Below, one piece after another: positions 1 through 64,000 of a stretch of DNA of 64,000 nt. The stretch is from NCBI RefSeq assembly GCF_014252055.1, contig NZ_CP059208.1, forward strand, positions 445,297-509,296. The letters run 5' to 3'. The translations under genes and the position numbers were made by a program. Below the pieces are notes generated by a model. The model saw nothing but the letters and a program-made list of their open reading frames with translations. It was not told the origin of the DNA and ran no database searches. The stretch is from Blattabacterium cuenoti (GTDB taxonomy: Bacteria > Bacteroidota > Bacteroidia > Flavobacteriales > Blattabacteriaceae). Positions within the stretch are counted from its first letter, which is position 1. Each line of letters opens with the position of its first letter.

Positions 1-142
1 ATTATCTTCAATTAATCCTACAATTGAAAATATTTCAATTTTTATGTGGAACAAGTTAAGAAATAAAATTTCTTTGGATTTAAGTTTGAAAATAACTTTA
101 TACGAAACAAAAGATAATTTTGTCGAATATGATGGAAAATAG
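1..142 (+). CDS. queD: 6-pyruvoyl-tetrahydropterin synthase / QueD family, C-terminal end (partial)
   Basis: An open frame enters from the left edge (first full codon at 2) and stops with TAG at 140-142. The 46 visible residues include PTIENISIFMWNKL followed by a strand ending in LYETKDNFVEY. This matches the C-terminus of the PTPS/QueD family, where PTxEN contributes to the active site and the closing strand carries a W/YET motif. Family members convert dihydroneopterin triphosphate to 6-pyruvoyl- or 6-carboxy-tetrahydropterin, feeding queuosine or pterin synthesis. The zinc-binding histidines and catalytic cysteine lie outside the window, so QueD cannot be separated from a folate-branch PTPS. 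The 3' end overlaps the first codons of gcvT in another frame, which suggests co-transcription. Confidence 0.75.
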   Translation, partial: LSSINPTIENISIFMWNKLRNKISLDLSLKITLYETKDNFVEYDGK

Positions 143-1238
143 TAACAAAAAAAAAACGTATTTGTATAAAAAACATGTTAATCTAGGTGCTAAAATGGTT
201 CCATATTCTGGATTTATTATGCCTCTTCAATATAAATCTTCTATTATAGAACATATGAATGTAAGAAATATCGCTGGAATCTTTGATATTAGCCATATGG
301 GAAATTTTTTTTTAAAAGGAAAAGATTCTAAAAATTTAATTCAAATTTTAACAACAAACGATGTAAGTAAAATAAAAATAGGACAAGCTCAATATAATTG
401 CATGATTAATGATAAAGGGGGAATTATTGATGATTTAGTAATTTATAAAATATTAGAAACAGAATTCCTACTTATAGTAAATGCTGTTAATATAGAAAAA
501 AATAAAAAATGGATTACCCATCACATAAAAAAATACAAATGTAAATATGTAGAGTTAATAGATTCCTCTCAGGAATATTCTTTATTATCTGTACAAGGTC
601 CTCAATCCTTATCAAGGATCAAAAAATTAACTAATATATTATTGGAAGAAATAGATTTTTATCATTTTAAAATAGGAGAATTTGCAGGAATAAAAAATCT
701 ATTAATATCTAGAACAGGTTATACAGGATCTAAAGGAATAGAAATTCTTATTCCTAATAAATATGTAGAAAAAGTATGGGATGAAATTATAGGAATTTCA
801 AATATTATTCCATGTGGAATAGCAAGTAGAAATTCATTAAGATTGGAAATGGGATATCGTTTATATGGAAATGATATTTCTGAAAATATAACACCTATAG
901 AAAGCGGATTATCTTGGATAGTAAAATTTAATAAAAAATTTATTGCAAGAGAAATATTAAAAAAACAAAAAATAAAAGGAGTAGAAAAAAAACTTATATC
1001 TTTTATGGTAAATGAAAATGGTAAAATTCCTAGAATGGGACATCCAATATTAAATTGGAATAAATCCATTATTGGAGAAGTAACATCTGGATGTTTTTCT
1101 CCTGTCTTAAAAAAAGGAATAGGATTAGGATATGTAAATATAAATAAATTGAAAAATCCTATTTATGTCTTAATAAGAGAAAAATATATTTTTGTTACTG
1201 AAGTAAAATTACCTTTTATTAATATTAATAATATTTAA
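129..1238 (+). CDS. gcvT: Glycine cleavage system T protein (aminomethyltransferase)
   Basis: This is the tetrahydrofolate-dependent subunit of the glycine cleavage complex; it releases ammonia and passes the methylene group from lipoyl-GcvH to THF. The 369-residue product has the family order: an N-terminal LGAKMVPYSGFIMPLQY, then NDKGGIIDD carrying the folate-contacting Asp, SVQGPQS, RTGYTG, and SRNSLRLEMGYRLYGNDI. Length is normal for the family. ATG at 129 or 132 is preferred over the in-frame TTG at 120 because GcvT proteins start just before the LYxxHV stretch; either choice overlaps the upstream QueD-like gene. The E3 partner, lpdA, is at 44955. A MATE transporter gene follows with almost no spacer. 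Confidence 0.95.
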   Translation: MMENSNKKKTYLYKKHVNLGAKMVPYSGFIMPLQYKSSIIEHMNVRNIAGIFDISHMGNFFLKGKDSKNLIQILTTNDVSKIKIGQAQYNCMINDKGGIIDDLVIYKILETEFLLIVNAVNIEKNKKWITHHIKKYKCKYVELIDSSQEYSLLSVQGPQSLSRIKKLTNILLEEIDFYHFKIGEFAGIKNLLISRTGYTGSKGIEILIPNKYVEKVWDEIIGISNIIPCGIASRNSLRLEMGYRLYGNDISENITPIESGLSWIVKFNKKFIAREILKKQKIKGVEKKLISFMVNENGKIPRMGHPILNWNKSIIGEVTSGCFSPVLKKGIGLGYVNINKLKNPIYVLIREKYIFVTEVKLPFININNI

Positions 1239-1248
1239 AATATTTTTT

Positions 1249-2628
1249 ATTAAAAAAAACAGCAGTACATATATACAACATATCAAAAAAAATTTATCAC
1301 TAGCAATACCTATATGTTTTACTCAATTAGCAGTTATATGCATAGGGTTTTTTGATAATGTAATGGTTGGTATTTTAGGAAAAAATGCATTAGCTTCTGT
1401 ATCATTAGCTAACGCTGTATTTTTTATAATGATTATTTTTGGATTTGGAATATCATCAGCGATTTCTACATTAATTGCATCAGTAGATATAAAAAATGAA
1501 TATAAAAAAGGATTCTTTATATTTTATCATGGATTAGTTTTAAATTTTGTTTTATCCATATTTATGTATACTGCAGTACATATTTTTTTTTACCTATTTC
1601 CATATTTAGGACAACCTAAAGAAATTTTAAATGATACAATTTCTTTTTTAGAAATAACATCTATTTCTTTTGTTCCATGGATGATATTTGAAATTTTTAG
1701 AAAATTTTCTGAAGGATTATCTTTAGTTTTTCCAAGTTTAGTAGCCACTTGGAGCTCCGCAATTATTAATATAATTTTAAATTATATATTTCTTAATGGA
1801 AAATTTATATTTCCTAAATTAGGGATTTTAGGAGTTGCTTACGCTACTTTAATATCTCGTATAATTATGTTAATATGTATTTTTATTTTATTATTTAAAT
1901 ATAAAAGAGTACGTAAATATTATAATTATTTCAAATTTTCTTATTTAAAATTAAAAAAAGAATTCTTTAAAAAAATTCTAAAAATAGGAATTCCTTCTGG
2001 ATTACATATGTTATTTGAAATGAGTGCTTTTGCAGTTTCTTCTTTCATCTCAGGTAAATGTGGAATAAAGGTTTTAGCTGCTCATCAAATAGTTATTAAT
2101 TTAGTTTCTTCTACTTTCCTTTTGAGTGCAGGTTTATCTGTTGCAGCTACAGTTAGAATAGGAAATCAATTAGCTTTAAAAAATTATTCTGAATTAAGAA
2201 AAGTAGGAAAATCTATCCTTTTTATGGGTTTTTTTTTCATGTTAATATGTAATTTTATATTTATTTTTTTCAGAAAAAACATCCCATTTATATATATAAA
2301 TGATAAAGAAGTAGCTTCCATTGCGGAAAAAATGATTATTATTGCTAGTTTTTTTCAATTATCAGATGGTCTTCAAGGGATCATATTAGGCGCTTTAAGA
2401 GGATTACAAGATGTTCATATACCCATGTGGATAAGTCTATTTTCTTATTGGGTTGTGGCTATTCCTATAGCTTGGTTATTATCAATTAAAATAGGGGGAC
2501 AGGGTGTATGGATAGGATTAGGAATAGGACTTACTATATCAGCTATCTTACTTTTTATAAGATATGAAACTATAACAAAAAGGCTTGTAAAAAAAAGTAA
2601 CAATAATAAATATCTGTTCTTTAGATAA
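1249..2628 (+). CDS. MATE family multidrug/Na+ antiporter, non-canonical start
   Basis: This is a polytopic inner-membrane transporter of the MATE family (cation-coupled export of drugs or metabolites; substrate not predictable). Hydrophobic helices run through the whole product. The family N-terminus is plainly encoded upstream of the first ATG (1363): the frame reads LSLAIPICFTQLAVICIGFF and then DNVMVGILG without interruption, DNVMVG being the conserved end of helix 1. The frame is open back to 1207, but no ATG, GTG or TTG occurs in frame before 1363. ATT at 1249 is the start proposed here and gives about 459 residues, the usual MATE length. Starting at 1363 would remove helix 1. Identity is secure; the start is not. 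Confidence 0.85.
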   Translation: MKKNSSTYIQHIKKNLSLAIPICFTQLAVICIGFFDNVMVGILGKNALASVSLANAVFFIMIIFGFGISSAISTLIASVDIKNEYKKGFFIFYHGLVLNFVLSIFMYTAVHIFFYLFPYLGQPKEILNDTISFLEITSISFVPWMIFEIFRKFSEGLSLVFPSLVATWSSAIINIILNYIFLNGKFIFPKLGILGVAYATLISRIIMLICIFILLFKYKRVRKYYNYFKFSYLKLKKEFFKKILKIGIPSGLHMLFEMSAFAVSSFISGKCGIKVLAAHQIVINLVSSTFLLSAGLSVAATVRIGNQLALKNYSELRKVGKSILFMGFFFMLICNFIFIFFRKNIPFIYINDKEVASIAEKMIIIASFFQLSDGLQGIILGALRGLQDVHIPMWISLFSYWVVAIPIAWLLSIKIGGQGVWIGLGIGLTISAILLFIRYETITKRLVKKSNNNKYLFFR

Positions 2629-2661
2629 GTTAATAATCTTATCATTATTGATTTAAATATT

Positions 2662-2669
2662 TATATTTG
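2662..2669 (+). promoter_or_regulatory. Bacteroidetes-type -7 element (TATATTTG) upstream of deaD
   Basis: TATATTTG matches the Bacteroidetes TAnnTTTG consensus and lies about 48 bases before the deaD ATG, in the only sizeable gap between the MATE gene and deaD. No TTTG box is seen 19-21 bases upstream, so this is a half match only. Confidence 0.35.
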
Positions 2670-2716
2670 TTATAATATCATGCGAAAATTACTACTAAGG
2701 AAATACATACTTTTGT

Positions 2717-4357
2717 ATGAAAACATTTAAAGAATATAATTTTTTTGACAAAAAAATAATCCAAAATTTGGAAAAAATTGGATTTAAATATCCAACACCT
2801 ATCCAAGAGAAAGTGATTCCTTTTTTATTAAAATCAGAAAAAGATGTGATAGCATTATCTCAGACAGGAACTGGGAAAACAGCTGCTTTTGGATTACCAA
2901 TTATTCAAAAAATAAATATTAAAATACCTTTTCCACAAGCTTTAGTTTTATGTCCTACAAGAGAACTATGCATACAAATAACTCGTGATATTTCTCGTTT
3001 TTCACAACATAATCCATTGATAAAAATCATTTCTTTATATGGAGGTGTTAGTATAGATATTCAAATAAAATCTTTAAAAAAAGAGAATCATATAATAGTA
3101 GGAACTCCAGGAAGACTTGTTGACTTGTTGATAAAAAGAAAAAAATTAAATTTTGATAAAATTAAATATTTAGTTCTTGATGAAGCAGATGAAATGCTTA
3201 ATATGGGTTTTAAAGAGGAACTAGATATAATAATAAAAAAATTACCTAAAAAAAGACAAAGCTTACTATTTTCAGCAACAATGTCTAAATATATGAATGA
3301 GATAGCTCGTAATTATTTAAAAAGTCCAATAGAAGAAATAATTACTGGGAAAAAAAATATTGCTTCTGAAAATGTAAAACATATCTACTATACTGTAGAC
3401 AGTAAAAATAAAAAATATTTGGTATTAAAAAGAATTGTGGATATTAATCCAAATATTTATGGAATAATATTTTGTAGTACTAAAAAAGAAACTCAAGAAA
3501 TAGCAGGATATCTTATAAAAGATGGTTATCATGCTGATGCTTTACATGGAGACTTATCACAATTACAGCGTGAATCTGTTATGAATAAGTTTAGAAATAA
3601 AAATTTACAATTTATAGTAGCTACAGATGTAGCATCACGTGGATTAGATATTAATAATATAACTCACATTATAAATTACAGCATACCAAAAGAAAGTGAA
3701 ATTTATGTTCATAGAAGTGGACGAACTGGTAGAGCTGGTAATCAAGGCATTTCTGTTTGTATAATACATTCAAGAGAATATAAAAATTTGAAGGAATTTG
3801 AAAAAAAAATTGGAAAGTATTTTAATCGCGTTATGATTCCTACTGGAAAAGAAATATGTGAAAAACAATTATTACATTTTATAGAAAAAGTTAAAAAAGT
3901 CGTTATAGATGAAATATCTATGAAAAAATTTCTACCTGAAATACAAAAAGAATTAGAATTGTTTAATAAAGAAGAATTAATAAAACGTTTTTCTTGGATT
4001 GAATTTAATCGTTTTATTACTTATTATAAAGATTCCAAAGATGAGGCTCCAATTAAAATTAATCATCATAGATTTAATAATCTTCCTTATAGGAAGACCT
4101 CTCACCTAAAATCAAAAAAGGAATATTTTTCTAAACTTTTTCTTAATATAGGATATAAAGATAATTTAACAAAATTAGGATTAATAAATTTGATTAATAA
4201 AGCAGTTAATCATTCACGAATTAATATTGGACATATAGAAATTTCATCTAATTTTTCATTATTTGAAGTAGAAAAACGTTATAGAAATAAAATATTAATA
4301 GGAATAAGTAGAATAAATCATTTTGGAAAACCTATTTCTATAGAAATAAAAAATTAA
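2717..4357 (+). CDS. deaD: DEAD-box ATP-dependent RNA helicase (DeaD/CsdA type)
   Basis: This helicase unwinds RNA duplexes, probably in ribosome assembly and mRNA turnover. All core motifs are present: Q-motif region YPTPIQ (25-30), Walker A SQTGTGKT (48-55), PTREL, GTPGRL, DEAD (155-158), SAT, then in the second RecA domain SRGLDI and HRSGRTGRAG. After a linker the last 70 or so residues (HIEISSNFSLFEVE onward) look like the DbpA/CsdA-type RNA-binding domain, which separates it from minimal RhlE proteins. The 546-residue length fits that class. It lies 15 bases before aroC on the same strand. Confidence 0.93.
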   Translation: MKTFKEYNFFDKKIIQNLEKIGFKYPTPIQEKVIPFLLKSEKDVIALSQTGTGKTAAFGLPIIQKINIKIPFPQALVLCPTRELCIQITRDISRFSQHNPLIKIISLYGGVSIDIQIKSLKKENHIIVGTPGRLVDLLIKRKKLNFDKIKYLVLDEADEMLNMGFKEELDIIIKKLPKKRQSLLFSATMSKYMNEIARNYLKSPIEEIITGKKNIASENVKHIYYTVDSKNKKYLVLKRIVDINPNIYGIIFCSTKKETQEIAGYLIKDGYHADALHGDLSQLQRESVMNKFRNKNLQFIVATDVASRGLDINNITHIINYSIPKESEIYVHRSGRTGRAGNQGISVCIIHSREYKNLKEFEKKIGKYFNRVMIPTGKEICEKQLLHFIEKVKKVVIDEISMKKFLPEIQKELELFNKEELIKRFSWIEFNRFITYYKDSKDEAPIKINHHRFNNLPYRKTSHLKSKKEYFSKLFLNIGYKDNLTKLGLINLINKAVNHSRINIGHIEISSNFSLFEVEKRYRNKILIGISRINHFGKPISIEIKN

Positions 4358-4372
4358 AATTTTTCTTAATTT

Positions 4373-5458
4373 ATGGCAGGAAATACTTTTGGATCTCTAT
4401 TTAAAGTTAGTACTTTTGGAGAAAGTCATGGTAAAGCTCTTGGAGGTATTATTGATGGATGTCCAGCAGGAGTAGAGTTAAATATTGAAAAAGTTCAATA
4501 TGAATTAAACCGTAGAAGACCTGGACAATCATCAATAGTTACTCAAAGAAATGAAATAGATAGAGTAAATTTTATATCTGGTATTTTTAATAAAAAAACT
4601 ACAGGATCACCTATTGGATTTATTATTTATAATAAAGACCAAAAATCAGATGATTATAAACACATAAAAAATGTGTATAGACCCTCTCATTCTGATTTTA
4701 CATATGAAAAAAAATATGGAATAAGAGATTATAGAGGAGGAGGGAGATCTTCTGCTAGAGAAACAATTTGTAGAGTAGTAGCTGGATCTATAGCTAAACA
4801 GATAATTAAAGATATTAAAATTATAGCTTATGTTTCTTCTGTTGGAAATATTTCTTTAGATAAATCTTATCAAGATCTAAATCTATCTGAAAAAATTATA
4901 GAAAGTAATTCTATAAGATGTCCAGATCTACATTATGCAAAAAAAATGATATCAGAAATTGAAAAAATAAAAAGTAAAGGAGATACAATAGGAGGTATTA
5001 TTACTTGTGTAATAAAAAATGTTCCAGTAGGAATAGGTGAACCTGTTTTTAGTAAATTACACGCAGAGTTATCAAGAGCAATGCTTTCAATTAATGCAGT
5101 AAAAGGATTTGAATATGGTAGTGGATTTTATGGAACAAAATTAACTGGATCACAACATAATGATTTATTTGAACAAAATGAAAAAACTAAAACAAATTTA
5201 TCAGGAGGAATTCAAGGTGGTATATCAAATGGAATGGATATTTATTTTAGAATAGCTTTAAAACCTGTAGCTACGATAATGCAGGAACAAAAAACTATAG
5301 ATAAAAATGGAAATATTGTGTATATGAAAGGAAAAGGGAGGCATGATCCTTGTGTTCTTCCACGTGCAGTTCCTATTGTTGAATCTATGGTAGCTTTAGT
5401 ATTAGTAGATTATTTTATGTATAATAAGTTATCTAAATATTCTTCAATTATAAAATAA
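4373..5458 (+). CDS. aroC: Chorismate synthase
   Basis: The enzyme makes chorismate from 5-enolpyruvylshikimate-3-phosphate with reduced FMN, the last step of the shikimate pathway. Diagnostic signatures are FGESHG near residue 15, [30 protein letters not shown] and [16 protein letters not shown] near the end. Length (361) is normal and no break is seen. It is followed directly by miaA, whose start codon touches the aroC stop. aroE lies in the same window (49520-50290), which supports an active pathway supplying aromatic amino acids or folate. Confidence 0.97.
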
Positions 5459-6394
5459 TTGAAAAGGAAATTTATTGTTTCTATTTTGGGGCCAACATGT
5501 GTTGGTAAAACAGATATAGCTATTTCATTAGCAAAAAAATTTAATACTGAAATTTTATCTTGTGATTCTAGACAATTTTATAAAGAAATAAGAATAGGAA
5601 CATCAATGCCTAGTGATAAACAATTATCAGATATAACTCATCATTTTATAGGACATTTAAGTATTCATCAAAATTATAACGCAAAATTATTTGAGATAGA
5701 TTTCTTAAAAAGAATTAAAAAATTATTTTATATACATGATATATTAATTATGGTAGGTGGATCTAGTTTATATGAAAAAGCAGCAACGGAAGGATTATCT
5801 AAAATCCCTAAAGTAGATATGAAAATAAGAAAAAATTTAATTTTTAATTTTAAAAAAAAAGGAATCACTTTTTTGCAAAATGAATTTAAAAAATTCCAAA
5901 TTAAAGAAAAATCTATAGATATCAATAATCCGATACGTTTAATAAGATTTTTAGAAATAATAAAATCAACAGGACATCCTCCATCATTTTTTTTTAAAGA
6001 AAAAACATGCAAAAATAGAAATTTTTCTGTACTAAAAATAGGTTTAATTAAATCAAGACATGATATATACTCTGATATAAATAATAGAGTAGAAAAAATG
6101 ATAGAAATAGGTTTATTGGAAGAAGCTAAACTATTATATAAATATAAGAATTTAAACAGTTTACAAACTATTGGTTATAAAGAAATATATAACTCTTTTC
6201 ATAAAAAAGAAAATGAAATTATAGAAGAAATAAAAAAAAATACCAGAAAATATGCAAAAAGACAGCTTTCTTGGTATAGAAGAGATAAGAACATTACTTG
6301 GTTTAATCCTTTGGATAAAAATAAAATAATATCATTTATTATAAATAAAACAATGGGCAATACTGGATTTGAACCAGTGACCCCCTGCTTGTAA
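5459..6394 (+). CDS. miaA: tRNA dimethylallyltransferase
   Basis: MiaA transfers a dimethylallyl group to A37 of tRNAs that read codons starting with U. The P-loop GPTCVGKT (11-18) and the DSRQFYKEIRIGT substrate segment are clear, and the C-terminal part ends in RQLSWYRRDKNITWF as in the family. The start is TTG at 5459, immediately after the aroC stop; there is no better ATG and the P-loop spacing fits. The last 13 or so codons lie inside the tRNA-Val gene on the other strand (6355-6429): GNTGFEPVTPCL is simply antisense tRNA sequence read as protein, and the TAA at 6392 lies within the tRNA. The conserved enzyme core ends before it. Confidence 0.94.
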   Translation: MKRKFIVSILGPTCVGKTDIAISLAKKFNTEILSCDSRQFYKEIRIGTSMPSDKQLSDITHHFIGHLSIHQNYNAKLFEIDFLKRIKKLFYIHDILIMVGGSSLYEKAATEGLSKIPKVDMKIRKNLIFNFKKKGITFLQNEFKKFQIKEKSIDINNPIRLIRFLEIIKSTGHPPSFFFKEKTCKNRNFSVLKIGLIKSRHDIYSDINNRVEKMIEIGLLEEAKLLYKYKNLNSLQTIGYKEIYNSFHKKENEIIEEIKKNTRKYAKRQLSWYRRDKNITWFNPLDKNKIISFIINKTMGNTGFEPVTPCL

Positions 6395-6429
6395 AACAGA
6401 TGCTCTAAACCAAACTGAGCTAATTGCCC
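6355..6429 (-). tRNA. tRNA-Val (anticodon UAC)
   Basis: Reverse-strand cloverleaf with acceptor pairing GGGCAAT/ATTGCCC, D-arm GCTC/GAGC, seven-base anticodon loop TTTACAA (anticodon TAC, reading GUA and, by wobble, other Val codons) and T-arm ACTGG-TTCAAAT-CCAGT. CCA is not encoded. It lies downstream of folC on the same strand and overlaps the 3' end of convergent miaA. Confidence 0.95.
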
Positions 6430-6460
6430 TAATAATACATATCAAATGTAAGTAAAAATT

Positions 6461-7720
6461 TTATAAATGATATGAAAGAATTTCAGAAACAACAAAAGTA
6501 CTTCCACTAATTAAAATTAAATCATTTTTATTTGATTTTTCTATAGCATATAAATAAGCATATTTTACGGAAGTAAAATAATTTATATTTTTTTGATTTT
6601 TAAAAACTCTATCAGCTAATATTTTTAGATCATAAATCTTAAATTTTCTATCTACATTAGGTTGACAAAAATAATAAAAAGAATTTGTTATAGCAAAATA
6701 TAAATGATTTAATAATGTTTCTACTCTCTTTTCTTTAACAAAACCTAAAATTAGGTGTAATGTATCGTACGATTCTCTTTTTAATTGATAAGAAATCATA
6801 GATATTCCTTCTTCGTTATGTGCAATATCACAAATAATTTTTGGATTATGTTTTTTTAATATTTGCCATCTTCCTTTAAAATTTGTATTATTTATTACAT
6901 TTCTTAATCCATTTTTTATAGAATTATATGATATAAATATATTTTTTCTTTTATATAAAATATTTATTATTTTTAATACTAAAACCTTATTAAAATTTTG
7001 ATAATAAGCTTCAAATGGTGTTTTATATTCTAAGTCTTTTCTATTTACAGTAGTAAAATAAATTGGAGAATTTTTATTCAATGCTTCTTTTAGAAATAAA
7101 AATTTTATATATTTTGGAATATTACACCCTATGACTACTGATACATTATTTTTTATTATTCCTGCTTTTTCTAAAGCTATTTCTTCTATTTTAGAACCAA
7201 GAATTTCTACGTGATCTATACTAATGTTAGTTATAACTGAAATTTCTGGAATTATAAGATTTGTAGAATCTAACCTACCCCCCAAACCTACCTCAATAAT
7301 AGCAAAATAAACTTTTTTTTCTTTAAAATATTGAAAAGCTAAAGCTGTATTCATCTCAAAAAATGAGATTTCTTCTTTTTCTATGAATTCTCTATTTTTT
7401 TTTATAAATTCTACAATAAAATTTTTTTCTATTAAAATTCCATTACAAGTTATTCTTTCTCTAAAATCTATTAAATGAGGTGATGTAAACACACCTATTT
7501 TATACCCTTCTTCCTGAAGGATAGAAGATAACATATGAACCGTAGAACCTTTTCCATTTGTTCCACCGATATGAATACTTTTAAAATATTTTTGAGGATC
7601 TCCTAAATAAGAACAAAAATTTTTTATTCTTATCAAACCTGGTTTATAAGATCTTAACCCAATTTTTTGATAAGAAGGAATACGTTTAAATATCCATTTA
7701 ATTGTTTCAGAGTAATTCAA
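6461..7720 (-). CDS. folC: Bifunctional folylpolyglutamate synthase / dihydrofolate synthase
   Basis: FolC adds glutamate to folates (and to dihydropteroate in bifunctional enzymes), keeping one-carbon cofactors in the cell. The ATP-binding loop GGTNGKGST is at 52-60, followed by TSPHL and the FRERI folate-binding stretch; EVGLGGRLDSTN and ITNISIDHVEILG are typical Mur-ligase-superfamily motifs, and CDIAHNEEG opens the C-terminal domain. 419 residues is the normal length. tRNA-Val(UAC) follows 31 bases downstream and may be on the same transcript. It is divergent from glnS with a 111-base gap in which no convincing promoter pair was found. Confidence 0.94.
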   Translation of the reverse strand: MNYSETIKWIFKRIPSYQKIGLRSYKPGLIRIKNFCSYLGDPQKYFKSIHIGGTNGKGSTVHMLSSILQEEGYKIGVFTSPHLIDFRERITCNGILIEKNFIVEFIKKNREFIEKEEISFFEMNTALAFQYFKEKKVYFAIIEVGLGGRLDSTNLIIPEISVITNISIDHVEILGSKIEEIALEKAGIIKNNVSVVIGCNIPKYIKFLFLKEALNKNSPIYFTTVNRKDLEYKTPFEAYYQNFNKVLVLKIINILYKRKNIFISYNSIKNGLRNVINNTNFKGRWQILKKHNPKIICDIAHNEEGISMISYQLKRESYDTLHLILGFVKEKRVETLLNHLYFAITNSFYYFCQPNVDRKFKIYDLKILADRVFKNQKNINYFTSVKYAYLYAIEKSNKNDLILISGSTFVVSEILSYHL

Positions 7721-7831
7721 ATTACAATCATTATTAATAATAACTACAACAAAAATATATTTTTTTACAAAAAAATTGATTAAATTGACATTTTATTTAT
7801 TTTATAACTGCTTATCTAAATAGAATCAAAT

Positions 7832-9487
7832 TTGAATTTTATTGAAAAGATAATAAAAGAAGATATAGAAAATGGGTTTCCTATAGAAAAAATAAAATTT
7901 CGTTTTCCTCCAGAACCTAATGGATATCTTCATATTGGTCACATTAAAGCTATATGCTTAAATTTTGAATTGGGAAAAAAATATAATTCTCCAGTAATAT
8001 TGAGATTTGATGATACTAATCCTATTGGAGAAAGTCGTAAATTTATAGAATCAATAAAAAAAGATATTTTATTCTTAGGTTTTAAATGGGATAAAATTAC
8101 TTATGCTTCAGATTACTTTCAAAAATTATATGAATTAGCCATAGAACTAATTAAAAAAAATAGAGCTTACGTAGATAGCCAGTCTCAAAATAAAATAAAA
8201 TTACAAAGAAAAACCCCTTTTGAAACAGGTGTTAATAGTTTTTATAGAAATAGATCTATAAATCAAAATTTATATCTATTTCATAAAATGAAAAATGGAC
8301 TTTTAAAAGAAGGATCTTGTGTTTTAAGAGCTAAAATTGATATGAATTCTACAAACATGAATATGAGAGATCCAATAATGTATAGAATTTTACAAAAAAA
8401 ACATCATAGAACTATGAATGAATGGTGTATATATCCTACTTATGATTGGACTCATGGACAATGTGATTATTTTGAACAAATATCTCATTCTTTATGTTCA
8501 TTAGAATTTGAAAATAGAAGACCTTTATATAATTGGTATTTAGATCAAATTTTTGATAAAAAAAAAATAAGACCTAAACAAATAGAATTTTCAAGACTAA
8601 ACTTAAGTCATACTATAACTAGTAAAAGGAAAATACAATATCTTATTGAAAATAAAATTATACCATCTTGGGATGATCCTCGTATATTAACAATATCTGG
8701 ATTACGTCGTAAAGGATATACTTCTCTTTCCTTGATAAATTTTATTCATAAAATAGGAATTTCCAAAAGAAATAACATTATTGATATATCTTTTTTAGAA
8801 TTTTTAGTAAGAGAACATTTAAATAAAATTTCTACTAGAGTAATGGTAGTATTACGACCAATTAAATTAATAATAGATAATTATTACATGAATAAAATTG
8901 AATGGATTGAAATCGAAAATAATCCTGAAGATTATAAATTTGGTACAAGAAAAGTTCCTTTTTCAAAGGAATTATATATTGAAAAAGATGATTTTTTAGA
9001 AGAAGAAAAAAAAGAATTTTTCCGTCTTTGTATTGGAAAAGAAGTAAAACTTAAAAATGCTTATATCATAAAAGCTAATTACGTAATAAAAAATGATAAA
9101 GGAGAAATAGAGGAAATACATTGTACCTATGATAAAAAAAGTAAATATAGAAAAAATAATAATATTCAATTAAAAAAAAGAGTAAAAAGTACTTTACACT
9201 GGGTTTCTGCAAAACATTATTTTCCAATTGAAATTTATTTATATAATCATCTTTTTCTAAAAAGAAATCCTGATATTCCAAATTTCAAAACAAACATCAA
9301 TCCAAACTCAAAGGATAAAATAATAGGTTATGCAGAACCTTATTTAAAAAAAGCAAGAAAAGGAGACCGTTTTCAATTTCAAAGAATTGGTTATTTTTAT
9401 GTAGAAAAAAAAGAAAATGGAGACATTATCTTTAATGAAACAGTTTCTATTAAAGATCAATGGAAAAAAATGAACAAAAATTTATAA
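7832..9487 (+). CDS. glnS: Glutaminyl-tRNA synthetase
   Basis: Class I aminoacyl-tRNA synthetase that charges tRNA-Gln. FPPEPNGYLHIGH holds the HIGH motif at 34-37, and RFDDTNP, YPTYDWTHGQCD and SLEFENRRPLYNW are characteristic of GlnS as opposed to GltX. The KMSKS-equivalent is the variant ITSKRK near residue 268. The C-terminal half forms the beta-barrel anticodon-binding region. The reading starts at TTG (7832); the family's NFIxxII segment begins with the next codon, so little or nothing is missing. Length 551 is normal. Its presence implies direct Gln-tRNA charging. It converges on rpoC with a 9-base gap. Confidence 0.96.
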   Translation: MNFIEKIIKEDIENGFPIEKIKFRFPPEPNGYLHIGHIKAICLNFELGKKYNSPVILRFDDTNPIGESRKFIESIKKDILFLGFKWDKITYASDYFQKLYELAIELIKKNRAYVDSQSQNKIKLQRKTPFETGVNSFYRNRSINQNLYLFHKMKNGLLKEGSCVLRAKIDMNSTNMNMRDPIMYRILQKKHHRTMNEWCIYPTYDWTHGQCDYFEQISHSLCSLEFENRRPLYNWYLDQIFDKKKIRPKQIEFSRLNLSHTITSKRKIQYLIENKIIPSWDDPRILTISGLRRKGYTSLSLINFIHKIGISKRNNIIDISFLEFLVREHLNKISTRVMVVLRPIKLIIDNYYMNKIEWIEIENNPEDYKFGTRKVPFSKELYIEKDDFLEEEKKEFFRLCIGKEVKLKNAYIIKANYVIKNDKGEIEEIHCTYDKKSKYRKNNNIQLKKRVKSTLHWVSAKHYFPIEIYLYNHLFLKRNPDIPNFKTNINPNSKDKIIGYAEPYLKKARKGDRFQFQRIGYFYVEKKENGDIIFNETVSIKDQWKKMNKNL

Positions 9488-9496
9488 AAAAAAACT

Positions 9497-12400
9497 CTAC
9501 AATATCTCTGGAGATATATTTTCATACTCTCTTAAACCAGTTCCTGCTGGAATCTTGTGTCCAACAATAACATTTTCTTTCAATCCATGTAAATAATCAG
9601 TTTTACTACTGATAGCTGCTTCACCTAGAACTTTTGTTGTTTCTTGAAATGAAGCTGCAGATATAAAAGATTTAGTTTGCAAAGCTGATCTTGTTATTCC
9701 CTGTAATATAGGCCTAGCTGTAGCAGGAATAGCATTTCTTGTTTTTATTAGTTTTTTATTTTTATACTTTAAAACCGCATTTTCATTTCTTAAATCTCTG
9801 AAACTAATTAAATCTCCATCTTTAAAAACTTCAGAAGATCCGTGATCTTCTACTATCATCATTTGAGATATTCTATCATTTTCCTCTATAAAATCATCTT
9901 TATATTCAACACTTCCTTCTAAAAATTTAGTATCTCCAATATCTATAACTTCAACCTTTCTCATCATTTGTAAAACAATTACTTCAAAATGTTTATCATT
10001 TATCTTAACTCCTTGTAATCGATATACTTCTTGTATTTCTCTTATTAAATATTCTTGAACTGCCCTAGCACCTCTTATATTCAAAATATCATTAGGTGTT
10101 ACCGCTCCATCTGATAAAGGCATTCCCGCTTTTACATAATCGTTTTCTTGAACTAAAATTTGATTTGACAATTTTACAAGATACTTTCTAATCTCCCCTG
10201 TTTTAGATTCTACAATAATCTCTCTGCTACCTCTTTTTATTTTTCCATGACTTACTATTCCATCCATTTCAGACACTACAGCTGGATTTGAAGGATTTCT
10301 TGCTTCAAATAACTCAGATAAACGAGGTAATCCTCCTGTAATATCTCCAGATTTAGCAGATTTTCTAGGAACTTTTACCAAAATTTTTCCTATATCTATT
10401 TTTTCTCCATCCTGTACCATTAAATGTGCTCCAACCGGTAAATTATATACTTTTAATTCTTCACTTTTTTCATTAATAATTTTCAATGTTGGAACCAAAT
10501 TTTTATTTCTAACTTCTGTTATTACTTTTTCTTGAAAACCAGTTTGTTCATCTATCTCTACTTGAAAAGTAACACCTTGTTCTAGATGTTCATAAGATAT
10601 TATTCCAGAAAATTCTGCAACAATAACTGCATTATATAAATCCCATTTACAAATCAAATCTCCTAATTTTAACTCATCTTTATGATAAACATATAAAGAT
10701 GCTCCATAAGGAATATTATTTACCATTAAAATAGACGATTTATCTTTATTAAAAAGTTTCATTTCTGTAGATCTTGATACTACCATTCCAATCTTCTTAT
10801 CGGAATCTGTTTTATTTGTTTCTACAAATTTTAAATCTTCAAACTCTACAATTCCATCATATTTTGCCCTTATTTGTGAAGATTCCGCAATATTACCTGC
10901 TGTTCCTCCAACATGAAAAGTTCGCAAAGTTAATTGAGTTCCCGGTTCTCCAATAGATTGTGCGGCAATAACACCTACAGCTTCACCTTTCTTAACTATC
11001 TTTCCTGTAGAAAGATTTCTTCCATAACATTTAGAACAAATTCCCATTTTAGCTTCACAAGTAAGAGGAGATCTAACTTCAACAAATTCTATCCCGGATT
11101 TTTCAATTATACTTGCTACTTTTTCATCAATCATTTCTCCAGATAAAACTATTAGTTTGTTATTTTTTGGATGTAAAATATCATTTAATGATATACGTCC
11201 TAGAATTCTATCAAATAAAGTTTCTACTATTTCTTCATTTTTTTTCAGAGCAGATATTTTTAACCCACGCAATGTATTACAATCATTAATTTTTATAATT
11301 ACATCTTGTGCTGCATCTACTAAACGTCTTGTAAGATATCCAGCATCTGCTGTTTTTAAAGCTGTATCAGCTAACCCTTTACGTGCACCATGAGTGGATA
11401 TAAAATATTCTAATATGGATAATCCTTCTCTAAAATTAGATAAGATAGGATTTTCAATAATTTCACCTCCAGATGATCCAGTTTTTTGCGGTTTTGCCAT
11501 TAACCCTCGCATTCCAGAAAGTTGTCTAATTTGTTCTTTAGAACCTCTAGCACCAGAATCTAACATCATATATACTGGATTAAAACCTTTTCTATCTTCA
11601 CGCATATGCTTCATTACTTTTTCCGTAAGCATAGCGTTAGTATTAGTCCATATATCAATTACTTGATTATAACGTTCATTATTTGTTATTAATCCCATGT
11701 TATAATTTACTTTAACGTTATCAACTTGTTTAATAGCATGGGTTACCATATTTTTTTTATCTTTTGGTATAATAATATCTCCTAACCCAAAAGATAATCC
11801 TCCTCTAAATGCATTATAAAAACCTAATTCTTTAATATTATCTAAAAATTTTGCTGTAGTAGGAACATCTGTAAAATGTAATATTTTTCCTATAATTTCC
11901 CTTAATGATTTTTTCGTAAGAGATTCATTAATATATCCTACTTCTTTAGGAACAACTTGGTTAAATAGTATTCTACCTGTAGTCGTATCTACTAATTTTT
12001 CTAAAAAATTATCGCCTTCCCTAATAAGAACTTTAACTTTAATCATAGCATGTAAATCTAATATTTTTTGATTATACGCTATTTCAACTTCTTCTGGGGA
12101 ATAAAAATTTAATCCTTCTCCTTTCACTTTTATACTTGAATTTGATAATAAAGGCTTTGTCATATAATATAATCCCAATACCATATCTTGCGATGGTACT
12201 GTAATAGGAGAACCATTAGCAGGATTTAATATATTCTGAGAAGCTAACATCAAAAGTTGAGCTTCTAATATTGCTCCATGAGATAAAGGTAAATGAACGG
12301 CCATTTGATCTCCATCAAAATCTGCATTAAAAGCAGCACATACTAAAGGATGCAATTGGATCGCTTTTCCTTCTATTAATTTAGGTTGAAAAGCTTGAAT

Positions 12401-13735
12401 TCCCAACCTATGTAAAGTTGGAGCTCTATTTAATAATACAGGATGGCCTTTTAAAACATTTTCAAGAATATCCCATATAATAGGATCCCTCTTATCAATT
12501 ATTTTCTTAGAAGATTTTACTGTTTTTACTATCCCTCTTTCAATTAATTTTCTTATAATAAAAGGTTTATAAAGTTCCGCTGCCATATCTTTTGGAAGTC
12601 CGCATTCATGTAATTTTAAATGTGGACCTACAACAATTACAGAACGTGCAGAATAATCAACTCTTTTACCAAGAAGATTTTGTCTAAAACGGCCTTGTTT
12701 TCCTTTTAATGAATCAGATAAAGATTTTAAAGGCCTATTCGCTTCTGATTTTACTGCAGAAACCTTTCTAGAATTATCAAAAAGAGAATCAACTGCTTCT
12801 TGTAACATTCTTTTTTCATTACGTAAAATAACTTCAGGTGCCTTGATTTCTATAAGTCTTTTTAAACGATTATTTCGTATAAGAACACGACGATATAAGT
12901 CTGTCATATCAGAAGCAGCATAACGACCTCCATCTAATGGGACTAATGGTCTTAATTCAGGAGGAATCACAGATAAAACATGGATAACCATCCAAGAAAT
13001 ATTCCCACCATTTTTTTTTCCTTCTCTAAAAGATTGAACTACTTGTAAACGTTTTAATGCTTCAATGCGTCTTTGTTTAGAAGTTTCATTATTAGCTTGT
13101 TCTCTCAATTCAAATGATAATCTATCTAAATCAATAAGATTTAGTAAATTTTCTATGCATTCAGCTCCCATTTTAGCAATAAATTTATTGAGATCAGAAT
13201 CTTCTAAATACTGATTCCCTTTTGGAAGTTTATTCAAAGCATGTAAATATTCTTCTTCAGTAAGAAAATCTCCCTTATGAAAAGAACTACCATCCGGTTT
13301 AGTAGCTAATCCCCCTTGGATAACAACATATCGTTCATAATAAATAATCATTTCAAGTTTTTTAGAAGAAAGTCCTAACAAATAACCAATTTTGTTTGGA
13401 GATGTCCTAAAACACCAAATATGAACAATAGGAACTACAAGACTAATATGCCCCATACGTTCTCTTCTTACTTTTTTTTCAGTAACTTCAACCCCACATC
13501 TATCACAAACAATTCCTTTGTAACGAATTCTCTTATATTTTCCACAAGCGCATTCATAATCTTTTACGGGACCAAAAATACGTTCACAAAATAAACCATC
13601 TCTTTCTGGTTTATGAGTACGATAGTTTATTGTTTCTGGTTTTAATACTTCTCCATGAGATTCTCTTAAAATTACTTCTGGAGAAGCTAATCTTATAGTT
13701 ACTTTATTGAACTTATTACTTTTTTTTTTATTCAT
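9497..13735 (-). CDS. rpoC: DNA-directed RNA polymerase subunit beta'
   Basis: Catalytic large subunit of RNA polymerase. The N-terminal zinc finger [20 protein letters not shown], the NADFDGDQM loop (470-478) whose three aspartates hold the catalytic magnesium, and the second cysteine cluster [13 protein letters not shown] are all intact. The 1412 residues match the Bacteroidetes form and lack the long insert of the proteobacterial protein. The C-terminus [11 protein letters not shown] is conserved. It is the last gene of the tuf-rpl-rpo cluster, 28 bases after rpoB. Confidence 0.99.
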
Positions 13736-13763
13736 TTTTTTAGTAAATAATGAATTAATTAAT

Positions 13764-16700
13764 TTACTCTTCTAATTTAATATCTAGACCTAATCCTTTT
13801 AGTTCGTAGCAAAGAACATTGAAAGATTCTGGATTATTAGGATCAGGCATAGGATCACCTTTTACTATAGCTTCATAAGTTTTAGCTCTACCTGATACAT
13901 CATCTGATTTAACAGTAAGTATTTCTCGTAAAAGGTTAGATGCTCCAAAAGCTTCTAAAGCCCAAACTTCCATTTCTCCAAAACGTTGTCCTCCAAATTG
14001 AGCTTTACCCCCTAAAGGTTGTTGAGTGATTAATGAATAAGGACCTATAGAACGAGAATGCATTTTATCATCTACCATATGTCCTAATTTTAACATATAT
14101 ATAACTCCAACAGTAGCAGGTTGATCAAATCTTTCTCCAGTACCTCCATCAAATAAATAGGTAGTTCCAAAAGAAGGGATACCAGATTTATTTGTATATT
14201 CTTGTATTTTTTCTACAGAAGCTCCATCAAATATAGGAGTTGAAAATTTTACGTTTAATTTGTAACCTGCCCATCCTAATACTGTTTCATATATTTGTCC
14301 TATATTCATTCTAGATGGGACTCCTAGTGGATTTAAAACGATATCAACTGGGCTTCCATCTTCTAAAAATGGCATATCCTCTTGCCGAAGAATTCTAGCT
14401 ACTACCCCTTTATTTCCATGTCTTCCAGCCATTTTATCTCCTACTTTTAATTTTCTTTTTTTGGCAATATACACTTTTGCCATTTTAACAATTCCAGATG
14501 GTAGTTCATCACCAATAGTAATAGAAAATTTTTTATGTTTTAGAGTACTATTTAAATCATTAACAGCTATTTTATAATTGTGTAATATTTCTGATATTAA
14601 ATTATTAGTATCTATATCATCTGTCCAATTATCAGAATAAATACCAATAAAATTTTTTATTTTATTTAATACTTTTTCCGTAAATTTTTCTCCACTTTCT
14701 ATAATATTTTGTTTATTTTCGTTGAAAATAATGCTATGACATGTTTTATTATATAAAATAGTCTGTAATTTAGATAATAAAAGTTTCCTTAAATAGGAAA
14801 ATTTTTTTTCATATTCTTTTTCTAAGTCTTCTATTTTTATTTTGTCTAAAACTCTAGTTTTTTTATCTTTTATACTTCTAGTGAAAAGCTTTGTATCTAT
14901 TACAATTCCAAATAAAGAAGGTTCTGCTCTTAACGAAGCATCTTTTACATTTCCAGCTTTATCACCAAAAATAGCTCTTAATAATTTTTCTTCTGGAGTG
15001 GGGTCAGATTCTCCTTTTGGAGTTATTTTTCCTATTAATATATCACCAGGTTTCACTTCTGCTCCTACTCTTATAATCCCATTTTCATCTAAATCTTTAG
15101 TAGCTTCTTCACTAACATTTGGGATATCATTTGTTAATTCTTCCATTCCTAATTTTGTATCACGAACTTCTAAAGAATATTCATCTATATGTATAGAAGT
15201 AAACCAATCTTCACTTACTACTTTTTCTGAAATTAAAACTGCATCTTCAAAATTATATCCATTACATGGAATAAAAGCAGCTTTTAAATTTCTTCCTAAA
15301 GCTAATTCACCTCTCTCTGTAGCATATCCTTCACACAAAATTTCACCTTTTGATACTTTTACTCCTTTTTTTACAATAGGTTTTAATGTTATACAAGTAT
15401 TTTGATTTGTTTTTCTAAATTTAATTAAATCATAAGTTTTCTTTTCCGAAGAAAAACTAACTAAAGATTCCTTATTTGTTCTATTATAAGAAATCACAAT
15501 TTTTCTTGAATCTACATATTCTACCATTCCATCTTTTTCTGCATTAATTAAAATTCTAGAATCATTTGCCACTTGTTTTTCTAACCCAGTCCCTACAATA
15601 GGAGATTCAGGTTTTAATAATGGAACAGCTTGACGCATCATATTAGACCCCATAAGAGCTCTATTAGCATCATCATGCTCTAAAAAAGGAATTAACGATG
15701 CAGATATAGAAGCAATTTGATTTGGAGCAACATCGATATAATCTACTTGTTCCGGTTTTACTATAGGAAAATCTCCATCTTCACGAGCTATGATTCTATC
15801 AGAAATAAAATCTCCACTTTTATTAATAGCGTTTGCTTGTGCTATAATCTTTCCTTCCTCTTCTTCTGCACTTAAATATTCTACTTTAGATTTTAAATCA
15901 ACTTTACCATTCCTTATTTTTTTATAAGGAGTTTCAACAAAACCCATATTGTTAATTTTGGCAAATACTGATAAAGATGATATTAATCCTATATTAGGTC
16001 CTTCTGGAGTTTCTATAGGACACAATCTTCCATAATGAGAATAATTAACATCTCTAACCTCAAATCCTGCTCTTTCTCTAGATAAACCTCCAGGACCTAA
16101 GGCTGAAAGCCTTCTTTTATGAGTAATTTCAGATAAAGGATTAGTTTGATCCATAAACTGAGATAATTGATTAGTTCCAAAAAAAGTATTTATAACGGAT
16201 GATAAAGTTTTTGCATTAATAAGATCAACAGGCATAAAAACTTCATTATCACGAACATTCATTCTTTCTCTTATAGTTCTAGCCATTCTAGCTAATCCAA
16301 TACTAAATTGAGTATAAAGTTGCTCTCCTACTGTTCTAACTCTTCTGTTAGATAAATGATCAATATCATCTACTTCTCTTTTAGAATTAAATAGAGCATT
16401 TAAATGTTCTACTATAGCTATAATATCTTCCTTAGTTAAAACTAAATGGTCTAAATCTATATTTAGTCCTAAACGTTTATTCAAACGGTATCTACCTACA
16501 GGACCTAAACTATATCTTGTGTCAGAAAAGAAAAGTTTATCTATAACACTTCTAGCAGTTTCTTCATCTGGAGGTTCTGTATTTCTAAGTTGTCTATAAA
16601 TATATTCTACTGCTTCTTTTTCCGAATTTGTAGGATCTTTTTGTAAAGTATTATAAATAATGGAATAGTCATTTTTTCTATCCCCTCCTTTATGCAAAAG

Positions 16701-17585
16701 AATTGTTTTTATTTCATTATTAATTATTAAATCTATATGTTCCTCTTTCAATAAAGTATCTCTATCTATAAGTATTTCATTCTTTTCCATAGAAATTACT
16801 TCACCAGTATCTTCATCTACAAAATCTTCATGCCAAATTTTTAATACTCTTGCTGCTAAAGTTCTATTTAAAATATGTGTATAATCTCCTTTTTCTTTTA
16901 TTTTTACTTCTTCAGATAAATCAAATATTTCTAATATATCTTTATCTCTTTCATACCCTATAGCACGTAATAAAGTAGTCATCGGTAACTTTTTTTTTCT
17001 ATCTATATAAGCATACATTACATTATTTATATCCGTAGCGAATTCTATCCATGATCCTTTGAATGGAATGATTCTTGCCGAATATAATTTTGTTCCATTA
17101 GCATGATGAGATTGACCAAAAAAAACACCTGGAGATCTATGTAATTGAGAAACAATTACCCTTTCTGCTCCGTTAAATATAAATGATCCAGAAGGAGTCA
17201 TATATGGACAAGTTCCTAAATACACATCTTGATATACTGTTTCAAAATCTTCATGTTCAGGGTCTGTACAATATAATTTTAATTTAGCTTTCAAAGGAAC
17301 ACTATAAGTTAAACCTCTTTCAATACATTCTTCTATAGAATATCTAGGAGAATCTATAGAATATCCTTTAAATTCTAAAACAAAAGAATTTCTAGCATCA
17401 GAGATAGGAAAATTTTCCGTGAAAGCTTTGAATAGTCCTTCATTTTTCCTATCTTCCGGTTTTGTTTCTAGTTGAAAAAATTCTTTAAAAAATTTTATTT
17501 GTATATCCAAAAAATTAGGATATTCTACTTGTTTCGTTACTGAAGAAAAAGTAATTCTTTCTGATATATTCTTTTTATTCACCAA
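13764..17585 (-). CDS. rpoB: DNA-directed RNA polymerase subunit beta
   Basis: Second large RNA polymerase subunit, forming the active-site cleft with RpoC. The rifampicin-binding region is recognisable ([19 protein letters not shown], then [13 protein letters not shown]), as are [41 protein letters not shown] and the C-terminal [11 protein letters not shown]. The 1273 residues are the Bacteroidetes length. The start is TTG at 17585, with an in-frame GTG as the next codon; either could initiate. The rifampicin pocket residues visible (Q, D, H, R, S) look wild-type. Confidence 0.99.
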
Positions 17586-17688
17586 TTTTAATTTAATAGA
17601 TGTTAAGTCAATTTATTATTCTTAAAAATTATATATTATCTTTGCAGCATATTTAGCATAAGCATAGATTAATAATATAAAAAATATT

Positions 17689-18060
17689 CTATTTCAATTC
17701 AATTTCTGCCCCTATTTCTTCAAATTTCTTCTTTAAATCTTCTGCATCTTTCTTATTTACAGATTCTTTTAGAACACTAGGAACACTATCTACCAAATCT
17801 TTAGATTCTTTAAGACCTTTTCCTGTTATTTCTTTTACTAATTTCACTACAGATAGTTTAGACGCTCCAGTAGACTTTAGGATAATATTGAAAATACTTT
17901 TTTCTTCTTTTTCTGAAGATTTTTCAATATTTTTATTATTATCTGATTTTAATAATAAACTAGATGGTTCTATTCCATATTCTTTTCTTAGAATATTAGC
18001 TAATTCAGTAACTTCTTTTACTGTTAGATTAACTAATTTTTCTGCTAACTTTTCTATCAT
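17689..18060 (-). CDS. rplL: 50S ribosomal protein L7/L12 (bL12)
   Basis: L12 forms the flexible stalk that recruits GTPase factors. The N-terminal dimerisation helix LAEKLVNLTVKEVTELANIL, a lysine/serine/glutamate-rich hinge, and the C-terminal domain with KLSVVKLVKEITGKGLKESKDLV are all visible. Length 123 is typical. It follows rplJ after a 75-base gap that holds an alternating purine-pyrimidine tract. Confidence 0.97.
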   Translation of the reverse strand: MIEKLAEKLVNLTVKEVTELANILRKEYGIEPSSLLLKSDNNKNIEKSSEKEEKSIFNIILKSTGASKLSVVKLVKEITGKGLKESKDLVDSVPSVLKESVNKKDAEDLKKKFEEIGAEIELK

Positions 18061-18135
18061 TTTATTATTTATTTTTATGTATGTGTATGTGTGTATTGTC
18101 TATGTATGAGTATAAATCAATAAGTAAAATAGTCA

Positions 18136-18690
18136 CTATTTTTTTATCTTTTTTATCATTATTAAAGCTTCTAAAATTTTGTATATATTATTATTCAATG
18201 AATTCAAAGATAAAAGAATATATCTCATTGGAAATTGAAGAATATTCAAGATATCCATAATAAGATCTTCTTTAGATTTAATATTCATTAAAAAATCTAA
18301 ATCTTTATTTCCGAAATAGAAAGATTCTTGAAAATAAGCACATTTCAAATATGGTTTTTCCGATTTTTCTTCAATATGAAAATCTTTTATTATTTTTGAA
18401 ATGATATTTCCTTTATTTTTAGAATATAAAATAGTAGTATTTCCATTTAAAACAGAAATAAATGGATTAAATTTATCATTTTTTTCCAAAATTTTTTTTA
18501 ATAAAGTATTTTTTACTACTTTCATTTTTATATTTTCTTCCCTAAAATTTTTTCTTAGAATAGATATCTGATTAGAATTTAAATGAGATATATTAACCAA
18601 ATATATTGCATTATTATTATCTTTTTTTTCAAAAGAAAAAAATGAAACTAATTCTGATAATTCTTTTTTTTTTATTTCTTTATTCTTCAT
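18136..18690 (-). CDS. rplJ: 50S ribosomal protein L10 (uL10)
   Basis: L10 anchors the L12 dimers on the 50S subunit. The product has the expected N-terminal rRNA-binding alpha/beta domain, with KMKVVKNTLLKKIL as its clearest match, and a final amphipathic helix (LNNNIYKILEALIMI) for L12 binding. 184 residues is a little longer than the family norm, and the sequence is strongly drifted, lysine- and isoleucine-rich, as in other AT-rich symbionts. It overlaps the end of rplA by four bases. Confidence 0.92.
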   Translation of the reverse strand: MKNKEIKKKELSELVSFFSFEKKDNNNAIYLVNISHLNSNQISILRKNFREENIKMKVVKNTLLKKILEKNDKFNPFISVLNGNTTILYSKNKGNIISKIIKDFHIEEKSEKPYLKCAYFQESFYFGNKDLDFLMNIKSKEDLIMDILNILQFPMRYILLSLNSLNNNIYKILEALIMIKKIKK

Positions 18691-19388
18691 TGCTTAATAA
18701 AGTAGTTGATATCTAATGGTATACAATTACTCATTGTAGATGATAAATATATACTTCTTATATATAAACCTTTAGAAGAAGATGGTTTACTACGAATAAT
18801 TTTTTTCATGAATTCCTTTATATTTTCTAATAAGTTTTTACTTGAAAACGAAATCTTTCCTATAGAAGAATGAACAATTCCATAACGATCAGCTTTGAAA
18901 AATATTTTTCCAGATTTAATATCCTGTATAGATTTTCTAACATTAGTTGAAACAGTTTCCATTTTCGGATTAGGCATTAATCCTTTAGGTCCTAATATTT
19001 TTCCAATAGCTCCTAATTTATTCATAACTGAAGGAGTTGCAATAATTACATCTATATCATCAATCCAACCAGATTTTATCTTTTCAATGAAATCTAATCC
19101 AACATAATCTGCTCCAGATTCTTTAGCTTCTAATTCTTTTTCTTCATTAACTAAAGCTAATACGACTACATTTTTACCTATTCCATGAGGGAGTTGAACT
19201 GCTCCTCTAATCATTTGATCTGGTAAACGAACATCTATTCCGAGACGAACTGCAATATCCACAGAAGCATTGAATTTAACAAAATTTATTTCTTTAATAA
19301 GAACGGTAGCTTCTTCTAAGGAATACTTTTTGGTATAAGAAATTTTATTTATATATTTTTTTTTATTTTTAGTTAATTTTTTTGACAT
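18687..19388 (-). CDS. rplA: 50S ribosomal protein L1 (uL1)
   Basis: L1 binds 23S rRNA at the mobile stalk near the E site and often represses its own operon. DVRLPDQMIRGAVQLPHGIG, ATPSVMNKLGAIGKILGPKGLMPNPK and IRSIYLSSTMS are family signatures. Length 233 is normal. ATGA overlap with rplJ (four bases) shows tight coupling; rplK is 33 bases upstream. Confidence 0.97.
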   Translation of the reverse strand: MSKKLTKNKKKYINKISYTKKYSLEEATVLIKEINFVKFNASVDIAVRLGIDVRLPDQMIRGAVQLPHGIGKNVVVLALVNEEKELEAKESGADYVGLDFIEKIKSGWIDDIDVIIATPSVMNKLGAIGKILGPKGLMPNPKMETVSTNVRKSIQDIKSGKIFFKADRYGIVHSSIGKISFSSKNLLENIKEFMKKIIRSKPSSSKGLYIRSIYLSSTMSNCIPLDINYFIKQ

Positions 19389-19421
19389 ACATAGTTTAAA
19401 TATCTATTCTATTTCTATAAC

Positions 19422-19850
19422 TTATTCTATAACTTCTATCCCCATAGACCTTGCTGTCCCAGATATCATAGATATAGCAGATTCTATTGAAAAACAATTT
19501 AAGTCTTCCATTTTTTCTTCTGCTATTTTTTTGATTTCATTAAAATTAATTTTTCCAATTTTATGTCTATTAGATTCTTTAGATCCTTTATCTTTTTTTA
19601 TAGCATTTAGTAATTGTATAGAAACTGGAGGTTTTTTTATTAAAAAAGAAAAAGATTTATCTTCATATACTGTGATTAAAACAGGACATATTTCTCCTTC
19701 TTTCTCTTTAGTTTTAAAATTATATTGTTTACAAAATTCCATTATATTAACTCCAACACTTCCTAAAATAGGCCCTATTGGAGGCGCAGGAGTAGCTTTA
19801 CCTCCATTTATATTTTTAATTTTTATTTTTTTTATTATTTTTTTTTTCAT
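19422..19850 (-). CDS. rplK: 50S ribosomal protein L11 (uL11)
   Basis: L11 shapes the GTPase-associated centre of 23S rRNA. The proline-rich N-terminal segment GGKATPAPPIGPILGSVGVN, EFCKQYNFKT, FLIKKPPVS and the C-terminal SMISGTARSMGIEV are diagnostic. The 142-residue length is standard. It overlaps the 3' end of nusG by four bases. Confidence 0.97.
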   Translation of the reverse strand: MKKKIIKKIKIKNINGGKATPAPPIGPILGSVGVNIMEFCKQYNFKTKEKEGEICPVLITVYEDKSFSFLIKKPPVSIQLLNAIKKDKGSKESNRHKIGKINFNEIKKIAEEKMEDLNCFSIESAISMISGTARSMGIEVIE

Positions 19851-20398
19851 ATTTTTTCTATTTGAGTGAAATTCAATTCTAAAGGAGTTTTTCTACCAAA
19901 AATTAAAACGGCTAATTCTAATTTTCTTTTTTCTTCATTTATTCTTTCAATTGTTCCATTAAATCCACTAAATGGACCATCAATTACTTTAATTGTTTCT
20001 CCTACAACAAAAGGGATATTTATATCATAATTTTCAGATAATTGATCTATAGTCCCTAACATTTTGTTAACTTCATCTTTCCTCATGGGAATAGGAATAG
20101 CAGAATTTCCTTTTCCTTCACTCAAAAAATTAATTACTCCAGGAACGTTTTTAATAGCATGAAAAGCTTCTCCATCTAGATTTGCTTCTACCATAACATA
20201 TCCAGGATAATGAACTTTTTCTCTGTAAACCTTTTTCCCTTTCCTCATTTGTATTACTTTTTCAATAGGAACCAATATTTTTCCTATATATTCTTGGAAT
20301 CCATTATCTCTAATTTCATTCTCTATATATGATTTAACTTTACTTTCCTGTCCACTAATAGTTTTGATAACATACCACTTTCTTTCCAAATTACTCAT
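19847..20398 (-). CDS. nusG: Transcription termination/antitermination factor NusG
   Basis: NusG binds RNA polymerase and links it to Rho or the ribosome. The N-terminal NGN domain begins with KWYVIKTISGQE and contains MRKGKKVYREKVHYPGYVMVE. The C-terminal KOW domain has GETIKVIDGPFSGFNGTIE. Length 183 is normal. It is in the conserved secE-nusG-rplK order. Confidence 0.97.
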   Translation of the reverse strand: MSNLERKWYVIKTISGQESKVKSYIENEIRDNGFQEYIGKILVPIEKVIQMRKGKKVYREKVHYPGYVMVEANLDGEAFHAIKNVPGVINFLSEGKGNSAIPIPMRKDEVNKMLGTIDQLSENYDINIPFVVGETIKVIDGPFSGFNGTIERINEEKRKLELAVLIFGRKTPLELNFTQIEKI

Positions 20399-20410
20399 TA
20401 TATATTTATT

Positions 20411-20602
20411 TTATATTGAAAATAATTTTTTAATTAAGAAGATAAAAAAACCATCAACACTATATAAAAATATAGAGAGAAATATAGAAAAAAAAGTTAC
20501 AATTACAGTTGTAATTCTTAAATCCTTCCATTTTGGCCAAGTTATACAATAAAAAAATTCTTTATAAATTTCTATAAAAAAACTATTAATTTCTTTTATC
20601 AT
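20411..20602 (-). CDS. secE: Preprotein translocase subunit SecE
   Basis: SecE clamps SecY in the Sec translocon. The short 63-residue protein has an N-terminal amphipathic segment with the WPKWKDLR motif and one C-terminal membrane helix (TTVIVTFFSIFLSIFLY onward), the minimal single-span form usual in Bacteroidetes. It sits between tRNA-Trp and nusG, its universal location. Confidence 0.93.
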   Translation of the reverse strand: MIKEINSFFIEIYKEFFYCITWPKWKDLRITTVIVTFFSIFLSIFLYSVDGFFIFLIKKLFSI

Positions 20603-20621
20603 AATATTTTACAAAAATATG

Positions 20622-20694
20622 CACGGATGGTAAGAATCGAACTTACGACCTTCGGTTTTGGAGACCGACGCTCTACCTACTAAGCTACATCCGT
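20622..20694 (-). tRNA. tRNA-Trp (anticodon CCA)
   Basis: Acceptor stem ACGGATG/CATCCGT, anticodon stem TCGGT/ACCGA around loop CTCCAAA, and T-arm GTAAG-TTCGATT-CTTAC. It lies between tuf and secE, a conserved bacterial placement. CCA is not encoded. Confidence 0.96.
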
Positions 20695-20707
20695 ATAATT
20701 ATTTTTA

Positions 20708-21892
20708 TTATATAATGTTAGTAACTTGACCTGCTCCTACTGTTTTTCCTCCTTCACGAATAGCAAAACGTAAATTTTCACTTAATGCAACAGGTTGATG
20801 TAAATCGACTTCCATTGAAATATTATCCCCAGGCATTACCATTTCTACTCCATCTGGAAGATGGATTTCTCCTGTAACATCTGTAGTTCTCAAATAAAAT
20901 TGAGGTCGATATTTATTATGAAAAGGAGTATGTCTTCCTCCTTCTTCTTTTGTAAGAACATAAACTTCTGCTTTAAATTTCTTATATGGATTTATAGAGC
21001 CTGGTTTTCCTATAACCATTCCTCTTCTAATATCTTTTTTCTCTATTCCACGTAATAATAGTCCAACATTATCTCCTGCTTGACCTTTATCCAATATTTT
21101 TCTAAACATTTCAACTCCTGTTACTGTAGAAGTTAATTTTTTATCTCCCATACCTATAATATCTACTAAATCTCCTGTATTAACAATACCACTTTCAATA
21201 CGACCTGTAGCAACAGTACCTCTACCTGTTATAGTAAAAACATCTTCTACAGGCATTAAAAATGGCTTCTCTATTTCACGTATTGGATTTGGAATATATT
21301 CGTCTAATATATTCATAAGATCTTTAATTTTTTCAATCCATTTCTTTTCTCCATTAAGAGCACCTAAAGCTGATCCTTGAATAATAGGAATATTTTCTCC
21401 ATCATATTCATATTTTGTAAGAAGATCCCTTATTTCCATTTCTACTAATTCTAGCAATTCTGGGTCATCAACCTGATCTACTTTATTCATAAAAACTACA
21501 ATTTTAGGAACTCCTACTTGACGAGCTAATAATATATGTTCTCTAGTTTGAGGCATAGGACCATCTGTAGCTGCAACGACTAAAATAGCACCATCCATTT
21601 GAGCCGCTCCAGTAATCATGTTTTTAATATAATCAGCGTGACCAGGACAATCAACATGAGCATAATGCCTTTTTACAGTTTCGTATTCTACATGTGAGGT
21701 ATTGATAGTTATTCCTCTAGCTTTTTCTTCAGGGGCATTATCTATAGCATCAAAACTTTTTTCTTCTGCTAACCCTATTTCTGATAATACTTTTGTTATT
21801 GCAGCAGTAAGAGTTGTTTTCCCATGATCAACATGACCTGTAGTTCCTATATTTAAATGTGGTTTGTTTCTTTTAAATTTTTCTTTTGCCAT
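20708..21892 (-). CDS. tuf: Elongation factor Tu
   Basis: EF-Tu delivers aminoacyl-tRNA to the ribosome. G1 GHVDHGKT is at 19-26, followed by [14 protein letters not shown] (switch I), DCPGHADY (G3), NKVD (G4) and SAL (G5); domains 2 and 3 are intact through the C-terminal [13 protein letters not shown]. Length 394 is standard. It is the first protein gene of the tRNA-tuf-rpl-rpo transcript. The cyclic elfamycin-contact regions look ordinary. Confidence 0.99.
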
Positions 21893-21926
21893 GATAAATT
21901 AATTAGTTTTTTTTTGTTTTAAAGAA

Positions 21927-21998
<72 letters not shown>

Positions 21999-22031
21999 CA
22001 TATTTTTTATATCTAATAATAAACAAAATAG

Positions 22032-22104
22032 AGCGGAAGACGGGATTCGAACCCGCGACATTCAACTTGGAAGGCTGATGCTCTACCAACTGAGCTACTT
22101 CCGC
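22032..22104 (-). tRNA. tRNA-Gly (anticodon UCC)
   Basis: Acceptor stem GCGGAAG/CTTCCGC, anticodon loop CTTCCAA (TCC), T-arm GCGGG-TTCGAAT-CCCGT. It reads GGA and probably GGG; a second Gly tRNA (GCC) is at 29467. Confidence 0.96.
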
Positions 22105-22121
22105 AGATTATTATTGTTAGA

Positions 22122-22205
22122 TGGGGAGAGCAGGATTCGAACCTGCGAAGGTAGAACCAACAGATTTACAGTCTGTCCTCGTTAACCAAACTTGAGTATC
22201 TCCCC
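22122..22205 (-). tRNA. tRNA-Tyr (anticodon GUA)
   Basis: Acceptor stem GGGGAGA/TCTCCCC with A discriminator, anticodon stem ACAGA/TCTGT around loop CTGTAAA, and a long variable arm typical of bacterial type II tRNA-Tyr. Its UAY codons make it a natural MiaA substrate (A37 is present). Confidence 0.96.
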
Positions 22206-22212
22206 ATGAATA

Positions 22213-22286
22213 AGCCGGCGGAGGGATTCGAACCCACGACCCCGAGATTACAAATCACGTGCTCTAACCAACTGAGCTACACCGGC
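22213..22286 (-). tRNA. tRNA-Thr (anticodon UGU)
   Basis: Acceptor stem GCCGGTG/CGCCGGC, anticodon loop TTTGTAA (TGT), T-arm GTGGG-TTCGAAT-CCCTC. It is the promoter-proximal gene of the tRNA-tuf-rpo cluster. Confidence 0.96.
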
Positions 22287-22336
22287 AAATTAACTTGTTT
22301 TTAAGCAATTTCGTAATAATGAAAATCAGGCTAATA

Positions 22337-22367
22337 CAAATCTATAGAGATTTTTATAATTCTCAAA
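22337..22367 (-). promoter_or_regulatory. Promoter of the tRNA-tuf-rpl-rpo cluster (TTTG-N19-TAGATTTG)
   Basis: On the minus strand a TTTG box (22364-22367) is separated by exactly 19 bases from TAGATTTG (22337-22344). This fits the Bacteroidetes vegetative consensus TTTG-N19-TAnnTTTG at every fixed position. Transcription would begin about 45 bases before tRNA-Thr(UGU), inside the 95-base gap after lspA. This is the best promoter in the window. Confidence 0.75.
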
Positions 22368-22381
22368 AAATAATATCTATA

Positions 22382-23017
22382 TTATAAGAACTTTATATTT
22401 TTTATTCTTCTCTTAAATAATAAAAATAAAATAATACCGATAAAAATAACTATATCAGATACATTAAAAACAGGTTTAAAAAATTGAAAATTTTTTCCTC
22501 CAAAAAATGGAACCCAATTAGGAAAATTAGTATTTATTATAGGAAAATAAAATATGTCTACCACACAACCTTCCATTAAAGAGGCATAACCATTACTAAA
22601 ACTTAGTTTAGATATTCCAGAATAAGGAATCCATTTTCTGTATTCTTTGTTATAAATTGTTCCTGTATTAAACAATAATCCATATAAAGCACTATCTAAA
22701 AAATTTCCTATAGCACCTGATAAAATAAGAATAATTGGAATAATTAAATAATTAGAAGATTTTTTTTTTACATGTTTATAAATAAAAAACAATATAAAAA
22801 AAATTAAAAAAAGACGAGAAATGCTTAATAAAATTTTACCAAGATATCCAGGAGCAAGATTAAATCCATACGCCATTCCTGGATTTTCTACTAAAAAGAT
22901 ACAAAAAAAGGGAAATATGCAAAAACCACTACCCAATTCAAAATGGGTCTTGATATAAATCTTTAAAAATTGATCTATTAATAAAATAGAAAAAATAATT
23001 AAAAAAATCTTTTTCAA
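22382..23017 (-). CDS. lspA: Lipoprotein signal peptidase (signal peptidase II)
   Basis: LspA is a membrane aspartyl protease that cuts the signal peptide before the lipidated cysteine. The two catalytic aspartates lie in GAIGNFLDS and GCVVDIFYFP; VENPGMAYG is the conserved N-terminal loop. About four hydrophobic helices are seen. At 211 residues it is longer than proteobacterial LspA because of an insert between the two aspartate motifs, as is usual in flavobacteria. It overlaps the upstream DksA/TraR-like gene by four bases. Its presence supports true lipoprotein processing, relevant to the lipoprotein at 31326. Confidence 0.95.
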   Translation of the reverse strand: MKKIFLIIFSILLIDQFLKIYIKTHFELGSGFCIFPFFCIFLVENPGMAYGFNLAPGYLGKILLSISRLFLIFFILFFIYKHVKKKSSNYLIIPIILILSGAIGNFLDSALYGLLFNTGTIYNKEYRKWIPYSGISKLSFSNGYASLMEGCVVDIFYFPIINTNFPNWVPFFGGKNFQFFKPVFNVSDIVIFIGIILFLLFKRRIKNIKFL

Positions 23018-23415
23018 AATTTACTATTATCTTTTTCTACTATTCTTTTTCCTTCAATACTCAAAGTAGTATGTGGAACCGCCATAAGTCTTCCCATAGG
23101 TATTAATTTTTTTGTGATACGACAAATTCCATAATCCTTATTTTCTACTCTTATTAAGGCAGAATTCAAACTATTTATAGATTTTTGTAAATGTTCTAAT
23201 ATTTGATCATTTTGTTCCTTACTTAAAGTTTTAGACCCTTCTTCAAAAGCTTTAAAAGTAGGATAGGTATCATCTGTCCCATTATTTTGATCATTAGAAA
23301 ATGATTCTTTTAACATAGATAAATCTTTTTTTGCTTTTTCTAATTTATCTAATATTAGCCTTTTAAACTCTTCTCTTTCTTTCATAGAATACCTTTTTTT
23401 CGATTTTTCTTCCAT
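23014..23415 (-). CDS. DksA/TraR-family RNA polymerase-binding protein with degenerate zinc finger
   Basis: Small coiled-coil protein of the DksA/TraR family, which enters the RNA polymerase secondary channel and can modulate initiation. The N-terminal two thirds is helical and charged (KRLILDKLEKAKKDL, then a second helix up to LIRVENKDYGIC). The C-terminal zinc-finger area keeps the family's fold signature YGICRITKKLIPMGRLMAVP, but only one cysteine remains where the canonical family has four, so zinc binding is unlikely. Cysteine-poor versions occur in other Bacteroidetes. Length 133 is ordinary. It lies three bases after ileS and overlaps lspA, so the three probably share a transcript. 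Regulatory function is inferred. Confidence 0.85.
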   Translation of the reverse strand: MEEKSKKRYSMKEREEFKRLILDKLEKAKKDLSMLKESFSNDQNNGTDDTYPTFKAFEEGSKTLSKEQNDQILEHLQKSINSLNSALIRVENKDYGICRITKKLIPMGRLMAVPHTTLSIEGKRIVEKDNSKF

Positions 23416-23418
23416 TTC

Positions 23419-26400
23419 TTATATATTTTCTTCTACTTTTTGAATCATTACATATAATATATATTTTCCATCAAAATTTATTCTATATCCATTTTTTTTT
23501 CTATTATTTTTTATATCTAAAGCAAAAGTCTCTTGACAAAGAAAACTTTTGTATTTTTCTATAATATATTGTATCCTATTAATAGTATTTATATATATAA
23601 ATATTTTTTCAGTAATATTACAGTTATACGTTTTTCTTAACGTTTGTATATATCTAATTAATTCTCTTATTAATCCTTCTTCCCAAAGGATATCTGTAAT
23701 TCTTAAATCTAATGCTATTGTTAATATATCATCAGAAAAAATATCCCAACCTTTTACAAATTCTGTAATAATTTTTACGTCTTCCAAAAAAAGAGTTATT
23801 TTTTCTCCTTTATTATTATAGAAAACATATTTTTTTTTATCTTCTAGATATTTGATAGTTTTTTGATCAAATTTTTCTATTATTCTAGAAATTTCTTTAG
23901 TTTTTTCTCTAAATTTAGATCCGATAGATTTATAATTAGGTTTAATATGTTTTACTAATTCTAAATTCTTATAAGAATTTGTAAAATTTATTTCCTTTAC
24001 ATTTGTTTCTCTAAGAATAATATCTTTCATTTTTTTTAGTTGGTCAACAATTTTTTCATTTGTAATAATAATTTTTACTTTTTGTAAAGGCTGACGAATT
24101 TTTATTTTATTTTTTTTTCTTATAGAAAAAACCATTGCTGTTATTCTCCGAATAAAAAACATTCTATTCTCCAATTCTTCATTGATTAAATTTTTATCAA
24201 AAACAGGAAAATTAGTTAAATGAACACTTTCAAAAGATTCCTTTTTTGTAAGAGAATTTAGGTCTAAATATAATCTATCAGAAAAAAATGGAGCTATTGG
24301 AGAAGATAATTTTGCTATATTTATCAAACACTTGTAAAGTGTTTGATATGCAATTATTTTATTAATTGTATATTTTTCTTTCCAAAATCTTCTACGACAT
24401 AATCGTACATACCAATTACTCAATTTATCCAAAACAAAAGATGATATAATTCGAGCTACTTTAGTAGGATTATAATGAGTATAATATTTATCTACTTTTT
24501 TTATAAGTGAATTTAATTCGGAAATAATCCAAAGATCTAATTCTGTATAATTATCAATAGATGATTCTTTTTCTTTGTAAGAAAATCCATCAATATTAGC
24601 ATATAACGCAAAAAAAGTATACACATTATACAACGTTCCAAAGAATTTATTAATTATAATATTAATTCCATTAATATCAAATTTTAAATTATTCCAAGGT
24701 TCTGAATTGAATATAATATACCATCGGATAGAATCGGGTCCATAATTATTTATTAAATCAAAAGGATTAATGGTGTTTCCTTTACTTTTAGACATTTTTT
24801 GTCCATTTTTATCTAATACTAAGCCAATAGACATTACATTCTTATATGCTATAGAATTAAATAATACGCTACTAATCGTATGTAAAGTAAAAAACCAACC
24901 TCTTGTTTGATCAACTCCTTCCGCGATAAAATCAGCAGGATATAAAAGGTTATTCTCTATATTCTCCTTATTTTCAAAAGGGTAATGTAATTGAGCATAT
25001 GGCATAGCTCCAGAATCAAACCAAACGTCTACTAAATCTAATTCTCTTTTCATAGATTTTCCTTTAGAAGAAACTAATACTACATTATCTAGAATATGTT
25101 TATGTAAATCTATTTTTTCATAATTATTATCACTCATATCATCAATTACAAAATCTTTAAATATATTATGAGACATAAATCCATATCTAACAGATTTTTT
25201 TATTTCGCTAATCAATTCTTTAATTGAACCTATAATTATTTCTTCATCTCCTTCTTTTGTTCTCCAGATAGGAAGTGGTGTCCCCCAATATCTAGAACGA
25301 GAAAAATTCCAATCTTTTGTATTTTCTAACCAAGAAGAAAAACGTTTTTTACCAATAAAATCAGGATACCAATTTATTTCTTTATTTAAAGAAATCATTT
25401 TATCTTTAATCTCAGTAGTTTTTATAAACCATGAATTTAGAGGATAATAAATAATGGGTTTTTCTGTTCTCCAACAATGTGGATAAAAATGATAATATTT
25501 TTCTATTCTTAATATCTTATTTTCTTTTTCTAAAAAAGAAACTATTTCCTTATCTGCTGAAAAAATTTCTCCATCATCTGAAATAAAATCACTTTTTACA
25601 TATTTACCTCCAAATCCATTAGGAAAACTATTAATAAATTTTCCTTGTAAATCTACTAAAGGAATAGGATCTCCATTTTTATTTAAAACTAACATTGGAG
25701 GTATATCATATTTTTTAGCTATCATAAAATCTTCTACTCCAAATGTAGGAGATATATGAACAATACCAGATCCTTCCTCTACATTTACAAAATCCGCCTC
25801 TACAACTTGAAAAGCGTTTTCTTTTTTATAATAAGGTTTAAACCAAGGTAATAATTGCTGATACTTACTATATATTAATTCTTCACCTTTAAATTTAGAT
25901 ATTACATAATATCTAGATTTATTTTCCTCTTTTTTAGAAAAAGACAATTCTTTTCTATTGGATACTTTATAAAATTTTTCTTTTGGTAAAACTCTATTAA
26001 TCAATTTTTCGGAAAAAATAATTTTTTCTTTGGAATAAGTATTATCTTCTATAATTCTGAAAATTTCAACTAAAACGTAATCAATGTCTTTTCCAATAGC
26101 TAAAGCTGTATTTGAAGGTAAAGTCCAAGGAGTGGTAGTCCATGATATAAAAAATATATTTCCAGATATATCCTTCAACCTTTCTGGTAAAGAATCTTTT
26201 ATTGCTTTAAATTTAACAAAAGGAGAAATTTGTCCTATCCTTTTATAAGATCCAGGCATATTTAATTCATGATAACTCAACCCTGTCCTAGCTGCAGGAG
26301 AATAAGGTTGAATGTCGTAATCTTTATAAATAAATTTTTTATTATATAATTCTTTTATTACCCACCACACACTTTCTATATATTTTGCATTATGAGTTAT

Positions 26401-26850
26401 ATAAGGAAATTCTAAATCTATCCAATATCCTATTTTTTCAGTAAAAGAAATCCACTCTTTCAAAGACTTACAAACAAATTCCTTACAAATAGAATTATAT
26501 TTTTCTATAGATATCTTTTTCCCTACGTCATTTTTATCAATTTTTACATATTTTTCTACATTTAATTCTATAGGAAGTCCATGAGCATCCCAACCAGATT
26601 TTCTAAAAACTTTTTTTCCTTTTATAGTATTATATCTACAGAAAATATCTTTTATAATTCTAGCAATCATATGATGTATACCAGGACTCCCATTTAGAGA
26701 TGGTGGCCCTTCATATAGGATATAACTATTTTTTTTGGAATAATTTTTATATTTTTGAAAACTTTTTTTTATAATCTTATTTTTTTTCCAATATTGAGCT
26801 ATTTCTATAGCAATATTATTAAGATCTAATTTTTTATATTCTATAAACAT
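23419..26850 (-). CDS. ileS: Isoleucyl-tRNA synthetase
   Basis: Class I synthetase charging tRNA-Ile. The HIGH-like motif is in GSPGIHH (55-60) and KMSKS is at 685-689. The editing domain contains WTTTPWTLPSNTALA, and SRSRYWGTPLPIW and VDVWFDSG are family hallmarks. 1143 residues is the long form found in Bacteroidetes and eukaryotes, with a C-terminal tRNA-binding extension and without the short bacterial zinc-finger tail. It is divergent from mutS across a 74-base gap that holds only a degenerate TTTG-N18-TATTTATT possible promoter. Confidence 0.98.
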   Translation of the reverse strand: MFIEYKKLDLNNIAIEIAQYWKKNKIIKKSFQKYKNYSKKNSYILYEGPPSLNGSPGIHHMIARIIKDIFCRYNTIKGKKVFRKSGWDAHGLPIELNVEKYVKIDKNDVGKKISIEKYNSICKEFVCKSLKEWISFTEKIGYWIDLEFPYITHNAKYIESVWWVIKELYNKKFIYKDYDIQPYSPAARTGLSYHELNMPGSYKRIGQISPFVKFKAIKDSLPERLKDISGNIFFISWTTTPWTLPSNTALAIGKDIDYVLVEIFRIIEDNTYSKEKIIFSEKLINRVLPKEKFYKVSNRKELSFSKKEENKSRYYVISKFKGEELIYSKYQQLLPWFKPYYKKENAFQVVEADFVNVEEGSGIVHISPTFGVEDFMIAKKYDIPPMLVLNKNGDPIPLVDLQGKFINSFPNGFGGKYVKSDFISDDGEIFSADKEIVSFLEKENKILRIEKYYHFYPHCWRTEKPIIYYPLNSWFIKTTEIKDKMISLNKEINWYPDFIGKKRFSSWLENTKDWNFSRSRYWGTPLPIWRTKEGDEEIIIGSIKELISEIKKSVRYGFMSHNIFKDFVIDDMSDNNYEKIDLHKHILDNVVLVSSKGKSMKRELDLVDVWFDSGAMPYAQLHYPFENKENIENNLLYPADFIAEGVDQTRGWFFTLHTISSVLFNSIAYKNVMSIGLVLDKNGQKMSKSKGNTINPFDLINNYGPDSIRWYIIFNSEPWNNLKFDINGINIIINKFFGTLYNVYTFFALYANIDGFSYKEKESSIDNYTELDLWIISELNSLIKKVDKYYTHYNPTKVARIISSFVLDKLSNWYVRLCRRRFWKEKYTINKIIAYQTLYKCLINIAKLSSPIAPFFSDRLYLDLNSLTKKESFESVHLTNFPVFDKNLINEELENRMFFIRRITAMVFSIRKKNKIKIRQPLQKVKIIITNEKIVDQLKKMKDIILRETNVKEINFTNSYKNLELVKHIKPNYKSIGSKFREKTKEISRIIEKFDQKTIKYLEDKKKYVFYNNKGEKITLFLEDVKIITEFVKGWDIFSDDILTIALDLRITDILWEEGLIRELIRYIQTLRKTYNCNITEKIFIYINTINRIQYIIEKYKSFLCQETFALDIKNNRKKNGYRINFDGKYILYVMIQKVEENI

Positions 26851-26924
26851 TAAGATTTGTTTGTTTATAAATGATAAAATAAATAAAAATCCTCTATTTT
26901 ACTCAAAAATTTCATTTCATATTT

Positions 26925-29414
26925 ATGAATAAAAAAAATACTATTCTTCATAAGAAAAAAGAAGAAACTCCACTAATGAAACAATATAATGATATAAAAA
27001 ATAAATATCCAGATACAATCCTATTATTTCAAGTTGGAGATTTTTATGAAACTTTTGGGGAAGATGCAATTAAATGTTCAGAACTACTAAACATTGCCTT
27101 AACTAAAAGATCTAGTATATATTTAGCTGGGTTCCCATGTCATTCTATAAATACTTATTTACCAAAATTAATAAAATTTGGATTACGTATAGCAATTTGT
27201 GATCAACTAGAAGAATCAAAAAAAGGAAAAAATCTCGTTAAAAGAGGTGTAACAGAAATTGTTACTCCAGGTTTAGCATTAAACGATAACATTTTAAAAA
27301 CTAAATCAAATAATTTTTTAGCTTCTGTTCATGTAGAAAAAAACGATTTAGGATTAAGTTTACTGGATATTTCTACAGGAGAATTTCTTCTTGTAGAAGA
27401 TAATAAAAGTAAAATTTTGCAATATATAACTCATTTTAATCCTAGTGAAATTCTATTTCAAAGAAGTAAAAAAGATTTTTTTGATAAGTTTTTAAAAAAA
27501 AAATATCATACATTTTTAATAGAAGATTGGATATTCAATTATTCATTTGCATATGAAAAATTGACATTGCATTTTAAAACGAATTCTTTAAAAGGATTTG
27601 GAATAAATGATCTAAAACTAGGGATTATAGCTTCTGGAGTAATATTATCATATTTGCATGATACACATCATTTTAAAATACAACATATATCTAACATACG
27701 AAAAATAAAAAAAGAGGAATATTTGTGGATAGATGATTTTACCTTCCGTAATTTAGAAATATTTAGTTCTATTAATAAAGATGGAGTTTCTTTAATAGAG
27801 ATAATGGATCAAACAATTACCCCAATGGGAGGGCGATTATTAAAAAATTGGATTTCTTTCCCTCTCATAAATATAGATTGTATAAAAAAACGTCATCAAA
27901 TAGTACTTGAAATATATGATAATAATAAAATACGAACATTCATAAGAAATAAACTTAAATATATTTATGATATAGAGAGAATAATTTCTAAAATAGCTAT
28001 TGGTAAAATAAATCCTAGAGAATTATTCACATTACATAAATCTTTAGAAATCATTGAAAAAATAAGGAATGAATTTTTAAAACAAAAATCAGATCTATTC
28101 ATAAATATAGGAAATTCACTTGATAAATGTGATTTTATATCCAAAAAAATAATTCAAACTATTGAAAAAGACCCTCCAAATCAAATAGAAAAAGGAAAAG
28201 GAAATGTTATAGTTAAAGGTTTTTCTAAAGAATTGGATGAAATACGAACATTATATTTTTCACAAAAAGAATATTTAGATAAACTTCTTTTAGAAGAACA
28301 ATTGAAAACAAAAATCCAGAATATAAAAATAGGTTATAATAACATATTTGGATATTTTTTTGAAATCAGAAGAAATATAAAAAAAAATAAAATTCCATCT
28401 TATTGGATACAAAGACAAACATTAGCAAACTCAGAAAGATATATAACAGAAAGATTAAAGAATTATGAATCAAAAATTTTTAGCGCTGAATTGAAAATTT
28501 TTATACTAGAAAAAAAAATATTTATTGATTTAATAGATGAAATATTAAAAGATATAAGAATTTTGCAAAAAAATGCAAAAATTATAGCAAAACTTGATGT
28601 ATTATCTTCATTTTCTAATTTATCATTAGAAAATTGTTATACAAAACCAATTATAAACAAATCCACAGATTTGTTTATAAAAGACGGAAGACATCCGGTA
28701 ATTGAAAAAAAATTTATATCTAAAACTTCTTACATTCCTAATGATATCATTTTAAATAAATCAAATCAGCAAATTTTAATTATAACAGGGGCTAATATGT
28801 CTGGAAAGTCAGCTATTTTACGTCAAACTGCTATCATTATACTTATGGCACATGTTGGGTGTTTTGTTCCTGCAAAAGAAGCAAAAATAGGATTAATAGA
28901 TAAAATATTCAGTAGGGTTGGTGCCTCTGATAATATCTCCTTAGGAGAGTCTACATTTATGGTAGAAATGAATGAAACAGCTAATATACTAAATAATCTA
29001 TCCAAAAGAAGTTTTTTAATATTGGATGAAATAGGAAGAGGAACTAGTACATATGATGGCATTTCAATAGCAAAATCCATTATTGAATTTTTACATGAAC
29101 ATCCCTTACGACCTATTACCTTATTTGCTACTCATTATCATGAATTAAATAATATGAATCTTCTTTTTAAAAGAATAAAAAATTTACATGTTATTGTTAA
29201 AAAAATTAATAACAATATTATTTTTATGAGAAAATTAGCTCCTGGTGGAAGCGAACATAGTCTTGGAATTTATGTAGCAAAAATATCCGGAATGCCTAAG
29301 AAAATTATCTGTAAAGCAAAAAGCATCCTGAAACAGGATATAAATGAAAAAAATAAGAGAGAAAAGATATTTTATTATTTAAAAGAAATAAAAAATTTAT
29401 TAGATGATAAATGA
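26925..29414 (+). CDS. mutS: DNA mismatch repair protein MutS
   Basis: MutS recognises mismatches and starts repair. The N-terminal mismatch-binding domain has VGDFYETFGEDA, with the phenylalanine and glutamate that wedge and contact the mismatch. The ATPase has Walker A GANMSGKS (622-629), DEIGRGTSTYDG (Walker B and signature region) and FATHYHEL. Length 829 is close to E. coli MutS, so no domain loss. It precedes tRNA-Gly and tRNA-Leu on the same strand. The dimerisation tail after the ATPase is short. Confidence 0.97.
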   Translation: MNKKNTILHKKKEETPLMKQYNDIKNKYPDTILLFQVGDFYETFGEDAIKCSELLNIALTKRSSIYLAGFPCHSINTYLPKLIKFGLRIAICDQLEESKKGKNLVKRGVTEIVTPGLALNDNILKTKSNNFLASVHVEKNDLGLSLLDISTGEFLLVEDNKSKILQYITHFNPSEILFQRSKKDFFDKFLKKKYHTFLIEDWIFNYSFAYEKLTLHFKTNSLKGFGINDLKLGIIASGVILSYLHDTHHFKIQHISNIRKIKKEEYLWIDDFTFRNLEIFSSINKDGVSLIEIMDQTITPMGGRLLKNWISFPLINIDCIKKRHQIVLEIYDNNKIRTFIRNKLKYIYDIERIISKIAIGKINPRELFTLHKSLEIIEKIRNEFLKQKSDLFINIGNSLDKCDFISKKIIQTIEKDPPNQIEKGKGNVIVKGFSKELDEIRTLYFSQKEYLDKLLLEEQLKTKIQNIKIGYNNIFGYFFEIRRNIKKNKIPSYWIQRQTLANSERYITERLKNYESKIFSAELKIFILEKKIFIDLIDEILKDIRILQKNAKIIAKLDVLSSFSNLSLENCYTKPIINKSTDLFIKDGRHPVIEKKFISKTSYIPNDIILNKSNQQILIITGANMSGKSAILRQTAIIILMAHVGCFVPAKEAKIGLIDKIFSRVGASDNISLGESTFMVEMNETANILNNLSKRSFLILDEIGRGTSTYDGISIAKSIIEFLHEHPLRPITLFATHYHELNNMNLLFKRIKNLHVIVKKINNNIIFMRKLAPGGSEHSLGIYVAKISGMPKKIICKAKSILKQDINEKNKREKIFYYLKEIKNLLDDK

Positions 29415-29466
29415 AATATTATAATTTAGGTAAATTATAAATTAATTTTACTTATATTTTACATTT

Positions 29467-29539
29467 GCGAGAGTAGCTCAGTTGGTAGAGCACAACCTTG
29501 CCAAGGTTGGGGTCGCGGGTTCAAATCCCGTCTTTCGCT
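29467..29539 (+). tRNA. tRNA-Gly (anticodon GCC)
   Basis: Acceptor stem GCGAGAG/CTTTCGC with one G-U pair, anticodon stem CAACC/GGTTG around loop TTGCCAA, T-arm GCGGG-TTCAAAT-CCCGT. It stands 15 bases before tRNA-Leu, so the two are probably one transcript. Confidence 0.96.
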
Positions 29540-29554
29540 TACTAAATAAATATA

Positions 29555-29639
29555 ACCCGGGTGGTGGAACAGGTAGACACACAGGACTTAAAATCCTGTG
29601 ATCATTTTGATCGTACGGGTTCAAATCCCGTCCCGGGTA
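29555..29639 (+). tRNA. tRNA-Leu (anticodon UAA)
   Basis: Acceptor stem ACCCGGG/CCCGGGT with A discriminator, anticodon stem CAGGA/TCCTG around loop CTTAAAA, a long variable arm (GATCATTTTGATC hairpin) and T-arm ACGGG-TTCAAAT-CCCGT. UUA is the dominant Leu codon in this AT-rich sequence, and A37 makes it a MiaA substrate. It ends six bases before the convergent guaB stop. Confidence 0.96.
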
Positions 29640-29645
29640 TTTTTT

Positions 29646-31109
29646 TTACTTATTCCTATAATAATTTGGAGTTTCTTTTATCATGCTTACACTATGCGGG
29701 TGATTTTCTTTTAAACCTGAATTTGTTATTTTAACAAATTTTGACTTTTTTATTAATCCTGCAATTGTAGAAACTCCACAATATCCCATCCCAGAACGTA
29801 ACCCACCACAAATTTGATATATTACATCTTTCATTTTTCCCTTATAAGGGACTATCGCTTCTATTCCTTCTGAAACATATTTTTTATTAAATTGAAAATA
29901 ACGATCTTTACTTCCTTTTTTCATAGCTGTTAAAGACCCCATTCCTACATAAGTTTTAAATCTTCTTCCATGAAAAATAACTTCTTCTCCTGGAGATTCA
30001 TCTGTTCCAGCAAATAAACTTCCAATCATTACAGAACATGCTCCAGACGCAATTGCTTTTACTACATCACCTGAATATCTAATTCCTCCATCAGAAATAA
30101 TGTTAACATTTCTTTTTTTAGCATATTCATATACATTATTTATTGCAGTTACTTGAGGCATTCCTACTCCAGCTATAACTCTAGTAGTGCAGATAGAACC
30201 AGAACCTATTCCTACTTTTAAAACATTAGCCCCTACTTTTATAAGATCTTTTGCTCCTTTTTCTGTTACTACATTTCCTGCAATTAATGGTATTTCTGGA
30301 AAAGAATGTTTAATTGATTTTATTATATTTAATATTTTTAATGAATGTCCGTGAGCGGAATCTATAGCTATAATATCTACCCCTACTTTAATTAAAGAAC
30401 CTACTCTTTCCAAAGTATTTTTTTCTATACCTACAGCTGCTCCTACTCGTAGTCTACCTCTAGAGTCCTTACATGCATTAGGATGTTTTATTAAATTATC
30501 AATATCTCTAATTGTAATTAACCCTATTAATATATTGTTATCATCTACTATGGGTAATTTTTCTATTCTTTCTCTTAAAAGAATGTTTTTTGCCTCTTCT
30601 AAAGTTATATTTTTGGAAGAAGTAATTAATTTTTTTTTTGTCATTACATTTTCTACTAGAGATTCTAAATCCGTACGATATTTAATATCTCTTCTAGTAA
30701 TTATTCCTACTAATACATGATCCTTATCAATTACAGGTAATCCTGATATTTTATACCTTTTCATAAGGTATTGTGCATGTTTTAACGTGGAATTTCTAGA
30801 AAGAGTAATGGGGTCATCTATCATTCCACTTTCACTTCTTTTCACTTTATAAACTTCCTCTGATTGATTCTTGATATCCATATTTTTATGAATAATGCCT
30901 ATTCCTCCTTCTCTAGCAATGGAAATTGCTAATGAAGATTCAGTTACTGTATCCATAGCTGCACTTAATATGGGAATATTAAGTATAATATCAGATGTTA
31001 AAGAAGTCTTGAGAGAAACCTCTGATGGAAGTACTTCTGAATAGGATGGAACTAATAAAACATCATCAAAAGTTAAAGCTTCTTTTAAAATCTTTTTATC
31101 TAAAGACAT
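29646..31109 (-). CDS. guaB: Inosine-5'-monophosphate dehydrogenase
   Basis: GuaB oxidises IMP to XMP with NAD+, the committed step to GTP. The barrel begins with [15 protein letters not shown]; two CBS domains follow (roughly 95-200). The catalytic loop GSGSICTTR carries the active-site cysteine, and [15 protein letters not shown] and GMGSLTAM bind the substrate phosphate. Length 487 is normal. It stands alone, convergent with tRNA-Leu and divergent from the lipoprotein gene across 216 bases. Confidence 0.98.
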
Positions 31110-31146
31110 AAAGACATAATTTTTTTATTAAAAATATATAATTTTA

Positions 31147-31179
31147 TTTGTTAATCTAATTATAGACTCCATATATTTG
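31147..31179 (+). promoter_or_regulatory. Upstream promoter candidate of the lipoprotein gene (TTTG-N21-TATATTTG)
   Basis: TTTG at 31147-31150 and TATATTTG at 31172-31179 are 21 bases apart, close to the 19-base Bacteroidetes optimum. The element points to the lipoprotein gene at 31326 and would give a leader of about 140 bases. Confidence 0.5.
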
Positions 31180-31187
31180 TAATGGTC

Positions 31188-31208
31188 TTATTTTCAAAAT
31201 GAAAATAA
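31188..31208. promoter_or_regulatory. 9-bp inverted repeat (TTATTTTCA-AAA-TGAAAATAA), operator-like
   Basis: Two perfect 9-base arms flank AAA, lying 9 bases after the TATATTTG box and between the two promoter candidates of the lipoprotein gene. The arms are too AT-rich for a strong RNA hairpin and no T-tract follows, so a protein-binding operator is at least as likely as a terminator. Chance occurrence is possible in such AT-rich DNA. Confidence 0.35.
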
Positions 31209-31282
31209 AAATATAGGAATATTTTTTTTTACCAAAAAAAAAATACAATTGATGATATATTTTTTCATTCCGAATTTTTATA

Positions 31283-31290
31283 TAAATTTG
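31283..31290 (+). promoter_or_regulatory. Proximal -7 element of the lipoprotein gene (TAAATTTG)
   Basis: TAAATTTG matches TAnnTTTG and is followed by C as in many flavobacterial promoters; it lies 36 bases before the ATG. No TTTG occurs 19-21 bases upstream (T-rich stretch only), so the -33 half is weak. Confidence 0.45.
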
Positions 31291-31325
31291 CCAAGAATAT
31301 GTAATAACTGAAATATTTATCGATT

Positions 31326-31649
31326 ATGATGAAAAAACTAAGAATTACTGTTACTACAATACTATTAGCAATATTTTTGTTTACTGTAAGTTGTAACAAT
31401 AAAAATAAAAACGAAAATCCTTCCAATACAACAACAGAAGAAGAGAAATCAGCAAATAATAACAGCAGTAGCAGTAGTAGTAATAATGAAAATCAAGCAG
31501 ATTCTAATTCTGCAACCAATCCTACTACAAATTCTTCTAATGAAGAATCATCTACAAAAAGTAATGAAGAATCTTCTTCCACTTCTTCTACAAATGAAAA
31601 AGAAAAAGTAAAAGATAAAATTGAAGATAATGAAAAAAGTAATAAATAA
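31326..31649 (+). CDS. Low-complexity Ser/Asn/Glu-rich lipoprotein of unknown function
   Basis: Function not recognised. The 107-residue product starts MMKKLRITVTT, has a hydrophobic core (ILLAIFLFTV) and a lipobox-like TVSC with the cysteine at residue 23; -3 is Thr, not the usual Leu, so lipidation is likely but not certain. By hand count the 85-residue mature part holds 21 Ser, 20 Asn, 13 Glu, 10 Lys and 9 Thr, and almost no hydrophobic residues: it should be disordered and hydrophilic. An acidic/basic tail (NEKEKVKDKIEDNEKSNK) ends it. Serines 6 in a row are encoded by AGC/AGT repeats. It has its own upstream control region and a terminator-like hairpin after it. LspA is encoded at 22382. 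Confidence 0.8.
   Translation: MMKKLRITVTTILLAIFLFTVSCNNKNKNENPSNTTTEEEKSANNNSSSSSSNNENQADSNSATNPTTNSSNEESSTKSNEESSSTSSTNEKEKVKDKIEDNEKSNK
31464..31481 (+). repeat. Trinucleotide (AGY)6 run inside the lipoprotein gene
   Basis: Six successive AGC/AGT codons encode hexaserine and are followed by AAT AAT. In-frame triplet runs can change length by slippage without breaking the frame. Confidence 0.7.
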
Positions 31650-31745
31650 AAATAAATAGAAATAGATAAAATATAAAATAAATTATGATATAATGAAGTC
31701 GAAGTCATAGAAGAATAAAATCATAGAAATTAAGTAAAGAAGAAG

Positions 31746-31769
31746 AAAGAGAGTTTTTTCGCTCTCTTT
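31746..31769. terminator. Bidirectional terminator-like hairpin between the lipoprotein gene and rplS
   Basis: AAAGAGAG and CTCTCTTT form a perfect 8-bp stem with an 8-base loop, followed on the plus strand by a T-rich stretch and on the minus strand, via its complement, by weaker T's. It lies directly beyond the rplS stop and about 100 bases after the lipoprotein stop, so it can serve both convergent genes. Confidence 0.6.
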
Positions 31770-32114
31770 TCAACTTTTTATCTTAGCTTTTTTTCCTTTT
31801 AGTTTTCTAAAATAATAGATTTTTGATCTTCTTACTTTTCCTTTTTTGTTTATATCTATTTTTTTTAGATTGGGTTGACTGAAAATAAATACACGTTCAA
31901 CACCTATTCCTCCACTTGTTTTTCTTATAGTAAAAGTTTTAGTTGCTCCTATTCCTTGTTTTTTAATTACAACACCTTTGAAAGACTGTATTCTTTTTTT
32001 CTCTCCTTCTTTAATTTCAAAAAAAACAGTTATAGTGTCGCCAGAATTAAATAATGGAAAATCATTTTTATGATGATATTTATCTTCTATATATTTCACT
32101 ATATTTTGTAACAT
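31770..32114 (-). CDS. rplS: 50S ribosomal protein L19 (bL19)
   Basis: L19 lies at the 30S-50S interface. FNSGDTITVFFEIKEGEKKR, QSFKGVVIKKQG, TFTIRKTSGGIGVERVF and the C-terminal RRSKIYYFRKLKGKKAK are family signatures. Length 114 is normal. It is six bases after glmM and probably co-transcribed with it. Confidence 0.97.
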   Translation of the reverse strand: MLQNIVKYIEDKYHHKNDFPLFNSGDTITVFFEIKEGEKKRIQSFKGVVIKKQGIGATKTFTIRKTSGGIGVERVFIFSQPNLKKIDINKKGKVRRSKIYYFRKLKGKKAKIKS

Positions 32115-32120
32115 ATTAAT

Positions 32121-33506
32121 TTATTTTTTTTCTATTATATCTTTTAATATTTCTTTTGATAAAAATTCAGATCTTTTTTTAGAAGTACTTTCTGTATGTA
32201 TTCTAATAATATTTTCTGTATTGGATTTTCTTATATGAATCCATTCATTACTTAATAAATAAATTTTAATTCCATCACTAAAATCCATTTTTTTCCCTTT
32301 ATATTTTTTTACTATTTTATTTAAAAAAATTTTTTTATAAGAAGAATATCTTATTTTTTTTTTAGACATATAATAGTTATTATATCTTTTCTTTAAATTA
32401 GATAAAGAAATTTTGTCTAATTTAGCAACATAAGTTAAAAATAAAGCTATTCCAACTAATGCATCTCTTCCGTAACGGAGACTTGGATAAATAACCCCCC
32501 CATTCCCTTCTCCACCTATAATAGCATTTACCTCTTTCATTTTTTTAACAACATGTACCTCTCCAACAGGAGTTGAATAATAAGGTGCACCTATTTCTTC
32601 AGATAAATCTTTTAAAGCTTGCGAAGAAGATAATGTAGAAACTACAGGCCCAATCTTATTTTTTAAGATAAAATCAGCAATAGAAACTATTGTATATTCT
32701 TCTCCAAAGAAATTTCCATTATTGCCAACAAATACTACTCGATCTACATCTGGATCTACAGAGATCCCCATGTCTGCTTTATATTTTGGGACTTTTTTGC
32801 ATATTTCTATTAAATTTTTTTTAATAGGCTCAGGTTTATGAACAAAATCTCCATTAGGATTACAATGTATTTCTATTACAGAAACTCCTAAACTTTTCAA
32901 TAGAAGAGGTACTGCTATTCCTCCGGCAGAGTTTATTCCATCTACTACTATTTTAAATTTAGCTTTTTCAATAACATTTTTATCTATAATTGGTAATGAA
33001 ATAATTTTATCTATATGTTTTTGTATGTAGTCTTTTTTTTCAACAACGTTTCCTATTTCTTTATAAGAAACAAAATTAAAACGTTCTTTATCTGCAATAT
33101 TAAATAACATTTTATAATCATTTTCTGATAAAAATTCTCCATAATTATTAAACATTTTTAATCCGTTCCAATTTTTTGGATTATGACTAGCAGTTAACAT
33201 TATACCTCCATCAGCTTTTTCATTAATAATAGCTATTCCAACAGTAGGAGTTGTAGATAGTCCAATATCAATAACATTAATTCCTAAACTTTGAAAAATT
33301 ATTATTAGTAATTTTTTAAAAAAAGTAGACGTTTTACGTCCATCTCTTCCTAAAATAAGAACATATTCTTTCTTATTTTTATATTTTTTTCTTATCCAAG
33401 AAATATATGCAGAAGAAAATTTAATTATATCAATTGGTGAGAAACTTTTTCCATTTTCTCCTCCTATCGTTCCCCTAATTCCAGATGAAGATTTTATAAG
33501 TACCAA
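32121..33506 (-). CDS. glmM: Phosphohexomutase, probable phosphoglucosamine mutase
   Basis: Member of the alpha-D-phosphohexomutase superfamily. The phosphoserine loop TASHNPKNWNG (catalytic Ser107), the magnesium loop DPDVDR, the sugar-binding GEGNGGVI and a C-terminal phosphate-binding region with RIHTES are in order. In Bacteroidetes this 460-residue type is usually assigned as GlmM (glucosamine-6-P to glucosamine-1-P, for UDP-GlcNAc and peptidoglycan), but phosphomannomutase or phosphoglucomutase activity cannot be excluded from motifs. murA at 56576 uses the downstream product. A TATTTTTG box lies 29 bases upstream. Confidence 0.88.
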   Translation of the reverse strand: MVLIKSSSGIRGTIGGENGKSFSPIDIIKFSSAYISWIRKKYKNKKEYVLILGRDGRKTSTFFKKLLIIIFQSLGINVIDIGLSTTPTVGIAIINEKADGGIMLTASHNPKNWNGLKMFNNYGEFLSENDYKMLFNIADKERFNFVSYKEIGNVVEKKDYIQKHIDKIISLPIIDKNVIEKAKFKIVVDGINSAGGIAVPLLLKSLGVSVIEIHCNPNGDFVHKPEPIKKNLIEICKKVPKYKADMGISVDPDVDRVVFVGNNGNFFGEEYTIVSIADFILKNKIGPVVSTLSSSQALKDLSEEIGAPYYSTPVGEVHVVKKMKEVNAIIGGEGNGGVIYPSLRYGRDALVGIALFLTYVAKLDKISLSNLKKRYNNYYMSKKKIRYSSYKKIFLNKIVKKYKGKKMDFSDGIKIYLLSNEWIHIRKSNTENIIRIHTESTSKKRSEFLSKEILKDIIEKK

Positions 33507-33534
33507 AATAAAAATTGATAAGTTTTTTAATCAA

Positions 33535-33542
33535 CAAAAATA
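33535..33542 (-). promoter_or_regulatory. Possible -7 element (TATTTTTG) upstream of glmM
   Basis: Minus-strand TATTTTTG fits TAnnTTTG, 29 bases before the glmM ATG in a 56-base gap. A TTTG occurs 25 bases further upstream, which is too far for the consensus. Confidence 0.3.
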
Positions 33543-33562
33543 CAAAAATTAATTTTTGAATA

Positions 33563-34813
33563 TTATTCAAAATCTATAACCTTTTTTGGATAAATTTTGT
33601 TTATGAAAAATAAAGAAAGAAAAATAACTGTTAAAAAACAGATAAAAATAATAGATAAGTTTATCATAATAATATCAATGTAATTTAAGTTTACAGGAAT
33701 AAAATCAATAAAATATTGCATTTTATTTAATGATAAAATATGAAATTTTTTTTGTATCAATAATAAACTAATACCAATTATATTTCCTATAATTAATGGA
33801 GGAATAAATATATGCATGATGTAAAATAAAAATATATAGTATATATTTTTATTTCTAGCTCCCATCATTTTTAAAATTCCTATAGTTTTCATTCTTTCTA
33901 AAATAAGAATTAGAATAAATGTTATCATGTTGATAATTAAAGAAATGAAAACAATAAAAACAATTATAATAATATTAGTATTAAATATATTAATCCATGT
34001 AATAAAATCATTATAATATTCATTATTAGCACTTTTTAACAAAAAATTTTTGTATTTTTTTTGATTAAAAATATTTTTTTTGTAAAAATTATACAAAAAT
34101 ATTTCGAATCCTTCTACAAATTCTTTTTTCCATCCATAAATAGATTGGATATGTTTTATATTTCCAATAATATATAAATTATCAAATTCTGGAATTCCAG
34201 TTTCATACAATCCATAAATTTTAAAGACTTTAGATATAATAATAGGAATAGATGATCTTTTTTTAAATATCATAAAATCTATTTTTAGATTTGATCCAAT
34301 ATTTAACCCTAATAAAAAAGATATTTTTCTAGATAAAAGAATGTTATTATTTGATAAAAAACTATTTTTATTATTTTTTTTTTCTAAGCTAACTAAAAAA
34401 TAGTGAAAAAAAATAGGATTGTAATTTTCATATATTCCTTTAAATATAAATTTTTCTAATATTTTATTATTTATTCCGATAAGTACATTATTTTCTGCGA
34501 ATGGATAAATATTCTTAACCTTAATATTATCAATTGATAAAAAATTTTTTAAAGATGAATTTTTGATTTTGGAAGAATCAATAGGAATTTTATTTTCTGA
34601 ATCTTTATTTACTACAGTAATTTGACCTTTAATATTTAATAATTTTTCTTTTGTAAGATTTTTAAATCCAAATCCTATTGAAAAAGTAAAAATAGTTATT
34701 AATAGACTAATAAATATTACTATTTGCGTTATGATAACTACTGTTTGAAAAGTTTTATTTTTACTAGAACTTTTCCAGATTGTTTTCTTAGAAAAAAACC
34801 ATTCAAAATCCAA
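33563..34813 (-). CDS. FtsX-like ABC transporter permease (LolC/LolE type)
   Basis: Predicted inner-membrane permease of the MacB/FtsX superfamily, likely part of a lipoprotein-releasing (Lol) transporter. Topology fits: one N-terminal helix (about 24-48), a large periplasmic domain of roughly 220 residues, then three C-terminal helices. The first of these is followed by ERMKTIGILKMMGARNKNI, the hallmark cytoplasmic loop of LolC/E permeases that contacts the ATPase. Length 416 is typical. The sequence is heavily drifted. No LolD ATPase lies beside it, so partners must be elsewhere. It is 12 bases after dnaB. Family assignment is firm; the transported substrate is inference. Confidence 0.82.
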   Translation of the reverse strand: MDFEWFFSKKTIWKSSSKNKTFQTVVIITQIVIFISLLITIFTFSIGFGFKNLTKEKLLNIKGQITVVNKDSENKIPIDSSKIKNSSLKNFLSIDNIKVKNIYPFAENNVLIGINNKILEKFIFKGIYENYNPIFFHYFLVSLEKKNNKNSFLSNNNILLSRKISFLLGLNIGSNLKIDFMIFKKRSSIPIIISKVFKIYGLYETGIPEFDNLYIIGNIKHIQSIYGWKKEFVEGFEIFLYNFYKKNIFNQKKYKNFLLKSANNEYYNDFITWINIFNTNIIIIVFIVFISLIINMITFILILILERMKTIGILKMMGARNKNIYYIFLFYIMHIFIPPLIIGNIIGISLLLIQKKFHILSLNKMQYFIDFIPVNLNYIDIIMINLSIIFICFLTVIFLSLFFINKIYPKKVIDFE

Positions 34814-34825
34814 TACTTTATTTTA

Positions 34826-36415
34826 TTATTTTTCTATATTGAAGTAATCTTCATCTAAAAAATTTTCATTTTCATAATGATTGTAATTTTCATTATTAGA
34901 AAAATCTTCATTAGAATAATCTTCAATAAAATTTTCTTTATCTAAAATATTTTTTTTATAATCTTCTTCCCAAGCTAATAAAGGTTGTTTAGTCTCTTCC
35001 AAATTAATAAATTTGGATTGATCACTTATAAATTTTAAACGAAATTTATCCAGTATTCCATTTCTATGTTTAGCTATTATAATTTCTGCTTGACCTATAC
35101 AAGTATCATTATCTTTATCTGTATCCCAATTTTTAAATCCATAATATTCAGGTCTATAAAGAAATAATACAATATCAGCGTCTTGTTCTATTGCTCCTGA
35201 TTCTCGTAAATCTGATAGTAAAGGACGTTTATTTCCACCTCTTGTTTCAACAGCTCTTGATAATTGCGATAATGCTATTATAGGAATATCTAATTCTTTA
35301 GCAATTGATTTCAAATTACGAGATATTACTGAGATCTCTTGTTCTCTATTTTGAAATCTAAATCCATTATTATTATTTATAGCCATTAACTGCATGTAAT
35401 CTATCAATACCAATTTAACTTTATGTTGAGATATTAGTTTACGACATTTTGACCGTAAATTAAATATAGATAAAGAAGGTGTATCATCTATGAATAATGG
35501 AGCATTTATTAAATTTTTTGTTTTTTCAGTCAAATTATTCCAATCTAAATCAGATAAAGTAGCTCTTTTTATTTTATTTGAAGAAATTCCTGTTTCCGAT
35601 GAAATTAATCTTGTAACTAACTGTACAGAAGACATTTCTAAAGAAAAAATTATAACAGGAATTTTTTGTTCCATCGCAATATTTCTAACCATAGATAACA
35701 TAAAAGTAGTTTTTCCCATACCAGGTCTAGATGCCAATATGATTAAGTCAGAATTTTGCCAACCAGAAGTTATATCATCCATTTTTTTAAATCCTGAAGA
35801 AATTCCACTTAATCCATTTTTTGCAGATTCTTTTATCTTATCTATAGCTTTTTTTACCAGGGAATGAGTATTCTCATATTTTTTTGTTATTAAATATTTT
35901 TGATTAATATCAAATAAATTGGATTCTGCTCTATCTAAAAGATCAAAAACATCCGTTGTTTCTTCATAACATTTTTTTATTATATCGGAAGATATACTAA
36001 TTAATTTTCTTAAAATAAATTTCTGCAGAATAATACGACTATGATATTCTATATGAGCTGAAGAGATAACTTTTTGAGTCAATTCTATTAAATAAATCTC
36101 TCCTCCTATTGAATTTAATTTTTCAGAACTTTTAAGTTCATTTGAAACTGTATATAAATCTATAGGTTGAGAATTATGATATAATTTTTTAATTACATTA
36201 AATATGTCTTGATGTTCTTTTTTATAAAAAACTTCAGGATAAAGAATATCAATAACTTCATCTAATCCTTTTTTATCTATCATTATTGCTCCTATGATAG
36301 CCTGTTCTAAATCTAAAGCTTGAGGTGGGATTTTTCCTTTTTTTGAAAAATTTGAATTCGAATAATTAAGATAAAAATAACTATCTTCTCCTTGTCCTTG
36401 TTTTATATGATCCAT
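34826..36415 (-). CDS. dnaB: Replicative DNA helicase DnaB
   Basis: Hexameric helicase that opens the replication fork. The N-terminal domain starts at PPQALDLEQAIIGAIMID, and the RecA-like domain contains Walker A ASRPGMGKTTF, FSLEMSSVQL, LVLIDYMQLM (Walker B) and LSQLSRAVETR, then RESGAIEQDADIVLFLYRPE. The C-terminal tail of about 50 residues is acidic and Asn-rich (NFIEDYSNEDFSNNENYNHYEN), as in many Bacteroidetes DnaB proteins. Length 529 is normal; no intein is present. Confidence 0.97.
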   Translation of the reverse strand: MDHIKQGQGEDSYFYLNYSNSNFSKKGKIPPQALDLEQAIIGAIMIDKKGLDEVIDILYPEVFYKKEHQDIFNVIKKLYHNSQPIDLYTVSNELKSSEKLNSIGGEIYLIELTQKVISSAHIEYHSRIILQKFILRKLISISSDIIKKCYEETTDVFDLLDRAESNLFDINQKYLITKKYENTHSLVKKAIDKIKESAKNGLSGISSGFKKMDDITSGWQNSDLIILASRPGMGKTTFMLSMVRNIAMEQKIPVIIFSLEMSSVQLVTRLISSETGISSNKIKRATLSDLDWNNLTEKTKNLINAPLFIDDTPSLSIFNLRSKCRKLISQHKVKLVLIDYMQLMAINNNNGFRFQNREQEISVISRNLKSIAKELDIPIIALSQLSRAVETRGGNKRPLLSDLRESGAIEQDADIVLFLYRPEYYGFKNWDTDKDNDTCIGQAEIIIAKHRNGILDKFRLKFISDQSKFINLEETKQPLLAWEEDYKKNILDKENFIEDYSNEDFSNNENYNHYENENFLDEDYFNIEK

Positions 36416-36455
36416 TCTATTTTATTAAGAAAAATACGGAATTTGTTTTAACATT

Positions 36456-37415
36456 TTATTTCTCATCGAAATGACCTATAGAAATATACTTATTTTTTCT
36501 TTTCCTAATAAGAGATTCAAGATTAATAACTGATAAGTGTTTATAATATTTTATAATTTGTTTTTTTACAATTTTATAAGCTTTTTCTGGCTGAAAATGA
36601 GCCCCCCCTAATGGTTCTTTAATTAGATCATCTATAAGATTTAATTTATGCATATCTTCTGCAGTTAGTTTTAATGCTTTTGCTGATTTTTCTTTTTTAT
36701 CCCAATTTCCCCAAAGTATTGTAGAACAACTTTCAGGAGAAATAACAGAAAACCATGAATTTTCCATCATAGAAACTATATCCCCTATACCAATACCTAA
36801 AGCTCCACCACTAGCACCTTCTCCTATTATAAGAACAATAATAGGAACTTTTAAACACATCATTTCATAAATATTTTTCCCAATAGCTTCTCCTTGACCT
36901 CTTTGTTCTGCTTCTATCCCAGGAAAAGCCCCTGGCGTATCAATAAAAGTTACAATAGGTTTTCGAAATCTTTCTGCTAATTTCATTAAACGCAATGCTT
37001 TTCTATAGCCTTCCGGATTAGGCATTCCAAATCTCCTATATTGTCTATCTTTCGTATTCCTTCCTTTTTGAGTACCTATTAACATAAAAGTAATATCATC
37101 TATCTTTCCAAATCCTCCAACAATAGCTTTATCGTCTCCAAAATTTCTATCTCCATGTAATTCTATAAAAGAATTTTTTTTTGTTATTGATTTTATATAA
37201 TCTAAAGTATAAGGTCTATTTGGGTGTCTAGACAATTGCACTCTTTGCCAAGGAGTTAAATTACTATGGACCTTTTTAATAATTTTTTCTAACTTCGTTT
37301 GTAATTCATTACAAACCCCTTTCATATTAACTCCACTTTTTTCTTCTATAAGAATACAATTTAAATATTGATCTTGAATCTCTTGTATTGGTTTTTCGAA
37401 ATCTAAATATTCCAT
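36456..37415 (-). CDS. accA: Acetyl-CoA carboxylase carboxyltransferase subunit alpha
   Basis: AccA, with AccD, transfers CO2 from biotin to acetyl-CoA in the first step of fatty-acid synthesis. [42 protein letters not shown]-like [30 protein letters not shown] and [15 protein letters not shown] are all diagnostic. Length 319 is normal. AccD is not in the window. It lies 15 bases after sdhB and before dnaB in a same-strand run. Confidence 0.97.
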
Positions 37416-37430
37416 GAAAAAAATAAAAAA

Positions 37431-38186
37431 TTAAGTGAATGAACTAATATATTCTTTATTTACAAAAGTAATATATTCCGTAGATATTCCTTTTGGACAT
37501 TCTACTTCACATGCTTTAGTATTTGAACAACTACCAAAGCCTTCTTCATCCATTTTACTAATCATATTAAATACTCTTTTTTTTCTCTCTATTCTTCCTT
37601 GAGGTAAAAAAGAAAATTGAGAAATTTTTGCTGAAACAAATAACATGGCAGATCTATTTTTACATGCTGCTACACATGCACCACAACCAATACAAGTAGC
37701 TGCATCAAAAGCTTTATCTGCTTTTTCTTTTGGGATAGGAATTATATTTCCATCTATAGTTTTTCCAAATGTGTTTACAGAAATGAACCCTCCAGATATA
37801 ATAATTCTATCAAAAGAAGATCTATCTACAATAAGATCCTTAATTATAGGAAACGGTTTTGCCCTCCAAGGTTCAACATATATAGTTTCGCCATTATGAA
37901 AATTTCGCATATATAATTGGCAAGTAGTAACCAAATTATCTGGTCCATGTGCTCTTCCGTTTATGTAAAGAGAACACATTCCACAAATACCTTCTCGACA
38001 ATCATGATCAAATGATATGGTTGATTCTTTATTATCAAAAAGAATTTGATTATTTAATATGTCTAGCATTTCCAAAAATGAACTATTTGGTGATATATTG
38101 TTGACTTTATAAGTTTTAAAATAACCTTTATCTTGATTATTTTTTTGTCTCCATATTTTTAATTTAAAATTAAGAAGTTCTTTCAT
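37431..38186 (-). CDS. sdhB: Succinate dehydrogenase / fumarate reductase iron-sulfur subunit
   Basis: Electron-transfer subunit of complex II. The N-terminal [2Fe-2S] domain has DHDCREGICGMCSLYING with a fourth Cys in TTCQLY. The C-terminal domain has CIGCGACVAAC and CSNTKACEVECPKGI for the other two clusters. Length 251 fits the type-B (menaquinone-linked) enzyme of Bacteroidetes. It lies 13 bases after sdhA, in the order sdhC-sdhA-sdhB. Confidence 0.96.
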   Translation of the reverse strand: MKELLNFKLKIWRQKNNQDKGYFKTYKVNNISPNSSFLEMLDILNNQILFDNKESTISFDHDCREGICGMCSLYINGRAHGPDNLVTTCQLYMRNFHNGETIYVEPWRAKPFPIIKDLIVDRSSFDRIIISGGFISVNTFGKTIDGNIIPIPKEKADKAFDAATCIGCGACVAACKNRSAMLFVSAKISQFSFLPQGRIERKKRVFNMISKMDEEGFGSCSNTKACEVECPKGISTEYITFVNKEYISSFT

Positions 38187-38199
38187 AAAATTTATATTT

Positions 38200-40233
38200 T
38201 TATTTATAAGAACGTGATTCTAATTTTACAAAATTAAAATCTAAATATTCTTTATGCATAATTTCATCACTAATAAATTTATTTTCTTGATATTCCCATG
38301 CAGAAACATATTTATAATGAAGATCATTACGAAGTGCTTCTCCTTCCTTTGTTTTATACTCTTCTCTAAAATGACATCCACAAGACTCTTTTCTATTTAA
38401 AGCATCCATTGCCATCAATTCTCCTAATTCTAGAAAATCTGCAACACGACCAGCCTTTTCTAATTCAGTATTAAGTCCATCTTCAACATCTCCTGGAACA
38501 AAAACGTTATTCCAAAATTCATTACGTAATTCTTGTATTTTATTTATTGATTTTGATAGTCCTGTATGATTTCTGCTCATTCCTACATATTTCCACATTA
38601 TATTTCCAAGCTTTTTATGAAAAAAATCGACAGATTTTTTCCCATTATTCTGGATAAGTCTTTTTATTTTATTTTTTACAAAACTTTCTGATTTATTAAA
38701 TTCTACATTTTTAATAGAAAAATTTTCATTTTTATACGTAACATATTTAGCTAAATAATTAGCTATAGTATATGGAAGAATAAAATATCCATCAGCCAAT
38801 CCTTGCATTAAAGCAGAAGCACCTAGACGGTTAGATCCATGATCAGAAAAATTTGCTTCACCTATTACAAAACATCCAGGGATGTTAGACATTAAATTAT
38901 AATCTACCCATAACCCTCCCATAGTATAATGTACTGCAGGATAAATCTTCATAGGAGTTTCGTATGGATTTTTTTCAGTTATTTTTTCATACATATGAAA
39001 TAAATTTCCATATTTAGATTCTATTACTTCTTTTCCCAGCTGTCTTTTTTTTTCTAAAGAAGGATTATTTATACCTAATTCATTTGCTTTCTCTTCTCCA
39101 TATTTTTCTATAGAAGAATTAAAATCTAAAAATACTCCTTCTCCATTTTCGTTATTTTCTATTCCAAAACCTTTATCACATCGTTCCTTAGCAGCCCTAG
39201 ATGCTACATCTCTTGGAACAAGATTTCCAAATGAAGGATAACGCCTCTCTAAATAATAATCTCTATTCTCTTCATTTATATTTTCTGGTTTTTTAATACC
39301 ATTTCGTATAAAATTTGCATCTTCTAATTTTTTTGGCACCCATATTCTTCCATCATTTCTCAATGATTCTGACATCAACGTTAATTTAGATTGATATTCT
39401 CCATGAATTGGAATACATGTAGGATGTATTTGTGTATAACAAGGATTAGCAAATAATCCTCCTTTTTTATGAACTTTCCATATACAACTAGCATTAGCTC
39501 CCATTGCATTAGTAGATAGAAAAAAAACATTTCCATATCCTCCTGAAGCTATTACTACAGCATGTGCACTATGTTTTTCTAATTTTCCAGAAACTAAATT
39601 TCTAGCGATAATACCTCTAGCTACTCCTTCTACCAATACTAAATCTAACATTTCATGACGATTGTACATTTTTATTTTTCCCTTTCCTATTTGTCTACAA
39701 ATTGCTGAATAACAACCTAATAATAACTGTTGTCCCGTTTGCCCTTTAGCATAAAAAGTTCTGGCTACTTTTGTCCCTCCAAAAGATCTTGTTTCTAAAT
39801 AACCAGCATAATCTCTAGCAAATGGAACCCCCTGAGCTACACATTGGTCAATAATATTAGAAGAAATCTCAGATAAACGATATACATTAGCTTCCCTAGA
39901 TCTATAATCTCCTCCTTTTATTGTATCGTGAAAAAGTTGATATATAGAATCATTATCTCCTTTATAATTTTTAGAAGCATTAATTCCTCCTTGTGCTGCA
40001 ACAGAATGAGCCCTTCTTGGAGAATCTTGATAACAAAAAACTTTAACCTTATATCCTAATTCTGATAGAGAAGCTGCAGCAGAACCACCTGATAATCCAG
40101 ATCCTATAATAATAATATCAAAATTAGATCTATTATTAGGAGATATCAATTTTAAAATTGATTTATGATTATTCCATTTTTTATCTATTTTTCCTTCTGG
40201 GACTTGATTATTTTTTTTTAAATCGTATTTCAT
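38200..40233 (-). CDS. sdhA: Succinate dehydrogenase / fumarate reductase flavoprotein subunit
   Basis: Catalytic subunit of complex II, oxidising succinate or reducing fumarate. The dinucleotide loop [13 protein letters not shown] is at 44-56 and the histidine that binds FAD covalently is H76 in [11 protein letters not shown]. Catalytic-site stretches such as [15 protein letters not shown] and [12 protein letters not shown] are present, as is [10 protein letters not shown]-like [13 protein letters not shown]. At 677 residues it is the long B-type form. The direction of the reaction in the cell cannot be told from sequence. Confidence 0.97.
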
Positions 40234-40252
40234 TATTAATATTAATTAATTT

Positions 40253-40927
40253 CTATTTTTTTAAAAAAAACCATACAGCAATAATAGAAAATCCAGAACA
40301 AATGATCCAAAAATAAAATAAACCTAATCTTTTTATCCAAATAAGTTTTTTTTTATTAGATAATCCCAAAGATTGAAAAGAAGATTGAAATCCATGATTT
40401 AAATGAATCCCCAAAATAATAAAGGATAATACGTATATAAATGTATATATTGGATTTTGAAATAATGAAATAACCTGTTCATAATCAGATAATTGATTAT
40501 TATAATATTTCATAGGAATTGTAAAATTCATCAAATGTAATACTAGAAAACATAAGATTAAAATCCCAGTATATATCATCGTCCTGCTACTAAATGATGA
40601 AGTAACATAAGAATTTATGGCATAATTTATTTCTCCTTTTGTTTTTTTATTTTGCAAATGCAATCTAATTCCAAATAGAATATGAATAATAAAACCAATA
40701 GCCAATAAATATTCTAAAAAATGAATAAGAAAATTATTTCTCATAAAATAAACAGCATTATTAAATTTTTCCTCTCCTAAAAAAAGAAATAGATTAATAC
40801 TTAAATGTAACAAAAGAAATATCATAAGAAATATTCCGGTAATAGCCATTACTATTTTCTTTCCAATAGATAATTGAAAAAAACTACAAAAATTCACTAT
40901 AAAAATATTGTTGAATAAACTAATCAA
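40253..40927 (-). CDS. sdhC: Succinate dehydrogenase cytochrome b subunit (type B membrane anchor)
   Basis: Five-helix membrane anchor that carries two haems and the menaquinone site in type-B complex II. IGKKIVMAITGIFLMIFLLLH begins helix 1 and is the family's N-terminal signature; histidines for haem occur in LLHLS, IHILFGIRLH, LVLHLMNF and GIHLNHGFQS. Length 224 is normal for the fused one-subunit anchor. The start is TTG at 40927; no ATG lies upstream in frame close by. A TATATTTG box only five bases upstream would make the transcript almost leaderless if real. Confidence 0.92.
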   Translation of the reverse strand: MISLFNNIFIVNFCSFFQLSIGKKIVMAITGIFLMIFLLLHLSINLFLFLGEEKFNNAVYFMRNNFLIHFLEYLLAIGFIIHILFGIRLHLQNKKTKGEINYAINSYVTSSFSSRTMIYTGILILCFLVLHLMNFTIPMKYYNNQLSDYEQVISLFQNPIYTFIYVLSFIILGIHLNHGFQSSFQSLGLSNKKKLIWIKRLGLFYFWIICSGFSIIAVWFFLKK

Positions 40928-40977
40928 TGATCAAATATAATGATAATTAATATATTTTGAACTTTATAGAAAATTTT

Positions 40978-42132
40978 TTATTTCCTAATTTTTTGCAGAG
41001 CTTCTATTAATAAATCTATATCCTTTTTTTCATTAAAAATTCCAAAAGATATTCTTATTGGCATCATTTTATTTAATAAAGATTCACTTGTAATAGATTT
41101 AATTACATGAGACATTTTTTTTACATTGCTATCACAGGAACTTCCTCTGGAAACTGAAACTCCCATTAAGTCTAAATGAAAGTATAATAAATGATCTTTT
41201 TTTGTTGGAAATAAGAAATTTAGTATAGTTGGAATACTTTTTTCAAATGAAGATGAAAATCCATTAAAAATGATATCTGGAATTATTTTTTTTAACTCTG
41301 ATATACAATAGTATTTTAATTTTTTTATTTTATTTAAATGATTTTTAAAATCAAAAGAATTCAATTTCAAAGCTTCTGAAAGACCTATTATTCCATAAAT
41401 ATTTTCTGTTCCTGAACGTATTCCATATTCCTGGAAACCTCCACTAATAAAAGGTTTCATTTTTTTAATAATTTCTTTTCTTGCAAAAAGAAAACCTATA
41501 CCTTTAGGACCATAAAATTTATGTGCACTAGCAGTTACAAAATCAAAACAATTTTTTTTCATGTCAATAGGAAAATTTCCAATAAACTGAATTGTATCTG
41601 AATGAAAATACGCATTGTATTTTTTACATAAAAAAAAAGCTTTTTTCACATCTAATAGATTTCCTATTTCATTATTAGCGTACATTAAACTTACAAGTGT
41701 TTTAAAAGAAGAATTCTTTTTTAATAATTCTTCCATATGGTTAAAATCTATTCCCCCTTTTTCCTTTAATTGAATAAAATTTACTATTATTTTATACCTC
41801 TGAGATAGATCTAATACTGTTTGTAAAACAGAAGAATGCTCTAATGGAGAAGTTAATATGTGTTTTATATTCAAATCTAATATAGAAGATTTTAATATAA
41901 TATTATTAGCTTCTGTTCCACTAGAAGTAAAAATTATTTCGGAAGGCGTAGCATTGATTATTTTTGCTATGTTTATTCTAGATTCTTCTATTATAGAACG
42001 TGCTTTCCTTCCATAACTATGATGAGTTGATGAAGGATTTCCAAATGAATATTTTAATGTATCTACTATAACTTTTATAACTTCACTCCTTATAGGAGTT
42101 GTAGCTGCATTATCCAAATAAGATCGTATCAT
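40978..42132 (-). CDS. iscS: Cysteine desulfurase (IscS/NifS class V aminotransferase family)
   Basis: PLP enzyme that takes sulfur from cysteine for Fe-S clusters and thio-modified tRNA. LDNAATTPI at the N-terminus, the GTEANN segment, the PLP lysine in TASAHKFYGPKGIGFL and the persulfide cysteine in SRGSSCDSN are present. This short-loop arrangement with the Cys in a flexible segment fits group I (IscS/NifS) and not SufS. Length 384 is normal. No iscU or other cluster-assembly gene is adjacent. It is divergent from rny across 227 bases. Confidence 0.93.
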   Translation of the reverse strand: MIRSYLDNAATTPIRSEVIKVIVDTLKYSFGNPSSTHHSYGRKARSIIEESRINIAKIINATPSEIIFTSSGTEANNIILKSSILDLNIKHILTSPLEHSSVLQTVLDLSQRYKIIVNFIQLKEKGGIDFNHMEELLKKNSSFKTLVSLMYANNEIGNLLDVKKAFFLCKKYNAYFHSDTIQFIGNFPIDMKKNCFDFVTASAHKFYGPKGIGFLFARKEIIKKMKPFISGGFQEYGIRSGTENIYGIIGLSEALKLNSFDFKNHLNKIKKLKYYCISELKKIIPDIIFNGFSSSFEKSIPTILNFLFPTKKDHLLYFHLDLMGVSVSRGSSCDSNVKKMSHVIKSITSESLLNKMMPIRISFGIFNEKKDIDLLIEALQKIRK

Positions 42133-42153
42133 TAATATTTAGATTTTTATGTA

Positions 42154-42161
42154 CAAATATA
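42154..42161 (-). promoter_or_regulatory. Possible -7 element (TATATTTG) of the cysteine desulfurase gene
   Basis: Minus-strand TATATTTG 22 bases before the ATG gives a plausible short leader; no TTTG is seen at the right distance upstream. On the plus strand of the same 227-base gap, TAATTTTG (42214-42221) and TATTTTTG (42305-42312) are equally partial candidates for rny. Confidence 0.35.
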
Positions 42162-42359
42162 TAATGTATTCAAATTCTGTTTTTTAAAAATATATTTTAA
42201 TACCCCTCATCTTTAATTTTGTATATTTATTGATTGTTTATCTTCTTTTTCTTTATTCAGAGAAATCTTTATAACATAAAACTTTATTAAGAATTTTTGA
42301 TCAGTATTTTTGTTTTAAAAATGTTATTAAAATGTCTATTTTATTTTTATTTAAATTGA

Positions 42360-43937
42360 GTGAATATGAAAATAAATGTTGGATTTTCGGTCCTAATGGG
42401 GTTCTTGATAGGAATTATTACATGTTATTTTTTTGGAAAAAAAACCATATTAAAAAAATATATTCAATTATTAGATAAAGCTAATATACAAGCAAAAAAC
42501 ATTATAAACAATGCAGAGAAAGAAGGTGAAAACGTAAAAAAAAATAAAGTGTTACAAGCTAAAGGAAAATTTTTAGAATTAAAATGTAAACATGAAAAGG
42601 AAGTTCATCTTAGAGAAAAAAAGATAATTGATATAGAAAATCAAACAAAAAAAAAAGAAAATAGACTTTCTAAAGAAATAGAAATTTATTTTAAAAAAAA
42701 CAATCGTCTAGAAAATCAAATATATGACTATGAAAATAAATATAAAATTCTTCAAACTAAACAAGAAGAATTTAAAAAAATGCATACTAAACAAGTAGAA
42801 TTACTTGAAAAAATATCTAATTATTCTTCTGAAGAAGCTAAAAGTGAATTGATAAAAATACTTAAAAATGAAGCTAAAACAAAGACTAAATCTTATATAC
42901 AAAGTATTATAGAAGAATCACAAATAACTGCAAAAATGGAAGCAAAAAAAATAGTCATTCAAGCTATTCAAAGAATAGGAACAGAACAAGCCGTAGAAAA
43001 TGCTGTATCTATTTTTAATATAGAATCAGATGATGTTAAAGGGAGAATCATAGGAAGAGAAGGAAGAAACATAAGAGCCTTGGAAAAGGCTACAGGGGTA
43101 GAAATTATTGTAGATGATACACCAGAAGCCATTCTTTTATCTTGTTTTAATCCTATAAGAAGAGAAGTTGCTAGACTTTCTCTTCAAAAATTAGTAATAG
43201 ATGGCCGTATACATCCAGCAAGAATAGAAGAAATAGTAGAAAAAACAGAAAAACAGGTAGAGGAAGAAGTAGTTGAAATAGGAAAAAAAAACATAATAGA
43301 TCTAGGAATTCATAAAATTCATCCAGAATTAATTAAAATGATAGGAAGAATGAAGTATAGATCTTCTTATGGTCAAAATCTATTACAACATTCTCGTGAA
43401 GTAGCACACTTAGCAGGAATATTAGCTTCTGAATTAGGATTAAATGCAAAATTAGCAAAACGCGCAGGATTATTGCATGATATTGGTAAAGTTCCTGAAA
43501 ATGAATCAGAATTACCTCATGCTATTTTAGGAATGCAATGGGCAGAAAAATATGGAGAAAATGTTGAAATATGTAATGCTATTGGATCTCATCATGATGA
43601 AATAGAAATGAAAGTGTTAATATCTCCTATAGTACAAGTTTCAGATTCTATAAGTGGGGCACGTCCAGGAGTTAGAAGAAATTCTTTTGAATCTTATTCA
43701 AAAAGATTGAAGAGTTTGGAAGATATAGCAATTAGTTTTTACGGTGTAAATAAAGCATTTGCTATACAAGCAGGAAGAGAATTACGTGTTTTAGTCGAAA
43801 GTGATAAAATTGATGATAATAAAGCTTTTCAATTATCTTTCGATATCACAGAAAAAATAAAAAATGAGATGACATATCCTGGTCAAATAAAAGTAACAGT
43901 GATCAGAGAAACAAGAGCCGTACAAATAGCTAGATAA
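42360..43937 (+). CDS. rny: Ribonuclease Y
   Basis: Membrane-anchored endoribonuclease that initiates mRNA decay. A single N-terminal helix (about 9-27, [16 protein letters not shown]) is followed by a long lysine/glutamate-rich coiled coil to about residue 180, a KH domain ([21 protein letters not shown]) and an HD domain with [10 protein letters not shown] and [12 protein letters not shown], the metal ligands. Length 525 is normal. The start is GTG at 42360 or ATG two codons on (42366); ATG may be more likely. It begins a run rny, DHS-like, lpdA. Confidence 0.95.
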
Positions 43938-43950
43938 AAAAATATGAAAT

Positions 43951-44925
43951 ATGAAAGAATCTCCTATTACTTCTTTTATTAACAAATACTTTCTTCATTT
44001 TAATGCTTTATCCTTATTGGAAGCAGCTAAATCCTATAAATCTCATATTCAAAAGAATGGAAAAATGATGCTAACTATAGCAGGTGCTATGAGTAGTTCA
44101 GAATTAGGAAAAATTTTAGCTGAAATGATAAGGAAAGATCAAGTACATATCATTTCGTGTACAGGGGCTAATTTAGAAGAAGATATATTAAATTTAATAG
44201 CTCATTCTCATTATAAAAAAATACCTAATTATAGAGATCTTACTCCAGATCAGGAAAAAGAAATTTTAAAAGAAGGTTATTGTAGAGTGACAGACACTTG
44301 TATTCCGGAAGAAGAGGCCTTTAAAAATCTTCAGAAACATATTTTAGATGTATGGAAAATTGCTCATAGAAGAAAAAAACGTTATTTTCCTCATGAATAC
44401 ATTTATCAATTATTATTAAAAAATGTTCTAGAACCATATTATGATATTGACCCAGAAAATAGTTGGGTATTAGCTGCAGCTAAAAAAAATTTACCTATGA
44501 TAGTTCCAGGATGGGAAGATAGTACTATAGGTAATATTTTTGCTTCTTGTTGCATAAAAAAAATGTTTTCTCCTTTTCTAGTTAAAAATGGAATCGAATA
44601 TATGATGTACTTAGCAAAATGGTATCAAGAAGAATCTAATAAACATAAGATAGGTTTTTTTCAAATTGGTGGAGGAATATCAGGTGATTTTCCCATTTGC
44701 GTTGTCCCTATGTTGTCTCAAGATATAGGAGATAAATCAATTCCTTTTTGGTCTTATTTTTGCCAAATATCTGATTCTACTACAAGTTATGGTTCTTATT
44801 CTGGAGCAATTCCAAATGAAAAAATAACCTGGGGAAAGTTGGATAAAAATACTCCAAAATTCATTATTGAATCAGACGCAACCATTGTTGCTCCATTAAT
44901 TTTTGCGTATGTATTAAATATGTAA
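43951..44925 (+). CDS. Deoxyhypusine-synthase-like protein
   Basis: Clear homologue of deoxyhypusine synthase, the NAD-dependent enzyme that in eukaryotes and archaea moves a butylamine group from spermidine to eIF5A. The Rossmann-like core contains LTIAGAMSSSELG and ISCTGANLEED; the active-site block SGAIPNEKITWGKL keeps the lysine (K296 here) that carries the imine intermediate in the human enzyme. Length 324 is normal. Bacteria lack eIF5A, so the substrate must differ; a polyamine such as homospermidine is one proposal for bacterial homologues (inference here). No polyamine gene is adjacent. It lies 13 bases after rny and 29 before lpdA. Confidence 0.88.
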   Translation: MKESPITSFINKYFLHFNALSLLEAAKSYKSHIQKNGKMMLTIAGAMSSSELGKILAEMIRKDQVHIISCTGANLEEDILNLIAHSHYKKIPNYRDLTPDQEKEILKEGYCRVTDTCIPEEEAFKNLQKHILDVWKIAHRRKKRYFPHEYIYQLLLKNVLEPYYDIDPENSWVLAAAKKNLPMIVPGWEDSTIGNIFASCCIKKMFSPFLVKNGIEYMMYLAKWYQEESNKHKIGFFQIGGGISGDFPICVVPMLSQDIGDKSIPFWSYFCQISDSTTSYGSYSGAIPNEKITWGKLDKNTPKFIIESDATIVAPLIFAYVLNM

Positions 44926-44954
44926 TTATGTAACTTTATAAACAAAAAATTAAT

Positions 44955-46376
44955 ATGAAAAATTACGATATTGTAGTCATAGGATCAGGTCCAGGAGGAT
45001 ATATTTCTGCTATTAGAGCTAGTCAATTAGGATTTAAAACTGCAATTGTAGAAAAATATGAAGAATTAGGAGGGACATGTTTAAATGTAGGATGTATTCC
45101 ATCTAAATCTCTTTTAGATTCTTCTAAATATTTTCTATTAGCCAAAAAAAATTATCATTTACATGGAATATCTTTTGAAAAGATTAGTCTAGATTTTGAT
45201 AAAATGATGAATAGAAAAAACAATATAATTAAAAATATAAATAATGGAGTTAAATATTTATTAAATAAAAATAAGGTAGATGTTTATCAAGGGATAGCGT
45301 CGTTTATAAATAAAAACACTCTTTCTGTAAAGAAAATAAAATCATTATATGAAAAAAATAAAATAAATTTTAAATTTTGTATAATAGCCACTGGCTCTAA
45401 GCCTACATGTTTTCCATATATAAATTTTAGCCTGAAAAATAGGATTATATCTTCTACAGAAGCTCTTTCTTTAAAAGAAATTCCAAAAAAATTAATAATA
45501 ATTGGAGGAGGAGTCATTGGATTAGAAATAGGTTCTATATTTAACAGATTAGGAAGCGAAGTGCTAATCATAGAAGGAATGAATAGAATAATACCTGGTA
45601 TGGATTTTTCTCTAAGTGAAGAAATGAAGAAAATATTAGAAAAATCCTCTATTAAAATAATAACTTCTTTATCCATTAACAATATTGTTACAGAAAATAA
45701 TGAAAAAGTAGCTATTCTAGCTAAAGATAAAAATGGAAAAGAAATAAAATTTACAGGAGATTATTGTCTTCTATGTATCGGTAGAATTCCTAATACAGAA
45801 AATTTAGGATTAGAAAACATAGGAATAAAAAAGAATGAAAAAGGATTTATTATAGTTAATCATCATTTGCAATCTAGTGTTCATAATAATATATATGCTG
45901 TAGGAGATGTTATAGGTGGAAAGATGTTAGCACATAAAGCAGAATATGAGGGATTACATGTAGTAGAACATATAGCAGGACAAAAACCTAACATTATTAA
46001 TTATGATTTAATTCCTTCAGTAATTTATACGTATCCTGAAGTAGCCAGCGTTGGAAAAACAGAATATGAGATAAAAAATGAAAAAATAGAATATAACATA
46101 GGGTTTTTCCCAATGAAGGTATTAGGTAGGGCCAAAACAAGTGGATGTACAGATGGATTTTTGAAAATGATTTCTCATAAAAAAACAGATAAAATATTAG
46201 GGGTTCATATAATATCGGATCACGCATCAGATATGATAATGGAAGCAACTGTTGCTATGGAATTCTATTCCTCTTCTGAGGATATATATAGAATATGTCA
46301 TCCTCATCCTACTTATAGCGAAGCATTTAAAGAAGTTTCTTTGTTAAATTTTGAAAATAGATCTATACATCTGTAA
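44955..46376 (+). CDS. lpdA: Dihydrolipoyl dehydrogenase (E3)
   Basis: Flavoprotein that reoxidises lipoyl groups in pyruvate and 2-oxoglutarate dehydrogenase and in the glycine cleavage system, giving NADH. The N-terminal FAD loop is GSGPGGY (10-16), the redox disulfide is GGTCLNVGCIP (C42, C47), the NAD-binding loop is IIGGGVIGLEIGS, the second FAD motif is IYAVGDV and the catalytic His-Glu pair is in HPHPTYSE. Length 473 is normal. gcvT lies at 129 in the same window. Confidence 0.97.
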   Translation: MKNYDIVVIGSGPGGYISAIRASQLGFKTAIVEKYEELGGTCLNVGCIPSKSLLDSSKYFLLAKKNYHLHGISFEKISLDFDKMMNRKNNIIKNINNGVKYLLNKNKVDVYQGIASFINKNTLSVKKIKSLYEKNKINFKFCIIATGSKPTCFPYINFSLKNRIISSTEALSLKEIPKKLIIIGGGVIGLEIGSIFNRLGSEVLIIEGMNRIIPGMDFSLSEEMKKILEKSSIKIITSLSINNIVTENNEKVAILAKDKNGKEIKFTGDYCLLCIGRIPNTENLGLENIGIKKNEKGFIIVNHHLQSSVHNNIYAVGDVIGGKMLAHKAEYEGLHVVEHIAGQKPNIINYDLIPSVIYTYPEVASVGKTEYEIKNEKIEYNIGFFPMKVLGRAKTSGCTDGFLKMISHKKTDKILGVHIISDHASDMIMEATVAMEFYSSSEDIYRICHPHPTYSEAFKEVSLLNFENRSIHL

Positions 46377-46389
46377 GTAATGTTAAAAT

Positions 46390-46412
46390 AAATGGTATAA
46401 TTTTTACCATTT
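46390..46412. terminator. Terminator-like hairpin between lpdA and ung
   Basis: AAATGGTA and TACCATTT form a perfect 8-bp stem with a 7-base loop between the convergent lpdA and ung genes; the stem includes the ung stop codon. The T-run after the stem is short, so strength is uncertain. Confidence 0.45.
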
Positions 46413-47063
46413 TATGGGACATTTTCCTTTTTCATATAAAAAAATATTAGTTTTTATAAAGTGTTTAGACCCAAAAAATCCATGATATGCAGAAAAAGGA
46501 GAAGGATGTGATGTTTCTAAAACATAATGATCATTTAATTGATTAATAAATTTTTTTTTCATTTTTGCATGTTTTCCCCATAAAAGAAAAACAACATTTT
46601 TTTTATTTTCTGAAATAAAATGTATAATTCTATTTGTAAAAACTTCCCATCCTATTTCTTTATGAGATTTAGGGAATCCTTCTCTTACTGTCAAAATAGA
46701 ATTTAATAACAAAATACCTTGTATTGCCCAATGAACTAAAGATCCATTAGATGGTATTTCTTTATTATTAAAACAACTATTTACTTCTATGAAGATATTC
46801 CTTAATGAGGGAGGGATTTTGGTTCCATTTTGGACAGAAAAACAAAGTCCATCAGCTTGATTTTTATTGTAATATGGATCCTGACCTAGGATAACAACTT
46901 TTAATTTTTTTAAAGAACAATATTTGAAAGAAGAAAAAATATCTTCTTTTCTAGGAAAACATACAAAATTACTATACTCTTCTTTCAGTTTTTTTAATAA
47001 ATCATTAAAATATTTTTTTTTATATTCTTTTATAAAAAAAGAATTCCAAGTTAATTTCTCCAT
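46404..47063 (-). CDS. ung: Uracil-DNA glycosylase (family 1)
   Basis: Removes uracil from DNA, the first step of base-excision repair of deaminated cytosine. The water-activating motif GQDPYYNKNQADGLCFSV, the FLLWGKHAKMKK segment and HPSPFSAYHGF with the catalytic histidine are present. Length 219 is normal. It follows the ferredoxin gene by 23 bases on the same strand. Its retention is notable in a strongly AT-biased genome, where uncorrected C deamination would push the same way. Confidence 0.96.
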   Translation of the reverse strand: MEKLTWNSFFIKEYKKKYFNDLLKKLKEEYSNFVCFPRKEDIFSSFKYCSLKKLKVVILGQDPYYNKNQADGLCFSVQNGTKIPPSLRNIFIEVNSCFNNKEIPSNGSLVHWAIQGILLLNSILTVREGFPKSHKEIGWEVFTNRIIHFISENKKNVVFLLWGKHAKMKKKFINQLNDHYVLETSHPSPFSAYHGFFGSKHFIKTNIFLYEKGKCPIKW

Positions 47064-47086
47064 ATAAAAAAAAGTGAATTAATTAC

Positions 47087-47416
47087 TCATTTATGATGAG
47101 TATGCAATAAATTCTTTTTATTAATAAGTTCTTCTTTAGTTTCATACATATCAAGAATACAACAGTTTACTGGACATATCATAATGCATTGAGGTTCTTC
47201 ATAGAAACCAATACATTCTGTACATTTTTCTGAAACAATAAAATATGTATCCTTTTTTTTTGGTTTTTGTGGAATATTATAATCTTCATTTTTATGAAAC
47301 AAAGAATTTCCATCTGACATTTTCCATGTTTTTCCTCCTTCATAAATCGCATGATTAGGACATTCTGGTTCGCAAGCTCCACAATTAATACAATCTTCTG
47401 TTATCTTTATAGACAT
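47087..47416 (-). CDS. 2[4Fe-4S] ferredoxin
   Basis: Small electron carrier. The first cluster motif is C9-x2-C12-x2-C15-x3-C19 (CINCGACEPECP); the second is CTECIGFYEEPQCIMICP, with a longer spacing between its second and third cysteines as in the Azotobacter/Chromatium-like dicluster type. Length 109 reflects a loop between the two halves and a C-terminal tail. It is divergent from the acyl-CoA reductase gene with only 25 bases between, a pairing familiar in Bacteroidetes genomes (recalled, not checked). Redox partner unknown. Confidence 0.9.
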   Translation of the reverse strand: MSIKITEDCINCGACEPECPNHAIYEGGKTWKMSDGNSLFHKNEDYNIPQKPKKKDTYFIVSEKCTECIGFYEEPQCIMICPVNCCILDMYETKEELINKKNLLHTHHK

Positions 47417-47441
47417 AAAGAATTTTTTTTTAATTAAAATT

Positions 47442-48524
47442 ATGATTAAAACATTTGATAAAATAGGTAAAATTTTAAGAGAATTTAGGAAATTTTACAT
47501 AAATAAAAAATTAAATAATTCATTTTTTTCTAATAACGAAATAAAAAAATTCTTTCCTTCTATTAAAAAAATTATTCAAAGAATTTCTATCAATAATAGT
47601 TGGTTTCATATGGAAGATTTACTTTTAAGTATTGATCAATGGGGGAAGACACTTACAAGAAAAAACTTAGAATATTGGATAGATAAGCAATTTTATAAAA
47701 TAAATAATAATAAAAATAAAGAAAAAAACGTTCTTGTAATTATGCCTGGAAATATTCCACTAGCAGGATTTCACGATTTTTTGTGCGTTATTATATCTGG
47801 ATATAAAATAATAATTAAATTATCTCAAAAAGATAATTTATTGTTTCCTTTTTTATGTAAGATTATGAAACATATTAATCCAATGTTAAAGGATAAAATT
47901 AAATTTACTGAAAATTTTTTTAAAGAAAAATATGACTATGTCATAGCCACTGGAAATAATAATACGGCTCGTTATTTTGAATATTATTTCAGAGAAAAGC
48001 CACTTCTATTACGTAATAATCGAACTTCGATAGCTATTTTACAAGGGGATGAGAAACAGGAAGATTTAATTTTTTTGAATAAAGATATACTTACTTATTC
48101 TGGAAGAGGATGTAGAAATATAGGAAAAATTTTTATCCCTTATAAATATAATATCAGTCATATATTGGATAAATCATATTTATATAAATATATTACAAGA
48201 AACAAAAAATATATGGATAATTACAAATATTATCTATCTATTTATAATATGAATAAAAAAATATGTATCAAAAACAATGATTTTCTCATTTTTAAAGAGG
48301 ATAAAAATTATTTTAGTCCAATATCAGTTGTTTATTATGAATATTATAAAAATTTAGATAAATTGAGAAAAAATATTATTAAAAATAAAAAACATCTACA
48401 ATGCATTGTAGCAAAAAATTTTCTCGAAGAGGAAATATGCTTCGGAGAAGCACAATTACCAAAATTAGAAGATTATGCAGATGGCATTAATACAATTCAA
48501 TTCTTATCTCGAAAAATAAAATAA
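47442..48524 (+). CDS. LuxC-family acyl-CoA reductase-like protein
   Basis: Resembles the LuxC acyl-CoA reductase family, aldehyde-dehydrogenase-like enzymes that reduce acyl-CoA or acyl groups to aldehydes. Visible features are VLVIMPGNIPLAGFHDFLCV (nucleotide-binding start of the fold), VIATGNNNTARYFEYYFREKP, LLRNNRTSIAIL and YSGRGCRNIGKIFIP with the probable catalytic cysteine C224. Length 360 is near the Bacteroidetes form. No luxD/E or fatty-aldehyde pathway is visible. The last 21 bases overlap the convergent ribD. The true substrate is unknown; retention in a small genome suggests an essential use. Confidence 0.82.
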   Translation: MIKTFDKIGKILREFRKFYINKKLNNSFFSNNEIKKFFPSIKKIIQRISINNSWFHMEDLLLSIDQWGKTLTRKNLEYWIDKQFYKINNNKNKEKNVLVIMPGNIPLAGFHDFLCVIISGYKIIIKLSQKDNLLFPFLCKIMKHINPMLKDKIKFTENFFKEKYDYVIATGNNNTARYFEYYFREKPLLLRNNRTSIAILQGDEKQEDLIFLNKDILTYSGRGCRNIGKIFIPYKYNISHILDKSYLYKYITRNKKYMDNYKYYLSIYNMNKKICIKNNDFLIFKEDKNYFSPISVVYYEYYKNLDKLRKNIIKNKKHLQCIVAKNFLEEEICFGEAQLPKLEDYADGINTIQFLSRKIK

Positions 48525-49535
48525 TATATCTTTTCCAATATTTACACTTTTTAACATTTTTCCTTTTATTATAGGAGATTCTATGCCGCATTTTAATGTT
48601 GTATTACATACAAAAACCCTACATTCATCCCACATATTTTCTTTTATGAAATTTTCTAATGTATTTTTTCCACCTTCTACAATCAGAGATTGTATGTTTC
48701 TTCTATATAATTGATTTAATATATTCTTTATTAGTTCTTTTTTAAAGGAGAGGCAAATATATTCTATATTTTTTTTATTTTTTTTATTTTTTTCTGTAAA
48801 AATAATAGTTTTTTGAGTTCCATCTAAAACAAAGTATGAATCAGGTATATTTAATTTTTTATCGATAAAAATCCTTACTGGATTTTTTCCATCCCACTTT
48901 CTAACATTTAGTTTTGGATTGTCGTTTAATACAGTTTTTTTTCCAACTAAAATGCTATCCTCTTCGGATCTCCATTTATGATTTAGTTGTCTAGCGTTTT
49001 CTCCACTTATCCATTTATTTTTTCTATTTGAGGAATATATAAATCCATCATTACTTTGAGCCCATTTTAGTATAATATAAGGCCTGTTTTTTTTATGAAA
49101 AGTGAAAAAACGTTTATTCAGAACCAAGCATTGATCTTCTAAAAAATTTTCTACTACTTTTATTCCATTATTTATAAGTTTTTTTATTCCTAGACCATTT
49201 ACTTTTTGATATGGATCTCTGATCCCTATTACAACTATCGGTATTTTCTTTTTGATGATTAAATCAACGCAAGGAGATGTTTTTCCAAAATGAATACATG
49301 GTTCTAATGTTACATATAGTGTAGAATTAACAAATGAATTATTGTCCTTAATTTTATTGATAGCTTCAACTTCAGCATGGTTCATTCCAAATTTATAATG
49401 CCAACCTTCCGATATAACAACTCCGTTTTTTTCTATAACACATCCAACCATGGGATTAGGGGAAGTTGTCCCTAATCCATTTCTAGCTAATTGTATAGCT
49501 CTCTCCATAAAAATTTTTTTTAAGGAGAATTCCAT
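48504..49535 (-). CDS. ribD: Bifunctional riboflavin deaminase-reductase
   Basis: Catalyses deamination and then ribose reduction of the pyrimidine intermediate in riboflavin synthesis. The N-terminal deaminase has the zinc motif NHAEVEA and LEPCIHFGKTSPC; the C-terminal reductase begins at NRPYIILKWAQSNDGFI and contains GENARQLNHKWRSEEDSILVGKKTVL and LIVEGGKNTLENF. Reading could begin at ATG 49544 or 49535; the latter fits Bacteroidetes homologues (343 residues), and both overlap the end of aroE. It is the last gene of the tRNA-Val-rpsU-aroE-ribD run. Confidence 0.95.
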   Translation of the reverse strand: MEFSLKKIFMERAIQLARNGLGTTSPNPMVGCVIEKNGVVISEGWHYKFGMNHAEVEAINKIKDNNSFVNSTLYVTLEPCIHFGKTSPCVDLIIKKKIPIVVIGIRDPYQKVNGLGIKKLINNGIKVVENFLEDQCLVLNKRFFTFHKKNRPYIILKWAQSNDGFIYSSNRKNKWISGENARQLNHKWRSEEDSILVGKKTVLNDNPKLNVRKWDGKNPVRIFIDKKLNIPDSYFVLDGTQKTIIFTEKNKKNKKNIEYICLSFKKELIKNILNQLYRRNIQSLIVEGGKNTLENFIKENMWDECRVFVCNTTLKCGIESPIIKGKMLKSVNIGKDILFYFSR

Positions 49536-50290
49536 ATTTTCCATGATTCATTTGCTTGAATATTCAACATTTCTAATCCATTTCTTATAAAAGCTCCTTT
49601 TTTTTCTGCTTTTTTTAAAAATAAACTTTTATTAGGATTATATACCAAATCATAAAAATAATGTTTTTTAGAAATAAATTGATAAGGAACGAGAGGACAA
49701 GAGTTAATATTTGGATACGTTCCAACCGGGGTACAATTAATAATAATTTTATGAGTTTCCAGTATATCTTTATTTAAATCATCATAGGATAAAAAATATT
49801 TTCTTTTTCTTCTAGATACGAATTGATAGGATATTCCTAAATTTTTTAAAACAAAAGATATAGTTTTAGAAACACTTCCAGTTCCTAGAATTAAAGCATT
49901 TGGATTTTTTTCATGAAAAAATTTCATATCCTTTTCAAAAGATAATTGAAAACCAATAATATCTGTATTGTATCCAATGATCTTTTTTTTCCTAATAATT
50001 TTTACAACATTTACGGATCCTATTTCTTTTGCTTCTGCAGTTATTTCTGTTAAAAAATTAATGATACTAGTTTTGTAAGGTATTGTTACATTGCACCCTA
50101 TCAAATAAGGAATTCTAAAAATAGATGAGACTTTTTCTATTTTTTCAATATCAAAAATCTTATAATCTACATTAGATAGAGATTCTTTTTTAAATTTTTC
50201 CAAAAAAAAATTTCTTGAAAAAGAATAGCCTATATTTTTACCAATTAACCCAAATATAATTTTATTATCAGTAGTTTTTTTTACCATCAT
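49520..50290 (-). CDS. aroE: Shikimate dehydrogenase
   Basis: NADPH-dependent reduction of 3-dehydroshikimate. The substrate site has GYSFSRNFF (SxS-type motif) and VTIPYKTSI with the catalytic lysine; GYNTDIIGF contributes the catalytic Asp, ILGTGSVSKTISF is the cofactor loop and INCTPVGTYPN is a family hallmark. Length 256 is at the short end. It overlaps ribD. With aroC at 4373 it shows two steps of the shikimate route in this window. Confidence 0.95.
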   Translation of the reverse strand: MMVKKTTDNKIIFGLIGKNIGYSFSRNFFLEKFKKESLSNVDYKIFDIEKIEKVSSIFRIPYLIGCNVTIPYKTSIINFLTEITAEAKEIGSVNVVKIIRKKKIIGYNTDIIGFQLSFEKDMKFFHEKNPNALILGTGSVSKTISFVLKNLGISYQFVSRRKRKYFLSYDDLNKDILETHKIIINCTPVGTYPNINSCPLVPYQFISKKHYFYDLVYNPNKSLFLKKAEKKGAFIRNGLEMLNIQANESWKIWNSP

Positions 50291-50326
50291 AAAAACATAA
50301 AAAAAGTAAATCTTATTTATTCATTT

Positions 50327-50524
50327 TTATTCATCATTCTTTGATCTCATTTTTTCTCTATATTTAGCTCTCAGAATTTCATTTCTTCTTCCTTCAGAAG
50401 GTTTTACATATTGTTGTTTTTCTCTAAACTCTTTGAGAACTCTAGTTTTATCAAATTTTTTTTTACATTTTTTTAATGCTTTATCAATAGACTCACCTTC
50501 TCTTACTATAGTGATTAAAATCAT
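50327..50524 (-). CDS. rpsU: 30S ribosomal protein S21 (bS21)
   Basis: Small basic 30S protein near the anti-Shine-Dalgarno end of 16S rRNA. EGESIDKALKKCKKKFDKTRVLKEFREKQ is the family pattern, followed by a basic tail (RNEILRAKYREKMRSK). The 65-residue length is normal. In Bacteroidetes S21 is among proteins thought to occlude the anti-SD, in keeping with the lack of SD sequences here. It sits 62 bases after tRNA-Val(GAC). Confidence 0.93.
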   Translation of the reverse strand: MILITIVREGESIDKALKKCKKKFDKTRVLKEFREKQQYVKPSEGRRNEILRAKYREKMRSKNDE

Positions 50525-50586
50525 ATTTATATTTTATTTAATTTTTATATAAATAACAAAATTAAAGTAAAATAATTGAAGAAATG

Positions 50587-50661
50587 TGGACACTATCGGA
50601 TTTGAACCGACGACCTCTACTCTGTCAAAGTAGCGCTCTAAACCAACTGAGCTAAATGTCC
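50587..50661 (-). tRNA. tRNA-Val (anticodon GAC)
   Basis: Acceptor stem GGACATT/AGTGTCC with A discriminator, anticodon stem CTACT/AGTAG around loop TTGACAG, T-arm GTCGG-TTCAAAT-CCGAT. GAC reads GUC/GUU, so it is Val and not Asp (GUC anticodon). A second Val tRNA (UAC) is at 6355. Confidence 0.93.
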
Positions 50662-50690
50662 TAATTTTTAATTAATTATCTACTAGTTGA

Positions 50691-50698
50691 CAAAATTA
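50691..50698 (-). promoter_or_regulatory. Possible -7 element (TAATTTTG) of the tRNA-Val-rpsU-aroE-ribD run
   Basis: Minus-strand TAATTTTG fits TAnnTTTG, 30 bases before the tRNA 5' end, in the 86-base gap shared with divergent recG. No TTTG at the proper upstream distance. Confidence 0.4.
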
Positions 50699-50747
50699 AG
50701 TTTTTTTTGTAAAAAAAATAGGGAAACTATCTATTTCTATATAATTT

Positions 50748-52856
50748 ATGATGTCTTATAGCATTTTAAAAAAATCCATAAAAAATTTAAAAGGATTAAA
50801 TTTAAAAAAAATACATTTATTTAATTCGGAATTAAACATTCATACATATGAAGATTTATTGTTTTTTTTCCCAAAAAAATATATTCAACTTTCTAAGTTT
50901 AGGAAAATATCAGAATTATTTACTAATAAAAATAATCATAACAAAAATTTTGTAAAAATTTTAGGAAAGATTACCAATATTAAAGAAATAACAACTTGTA
51001 ATAAAAAAATATTGATAGCTCGTTTGGAAGATAAAACGGGATTTATTGAATTAATTTGGTTTCATAAGATTAATTTTTATAAAAAAATAAAAAAAAATAC
51101 TATTATCATAGTTTACGGAAAACTAAATTTTTTCCAAAATAAAATACAGATTATTCATCCTAATATTGAAAAATATGAAATTTCTCATTCAATAAATAAT
51201 AACTACTGTATATATCCTATTTATTTTATACCAAAAAAATTAAGAGATATAGGATTAAATAATTTACTTATAATTAAGTTATTAGAAAATTTAATCCAAG
51301 AATCAAAGAATCACATAGAAGATTTTTTTTTCCAAAAATTTTTGAAGAAAAAATTAATGTCAAAAAAAGAAGCTTTAATCCAAATTCATTTTCCAAAATC
51401 TTTTAAAAAAAAACTTCAAGCACAATATTCTTTAAAATTTGAAGAACTATTTCTAATAAAATTATTTTTTTTATCAAAAAGAAAAATTACAGATGGTCCA
51501 AAGTTTTCAAAATTGGGAAAAAATTTTCATCAGTTCTACAAATATTTTCTTCCTTTTTCATTAACAGAAGAACAAAAAAAAGTATTCAGAGAAATATGGA
51601 ACGATTTAAAAAAATCTATTCAAATGAATAGACTATTACAAGGAGAAGTAGGAAGTGGAAAAACTATAATAGCGATGTTAGCTATGTTAATAGCTTTAGA
51701 CAACGGATTTCAATCATGTTTGATGGCTCCTACCGAAGTTTTGGCTATACAACATTATCAATATATAAAAAAAATGTTTTCAACAATAAAAATTAAAATA
51801 GCTTTATTAACTAGATCAACTCCTATTTCTGTACGAAAAAAAATTTGTAATGATATATTTAAAGGTACGATTTTTATCATAGTTGGAACTCATACATTAA
51901 TTCAAAAAAAAGTAAAATTTTTTAATTTAGGATTAGCAGTTATAGATGAACAACAACGTTTTGGAGTAAAACAAAGATCTTATCTTTGTAAAAAAAACGA
52001 TAAAAAATTTCCTCATACTTTAATTATGACTGCTACACCTATTCCTAGAACTTTAGCTAAAATTATATACCATGATTTAAATATATCCATAATAAAAGAT
52101 CTCCCTTTAGGAAGAAAACCAGTAAAAACTATTCATCTCTTAGATAAAAATAGAAAAAAAGCTTTTGAAATAATAAAAAATCAAATTTTAAAAGGAAGAC
52201 AAATATATATTGTTTATCCTATTATAGAAAACAAAAATAGAAAGAAATGCAATAGTTTAATGGAAGGATATAAAGAAATAAAAGATAAATTTCAAACATT
52301 GGGAAATAAAATAGGAATATTACATGGAAAAATGACTTCTAAGGAAAAAGAAATACAAATAAATCTTTTTTTTCATGGAAAAACTAAAATAATGATATCT
52401 ACTACTGTAATAGAAGTAGGAATAAATGTTCCAAATGCAACAGTTATTTTAATAGAAAATGCAAACTTTTTTGGATTATCTCAACTTCATCAATTGAGAG
52501 GAAGAGTAGGAAGAGGTCCATATCAAAGTTATTGTATACTTATTACAAATGAAAATATTGGATTAAAAAGTAGTTCCAAAATAGAAAAAATGTGTATAAC
52601 AAATAGTGGATTGGAAATTGCTAAAGAAGATTTTAAACAAAGGGGTAGTGGAGATTTAATAGGAACAAAACAAAGCGGAAAAAGTTGTTTTCATACTATC
52701 AATATTATGAAAGATTATAAAATGATAAAAGAAGTATTTCCAGTAGCTGAAAATTTTTTTGAAAAAAATCCAAACTTCTTATTAAAAAAGAACAAAGATA
52801 TTCCTCACAAATATTATGAATGGATAAAAAATAGATTCAATAATCTATGTCTCTAA
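50748..52856 (+). CDS. recG: ATP-dependent DNA helicase RecG
   Basis: Helicase that regresses stalled forks and processes branched DNA. An N-terminal wedge (OB-fold) domain is followed by Walker A GEVGSGKT, the DExx box DEQQRFGVKQR (the family more often has DEQH), TATPIPRTLA, and the C-terminal motifs MISTTVIEVGINVPNA and QLHQLRGRVGRG. The C-terminal QRGSGDLIGTKQSG is RecG-specific. Length 702 is normal. Its last ten bases overlap uvrD, so the two are coupled. Confidence 0.96.
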   Translation: MMSYSILKKSIKNLKGLNLKKIHLFNSELNIHTYEDLLFFFPKKYIQLSKFRKISELFTNKNNHNKNFVKILGKITNIKEITTCNKKILIARLEDKTGFIELIWFHKINFYKKIKKNTIIIVYGKLNFFQNKIQIIHPNIEKYEISHSINNNYCIYPIYFIPKKLRDIGLNNLLIIKLLENLIQESKNHIEDFFFQKFLKKKLMSKKEALIQIHFPKSFKKKLQAQYSLKFEELFLIKLFFLSKRKITDGPKFSKLGKNFHQFYKYFLPFSLTEEQKKVFREIWNDLKKSIQMNRLLQGEVGSGKTIIAMLAMLIALDNGFQSCLMAPTEVLAIQHYQYIKKMFSTIKIKIALLTRSTPISVRKKICNDIFKGTIFIIVGTHTLIQKKVKFFNLGLAVIDEQQRFGVKQRSYLCKKNDKKFPHTLIMTATPIPRTLAKIIYHDLNISIIKDLPLGRKPVKTIHLLDKNRKKAFEIIKNQILKGRQIYIVYPIIENKNRKKCNSLMEGYKEIKDKFQTLGNKIGILHGKMTSKEKEIQINLFFHGKTKIMISTTVIEVGINVPNATVILIENANFFGLSQLHQLRGRVGRGPYQSYCILITNENIGLKSSSKIEKMCITNSGLEIAKEDFKQRGSGDLIGTKQSGKSCFHTINIMKDYKMIKEVFPVAENFFEKNPNFLLKKNKDIPHKYYEWIKNRFNNLCL

Positions 52857-54928
52857 ATATAGATCAACAAAAAATAATAAAAACTATTAATGGGCCTATA
52901 CTAGTTATTGCTGGAGCAGGATCAGGAAAGACTCGCGTTATTACATATAGAATTGCTTATATGATCAAGAATACGGGAATTGACCCTTCTAATATACTAG
53001 CTTTAACTTTTACTAAAAAAGCCGCTATAGAAATGAAAAATAGAATATCTAAAATGATTTGCATTGATCAACTAGATCAACTAACATTAGGAACTTTTCA
53101 TTCTATTTTTTCAAAAATTTTAAGAAAAGAATCCTCCTATATAGGATATAATCCTAATTATACTATTTATGATCAAAAAGATTCAGAAAATCTTATAAAA
53201 AGAATATTGAAAGATATTAATTTAGATATTAATCTAACTCCTAAAGAAATAAGAAGAGAAATTTCCGAATGTAAAAATAATTTATACAGTAAGTTTTTAA
53301 TTAAAAAAAGAAAATCTGAAACTTTTATAAGAATATATGAACATTACACAAAACGTTGTATACAATCAAACGCTTTAGATTTTGATGATATATTACTTTA
53401 TACTAATCATCTATTCTTTAAATTTCCTAATATTTTACAAAAATATCAAGAAAAATTCAAATATATACTAATAGATGAATATCAAGATACAAATATTTCT
53501 CAAAGTGTTATAATAAAAAATTTATCTTCCAAATATAGAAATATTTTTGTAGTAGGAGATGATGCTCAAAGTATTTATGCTTTTCGTGGTGCAAATATAG
53601 CAAATATATTAAATTTTCATTTAGATTATAATGAAGCAAAAATATTTCGTCTTGAGCAAAATTATCGTTCTACTAATTATATAGTGGAAGCATCTAACAA
53701 TATCATTTCTTTCAATAAAAATCAAATAACAAAAAAAATATGGACTAAAAATGAAAAGGGAGAAAAAGTAAAAATATATTGTGCTTCTTCTGAGAAAAAA
53801 GAAGCACAATATATTGCTAATCTTATTCTTTCAACAAAAGAAAATAAATATTTTCAATATAAAGACATTGCTATTCTCTATAGAACAAATAAACAATCAT
53901 ATTTTATAGAATCTTCTCTAAAAGAAAAAAATATACCATATAAAATATATGGATCAACTTCATTGTTTAAAAGAAAAGAAATCAGAGACTTATTATCTTA
54001 TTTTAAGATAATAATAAACCCAGAAGATGAACAATCTGTATTACATGTAATCAATAAAATAATAAAAAATAAAAATATTGTAAAACATATAATAGAATTA
54101 TCAAAACAAGAAAAAATTACAGTATATAACGTAATAAATAAAATAGATAATTATGACATTTTCACAAAAAAAACGAAAGAAAAGTTAAAAAAAATTTTTT
54201 TAGAAATAGAAAAATTTAGAATTAAATCAAAAATATTAGATGCTTATACAATAGCAAAACATATTGTACATTTTTTGATAGAAATAGATAAAAATTATAA
54301 TTATACAGACTTTCAATATATATTATATAACGTATCTCATTATATAGAAGAACAAAAAAGACTAAAAAATAATGGGAACAATAGTTTATCAGGTTTTTTA
54401 CAATATTTATATGTAGAGGTAGAAGAAGAAACTGAAAAATTTAATGATGGTAACAAAGTTTCTTTAATGACTGTTCATTTATCTAAAGGATTAGAATTTT
54501 CTATTGTTTTTATCACAGGATTAGAAGAAAATATATTTCCATCAAAATTAAGTATAAACTCTCAGTTTAAAATAGAAGAAGAACGTAGACTTTTTTATGT
54601 TGCTTTAACTAGAGCACAAAAAATGGCTATATTAACTTATACAAAATCTAGATTTTTATGGGGGGAAAAAAAGGAAAATATTCGCAGTCGTTTTATTAAC
54701 GAACTAAATCAAAAATTTGTTAATACAGAAAATAAAAAAATTACATATGAAAATTCTAAAAATTTACATATAAAAGAAGGTGTGATCGTTTATCATCAAA
54801 TATTTGGTTTTGGAACTGTTCTAAAATTAGAATATCTTAATAAAATCGCCTTAATTAACTTTAAAAAAGTTGGAAAAAAGAGAATTTTATTACAATTGAA
54901 CAAACTTATTATTCATCATAATAAATAA
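52847..54928 (+). CDS. uvrD: UvrD/PcrA/Rep-type ATP-dependent DNA helicase
   Basis: Superfamily 1A 3'-5' helicase, acting in repair or replication restart. NIDQQKIIKTINGPILVIAG leads into Walker A GAGSGKT (23-29), then LTFTKKAAIEM, GTFHSIF, LIDEYQDTN (Walker B), VGDDAQSIYAFRGA, RLEQNYRS, MTVHLSKGLEF and RRLFYVALTRAQ. Length 693 is slightly short, the C-terminal tail ending in a small SH3-like KEGVIVYHQIFGFGTVLKLE as in PcrA/UvrD. With uvrA/B not seen here it cannot be told whether it serves excision repair. Confidence 0.95.
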   Translation: MSLNIDQQKIIKTINGPILVIAGAGSGKTRVITYRIAYMIKNTGIDPSNILALTFTKKAAIEMKNRISKMICIDQLDQLTLGTFHSIFSKILRKESSYIGYNPNYTIYDQKDSENLIKRILKDINLDINLTPKEIRREISECKNNLYSKFLIKKRKSETFIRIYEHYTKRCIQSNALDFDDILLYTNHLFFKFPNILQKYQEKFKYILIDEYQDTNISQSVIIKNLSSKYRNIFVVGDDAQSIYAFRGANIANILNFHLDYNEAKIFRLEQNYRSTNYIVEASNNIISFNKNQITKKIWTKNEKGEKVKIYCASSEKKEAQYIANLILSTKENKYFQYKDIAILYRTNKQSYFIESSLKEKNIPYKIYGSTSLFKRKEIRDLLSYFKIIINPEDEQSVLHVINKIIKNKNIVKHIIELSKQEKITVYNVINKIDNYDIFTKKTKEKLKKIFLEIEKFRIKSKILDAYTIAKHIVHFLIEIDKNYNYTDFQYILYNVSHYIEEQKRLKNNGNNSLSGFLQYLYVEVEEETEKFNDGNKVSLMTVHLSKGLEFSIVFITGLEENIFPSKLSINSQFKIEEERRLFYVALTRAQKMAILTYTKSRFLWGEKKENIRSRFINELNQKFVNTENKKITYENSKNLHIKEGVIVYHQIFGFGTVLKLEYLNKIALINFKKVGKKRILLQLNKLIIHHNK

Positions 54929-54929
54929 T

Positions 54930-55934
54930 ATGAATAATTTAAAATCAATTAAATTAAACTTCAATTTACAAAAAGTGATATGTTTTATATCTGTTATTAT
55001 TTTCTTCATAAAATTTATTAGTTGGCATTTTACCTCTTCACTTTCCATATTTAGTGACGCTATGGAAAGTTTAATTAATATAATAAGCAGTTTTATTGGG
55101 TTAATTAGTCTATACATATCTTCTTTACCGAAAGATCATAATCATCCATATGGTCATGGAAAAATAGAGTTTATTTCTGCTGCTATAGAAGGAATATTAA
55201 TTTTTATTGTAGGAATTTCTATATTAATAAATACTTTTATGCGTATTAAATCTCATATTCATACAAATGAATTTTTTTTATATAGATTAGATCATGGAAT
55301 ATTTTTAATGTTTTTTACAACAGCTTGTATTAATTACCTTTTAGGATTTTTATCCTGTAAAATAGGAAAAAAAAATAAGTCTTTAATATTAATAGCTAGT
55401 GGAAAACATCTTAAAATAGATACATATTCTACATTTGGAATAGTTATAGGGTTATTTCTTTTGAAAATAACAAAATTTACATGGATTGACCCAATTATTT
55501 CCATTATTTTCTCTTTTATAATATTATATACAGGATTAAAATTATTAAGAAATGCAACAGCAGGAATTATGGATGAATCTGATAAAAAACTTTTAAATAA
55601 ATTATTTAATCATTTTAATGAGAAAAGAGATATTCATTGGATAGATATTCATCATTTAAAAGCAATTAAATATGGGAGAGATCTACATGTAGATTGCCAC
55701 CTTACTGTTCCATGGTTTTTTAATGTAAAAAAAGCTAATGAAAAAGTTAAAAAATTGACGAAACTAACCAAAAATGAATTTGGGTCTAGAGTAGAATTGT
55801 CTGTATATCTAGAAGCATGTTCTAAAAATCACTGTATATTTTGTTTTAATAAATCATGTCAAGTAAGACATAATATTTTTCAAAAAAAAATTCTTTGGAC
55901 TTCAGATAGAACATATTATAAGAATAAATTATAA
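54930..55934 (+). CDS. Cation diffusion facilitator (CDF) family metal transporter
   Basis: Inner-membrane H+-coupled exporter of divalent metals (Zn, Fe, Mn or Co). Family marks are SLSIFSDAMESLINI in helix 2 (metal-site Asp), the DHNHPYGHGKIEF loop and IASGKHLKIDTYS with the second HxxxD metal pair. A cytoplasmic domain follows from about residue 215 (DIHHLKAIKYGRDLHVDCHL). The tail holds four cysteines (C297, C302, C305, C310) that could bind metal. Length 334 is a little over typical. It starts one base after the uvrD stop. Confidence 0.9.
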   Translation: MNNLKSIKLNFNLQKVICFISVIIFFIKFISWHFTSSLSIFSDAMESLINIISSFIGLISLYISSLPKDHNHPYGHGKIEFISAAIEGILIFIVGISILINTFMRIKSHIHTNEFFLYRLDHGIFLMFFTTACINYLLGFLSCKIGKKNKSLILIASGKHLKIDTYSTFGIVIGLFLLKITKFTWIDPIISIIFSFIILYTGLKLLRNATAGIMDESDKKLLNKLFNHFNEKRDIHWIDIHHLKAIKYGRDLHVDCHLTVPWFFNVKKANEKVKKLTKLTKNEFGSRVELSVYLEACSKNHCIFCFNKSCQVRHNIFQKKILWTSDRTYYKNKL

Positions 55935-55944
55935 ATATATTAAT

Positions 55945-56589
55945 ATGGAATATAATACTAACCGTTTCAAATTAGTTATACCAGAATATGGTAGAAATAT
56001 TCATAAAATGATATACTATGCTACAAAAATAAAAAATAGAAAAAAAAGGAATCTTTGCGTATTAGGTATTATAAAATTGATGATAGATTCCACTTTCACT
56101 AAAAAAAATACTAAAAATATTAAAAAAAAACTGAGCAAATCAATTTTCCGACATAAATTAATATGGAATCAATTATTTATAATATCTAAATATCAGCTAG
56201 ATATTGATATCCCATTTCCTAAACCTAATCCAGAAAATATTAGCTTTTTATCTTATAAAAAGGTGGTTTATCCAAAATATTTAACTAGTTTTCGATATTA
56301 TGGAAAGATAATAAGAAACATGATTCATGTCGCAGTTCATTGTAAAAATGAACAAAAAAAAGAAGGATTATCTTATGCTATAGCAAATACAATGAAAAAA
56401 AATTATTTAAGATGGAATAAAAATATAGTGGAAGATGATATTATTTTTAAAGACTTAAAAGAACTTTCTAATGGAAAAATTTGTTTAATGAAAAAAACAG
56501 ATACATTATTGCAGTGTTCTCATATTTTGAAAAATACAAAAAAAATACTGAAGAGAGGGAAAAAAGATAAAAATAATGGGAAGTTTTAA
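55945..56589 (+). CDS. DUF4290 family protein
   Basis: Matches, by recall, the Bacteroidetes-specific DUF4290 family: EYNTNRFKLVIPEYGRNIHKM at the N-terminus, KIKNRKKRN, and HKLIWNQLFIISKYQLDIDIPFPKP are its conserved blocks. The function is unknown. The 214-residue product is soluble, basic and without signal peptide or membrane helix. The C-terminal tail is lysine/asparagine-rich. It overlaps murA by 14 bases and in this phylum usually precedes murA, hinting at a link to envelope synthesis or at simple positional conservation. Confidence 0.85.
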   Translation: MEYNTNRFKLVIPEYGRNIHKMIYYATKIKNRKKRNLCVLGIIKLMIDSTFTKKNTKNIKKKLSKSIFRHKLIWNQLFIISKYQLDIDIPFPKPNPENISFLSYKKVVYPKYLTSFRYYGKIIRNMIHVAVHCKNEQKKEGLSYAIANTMKKNYLRWNKNIVEDDIIFKDLKELSNGKICLMKKTDTLLQCSHILKNTKKILKRGKKDKNNGKF

Positions 56590-57892
56590 AATAAAAGGAG
56601 GAAATATTTTAAAAGGAGAAATAACACCTCAAGGTGCTAAAAATGAAGCATTACAAGTATTATGTGCAGTTTTATTAACACATGAAAAATTAAGGATCAA
56701 GAATATTCCAGAAATAGAAGACGTTAAATGTTTGATGAAAATATTAGAAAATCTTGGAGTTATAATAGAAAAAAATGGAATTGGAGATTATAGTTTACAA
56801 GCTAAAAATATAAATATTGAATATTTGAATACAGATCAATTTCTTGAATATGGAAAATCTATAAGAGGTTCTATTATGGTTGCTGGCCCTTTATTAGCAA
56901 GATTTGGAAAAGTTAAGATTCCAATACCTGGAGGAGATAGAATTGGAAGAAGACGTTTAGATGCTCATTTGATAGGATTAAAACTATTAGGAGCTGTAAT
57001 TCATTATCACAATGAACATAAGTATTTTCATTTATACTTGAATAATAAAAAAAAACGTTTAATCGGAAATTATATTCTTATGGAAGAAGCTTCTATTACT
57101 GGAACAGCTAATATTATTATGGCAGCTACATTAGCGAATGGAAAAACCATTATATATAATGCAGCATGTGAACCATATATTCAACAATTATGTAAACTAT
57201 TAAACAAAATGGGTGCAAAAATAAAAGGTATTGGATCTAATTTAATCAAAATAATTGGAGTTTCAAATTTAGGAGGATGTATTCATGTGATATTACCTGA
57301 TATGGTAGAAATAGGAAGTTGGATAGGGTTATCAGCAATTACTTGTTCTGAAATACGAATTAAAAATGTTAGTTGGAAAAATTTAGGAGTAATACCAAAA
57401 ACATTCCAAAAAATGGGAATAAAATTAGAGAAAAAAAAAGATGATATATATATTCCATCACAAAAATCTTATAAGATTAATAAATTATTAAATAATGCAA
57501 TATTAACAATATCTGATGCTCCTTGGCCTGGATTAACTCCAGATTTATTAAGCGTTTTAATTGTTGTAGCAACTCAAGCGGAAGGTAGTGTATTAATTCA
57601 TCAAAAAATGTTTGAAAGTAGATTATTCTTTGTGGATAAACTTATTGAAATGGGAGCGCAAATAATATTATGTGATCCACATAGAGCTACAGTTATTGGA
57701 TTAAATCACCAATCTTATCTTAAAGGATCTATATTAAATTCCCCAGATATTAGAGCAGGAATTTCACTTCTTATAGCAGCTCTTTCTGCCAAAGGAACTA
57801 GTATTATAAAAAATATAGAGCAAATAGATAGAGGATACGAAAATATAGATCATAGATTACGTATTTTAGGAGCAGATATTGTAAGAATATAA
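56576..57892 (+). CDS. murA: UDP-N-acetylglucosamine 1-carboxyvinyltransferase (MurA), Asp variant
   Basis: First committed step of peptidoglycan synthesis: enolpyruvyl transfer from PEP to UDP-GlcNAc. QGAKNEALQVLCAVLL gives the substrate-binding K-N pair; SIRGSIMVAGPLLARFG, DAPWPGLTPDLLSVL and FESRLFFVDKLIEMGA are family blocks. The catalytic loop reads PGGDRIGRRRLDAH: position 121 is Asp where E. coli has Cys115. The same substitution is known in naturally fosfomycin-insensitive enzymes. Length 438 is normal. It presumably uses the product chain that starts at glmM (32121). Confidence 0.96.
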   Translation: MGSFKIKGGNILKGEITPQGAKNEALQVLCAVLLTHEKLRIKNIPEIEDVKCLMKILENLGVIIEKNGIGDYSLQAKNINIEYLNTDQFLEYGKSIRGSIMVAGPLLARFGKVKIPIPGGDRIGRRRLDAHLIGLKLLGAVIHYHNEHKYFHLYLNNKKKRLIGNYILMEEASITGTANIIMAATLANGKTIIYNAACEPYIQQLCKLLNKMGAKIKGIGSNLIKIIGVSNLGGCIHVILPDMVEIGSWIGLSAITCSEIRIKNVSWKNLGVIPKTFQKMGIKLEKKKDDIYIPSQKSYKINKLLNNAILTISDAPWPGLTPDLLSVLIVVATQAEGSVLIHQKMFESRLFFVDKLIEMGAQIILCDPHRATVIGLNHQSYLKGSILNSPDIRAGISLLIAALSAKGTSIIKNIEQIDRGYENIDHRLRILGADIVRI

Positions 57893-57919
57893 TTAACAAA
57901 ATTTTTGTAGGATGGAATC

Positions 57920-57943
57920 ATCATTTTTTTTTGAAAAAATGAT
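57920..57943 (+). terminator. Terminator-like hairpin after murA
   Basis: ATCATTTTTT and AAAAAATGAT form a perfect 10-bp stem with a 4-base loop, followed by TTTC, 28 bases after the murA stop. The stem is nearly all A-T, so it is weak. Confidence 0.45.
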
Positions 57944-57993
57944 TTTCTATAATTATTTTATATGATATAACTTTACTTTGTAAAATAGAAAAT

Positions 57994-58476
57994 ATGGTAA
58001 AATTTGAATATATAACTAAAGAAGGATTAAAAAAATTACAAAAAGAAATAGAGAGATTAGAAAATATAGAACGTCCAAAAATATCTATGCAAATAGCAGA
58101 AGCTAGAGATAAAGGAGATTTATCAGAAAATGCGGAATATGATGCAATAAAAGAAGCGCAAGGATTTCTAGAAATGAATATATCTAAATTAAAAAAAAAA
58201 TTATCCAACTCCAGAATTATAGATGGTTCACAAATAAATAGAACAAGAGTTTCTATACTATCTACAGTTAGAATTAAAAATTTAACTTATGGTGGAGAAC
58301 AAATATATACTTTAGTTCCAGAAGGAGAGGCCGATTTAAAATCGGGAAAAATATCTATCAACACCCCGATATCTACTGGATTACTCGGAAAACAAGTGGG
58401 AGAAATAGCTCATATTAAACTTCCTAATAAAATGATACTTGATTACAAAATTTTAGAAATAGCATTTAGTGAATAG
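57994..58476 (+). CDS. greA: Transcription elongation factor GreA
   Basis: GreA enters the RNA polymerase secondary channel and stimulates transcript cleavage in backtracked complexes. The N-terminal coiled coil has the tip acidic residues in EARDKGDLSENAEYDAIKEAQ, and the C-terminal FKBP-like domain has GGEQIYTLVPEGEADLKSGKIS and GLLGKQVGEIAHIKLP. Length 160 is normal. The HIT gene starts inside its last codons. Confidence 0.97.
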   Translation: MVKFEYITKEGLKKLQKEIERLENIERPKISMQIAEARDKGDLSENAEYDAIKEAQGFLEMNISKLKKKLSNSRIIDGSQINRTRVSILSTVRIKNLTYGGEQIYTLVPEGEADLKSGKISINTPISTGLLGKQVGEIAHIKLPNKMILDYKILEIAFSE

Positions 58477-58879
58477 AAAGGACATTTTTCAAAAGATAAT
58501 TGAAAATAAAGTTTTCGCTTATAAAGTAGCAGAAAATTTTGATTATTTAGCTTTCTTGGATCTATATCCAATGAAAATAGGGCACACTTTAGTTATTCCT
58601 AAAAAGAGAATAGATAATATTTTTTCTATGACAGAAAATGATTTTATTTCTATTATGTCTTTTTCTAGAAAAATAGGATTATCTTTAGAAAAAGTAATTC
58701 CTTGTAATAGAATTGGCATCTTTGTATTGGGTTTTGAAATTCCTCATGTTCACATTCATTTAATTCCTATGGATACAGAAAATGATGCAAATTTTTCTAA
58801 AAAAAGAATTTTTTTATCAGAAAAAAATTTTCAAATTTTATCCAAAAAAATAAAAAAACAAATTGATATCAATCACTAA
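58469..58879 (+). CDS. HIT-family nucleotide-binding protein
   Basis: Histidine-triad protein, likely a nucleoside phosphoramidase or nucleotide hydrolase. LDLYPMKIGHTLVIPKKRI and the triad PHVHIHLIP with catalytic histidines are clear. The start is GTG at 58469, overlapping the greA stop by eight bases; the next in-frame ATG would remove most of the N-terminal strand. Length 136 is normal. The greA-HIT order is common in Bacteroidetes (recalled). Confidence 0.92.
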   Translation: MNRKDIFQKIIENKVFAYKVAENFDYLAFLDLYPMKIGHTLVIPKKRIDNIFSMTENDFISIMSFSRKIGLSLEKVIPCNRIGIFVLGFEIPHVHIHLIPMDTENDANFSKKRIFLSEKNFQILSKKIKKQIDINH

Positions 58880-58904
58880 ATTGATTCAAAATATTTACTT
58901 TTTT

Positions 58905-59684
58905 TTATTCAATATTCTTGTTATTCCAATGGAATAATATTTTTAATCCTTTTATTGTATGTAATTTATCTTTAATATGAATTTTTTTAGTTAGAGACGT
59001 ATATATATGAGATAATCCTCCTGTTGCTATGACAAAACAATTTTTTTTTAATTCTTTATTAATTCTATTTATTAATCCTTCTACCATACTTAAATATCCA
59101 TATATTATTCCGCTTTGTATACATTCCTCTGTGTATTGTCCAAGTATTCTTGATGGTTTTTTTAATTCTATTTGTGATAATTGAGCTGTATTTCTAATTA
59201 AAGCAGATAATGAACCATTGACTCCTGGAGCAATAATAACTCCTTGAAGAAATCCATATTCATCGACACATGTTAAGCTCAACGCAGTTCCAAAATCTAC
59301 CACTAGAGTAGTGTTATTTTTGTATAATGTATATGCAGCTATAGCATTAGCATATAAATCTGTTCCTAACTGATGTGAATAATGTTTTATAGGAGAATAT
59401 GAATATCTATCTACTATTATTGGTCTTATTTTATGTATTTCATATAAAGATTCTTCTACAATATTTGTTAAAGGAGGGACAACAGATCCAATTACAATAT
59501 TTTTCACTAATTTTGAAATAATTCCATATTGTTGATATATATTTCTAAATAGAAGAATATATTCATCTAATGATCTATGTGGATTACTATTAATAATCCA
59601 AGAACAATTACATTTTAAATTATAATTATTATTAAATAGTCCAAAACGAAGACTTGAATTTCCAATATTTATAGTTAATAACAT
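58905..59684 (-). CDS. coaX: Type III pantothenate kinase
   Basis: Phosphorylates pantothenate, the first step of CoA synthesis, without feedback inhibition by CoA. The actin-like fold has the P-loop-like INIGNSS at 5-11, the catalytic VVDFGTALSLT, and GVIIAPGVNGSLSALIRNTAQLSQIEL; ESGIIYG-like QSGIIYGYLSMVEGL follows. At the first motif the usual Asp (DxGN) is Asn (N6). Length 259 is normal. It is alone on the minus strand, divergent from the hydrolase gene. Confidence 0.92.
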   Translation of the reverse strand: MLLTINIGNSSLRFGLFNNNYNLKCNCSWIINSNPHRSLDEYILLFRNIYQQYGIISKLVKNIVIGSVVPPLTNIVEESLYEIHKIRPIIVDRYSYSPIKHYSHQLGTDLYANAIAAYTLYKNNTTLVVDFGTALSLTCVDEYGFLQGVIIAPGVNGSLSALIRNTAQLSQIELKKPSRILGQYTEECIQSGIIYGYLSMVEGLINRINKELKKNCFVIATGGLSHIYTSLTKKIHIKDKLHTIKGLKILFHWNNKNIE

Positions 59685-59692
59685 TATTTATT

Positions 59693-59722
59693 TTATTATT
59701 CAATAAATTGAATGAATAATAA
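59693..59722. repeat. 10-bp inverted repeat upstream of coaX
   Basis: TTATTATTCA (59693-59702) and TGAATAATAA (59713-59722) are perfect complements with a 10-base spacer; inside them TTCAAT-AA-ATTGAA is a second dyad. The structure begins 8 bases before the coaX ATG, in the gap shared with the hydrolase gene. It could be an operator, or chance in AT-rich DNA. Confidence 0.4.
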
Positions 59723-59794
59723 AAAATTTAATAATTCTTACAATTGCAATTTATTATTTTATTGAAAATTTATTATTTTCTAAATAAAACAAGT

Positions 59795-60598
59795 ATGATA
59801 TTAACACATAATATTTATCAAAAAATAAGTTACAAAATAGAAGGAGAAGGAGTTCCTATAGTATTATTACATGGATTTATGGAGAATTCAGAAATATGGA
59901 ATGACATACTTTTTAATTTTAGAAGAAAGTATAAAATAATTTTAATTGATTTTCCTGGTCATGGAAAAAGCTTTTTTCCACAAAGAATGAATATAATTTC
60001 TACTATGGAAGAAATGTCTATTATCGTGTTAAAAATCTTGGAAAAAGAGTATATAAAAAAAGCAATTTTTATAGGTCATTCTATGGGAGGATATATATCA
60101 TTATCTATTGCTGAAAAAAATCCACATATTTTTTTAGGATTATGTTTACTTCATTCTACTTCGAATTCTGATTCAGATAAAAAGAAAAAAATACGTATAA
60201 AATCCATAAAATTAGCAAAAAATAATTTTCCAATATTTGTTTCTAATAGTATAAATAAATTATTCAATCCTAAAAAATTAAATATTTTACAAATAAAACA
60301 ACGTTTGGTAAAAAAAATTGCTTTATCTACATCTATTTATAGTGTTTCCTCTTTTCTAAGAGGAATGTCTATCAGAAATAGTAGAATACACGTACTAAAA
60401 AATAATATTTTCCCAAAATTATATATTATAGGATTACATGATTTAATTCTTGATCCAAAAGAAATTAAAAAAGAAGTAAAAAGTATTGAAAAATACAGAA
60501 CAAAATTTGTTAGCCTTAATGTAGGCCATATGAGTCATGTAGAAGATCCAAAAAAATTAATAAAGATACTTGATAAGTTTATAGTTTCTAATCAATGA
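59795..60598 (+). CDS. Alpha/beta hydrolase fold protein
   Basis: Serine hydrolase of unknown substrate. The oxyanion segment VLLHGFMENSEIW, the nucleophile elbow GHSMGGYISLS, an acid in GLHDLILDP and the final NVGHMSHVEDP histidine give a complete triad. The frame opens 17 codons earlier, but ATG at 59795 (MILTHNIYQKISY) fits the family start and avoids an odd hydrophobic leader; it gives 267 residues. No signal peptide. It overlaps the next gene by four bases (ATGA). BioH-, MhpC- or esterase-like functions are all possible. Confidence 0.85.
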   Translation: MILTHNIYQKISYKIEGEGVPIVLLHGFMENSEIWNDILFNFRRKYKIILIDFPGHGKSFFPQRMNIISTMEEMSIIVLKILEKEYIKKAIFIGHSMGGYISLSIAEKNPHIFLGLCLLHSTSNSDSDKKKKIRIKSIKLAKNNFPIFVSNSINKLFNPKKLNILQIKQRLVKKIALSTSIYSVSSFLRGMSIRNSRIHVLKNNIFPKLYIIGLHDLILDPKEIKKEVKSIEKYRTKFVSLNVGHMSHVEDPKKLIKILDKFIVSNQ

Positions 60599-61197
60599 AT
60601 AAAGATAGTTTACGAAAAAAATATATTTCATATAGAAAAAAAATACCTAAAAACGAATTCATTCAAAAAAATTATAATATCTTTTTTCAATTAAGAAAGG
60701 TTTTTTTTTATTATAAAAAAATATATGAAAAAAAATATTATCATCTATTTCTACCCATACGAAAATACAATGAAATTAATACATTTATTATTATTGATTT
60801 TCTTTTAAAGAAAAAAAAATATATCACCGTACCATATTCAAATTTTGATCAATTATCAATAGATAATTGTTTTTTTGATAAGAAAACTTTATTACAAAAA
60901 AATAAATATGGAATTTATGAGCCTATATATAAACGTGTAATTCCTATTTCACTAATTGAAGTAATATTCATACCATTACTAATATTTGACCTTAAAGGTT
61001 ATCGTGTAGGATATGGAAAAGGTTTTTATGATAAATTCATAAACTTATGTAATAAAAATACTATTAAAATAGGAATGAGTTTTTTTCATCCTATAGAAAA
61101 AATTATAGATACACATGATAATGATTTATCAATTGACATTGGAATTACTACAAATAAGGTATTTGTTTTCAATAAATTTAAGATAGAAAAACTTTGA
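60595..61197 (+). CDS. 5-formyltetrahydrofolate cyclo-ligase
   Basis: Recycles 5-formyl-THF to methenyl-THF using ATP, feeding the folate pool with folC and gcvT. Conserved parts are the N-terminal RKKYISYRKKI, the mid-region PLLIFDLKGYRVGYGKGFYDKFI (folate and phosphate-binding glycine loop) and the C-terminal DIGITTNKVF. Length 200 is normal; the sequence is lysine-rich and drifted. Its last 20 bases overlap the convergent rseP. Confidence 0.9.
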   Translation: MNKDSLRKKYISYRKKIPKNEFIQKNYNIFFQLRKVFFYYKKIYEKKYYHLFLPIRKYNEINTFIIIDFLLKKKKYITVPYSNFDQLSIDNCFFDKKTLLQKNKYGIYEPIYKRVIPISLIEVIFIPLLIFDLKGYRVGYGKGFYDKFINLCNKNTIKIGMSFFHPIEKIIDTHDNDLSIDIGITTNKVFVFNKFKIEKL

Positions 61198-62506
61198 AAA
61201 TATCCCAAGCAATAATGAGAATCATAATTACACTAATTATTAAAAAACCAAATATTGTACATTTTTCAACAATATTTTCATTGATTTTCTTTCTTGTTAT
61301 CATTTCTATGATAATGAATAAAATATATCCACCATCTAATGATGGAATTGGAAATAAATTTAAAAAAGCTAACCAAATAGATAAAGTAGCAGTAAAAGTC
61401 CAAAAGATATCCCAATTCCATTTAGAAGGAAATTCTTTAGCCATAGAAAAAAAACTACCTATTTGTTTATAAGCCTTTGTTTGTATATGAAAAACATTTT
61501 TAAAGAAAAATATTTGATTTTTTAGAATAGTCCAAGTTTTTTTTATTCCATGAGGTAGACTTTCAATAAATGAATATTTCTTTTTTTCAAATAGAAAAAT
61601 TTCATTCATATCAATAAAACTTTTCAGATATATTCCTAATAAATTTTTTGGATGAACATATGCTATTTTTTGAATAATATCACCATCTCTATTTACAGAA
61701 ACTAATACCCTTTCATTTATATATTTGTATAATGTTTCTTTTAATTCATCTAAAAATAGAATAGATTCTGAATTTATTGATAATATTTCATCGTTATTTT
61801 TTAAACCAGAAATATTAGATTCTGAATAATCATTTACCATATGATTTATTATAGGAGGAATACGGGGTCTAATAAAAAAATTATATTCTTTTCTATCAAA
61901 AAGAAATCTTTTTTTATTATTATCTAATGGTAAATTAATAACCTTTCCCATACGATCTACAGTAATAGAATTTCCAAGAACAATAGCTCTTGGCATATCA
62001 TTAAAATATTTGATATATTTTCCGTTAACAAATAAAATTTTATCTCCATTTTTTAATCCTATTTTTTCACCTAAAGCATCTACTTCAATCCCATATCGCA
62101 CATTTTTTGTAGGAAGATAAGTTTCTCCATATTTAAATAGTAAAAGAGTAAAAATAATAATTGATAAAAGTATATTTGATATTATACCTCCTGATATAAT
62201 CAATAATCTTTTTATAGATGATTTTGAACGAAATTCCCAATTTTTTTTTATAGAAGATTTTTCTACATTATCCATCACCATCCCAGTTATTTTAACATAA
62301 CCACCTAAAGGTAACCACCCAATACCATAAATAGTATCACCAATTTTTTTACTGAAAATAGAGAACCAAGGATCAAAAAATAAAAAAAATCTCTCAACTC
62401 TTACTTTAAATGCTTTAGCTAATATAAAATGTCCAAGTTCATGAACTATGATCAATGTAGATATACTAAGAAATAATTGTATAAACCTAATAAAAGTAGA
62501 TGTCAT
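61178..62506 (-). CDS. rseP: Site-2 zinc metalloprotease RseP
   Basis: Intramembrane protease that cleaves membrane-bound regulators or leftover signal peptides. HELGH (22-26) in helix 1 binds zinc and IPSLDGGYILF near the end supplies the third ligand. Between them are PDZ-like regions (VDALGEKIGLKNGDKILFVNG and SNISGLKNNDEILSINS). At 442 residues it is the two-PDZ form. Which anti-sigma target it might have in such a reduced cell is not known; no sigma-E system is visible here. Confidence 0.94.
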   Translation of the reverse strand: MTSTFIRFIQLFLSISTLIIVHELGHFILAKAFKVRVERFFLFFDPWFSIFSKKIGDTIYGIGWLPLGGYVKITGMVMDNVEKSSIKKNWEFRSKSSIKRLLIISGGIISNILLSIIIFTLLLFKYGETYLPTKNVRYGIEVDALGEKIGLKNGDKILFVNGKYIKYFNDMPRAIVLGNSITVDRMGKVINLPLDNNKKRFLFDRKEYNFFIRPRIPPIINHMVNDYSESNISGLKNNDEILSINSESILFLDELKETLYKYINERVLVSVNRDGDIIQKIAYVHPKNLLGIYLKSFIDMNEIFLFEKKKYSFIESLPHGIKKTWTILKNQIFFFKNVFHIQTKAYKQIGSFFSMAKEFPSKWNWDIFWTFTATLSIWLAFLNLFPIPSLDGGYILFIIIEMITRKKINENIVEKCTIFGFLIISVIMILIIAWDIFKVFLS

Positions 62507-62599
62507 TCTTATATGAATGTTTAAGATAAAAAAGATAAATTTAAACCTTTATTTCATTTTTTCATTATTTTACATTTTTTCAAAGAAAAAAATATAGTT

Positions 62600-62845
62600 T
62601 TGTATCTATCTAATCTTAAAAAAGGAGAAAAAGGAATTGTTAAAGGATATAGAAATGAAGAATTTCCAATAAAATTACTAGAATTAGGAATTCTACCTGG
62701 AGTTAAATTTGAAGTACTTTTTTTTTCTATTTTTCATGATCCGTTATGTATAAGTTATGATAAATCTTGTTTAGCTTTACGTAAAGAAGAAGCAGAAAAT
62801 ATTATAATAGAACCTATTATTAATGAAAATGACAAGATTTGTTAA
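62600..62845 (+). CDS. feoA: Ferrous iron transport protein A
   Basis: Small cytoplasmic SH3-like protein that helps FeoB. LKKGEKGIVKGY and LLELGILPGVKFEVL follow the family pattern. The start is TTG at 62600; the frame is closed not far upstream and the SH3 fold begins with the next residues. Length 81 is normal. It overlaps the 5' end of feoB. Confidence 0.9.
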   Translation: MYLSNLKKGEKGIVKGYRNEEFPIKLLELGILPGVKFEVLFFSIFHDPLCISYDKSCLALRKEEAENIIIEPIINENDKIC

Positions 62846-64000
62846 ACTAGCGCTCATCGGAAATCCTAATGTAGGAAAAACTTCTTTATTTAATAATTTG
62901 ACTGGATTAAATCAAAAAGTTGGTAATTATTCAGGAGTTACAGTAGAAAAAAAAATAGGATTTTTTTATTATAAACATATTAAATATCAAATAATTGACT
63001 TACCCGGAACATATAGCATATATCCCTCATCTGAAGATGAAGAAATTGTAAGTAATTTATTAAATAATGTAAATGATTCTGATTATCCTGATAAAATAAT
63101 TGTAGTAGTAGATTCTTCAAATCTAAAAAAAAGCCTACTTCTTTTCAGTCAAATACAAGATTTAGGATTTCCAGTATTGTTGATATTAAATATGATGGAT
63201 CAAGCAAAAAAAAAGGGAATTTATATCAATATAAAAAATCTTAAAAAAGCTCTTTTAACAGATGTTATTCTTCTTGATGCAAGAAAAAAATTAGGAATAG
63301 ATAAACTTAAAAACAAATTAAAAAATTTAAAAAAAATAAGAGAAGAACCTTTTTTTTGTACAAGAAAAGATTTTTCTAATCCTATTAATGAAGTAATAAA
63401 TATTTATAAAACTAACAATAGATACAAAGCTTGGTATTATTTAGCTAATAATAATAGCTTAATAAAAGAAGATCTTATTCTAAAAGAAATAAAAAAAAAA
63501 TACAATCTTGTATCTAAAAAGTTACAAATAAAAGAAATATTAGATAGATATGAGAAAATAACAAAAATTATATCAAAATCAGTATCTGATATTATATCAT
63601 GTAAAGAAAAAAATATTTTAGAATTCTCTAAAAAATTAGATTATCATCTAATCGTACATCCTTTTTGGGGTTATTTAATTTTCTTATTTTTTCTATTTTT
63701 CATTTTTCAATGTATCTTTTTTTGGTCAGATTATCCAAAAATACTTATAGAATTTTTTTTTTATTTTATTAAAAAAAAATTAGAAAATTTTTATCCAGGT
63801 CCTTTAAATGATTTTTTATTACAAGGAATATTACCTGGAATTAGCACAATACTAACTTTTGTTCCACAAATATTTATTCTTTTATTTTTTTTACTAATTA
63901 TGGAAGAAAGTGGTTACATTAGCAGGGTAATTTTCTTAATGGATAGAATTATGCGTCCATTTGGACTTAATGGAAAGAGTGTTGTCCCTCTTATTTCAAG
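62823..64000 (+). CDS. feoB: Ferrous iron transport protein B, N-terminal part (partial, runs off the window)
   Basis: GTPase-coupled membrane permease for Fe2+. From the ATG at 62823 (a second at 62829) the frame stays open to the window end. G1 GNPNVGKTS is at 13-21; switch I is in NYSGVTVEKK, G3 is DLPGTYSIYP, and NMMDQAKKKG is the G4 region. The first membrane helices start after HPFWGYLIFLFFLFF. Gate motifs and the C-terminal half lie outside. It overlaps feoA by 23 bases, so both are one operon. Confidence 0.94.
   Translation, partial: MKMTRFVKLALIGNPNVGKTSLFNNLTGLNQKVGNYSGVTVEKKIGFFYYKHIKYQIIDLPGTYSIYPSSEDEEIVSNLLNNVNDSDYPDKIIVVVDSSNLKKSLLLFSQIQDLGFPVLLILNMMDQAKKKGIYINIKNLKKALLTDVILLDARKKLGIDKLKNKLKNLKKIREEPFFCTRKDFSNPINEVINIYKTNNRYKAWYYLANNNSLIKEDLILKEIKKKYNLVSKKLQIKEILDRYEKITKIISKSVSDIISCKEKNILEFSKKLDYHLIVHPFWGYLIFLFFLFFIFQCIFFWSDYPKILIEFFFYFIKKKLENFYPGPLNDFLLQGILPGISTILTFVPQIFILLFFLLIMEESGYISRVIFLMDRIMRPFGLNGKSVVPLIS

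Follow-up and report, generated by a model that had tools for sequence, protein, structure and literature searches.

A small lipoprotein of Blattabacterium cuenoti with a predicted disordered tail accompanies mraY and is a probable functional component of the cell envelope

Braun's lipoprotein (Lpp) is a small protein with a C-terminal Lys. It has a strongly conserved expression signal, and its presence is tied to peptidoglycan synthesis. Proteins with the OmpA C-terminal peptidoglycan-binding domain, and Pal, are another point of comparison for links between membrane and wall. Surface lipoproteins of Bacteroidota have a Cys lipid anchor, a charged N-terminal mature region, and an export signal at positions +2 to +6, which is C-X-K-(D/E)2-X or a version with Ser plus acidic residues (PMC5080379). 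Short charged lipoproteins are also present in free-living Flavobacteriales (for example, G382, G085, and G252). The genome of Blattabacterium cuenoti, a single contig of 622,023 bases, possesses a gene that can be compared with each of these. The window, which is the whole stretch of DNA that was analysed, covers 64,000 bases of it (445297-509296). The features that are needed here are given in window coordinates.

22382..22999, - strand: lspA, lipoprotein signal peptidase, the maturation enzyme (PF01252 match at G000:C1:467714-468295)
29646..31109, - strand: guaB (IMP dehydrogenase), divergent neighbour, assigned by sequence and position
31255..31290, + strand: near-invariant promoter block (column identity across the genus) with a -7 box, TAAATTTG, at 31283-31290; TAnnTTTG in 49 of 49 genomes
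31326..31649, + strand: lipoprotein coding sequence, 107 codons and amino acids, ATG to TAA with no internal stop; intact orthologues in 49 of 49 genomes
31326..31391, + strand: signal peptide, residues 1-22 (MMKKLRITVTTILLAIFLFTVS); genus consensus, dN/dS 0.138, predicted helix
31392..31394, + strand: lipobox Cys23, predicted lipidation site; Cys in 49 of 49 genomes, and likewise in the Geopemphigus symbiont
31392..31646, + strand: mature tail of 85 residues, ending in Lys, predicted to be disordered (composition, pLDDT 41-53); dN/dS 0.341
31434..31448, + strand: TEEEK, residues 37-41, the best-conserved tail motif; alignment columns almost invariant across the genus
31745..31770, no strand: bidirectional rho-independent terminator hairpin, common to the lipoprotein gene and the convergent rplS; 0 expected in shuffles
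31770..32114, - strand: rplS (ribosomal protein L19), convergent neighbour and synteny anchor
33563..34813, - strand: LolC/E-like lipoprotein-releasing permease of the FtsX family (TIGR02212 E 1e-28, below cut-off; PF02687 3.8e-13)

The gene encodes a small bacterial lipoprotein, which is a known kind of object, and it is the sole clear lipoprotein among the window's 49 main ORFs. The Sec signal ends in the lipobox TVS/C, with the Cys at residue 23 of the 107-aa pre-lipoprotein. The initial annotation had described a signal peptide, a TVSC lipobox, and an 85-residue tail, and its coordinates proved exact. It had counted 48 percent Ser plus Asn and 86 percent Ser, Asn, Glu, Lys, and Thr in the tail; a recount gave 48.2% and 85.9%. 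The clean frame, promoter region, and terminator that it reported are those listed above. With 20 orthologues supplied, AlphaFold2 predicted a single helix, residues 5-26, which corresponds to the signal peptide. No fold was predicted past this helix, and the pLDDT of the tail (about 41-53) suggests disorder. Across Blattabacterium the tail is hydrophilic and acidic, with a net charge of -4 to -13 and a mean of 1.4 hydrophobic residues other than Cys.

No Pfam or NCBIfam model reached its cut-off for the 107-aa protein and no matching sequence was found in the PDB, in partial agreement with the initial annotation, which had called it the only protein of the window with no recognisable fold or family. 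Pfam matches to New_glue are of low complexity, and at 0.001 the protein encoded in the window has no such match. The lipoprotein also has no match to PF00691 (OmpA/Pal) at E 1. Weak matches to Piezo, LppA, BamJ, and other families were dismissed as low-complexity or signal-peptide noise. A non-coding RNA at the locus was rejected, as the window yields tRNAs only. As far as the libraries searched show, the lipoprotein family is undescribed and is confined to insect symbionts of one family.

The interval from guaB to rplS was read in each Blattabacterium genome with rplS, found in all 49, as the anchor. An intact ORF of 87-110 aa is present between the two genes in every genome and there are no broken copies. 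An independent profile search recovered the same 49 genomes. In no sister strain was the gene missing or its frame broken, the outcome that had been set beforehand as refuting the initial annotation. The rplS match at G045:C1:169525-169854 contains an in-frame TGA, which is possibly a frameshift or a sequencing error. The consensus of the 49 proteins is MMKKLRITVTTILLAIFLFT(x)SCNNKNKNE...TEEEKTANNNENQTDS...SEKEKVTTEENEKNNK. In addition to TEEEK, conserved ENQ blocks are present in the tail, and the last residue is Lys in 46 of the 49 proteins, though the residues before it vary. A comparison of dN/dS across strains had been proposed along with that of length. Pooled over 24 close pairs, dN/dS was 0.138 for the signal peptide, 0.341 for the tail, 0.144 for guaB, and 0.185 for rplS. 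The signal peptide is constrained as strongly as guaB, and the tail is under purifying selection.

The promoter of the lipoprotein gene is among the best conserved seen in the region. Its -7 box is of the Bacteroidetes type, and the first base of the box lies 43 nt before the ATG. TAnnTTTG was found no more than 130 nt upstream in all 49 genomes, versus a mean of 5.2 in shuffles. Over positions 31250-31289, 10-nt blocks have mean column identities of 92-100%, while identity is 54-73% over most of the intergenic half nearer guaB. The promoter block is the best-conserved part of this region and exceeds the codon positions as well; the half with guaB's promoter differs. Selection acts on the protein and on its expression. 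A second conserved stretch is present at 31180-31199 of the window, in the middle of the intergenic region (TAATGGTCTT, 93%; ATTTTCAAAA, 84%). Pattern matches that could indicate a regulon sharing the promoter equalled the reversed control in 7 genomes, a weak negative because the pattern was shifted by one base relative to the -7 box.

Relatives were found beyond the genus. The Bacteroidetes endosymbiont of the aphid Geopemphigus has been named Candidatus Skilesia alterna (PMC9116674). In the 1.3-Mb genome of a Geopemphigus symbiont (G314), rplS is immediately followed on its 3' side by a convergent orthologue (profile E 8e-8). As in the window, pgm and a LolC/E-like gene are present upstream of rplS. 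The sequence of this orthologue, MMKNLKITLATLMLATVLSASSCKGPEKTEEAAIENQEETSSNE...KAEEKK, includes the lipobox Cys. Its upstream sequence, TTCGGAATTTTTATAATAGCTTTGCAAAG, scored 18 against the Blattabacterium promoter element, which was reached by 0 of 2000 shuffles and was the best of all windows within the 14-kb locus. A lipobox protein is encoded at the corresponding place in two g2 genomes, of 344,793 and 337,336 bases. These proteins are homologous by position only; their tails are very different (Q-rich and KPETKK-rich) and their promoters have no match to the Blattabacterium element. Tail composition is not kept between hosts, being Q- and K-rich in g2 and A/E-rich in G314. The C-terminal Lys is present in G314 and G064 and not in G289. 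At locus L101 of G289 (+ strand, from 1125), a tail of KPETKK/KPDTKK repeats is encoded by an intact frame in a genome of about 337 kb where mraY is broken.

No lipoprotein was found 3' of rplS in Uzinura, Walczuchella, or the sampled g3, g4, g8, and g9 genomes. The non-carriers opened at the rplS locus were g3, g4, g6, g7, one g9 genome, and three g8 genomes, and the others were covered by the profile search. Matches in free-living Flavobacteriales (for example, G382, G085, and G252) are weak, with E values of 1e-5 to 1e-2, and none adjoins rplS, guaB, pgm, or lolC. These proteins resemble the Blattabacterium lipoprotein in length, lipobox, and disordered charged tail. As weak matches without synteny, they were not accepted as homologues. 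When 78 rplS loci from free-living and other genomes were read with a loose pattern, no 3' lipoprotein was found beyond the Geopemphigus symbiont and one Blattabacterium.

Peptidoglycan synthesis is annotated in Blattabacterium and is absent from Walczuchella, Uzinura, and Sulcia (PMC3971599). LPS synthesis is incomplete in Blattabacterium (PMC3287516). The Bostrichicola genome of Lyctus cavicollis reportedly has no peptidoglycan genes left (PMC10284843). The gene mraY (PF00953) was found in 52 of the 68 family genomes, which are G314, the two g2 genomes, in one of which stops break the copy, and all 49 Blattabacterium. The lipoprotein is present in exactly these 52, and both genes are absent from the same 16. 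All 49 Blattabacterium genomes have lspA (PF01252). In G032 the lspA match is interrupted by a stop. Two g4 genomes keep lspA and have neither mraY nor the lipoprotein, so the lipoprotein tracks the wall more closely than it tracks lipoprotein maturation. In the RpoB tree, G314 is sister to Uzinura and Walczuchella, both of which lost mraY and the lipoprotein. The trait needs three changes on this tree, at least two of them forced by well-supported branches, so the sample in events is small, and the 16 genomes without mraY and the lipoprotein have lost much else besides.

The lipoprotein outlasts other envelope genes. An OmpA domain (PF00691) is present in 38 of the 49 Blattabacterium genomes and missing in 11, including this one, through 3-4 independent losses. 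LolC/E was undetected in 13 of the 49 and is broken in 2, and the g2 genomes are without it. The lipoprotein is intact in every Blattabacterium in which OmpA is missing or LolC/E is missing or broken; its retention is independent of OmpA and LolC. The absences and breaks of the LolC/E-like permease (33563-34813, - strand, in the window) amount to repeated loss of the lipoprotein export pathway, and lolD pseudogenes have been reported from two strains (PMC6039017). Tail length varies with OmpA. The mean tail is 79.6 residues in genomes without OmpA and 71.2 in the others. A phylogenetic regression puts the difference at about 9 residues (p ~1e-5). It holds when genome size is included (~1e-4) and when LolC loss and root distance are added as covariates (5e-4). 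Among 39,056 random four-clade sets, just 4 did as well as the OmpA-less clades. An independent-pairs test had 3-4 pairs only and no power. Of the two spacers beside the gene, the one towards rplS is likewise longer in OmpA-less genomes (p 0.009). The association of a longer tail with OmpA loss is suggestive, as it was noticed post hoc and involves 3-4 losses.

The lipoprotein is kept intact in all 49 Blattabacterium genomes and in the aphid symbiont, has a near-unchanging promoter, and is found only in carriers of the wall gene. Therefore, it probably functions as a component of the cell envelope, rather than being a decaying leftover. The reading that is tentatively preferred is an abundant, wall-associated, lipid-anchored spacer that faces the periplasm and is Lpp-like in function, not in family. 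Sec, Lgt, and LspA would make the expressed, membrane-anchored lipoprotein. The mature part, about 65-88 residues long, would extend into the periplasm as a flexible hydrophilic chain, and a dense brush of such lipid-anchored chains could contact the thin peptidoglycan layer. In the symbionts, its role may approximate that of Braun's lipoprotein and OmpA elsewhere. Selection would then act on expression level, on the lipid anchor with the residues that follow it, and on a tail kept disordered and limited in length, not on a fold. An envelope spacer was among the functions raised in the initial annotation and is the best supported of them, as presence tracks mraY and the tail is longer where OmpA was lost. 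A periplasmic partner of host molecules was another candidate role raised there.

Like Lpp, the lipoprotein is small, usually ends in Lys (46 of 49), and has a conserved promoter and a presence that matches mraY. Unlike Lpp, which is a trimeric coiled coil, it has a tail without heptads or helix that composition and AlphaFold2 indicate to be disordered. It also differs in that LolC is dispensable and in having no sequence relation to Lpp. A canonical covalent link of the Lpp type through YkuD is unsupported: heptads are missing and the L,D-transpeptidase model PF03734 matched in 0 of 49 genomes, although this model stayed silent in the Bacteroides control too, so that a Bacteroidota-type enzyme may be present; YkuD_2 (PF13645) lay outside the search. 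With OmpA C-terminal peptidoglycan-binding proteins and Pal, the lipoprotein would share a role in linking membrane and wall. It does not have the OmpA fold, and a separate OmpA-domain protein is present in 38 of the 49 genomes. A bolder proposal, which is rather doubtful, is that it serves this symbiont family as a fold-less substitute for envelope-wall linkers; its tail would lengthen on OmpA loss, and the protein would outlive Lol and vanish only with the wall.

The main rival to the spacer is a lipoprotein of the inner membrane with a regulatory or auxiliary role in peptidoglycan synthesis or turnover, such as that of a partner of the remaining penicillin-binding proteins. The signal peptide, first mature residues, and TEEEK would be its binding parts, and short motifs in the tail are better conserved than its remainder. 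Co-distribution with mraY fits this rival equally well. Export to the outer membrane may be unnecessary, since the lipoprotein persists in the 13 genomes that lost LolC/E, in the 2 with a broken copy, and in g2, where LolC/E is absent. Loss of this permease points to the inner membrane, and an outer-membrane location in LolC-less genomes would need another route. LolA (PF03548) reached its cut-off in 0 of the 68 family genomes, a count that may reflect a model that misses divergent Bacteroidota forms. However, Flavobacterium johnsoniae is viable with no LolA or LolB at all, so lipoprotein sorting in Bacteroidota is possible without them and Lol loss is no proof of inner-membrane residence (PMC11885536). 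No partner was identified for such a regulator and no folded domain is present, and this reading appears unlikely.

Display at the surface, facing the host bacteriocyte as an immune mask, adhesin, or spacer, is improbable. The acidic hydrophilic tail in Blattabacterium and the intracellular lifestyle would suit it, and the predicted Cys lipid anchor and charged N-terminal mature region are shared with Bacteroidota surface lipoproteins. Unlike them, the lipoprotein is without the export signal at +2 to +6 in the 49 genomes (PMC5080379). These residues are NNKNK or NNKSK in 44 of the 49, and acidic residues begin at +7 to +13. Because this signal is missing, surface exposure, which the initial annotation had raised as a tether, is disfavoured. 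Tail composition also differs between hosts, and the tail is constrained and not diversifying.

It is hardly probable either that selection targets the membrane peptide at the N-terminus and its expression, for instance through a part that the signal peptide or a highly expressed lipoprotein plays in membrane lipid balance, with the tail mainly as tolerated hydrophilic filler. The dN/dS of the signal peptide (0.138) is at the level of an enzyme, the promoter is near-invariant, and the residues that make up the tail shift between genera along with genome base composition, all of which would be consistent with filler. However, the tail dN/dS of 0.34, the conserved tail blocks (TEEEK, ENQ), and a final Lys in 46 of 49 are unexpected for it. 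A neutral or decaying remnant, as the initial annotation had also suggested in a fast-evolving form, is very improbable: the low-complexity tail with indels (87-110 aa) and the KPETKK repeats in G289 would fit it, but it is contradicted within Blattabacterium by 49 of 49 intact copies, purifying selection (dN/dS 0.14 for the signal, 0.34 for the tail), a near-invariant promoter, and a conserved terminator.

Orphan genes that survive extreme genome reduction flag functions that standard annotation misses. This lipoprotein may mark the minimum that is needed for holding a thin-walled symbiont envelope once OmpA and LolC/E are gone. Lineages that are separately without the wall, OmpA, or Lol make the family a clean comparative test case.
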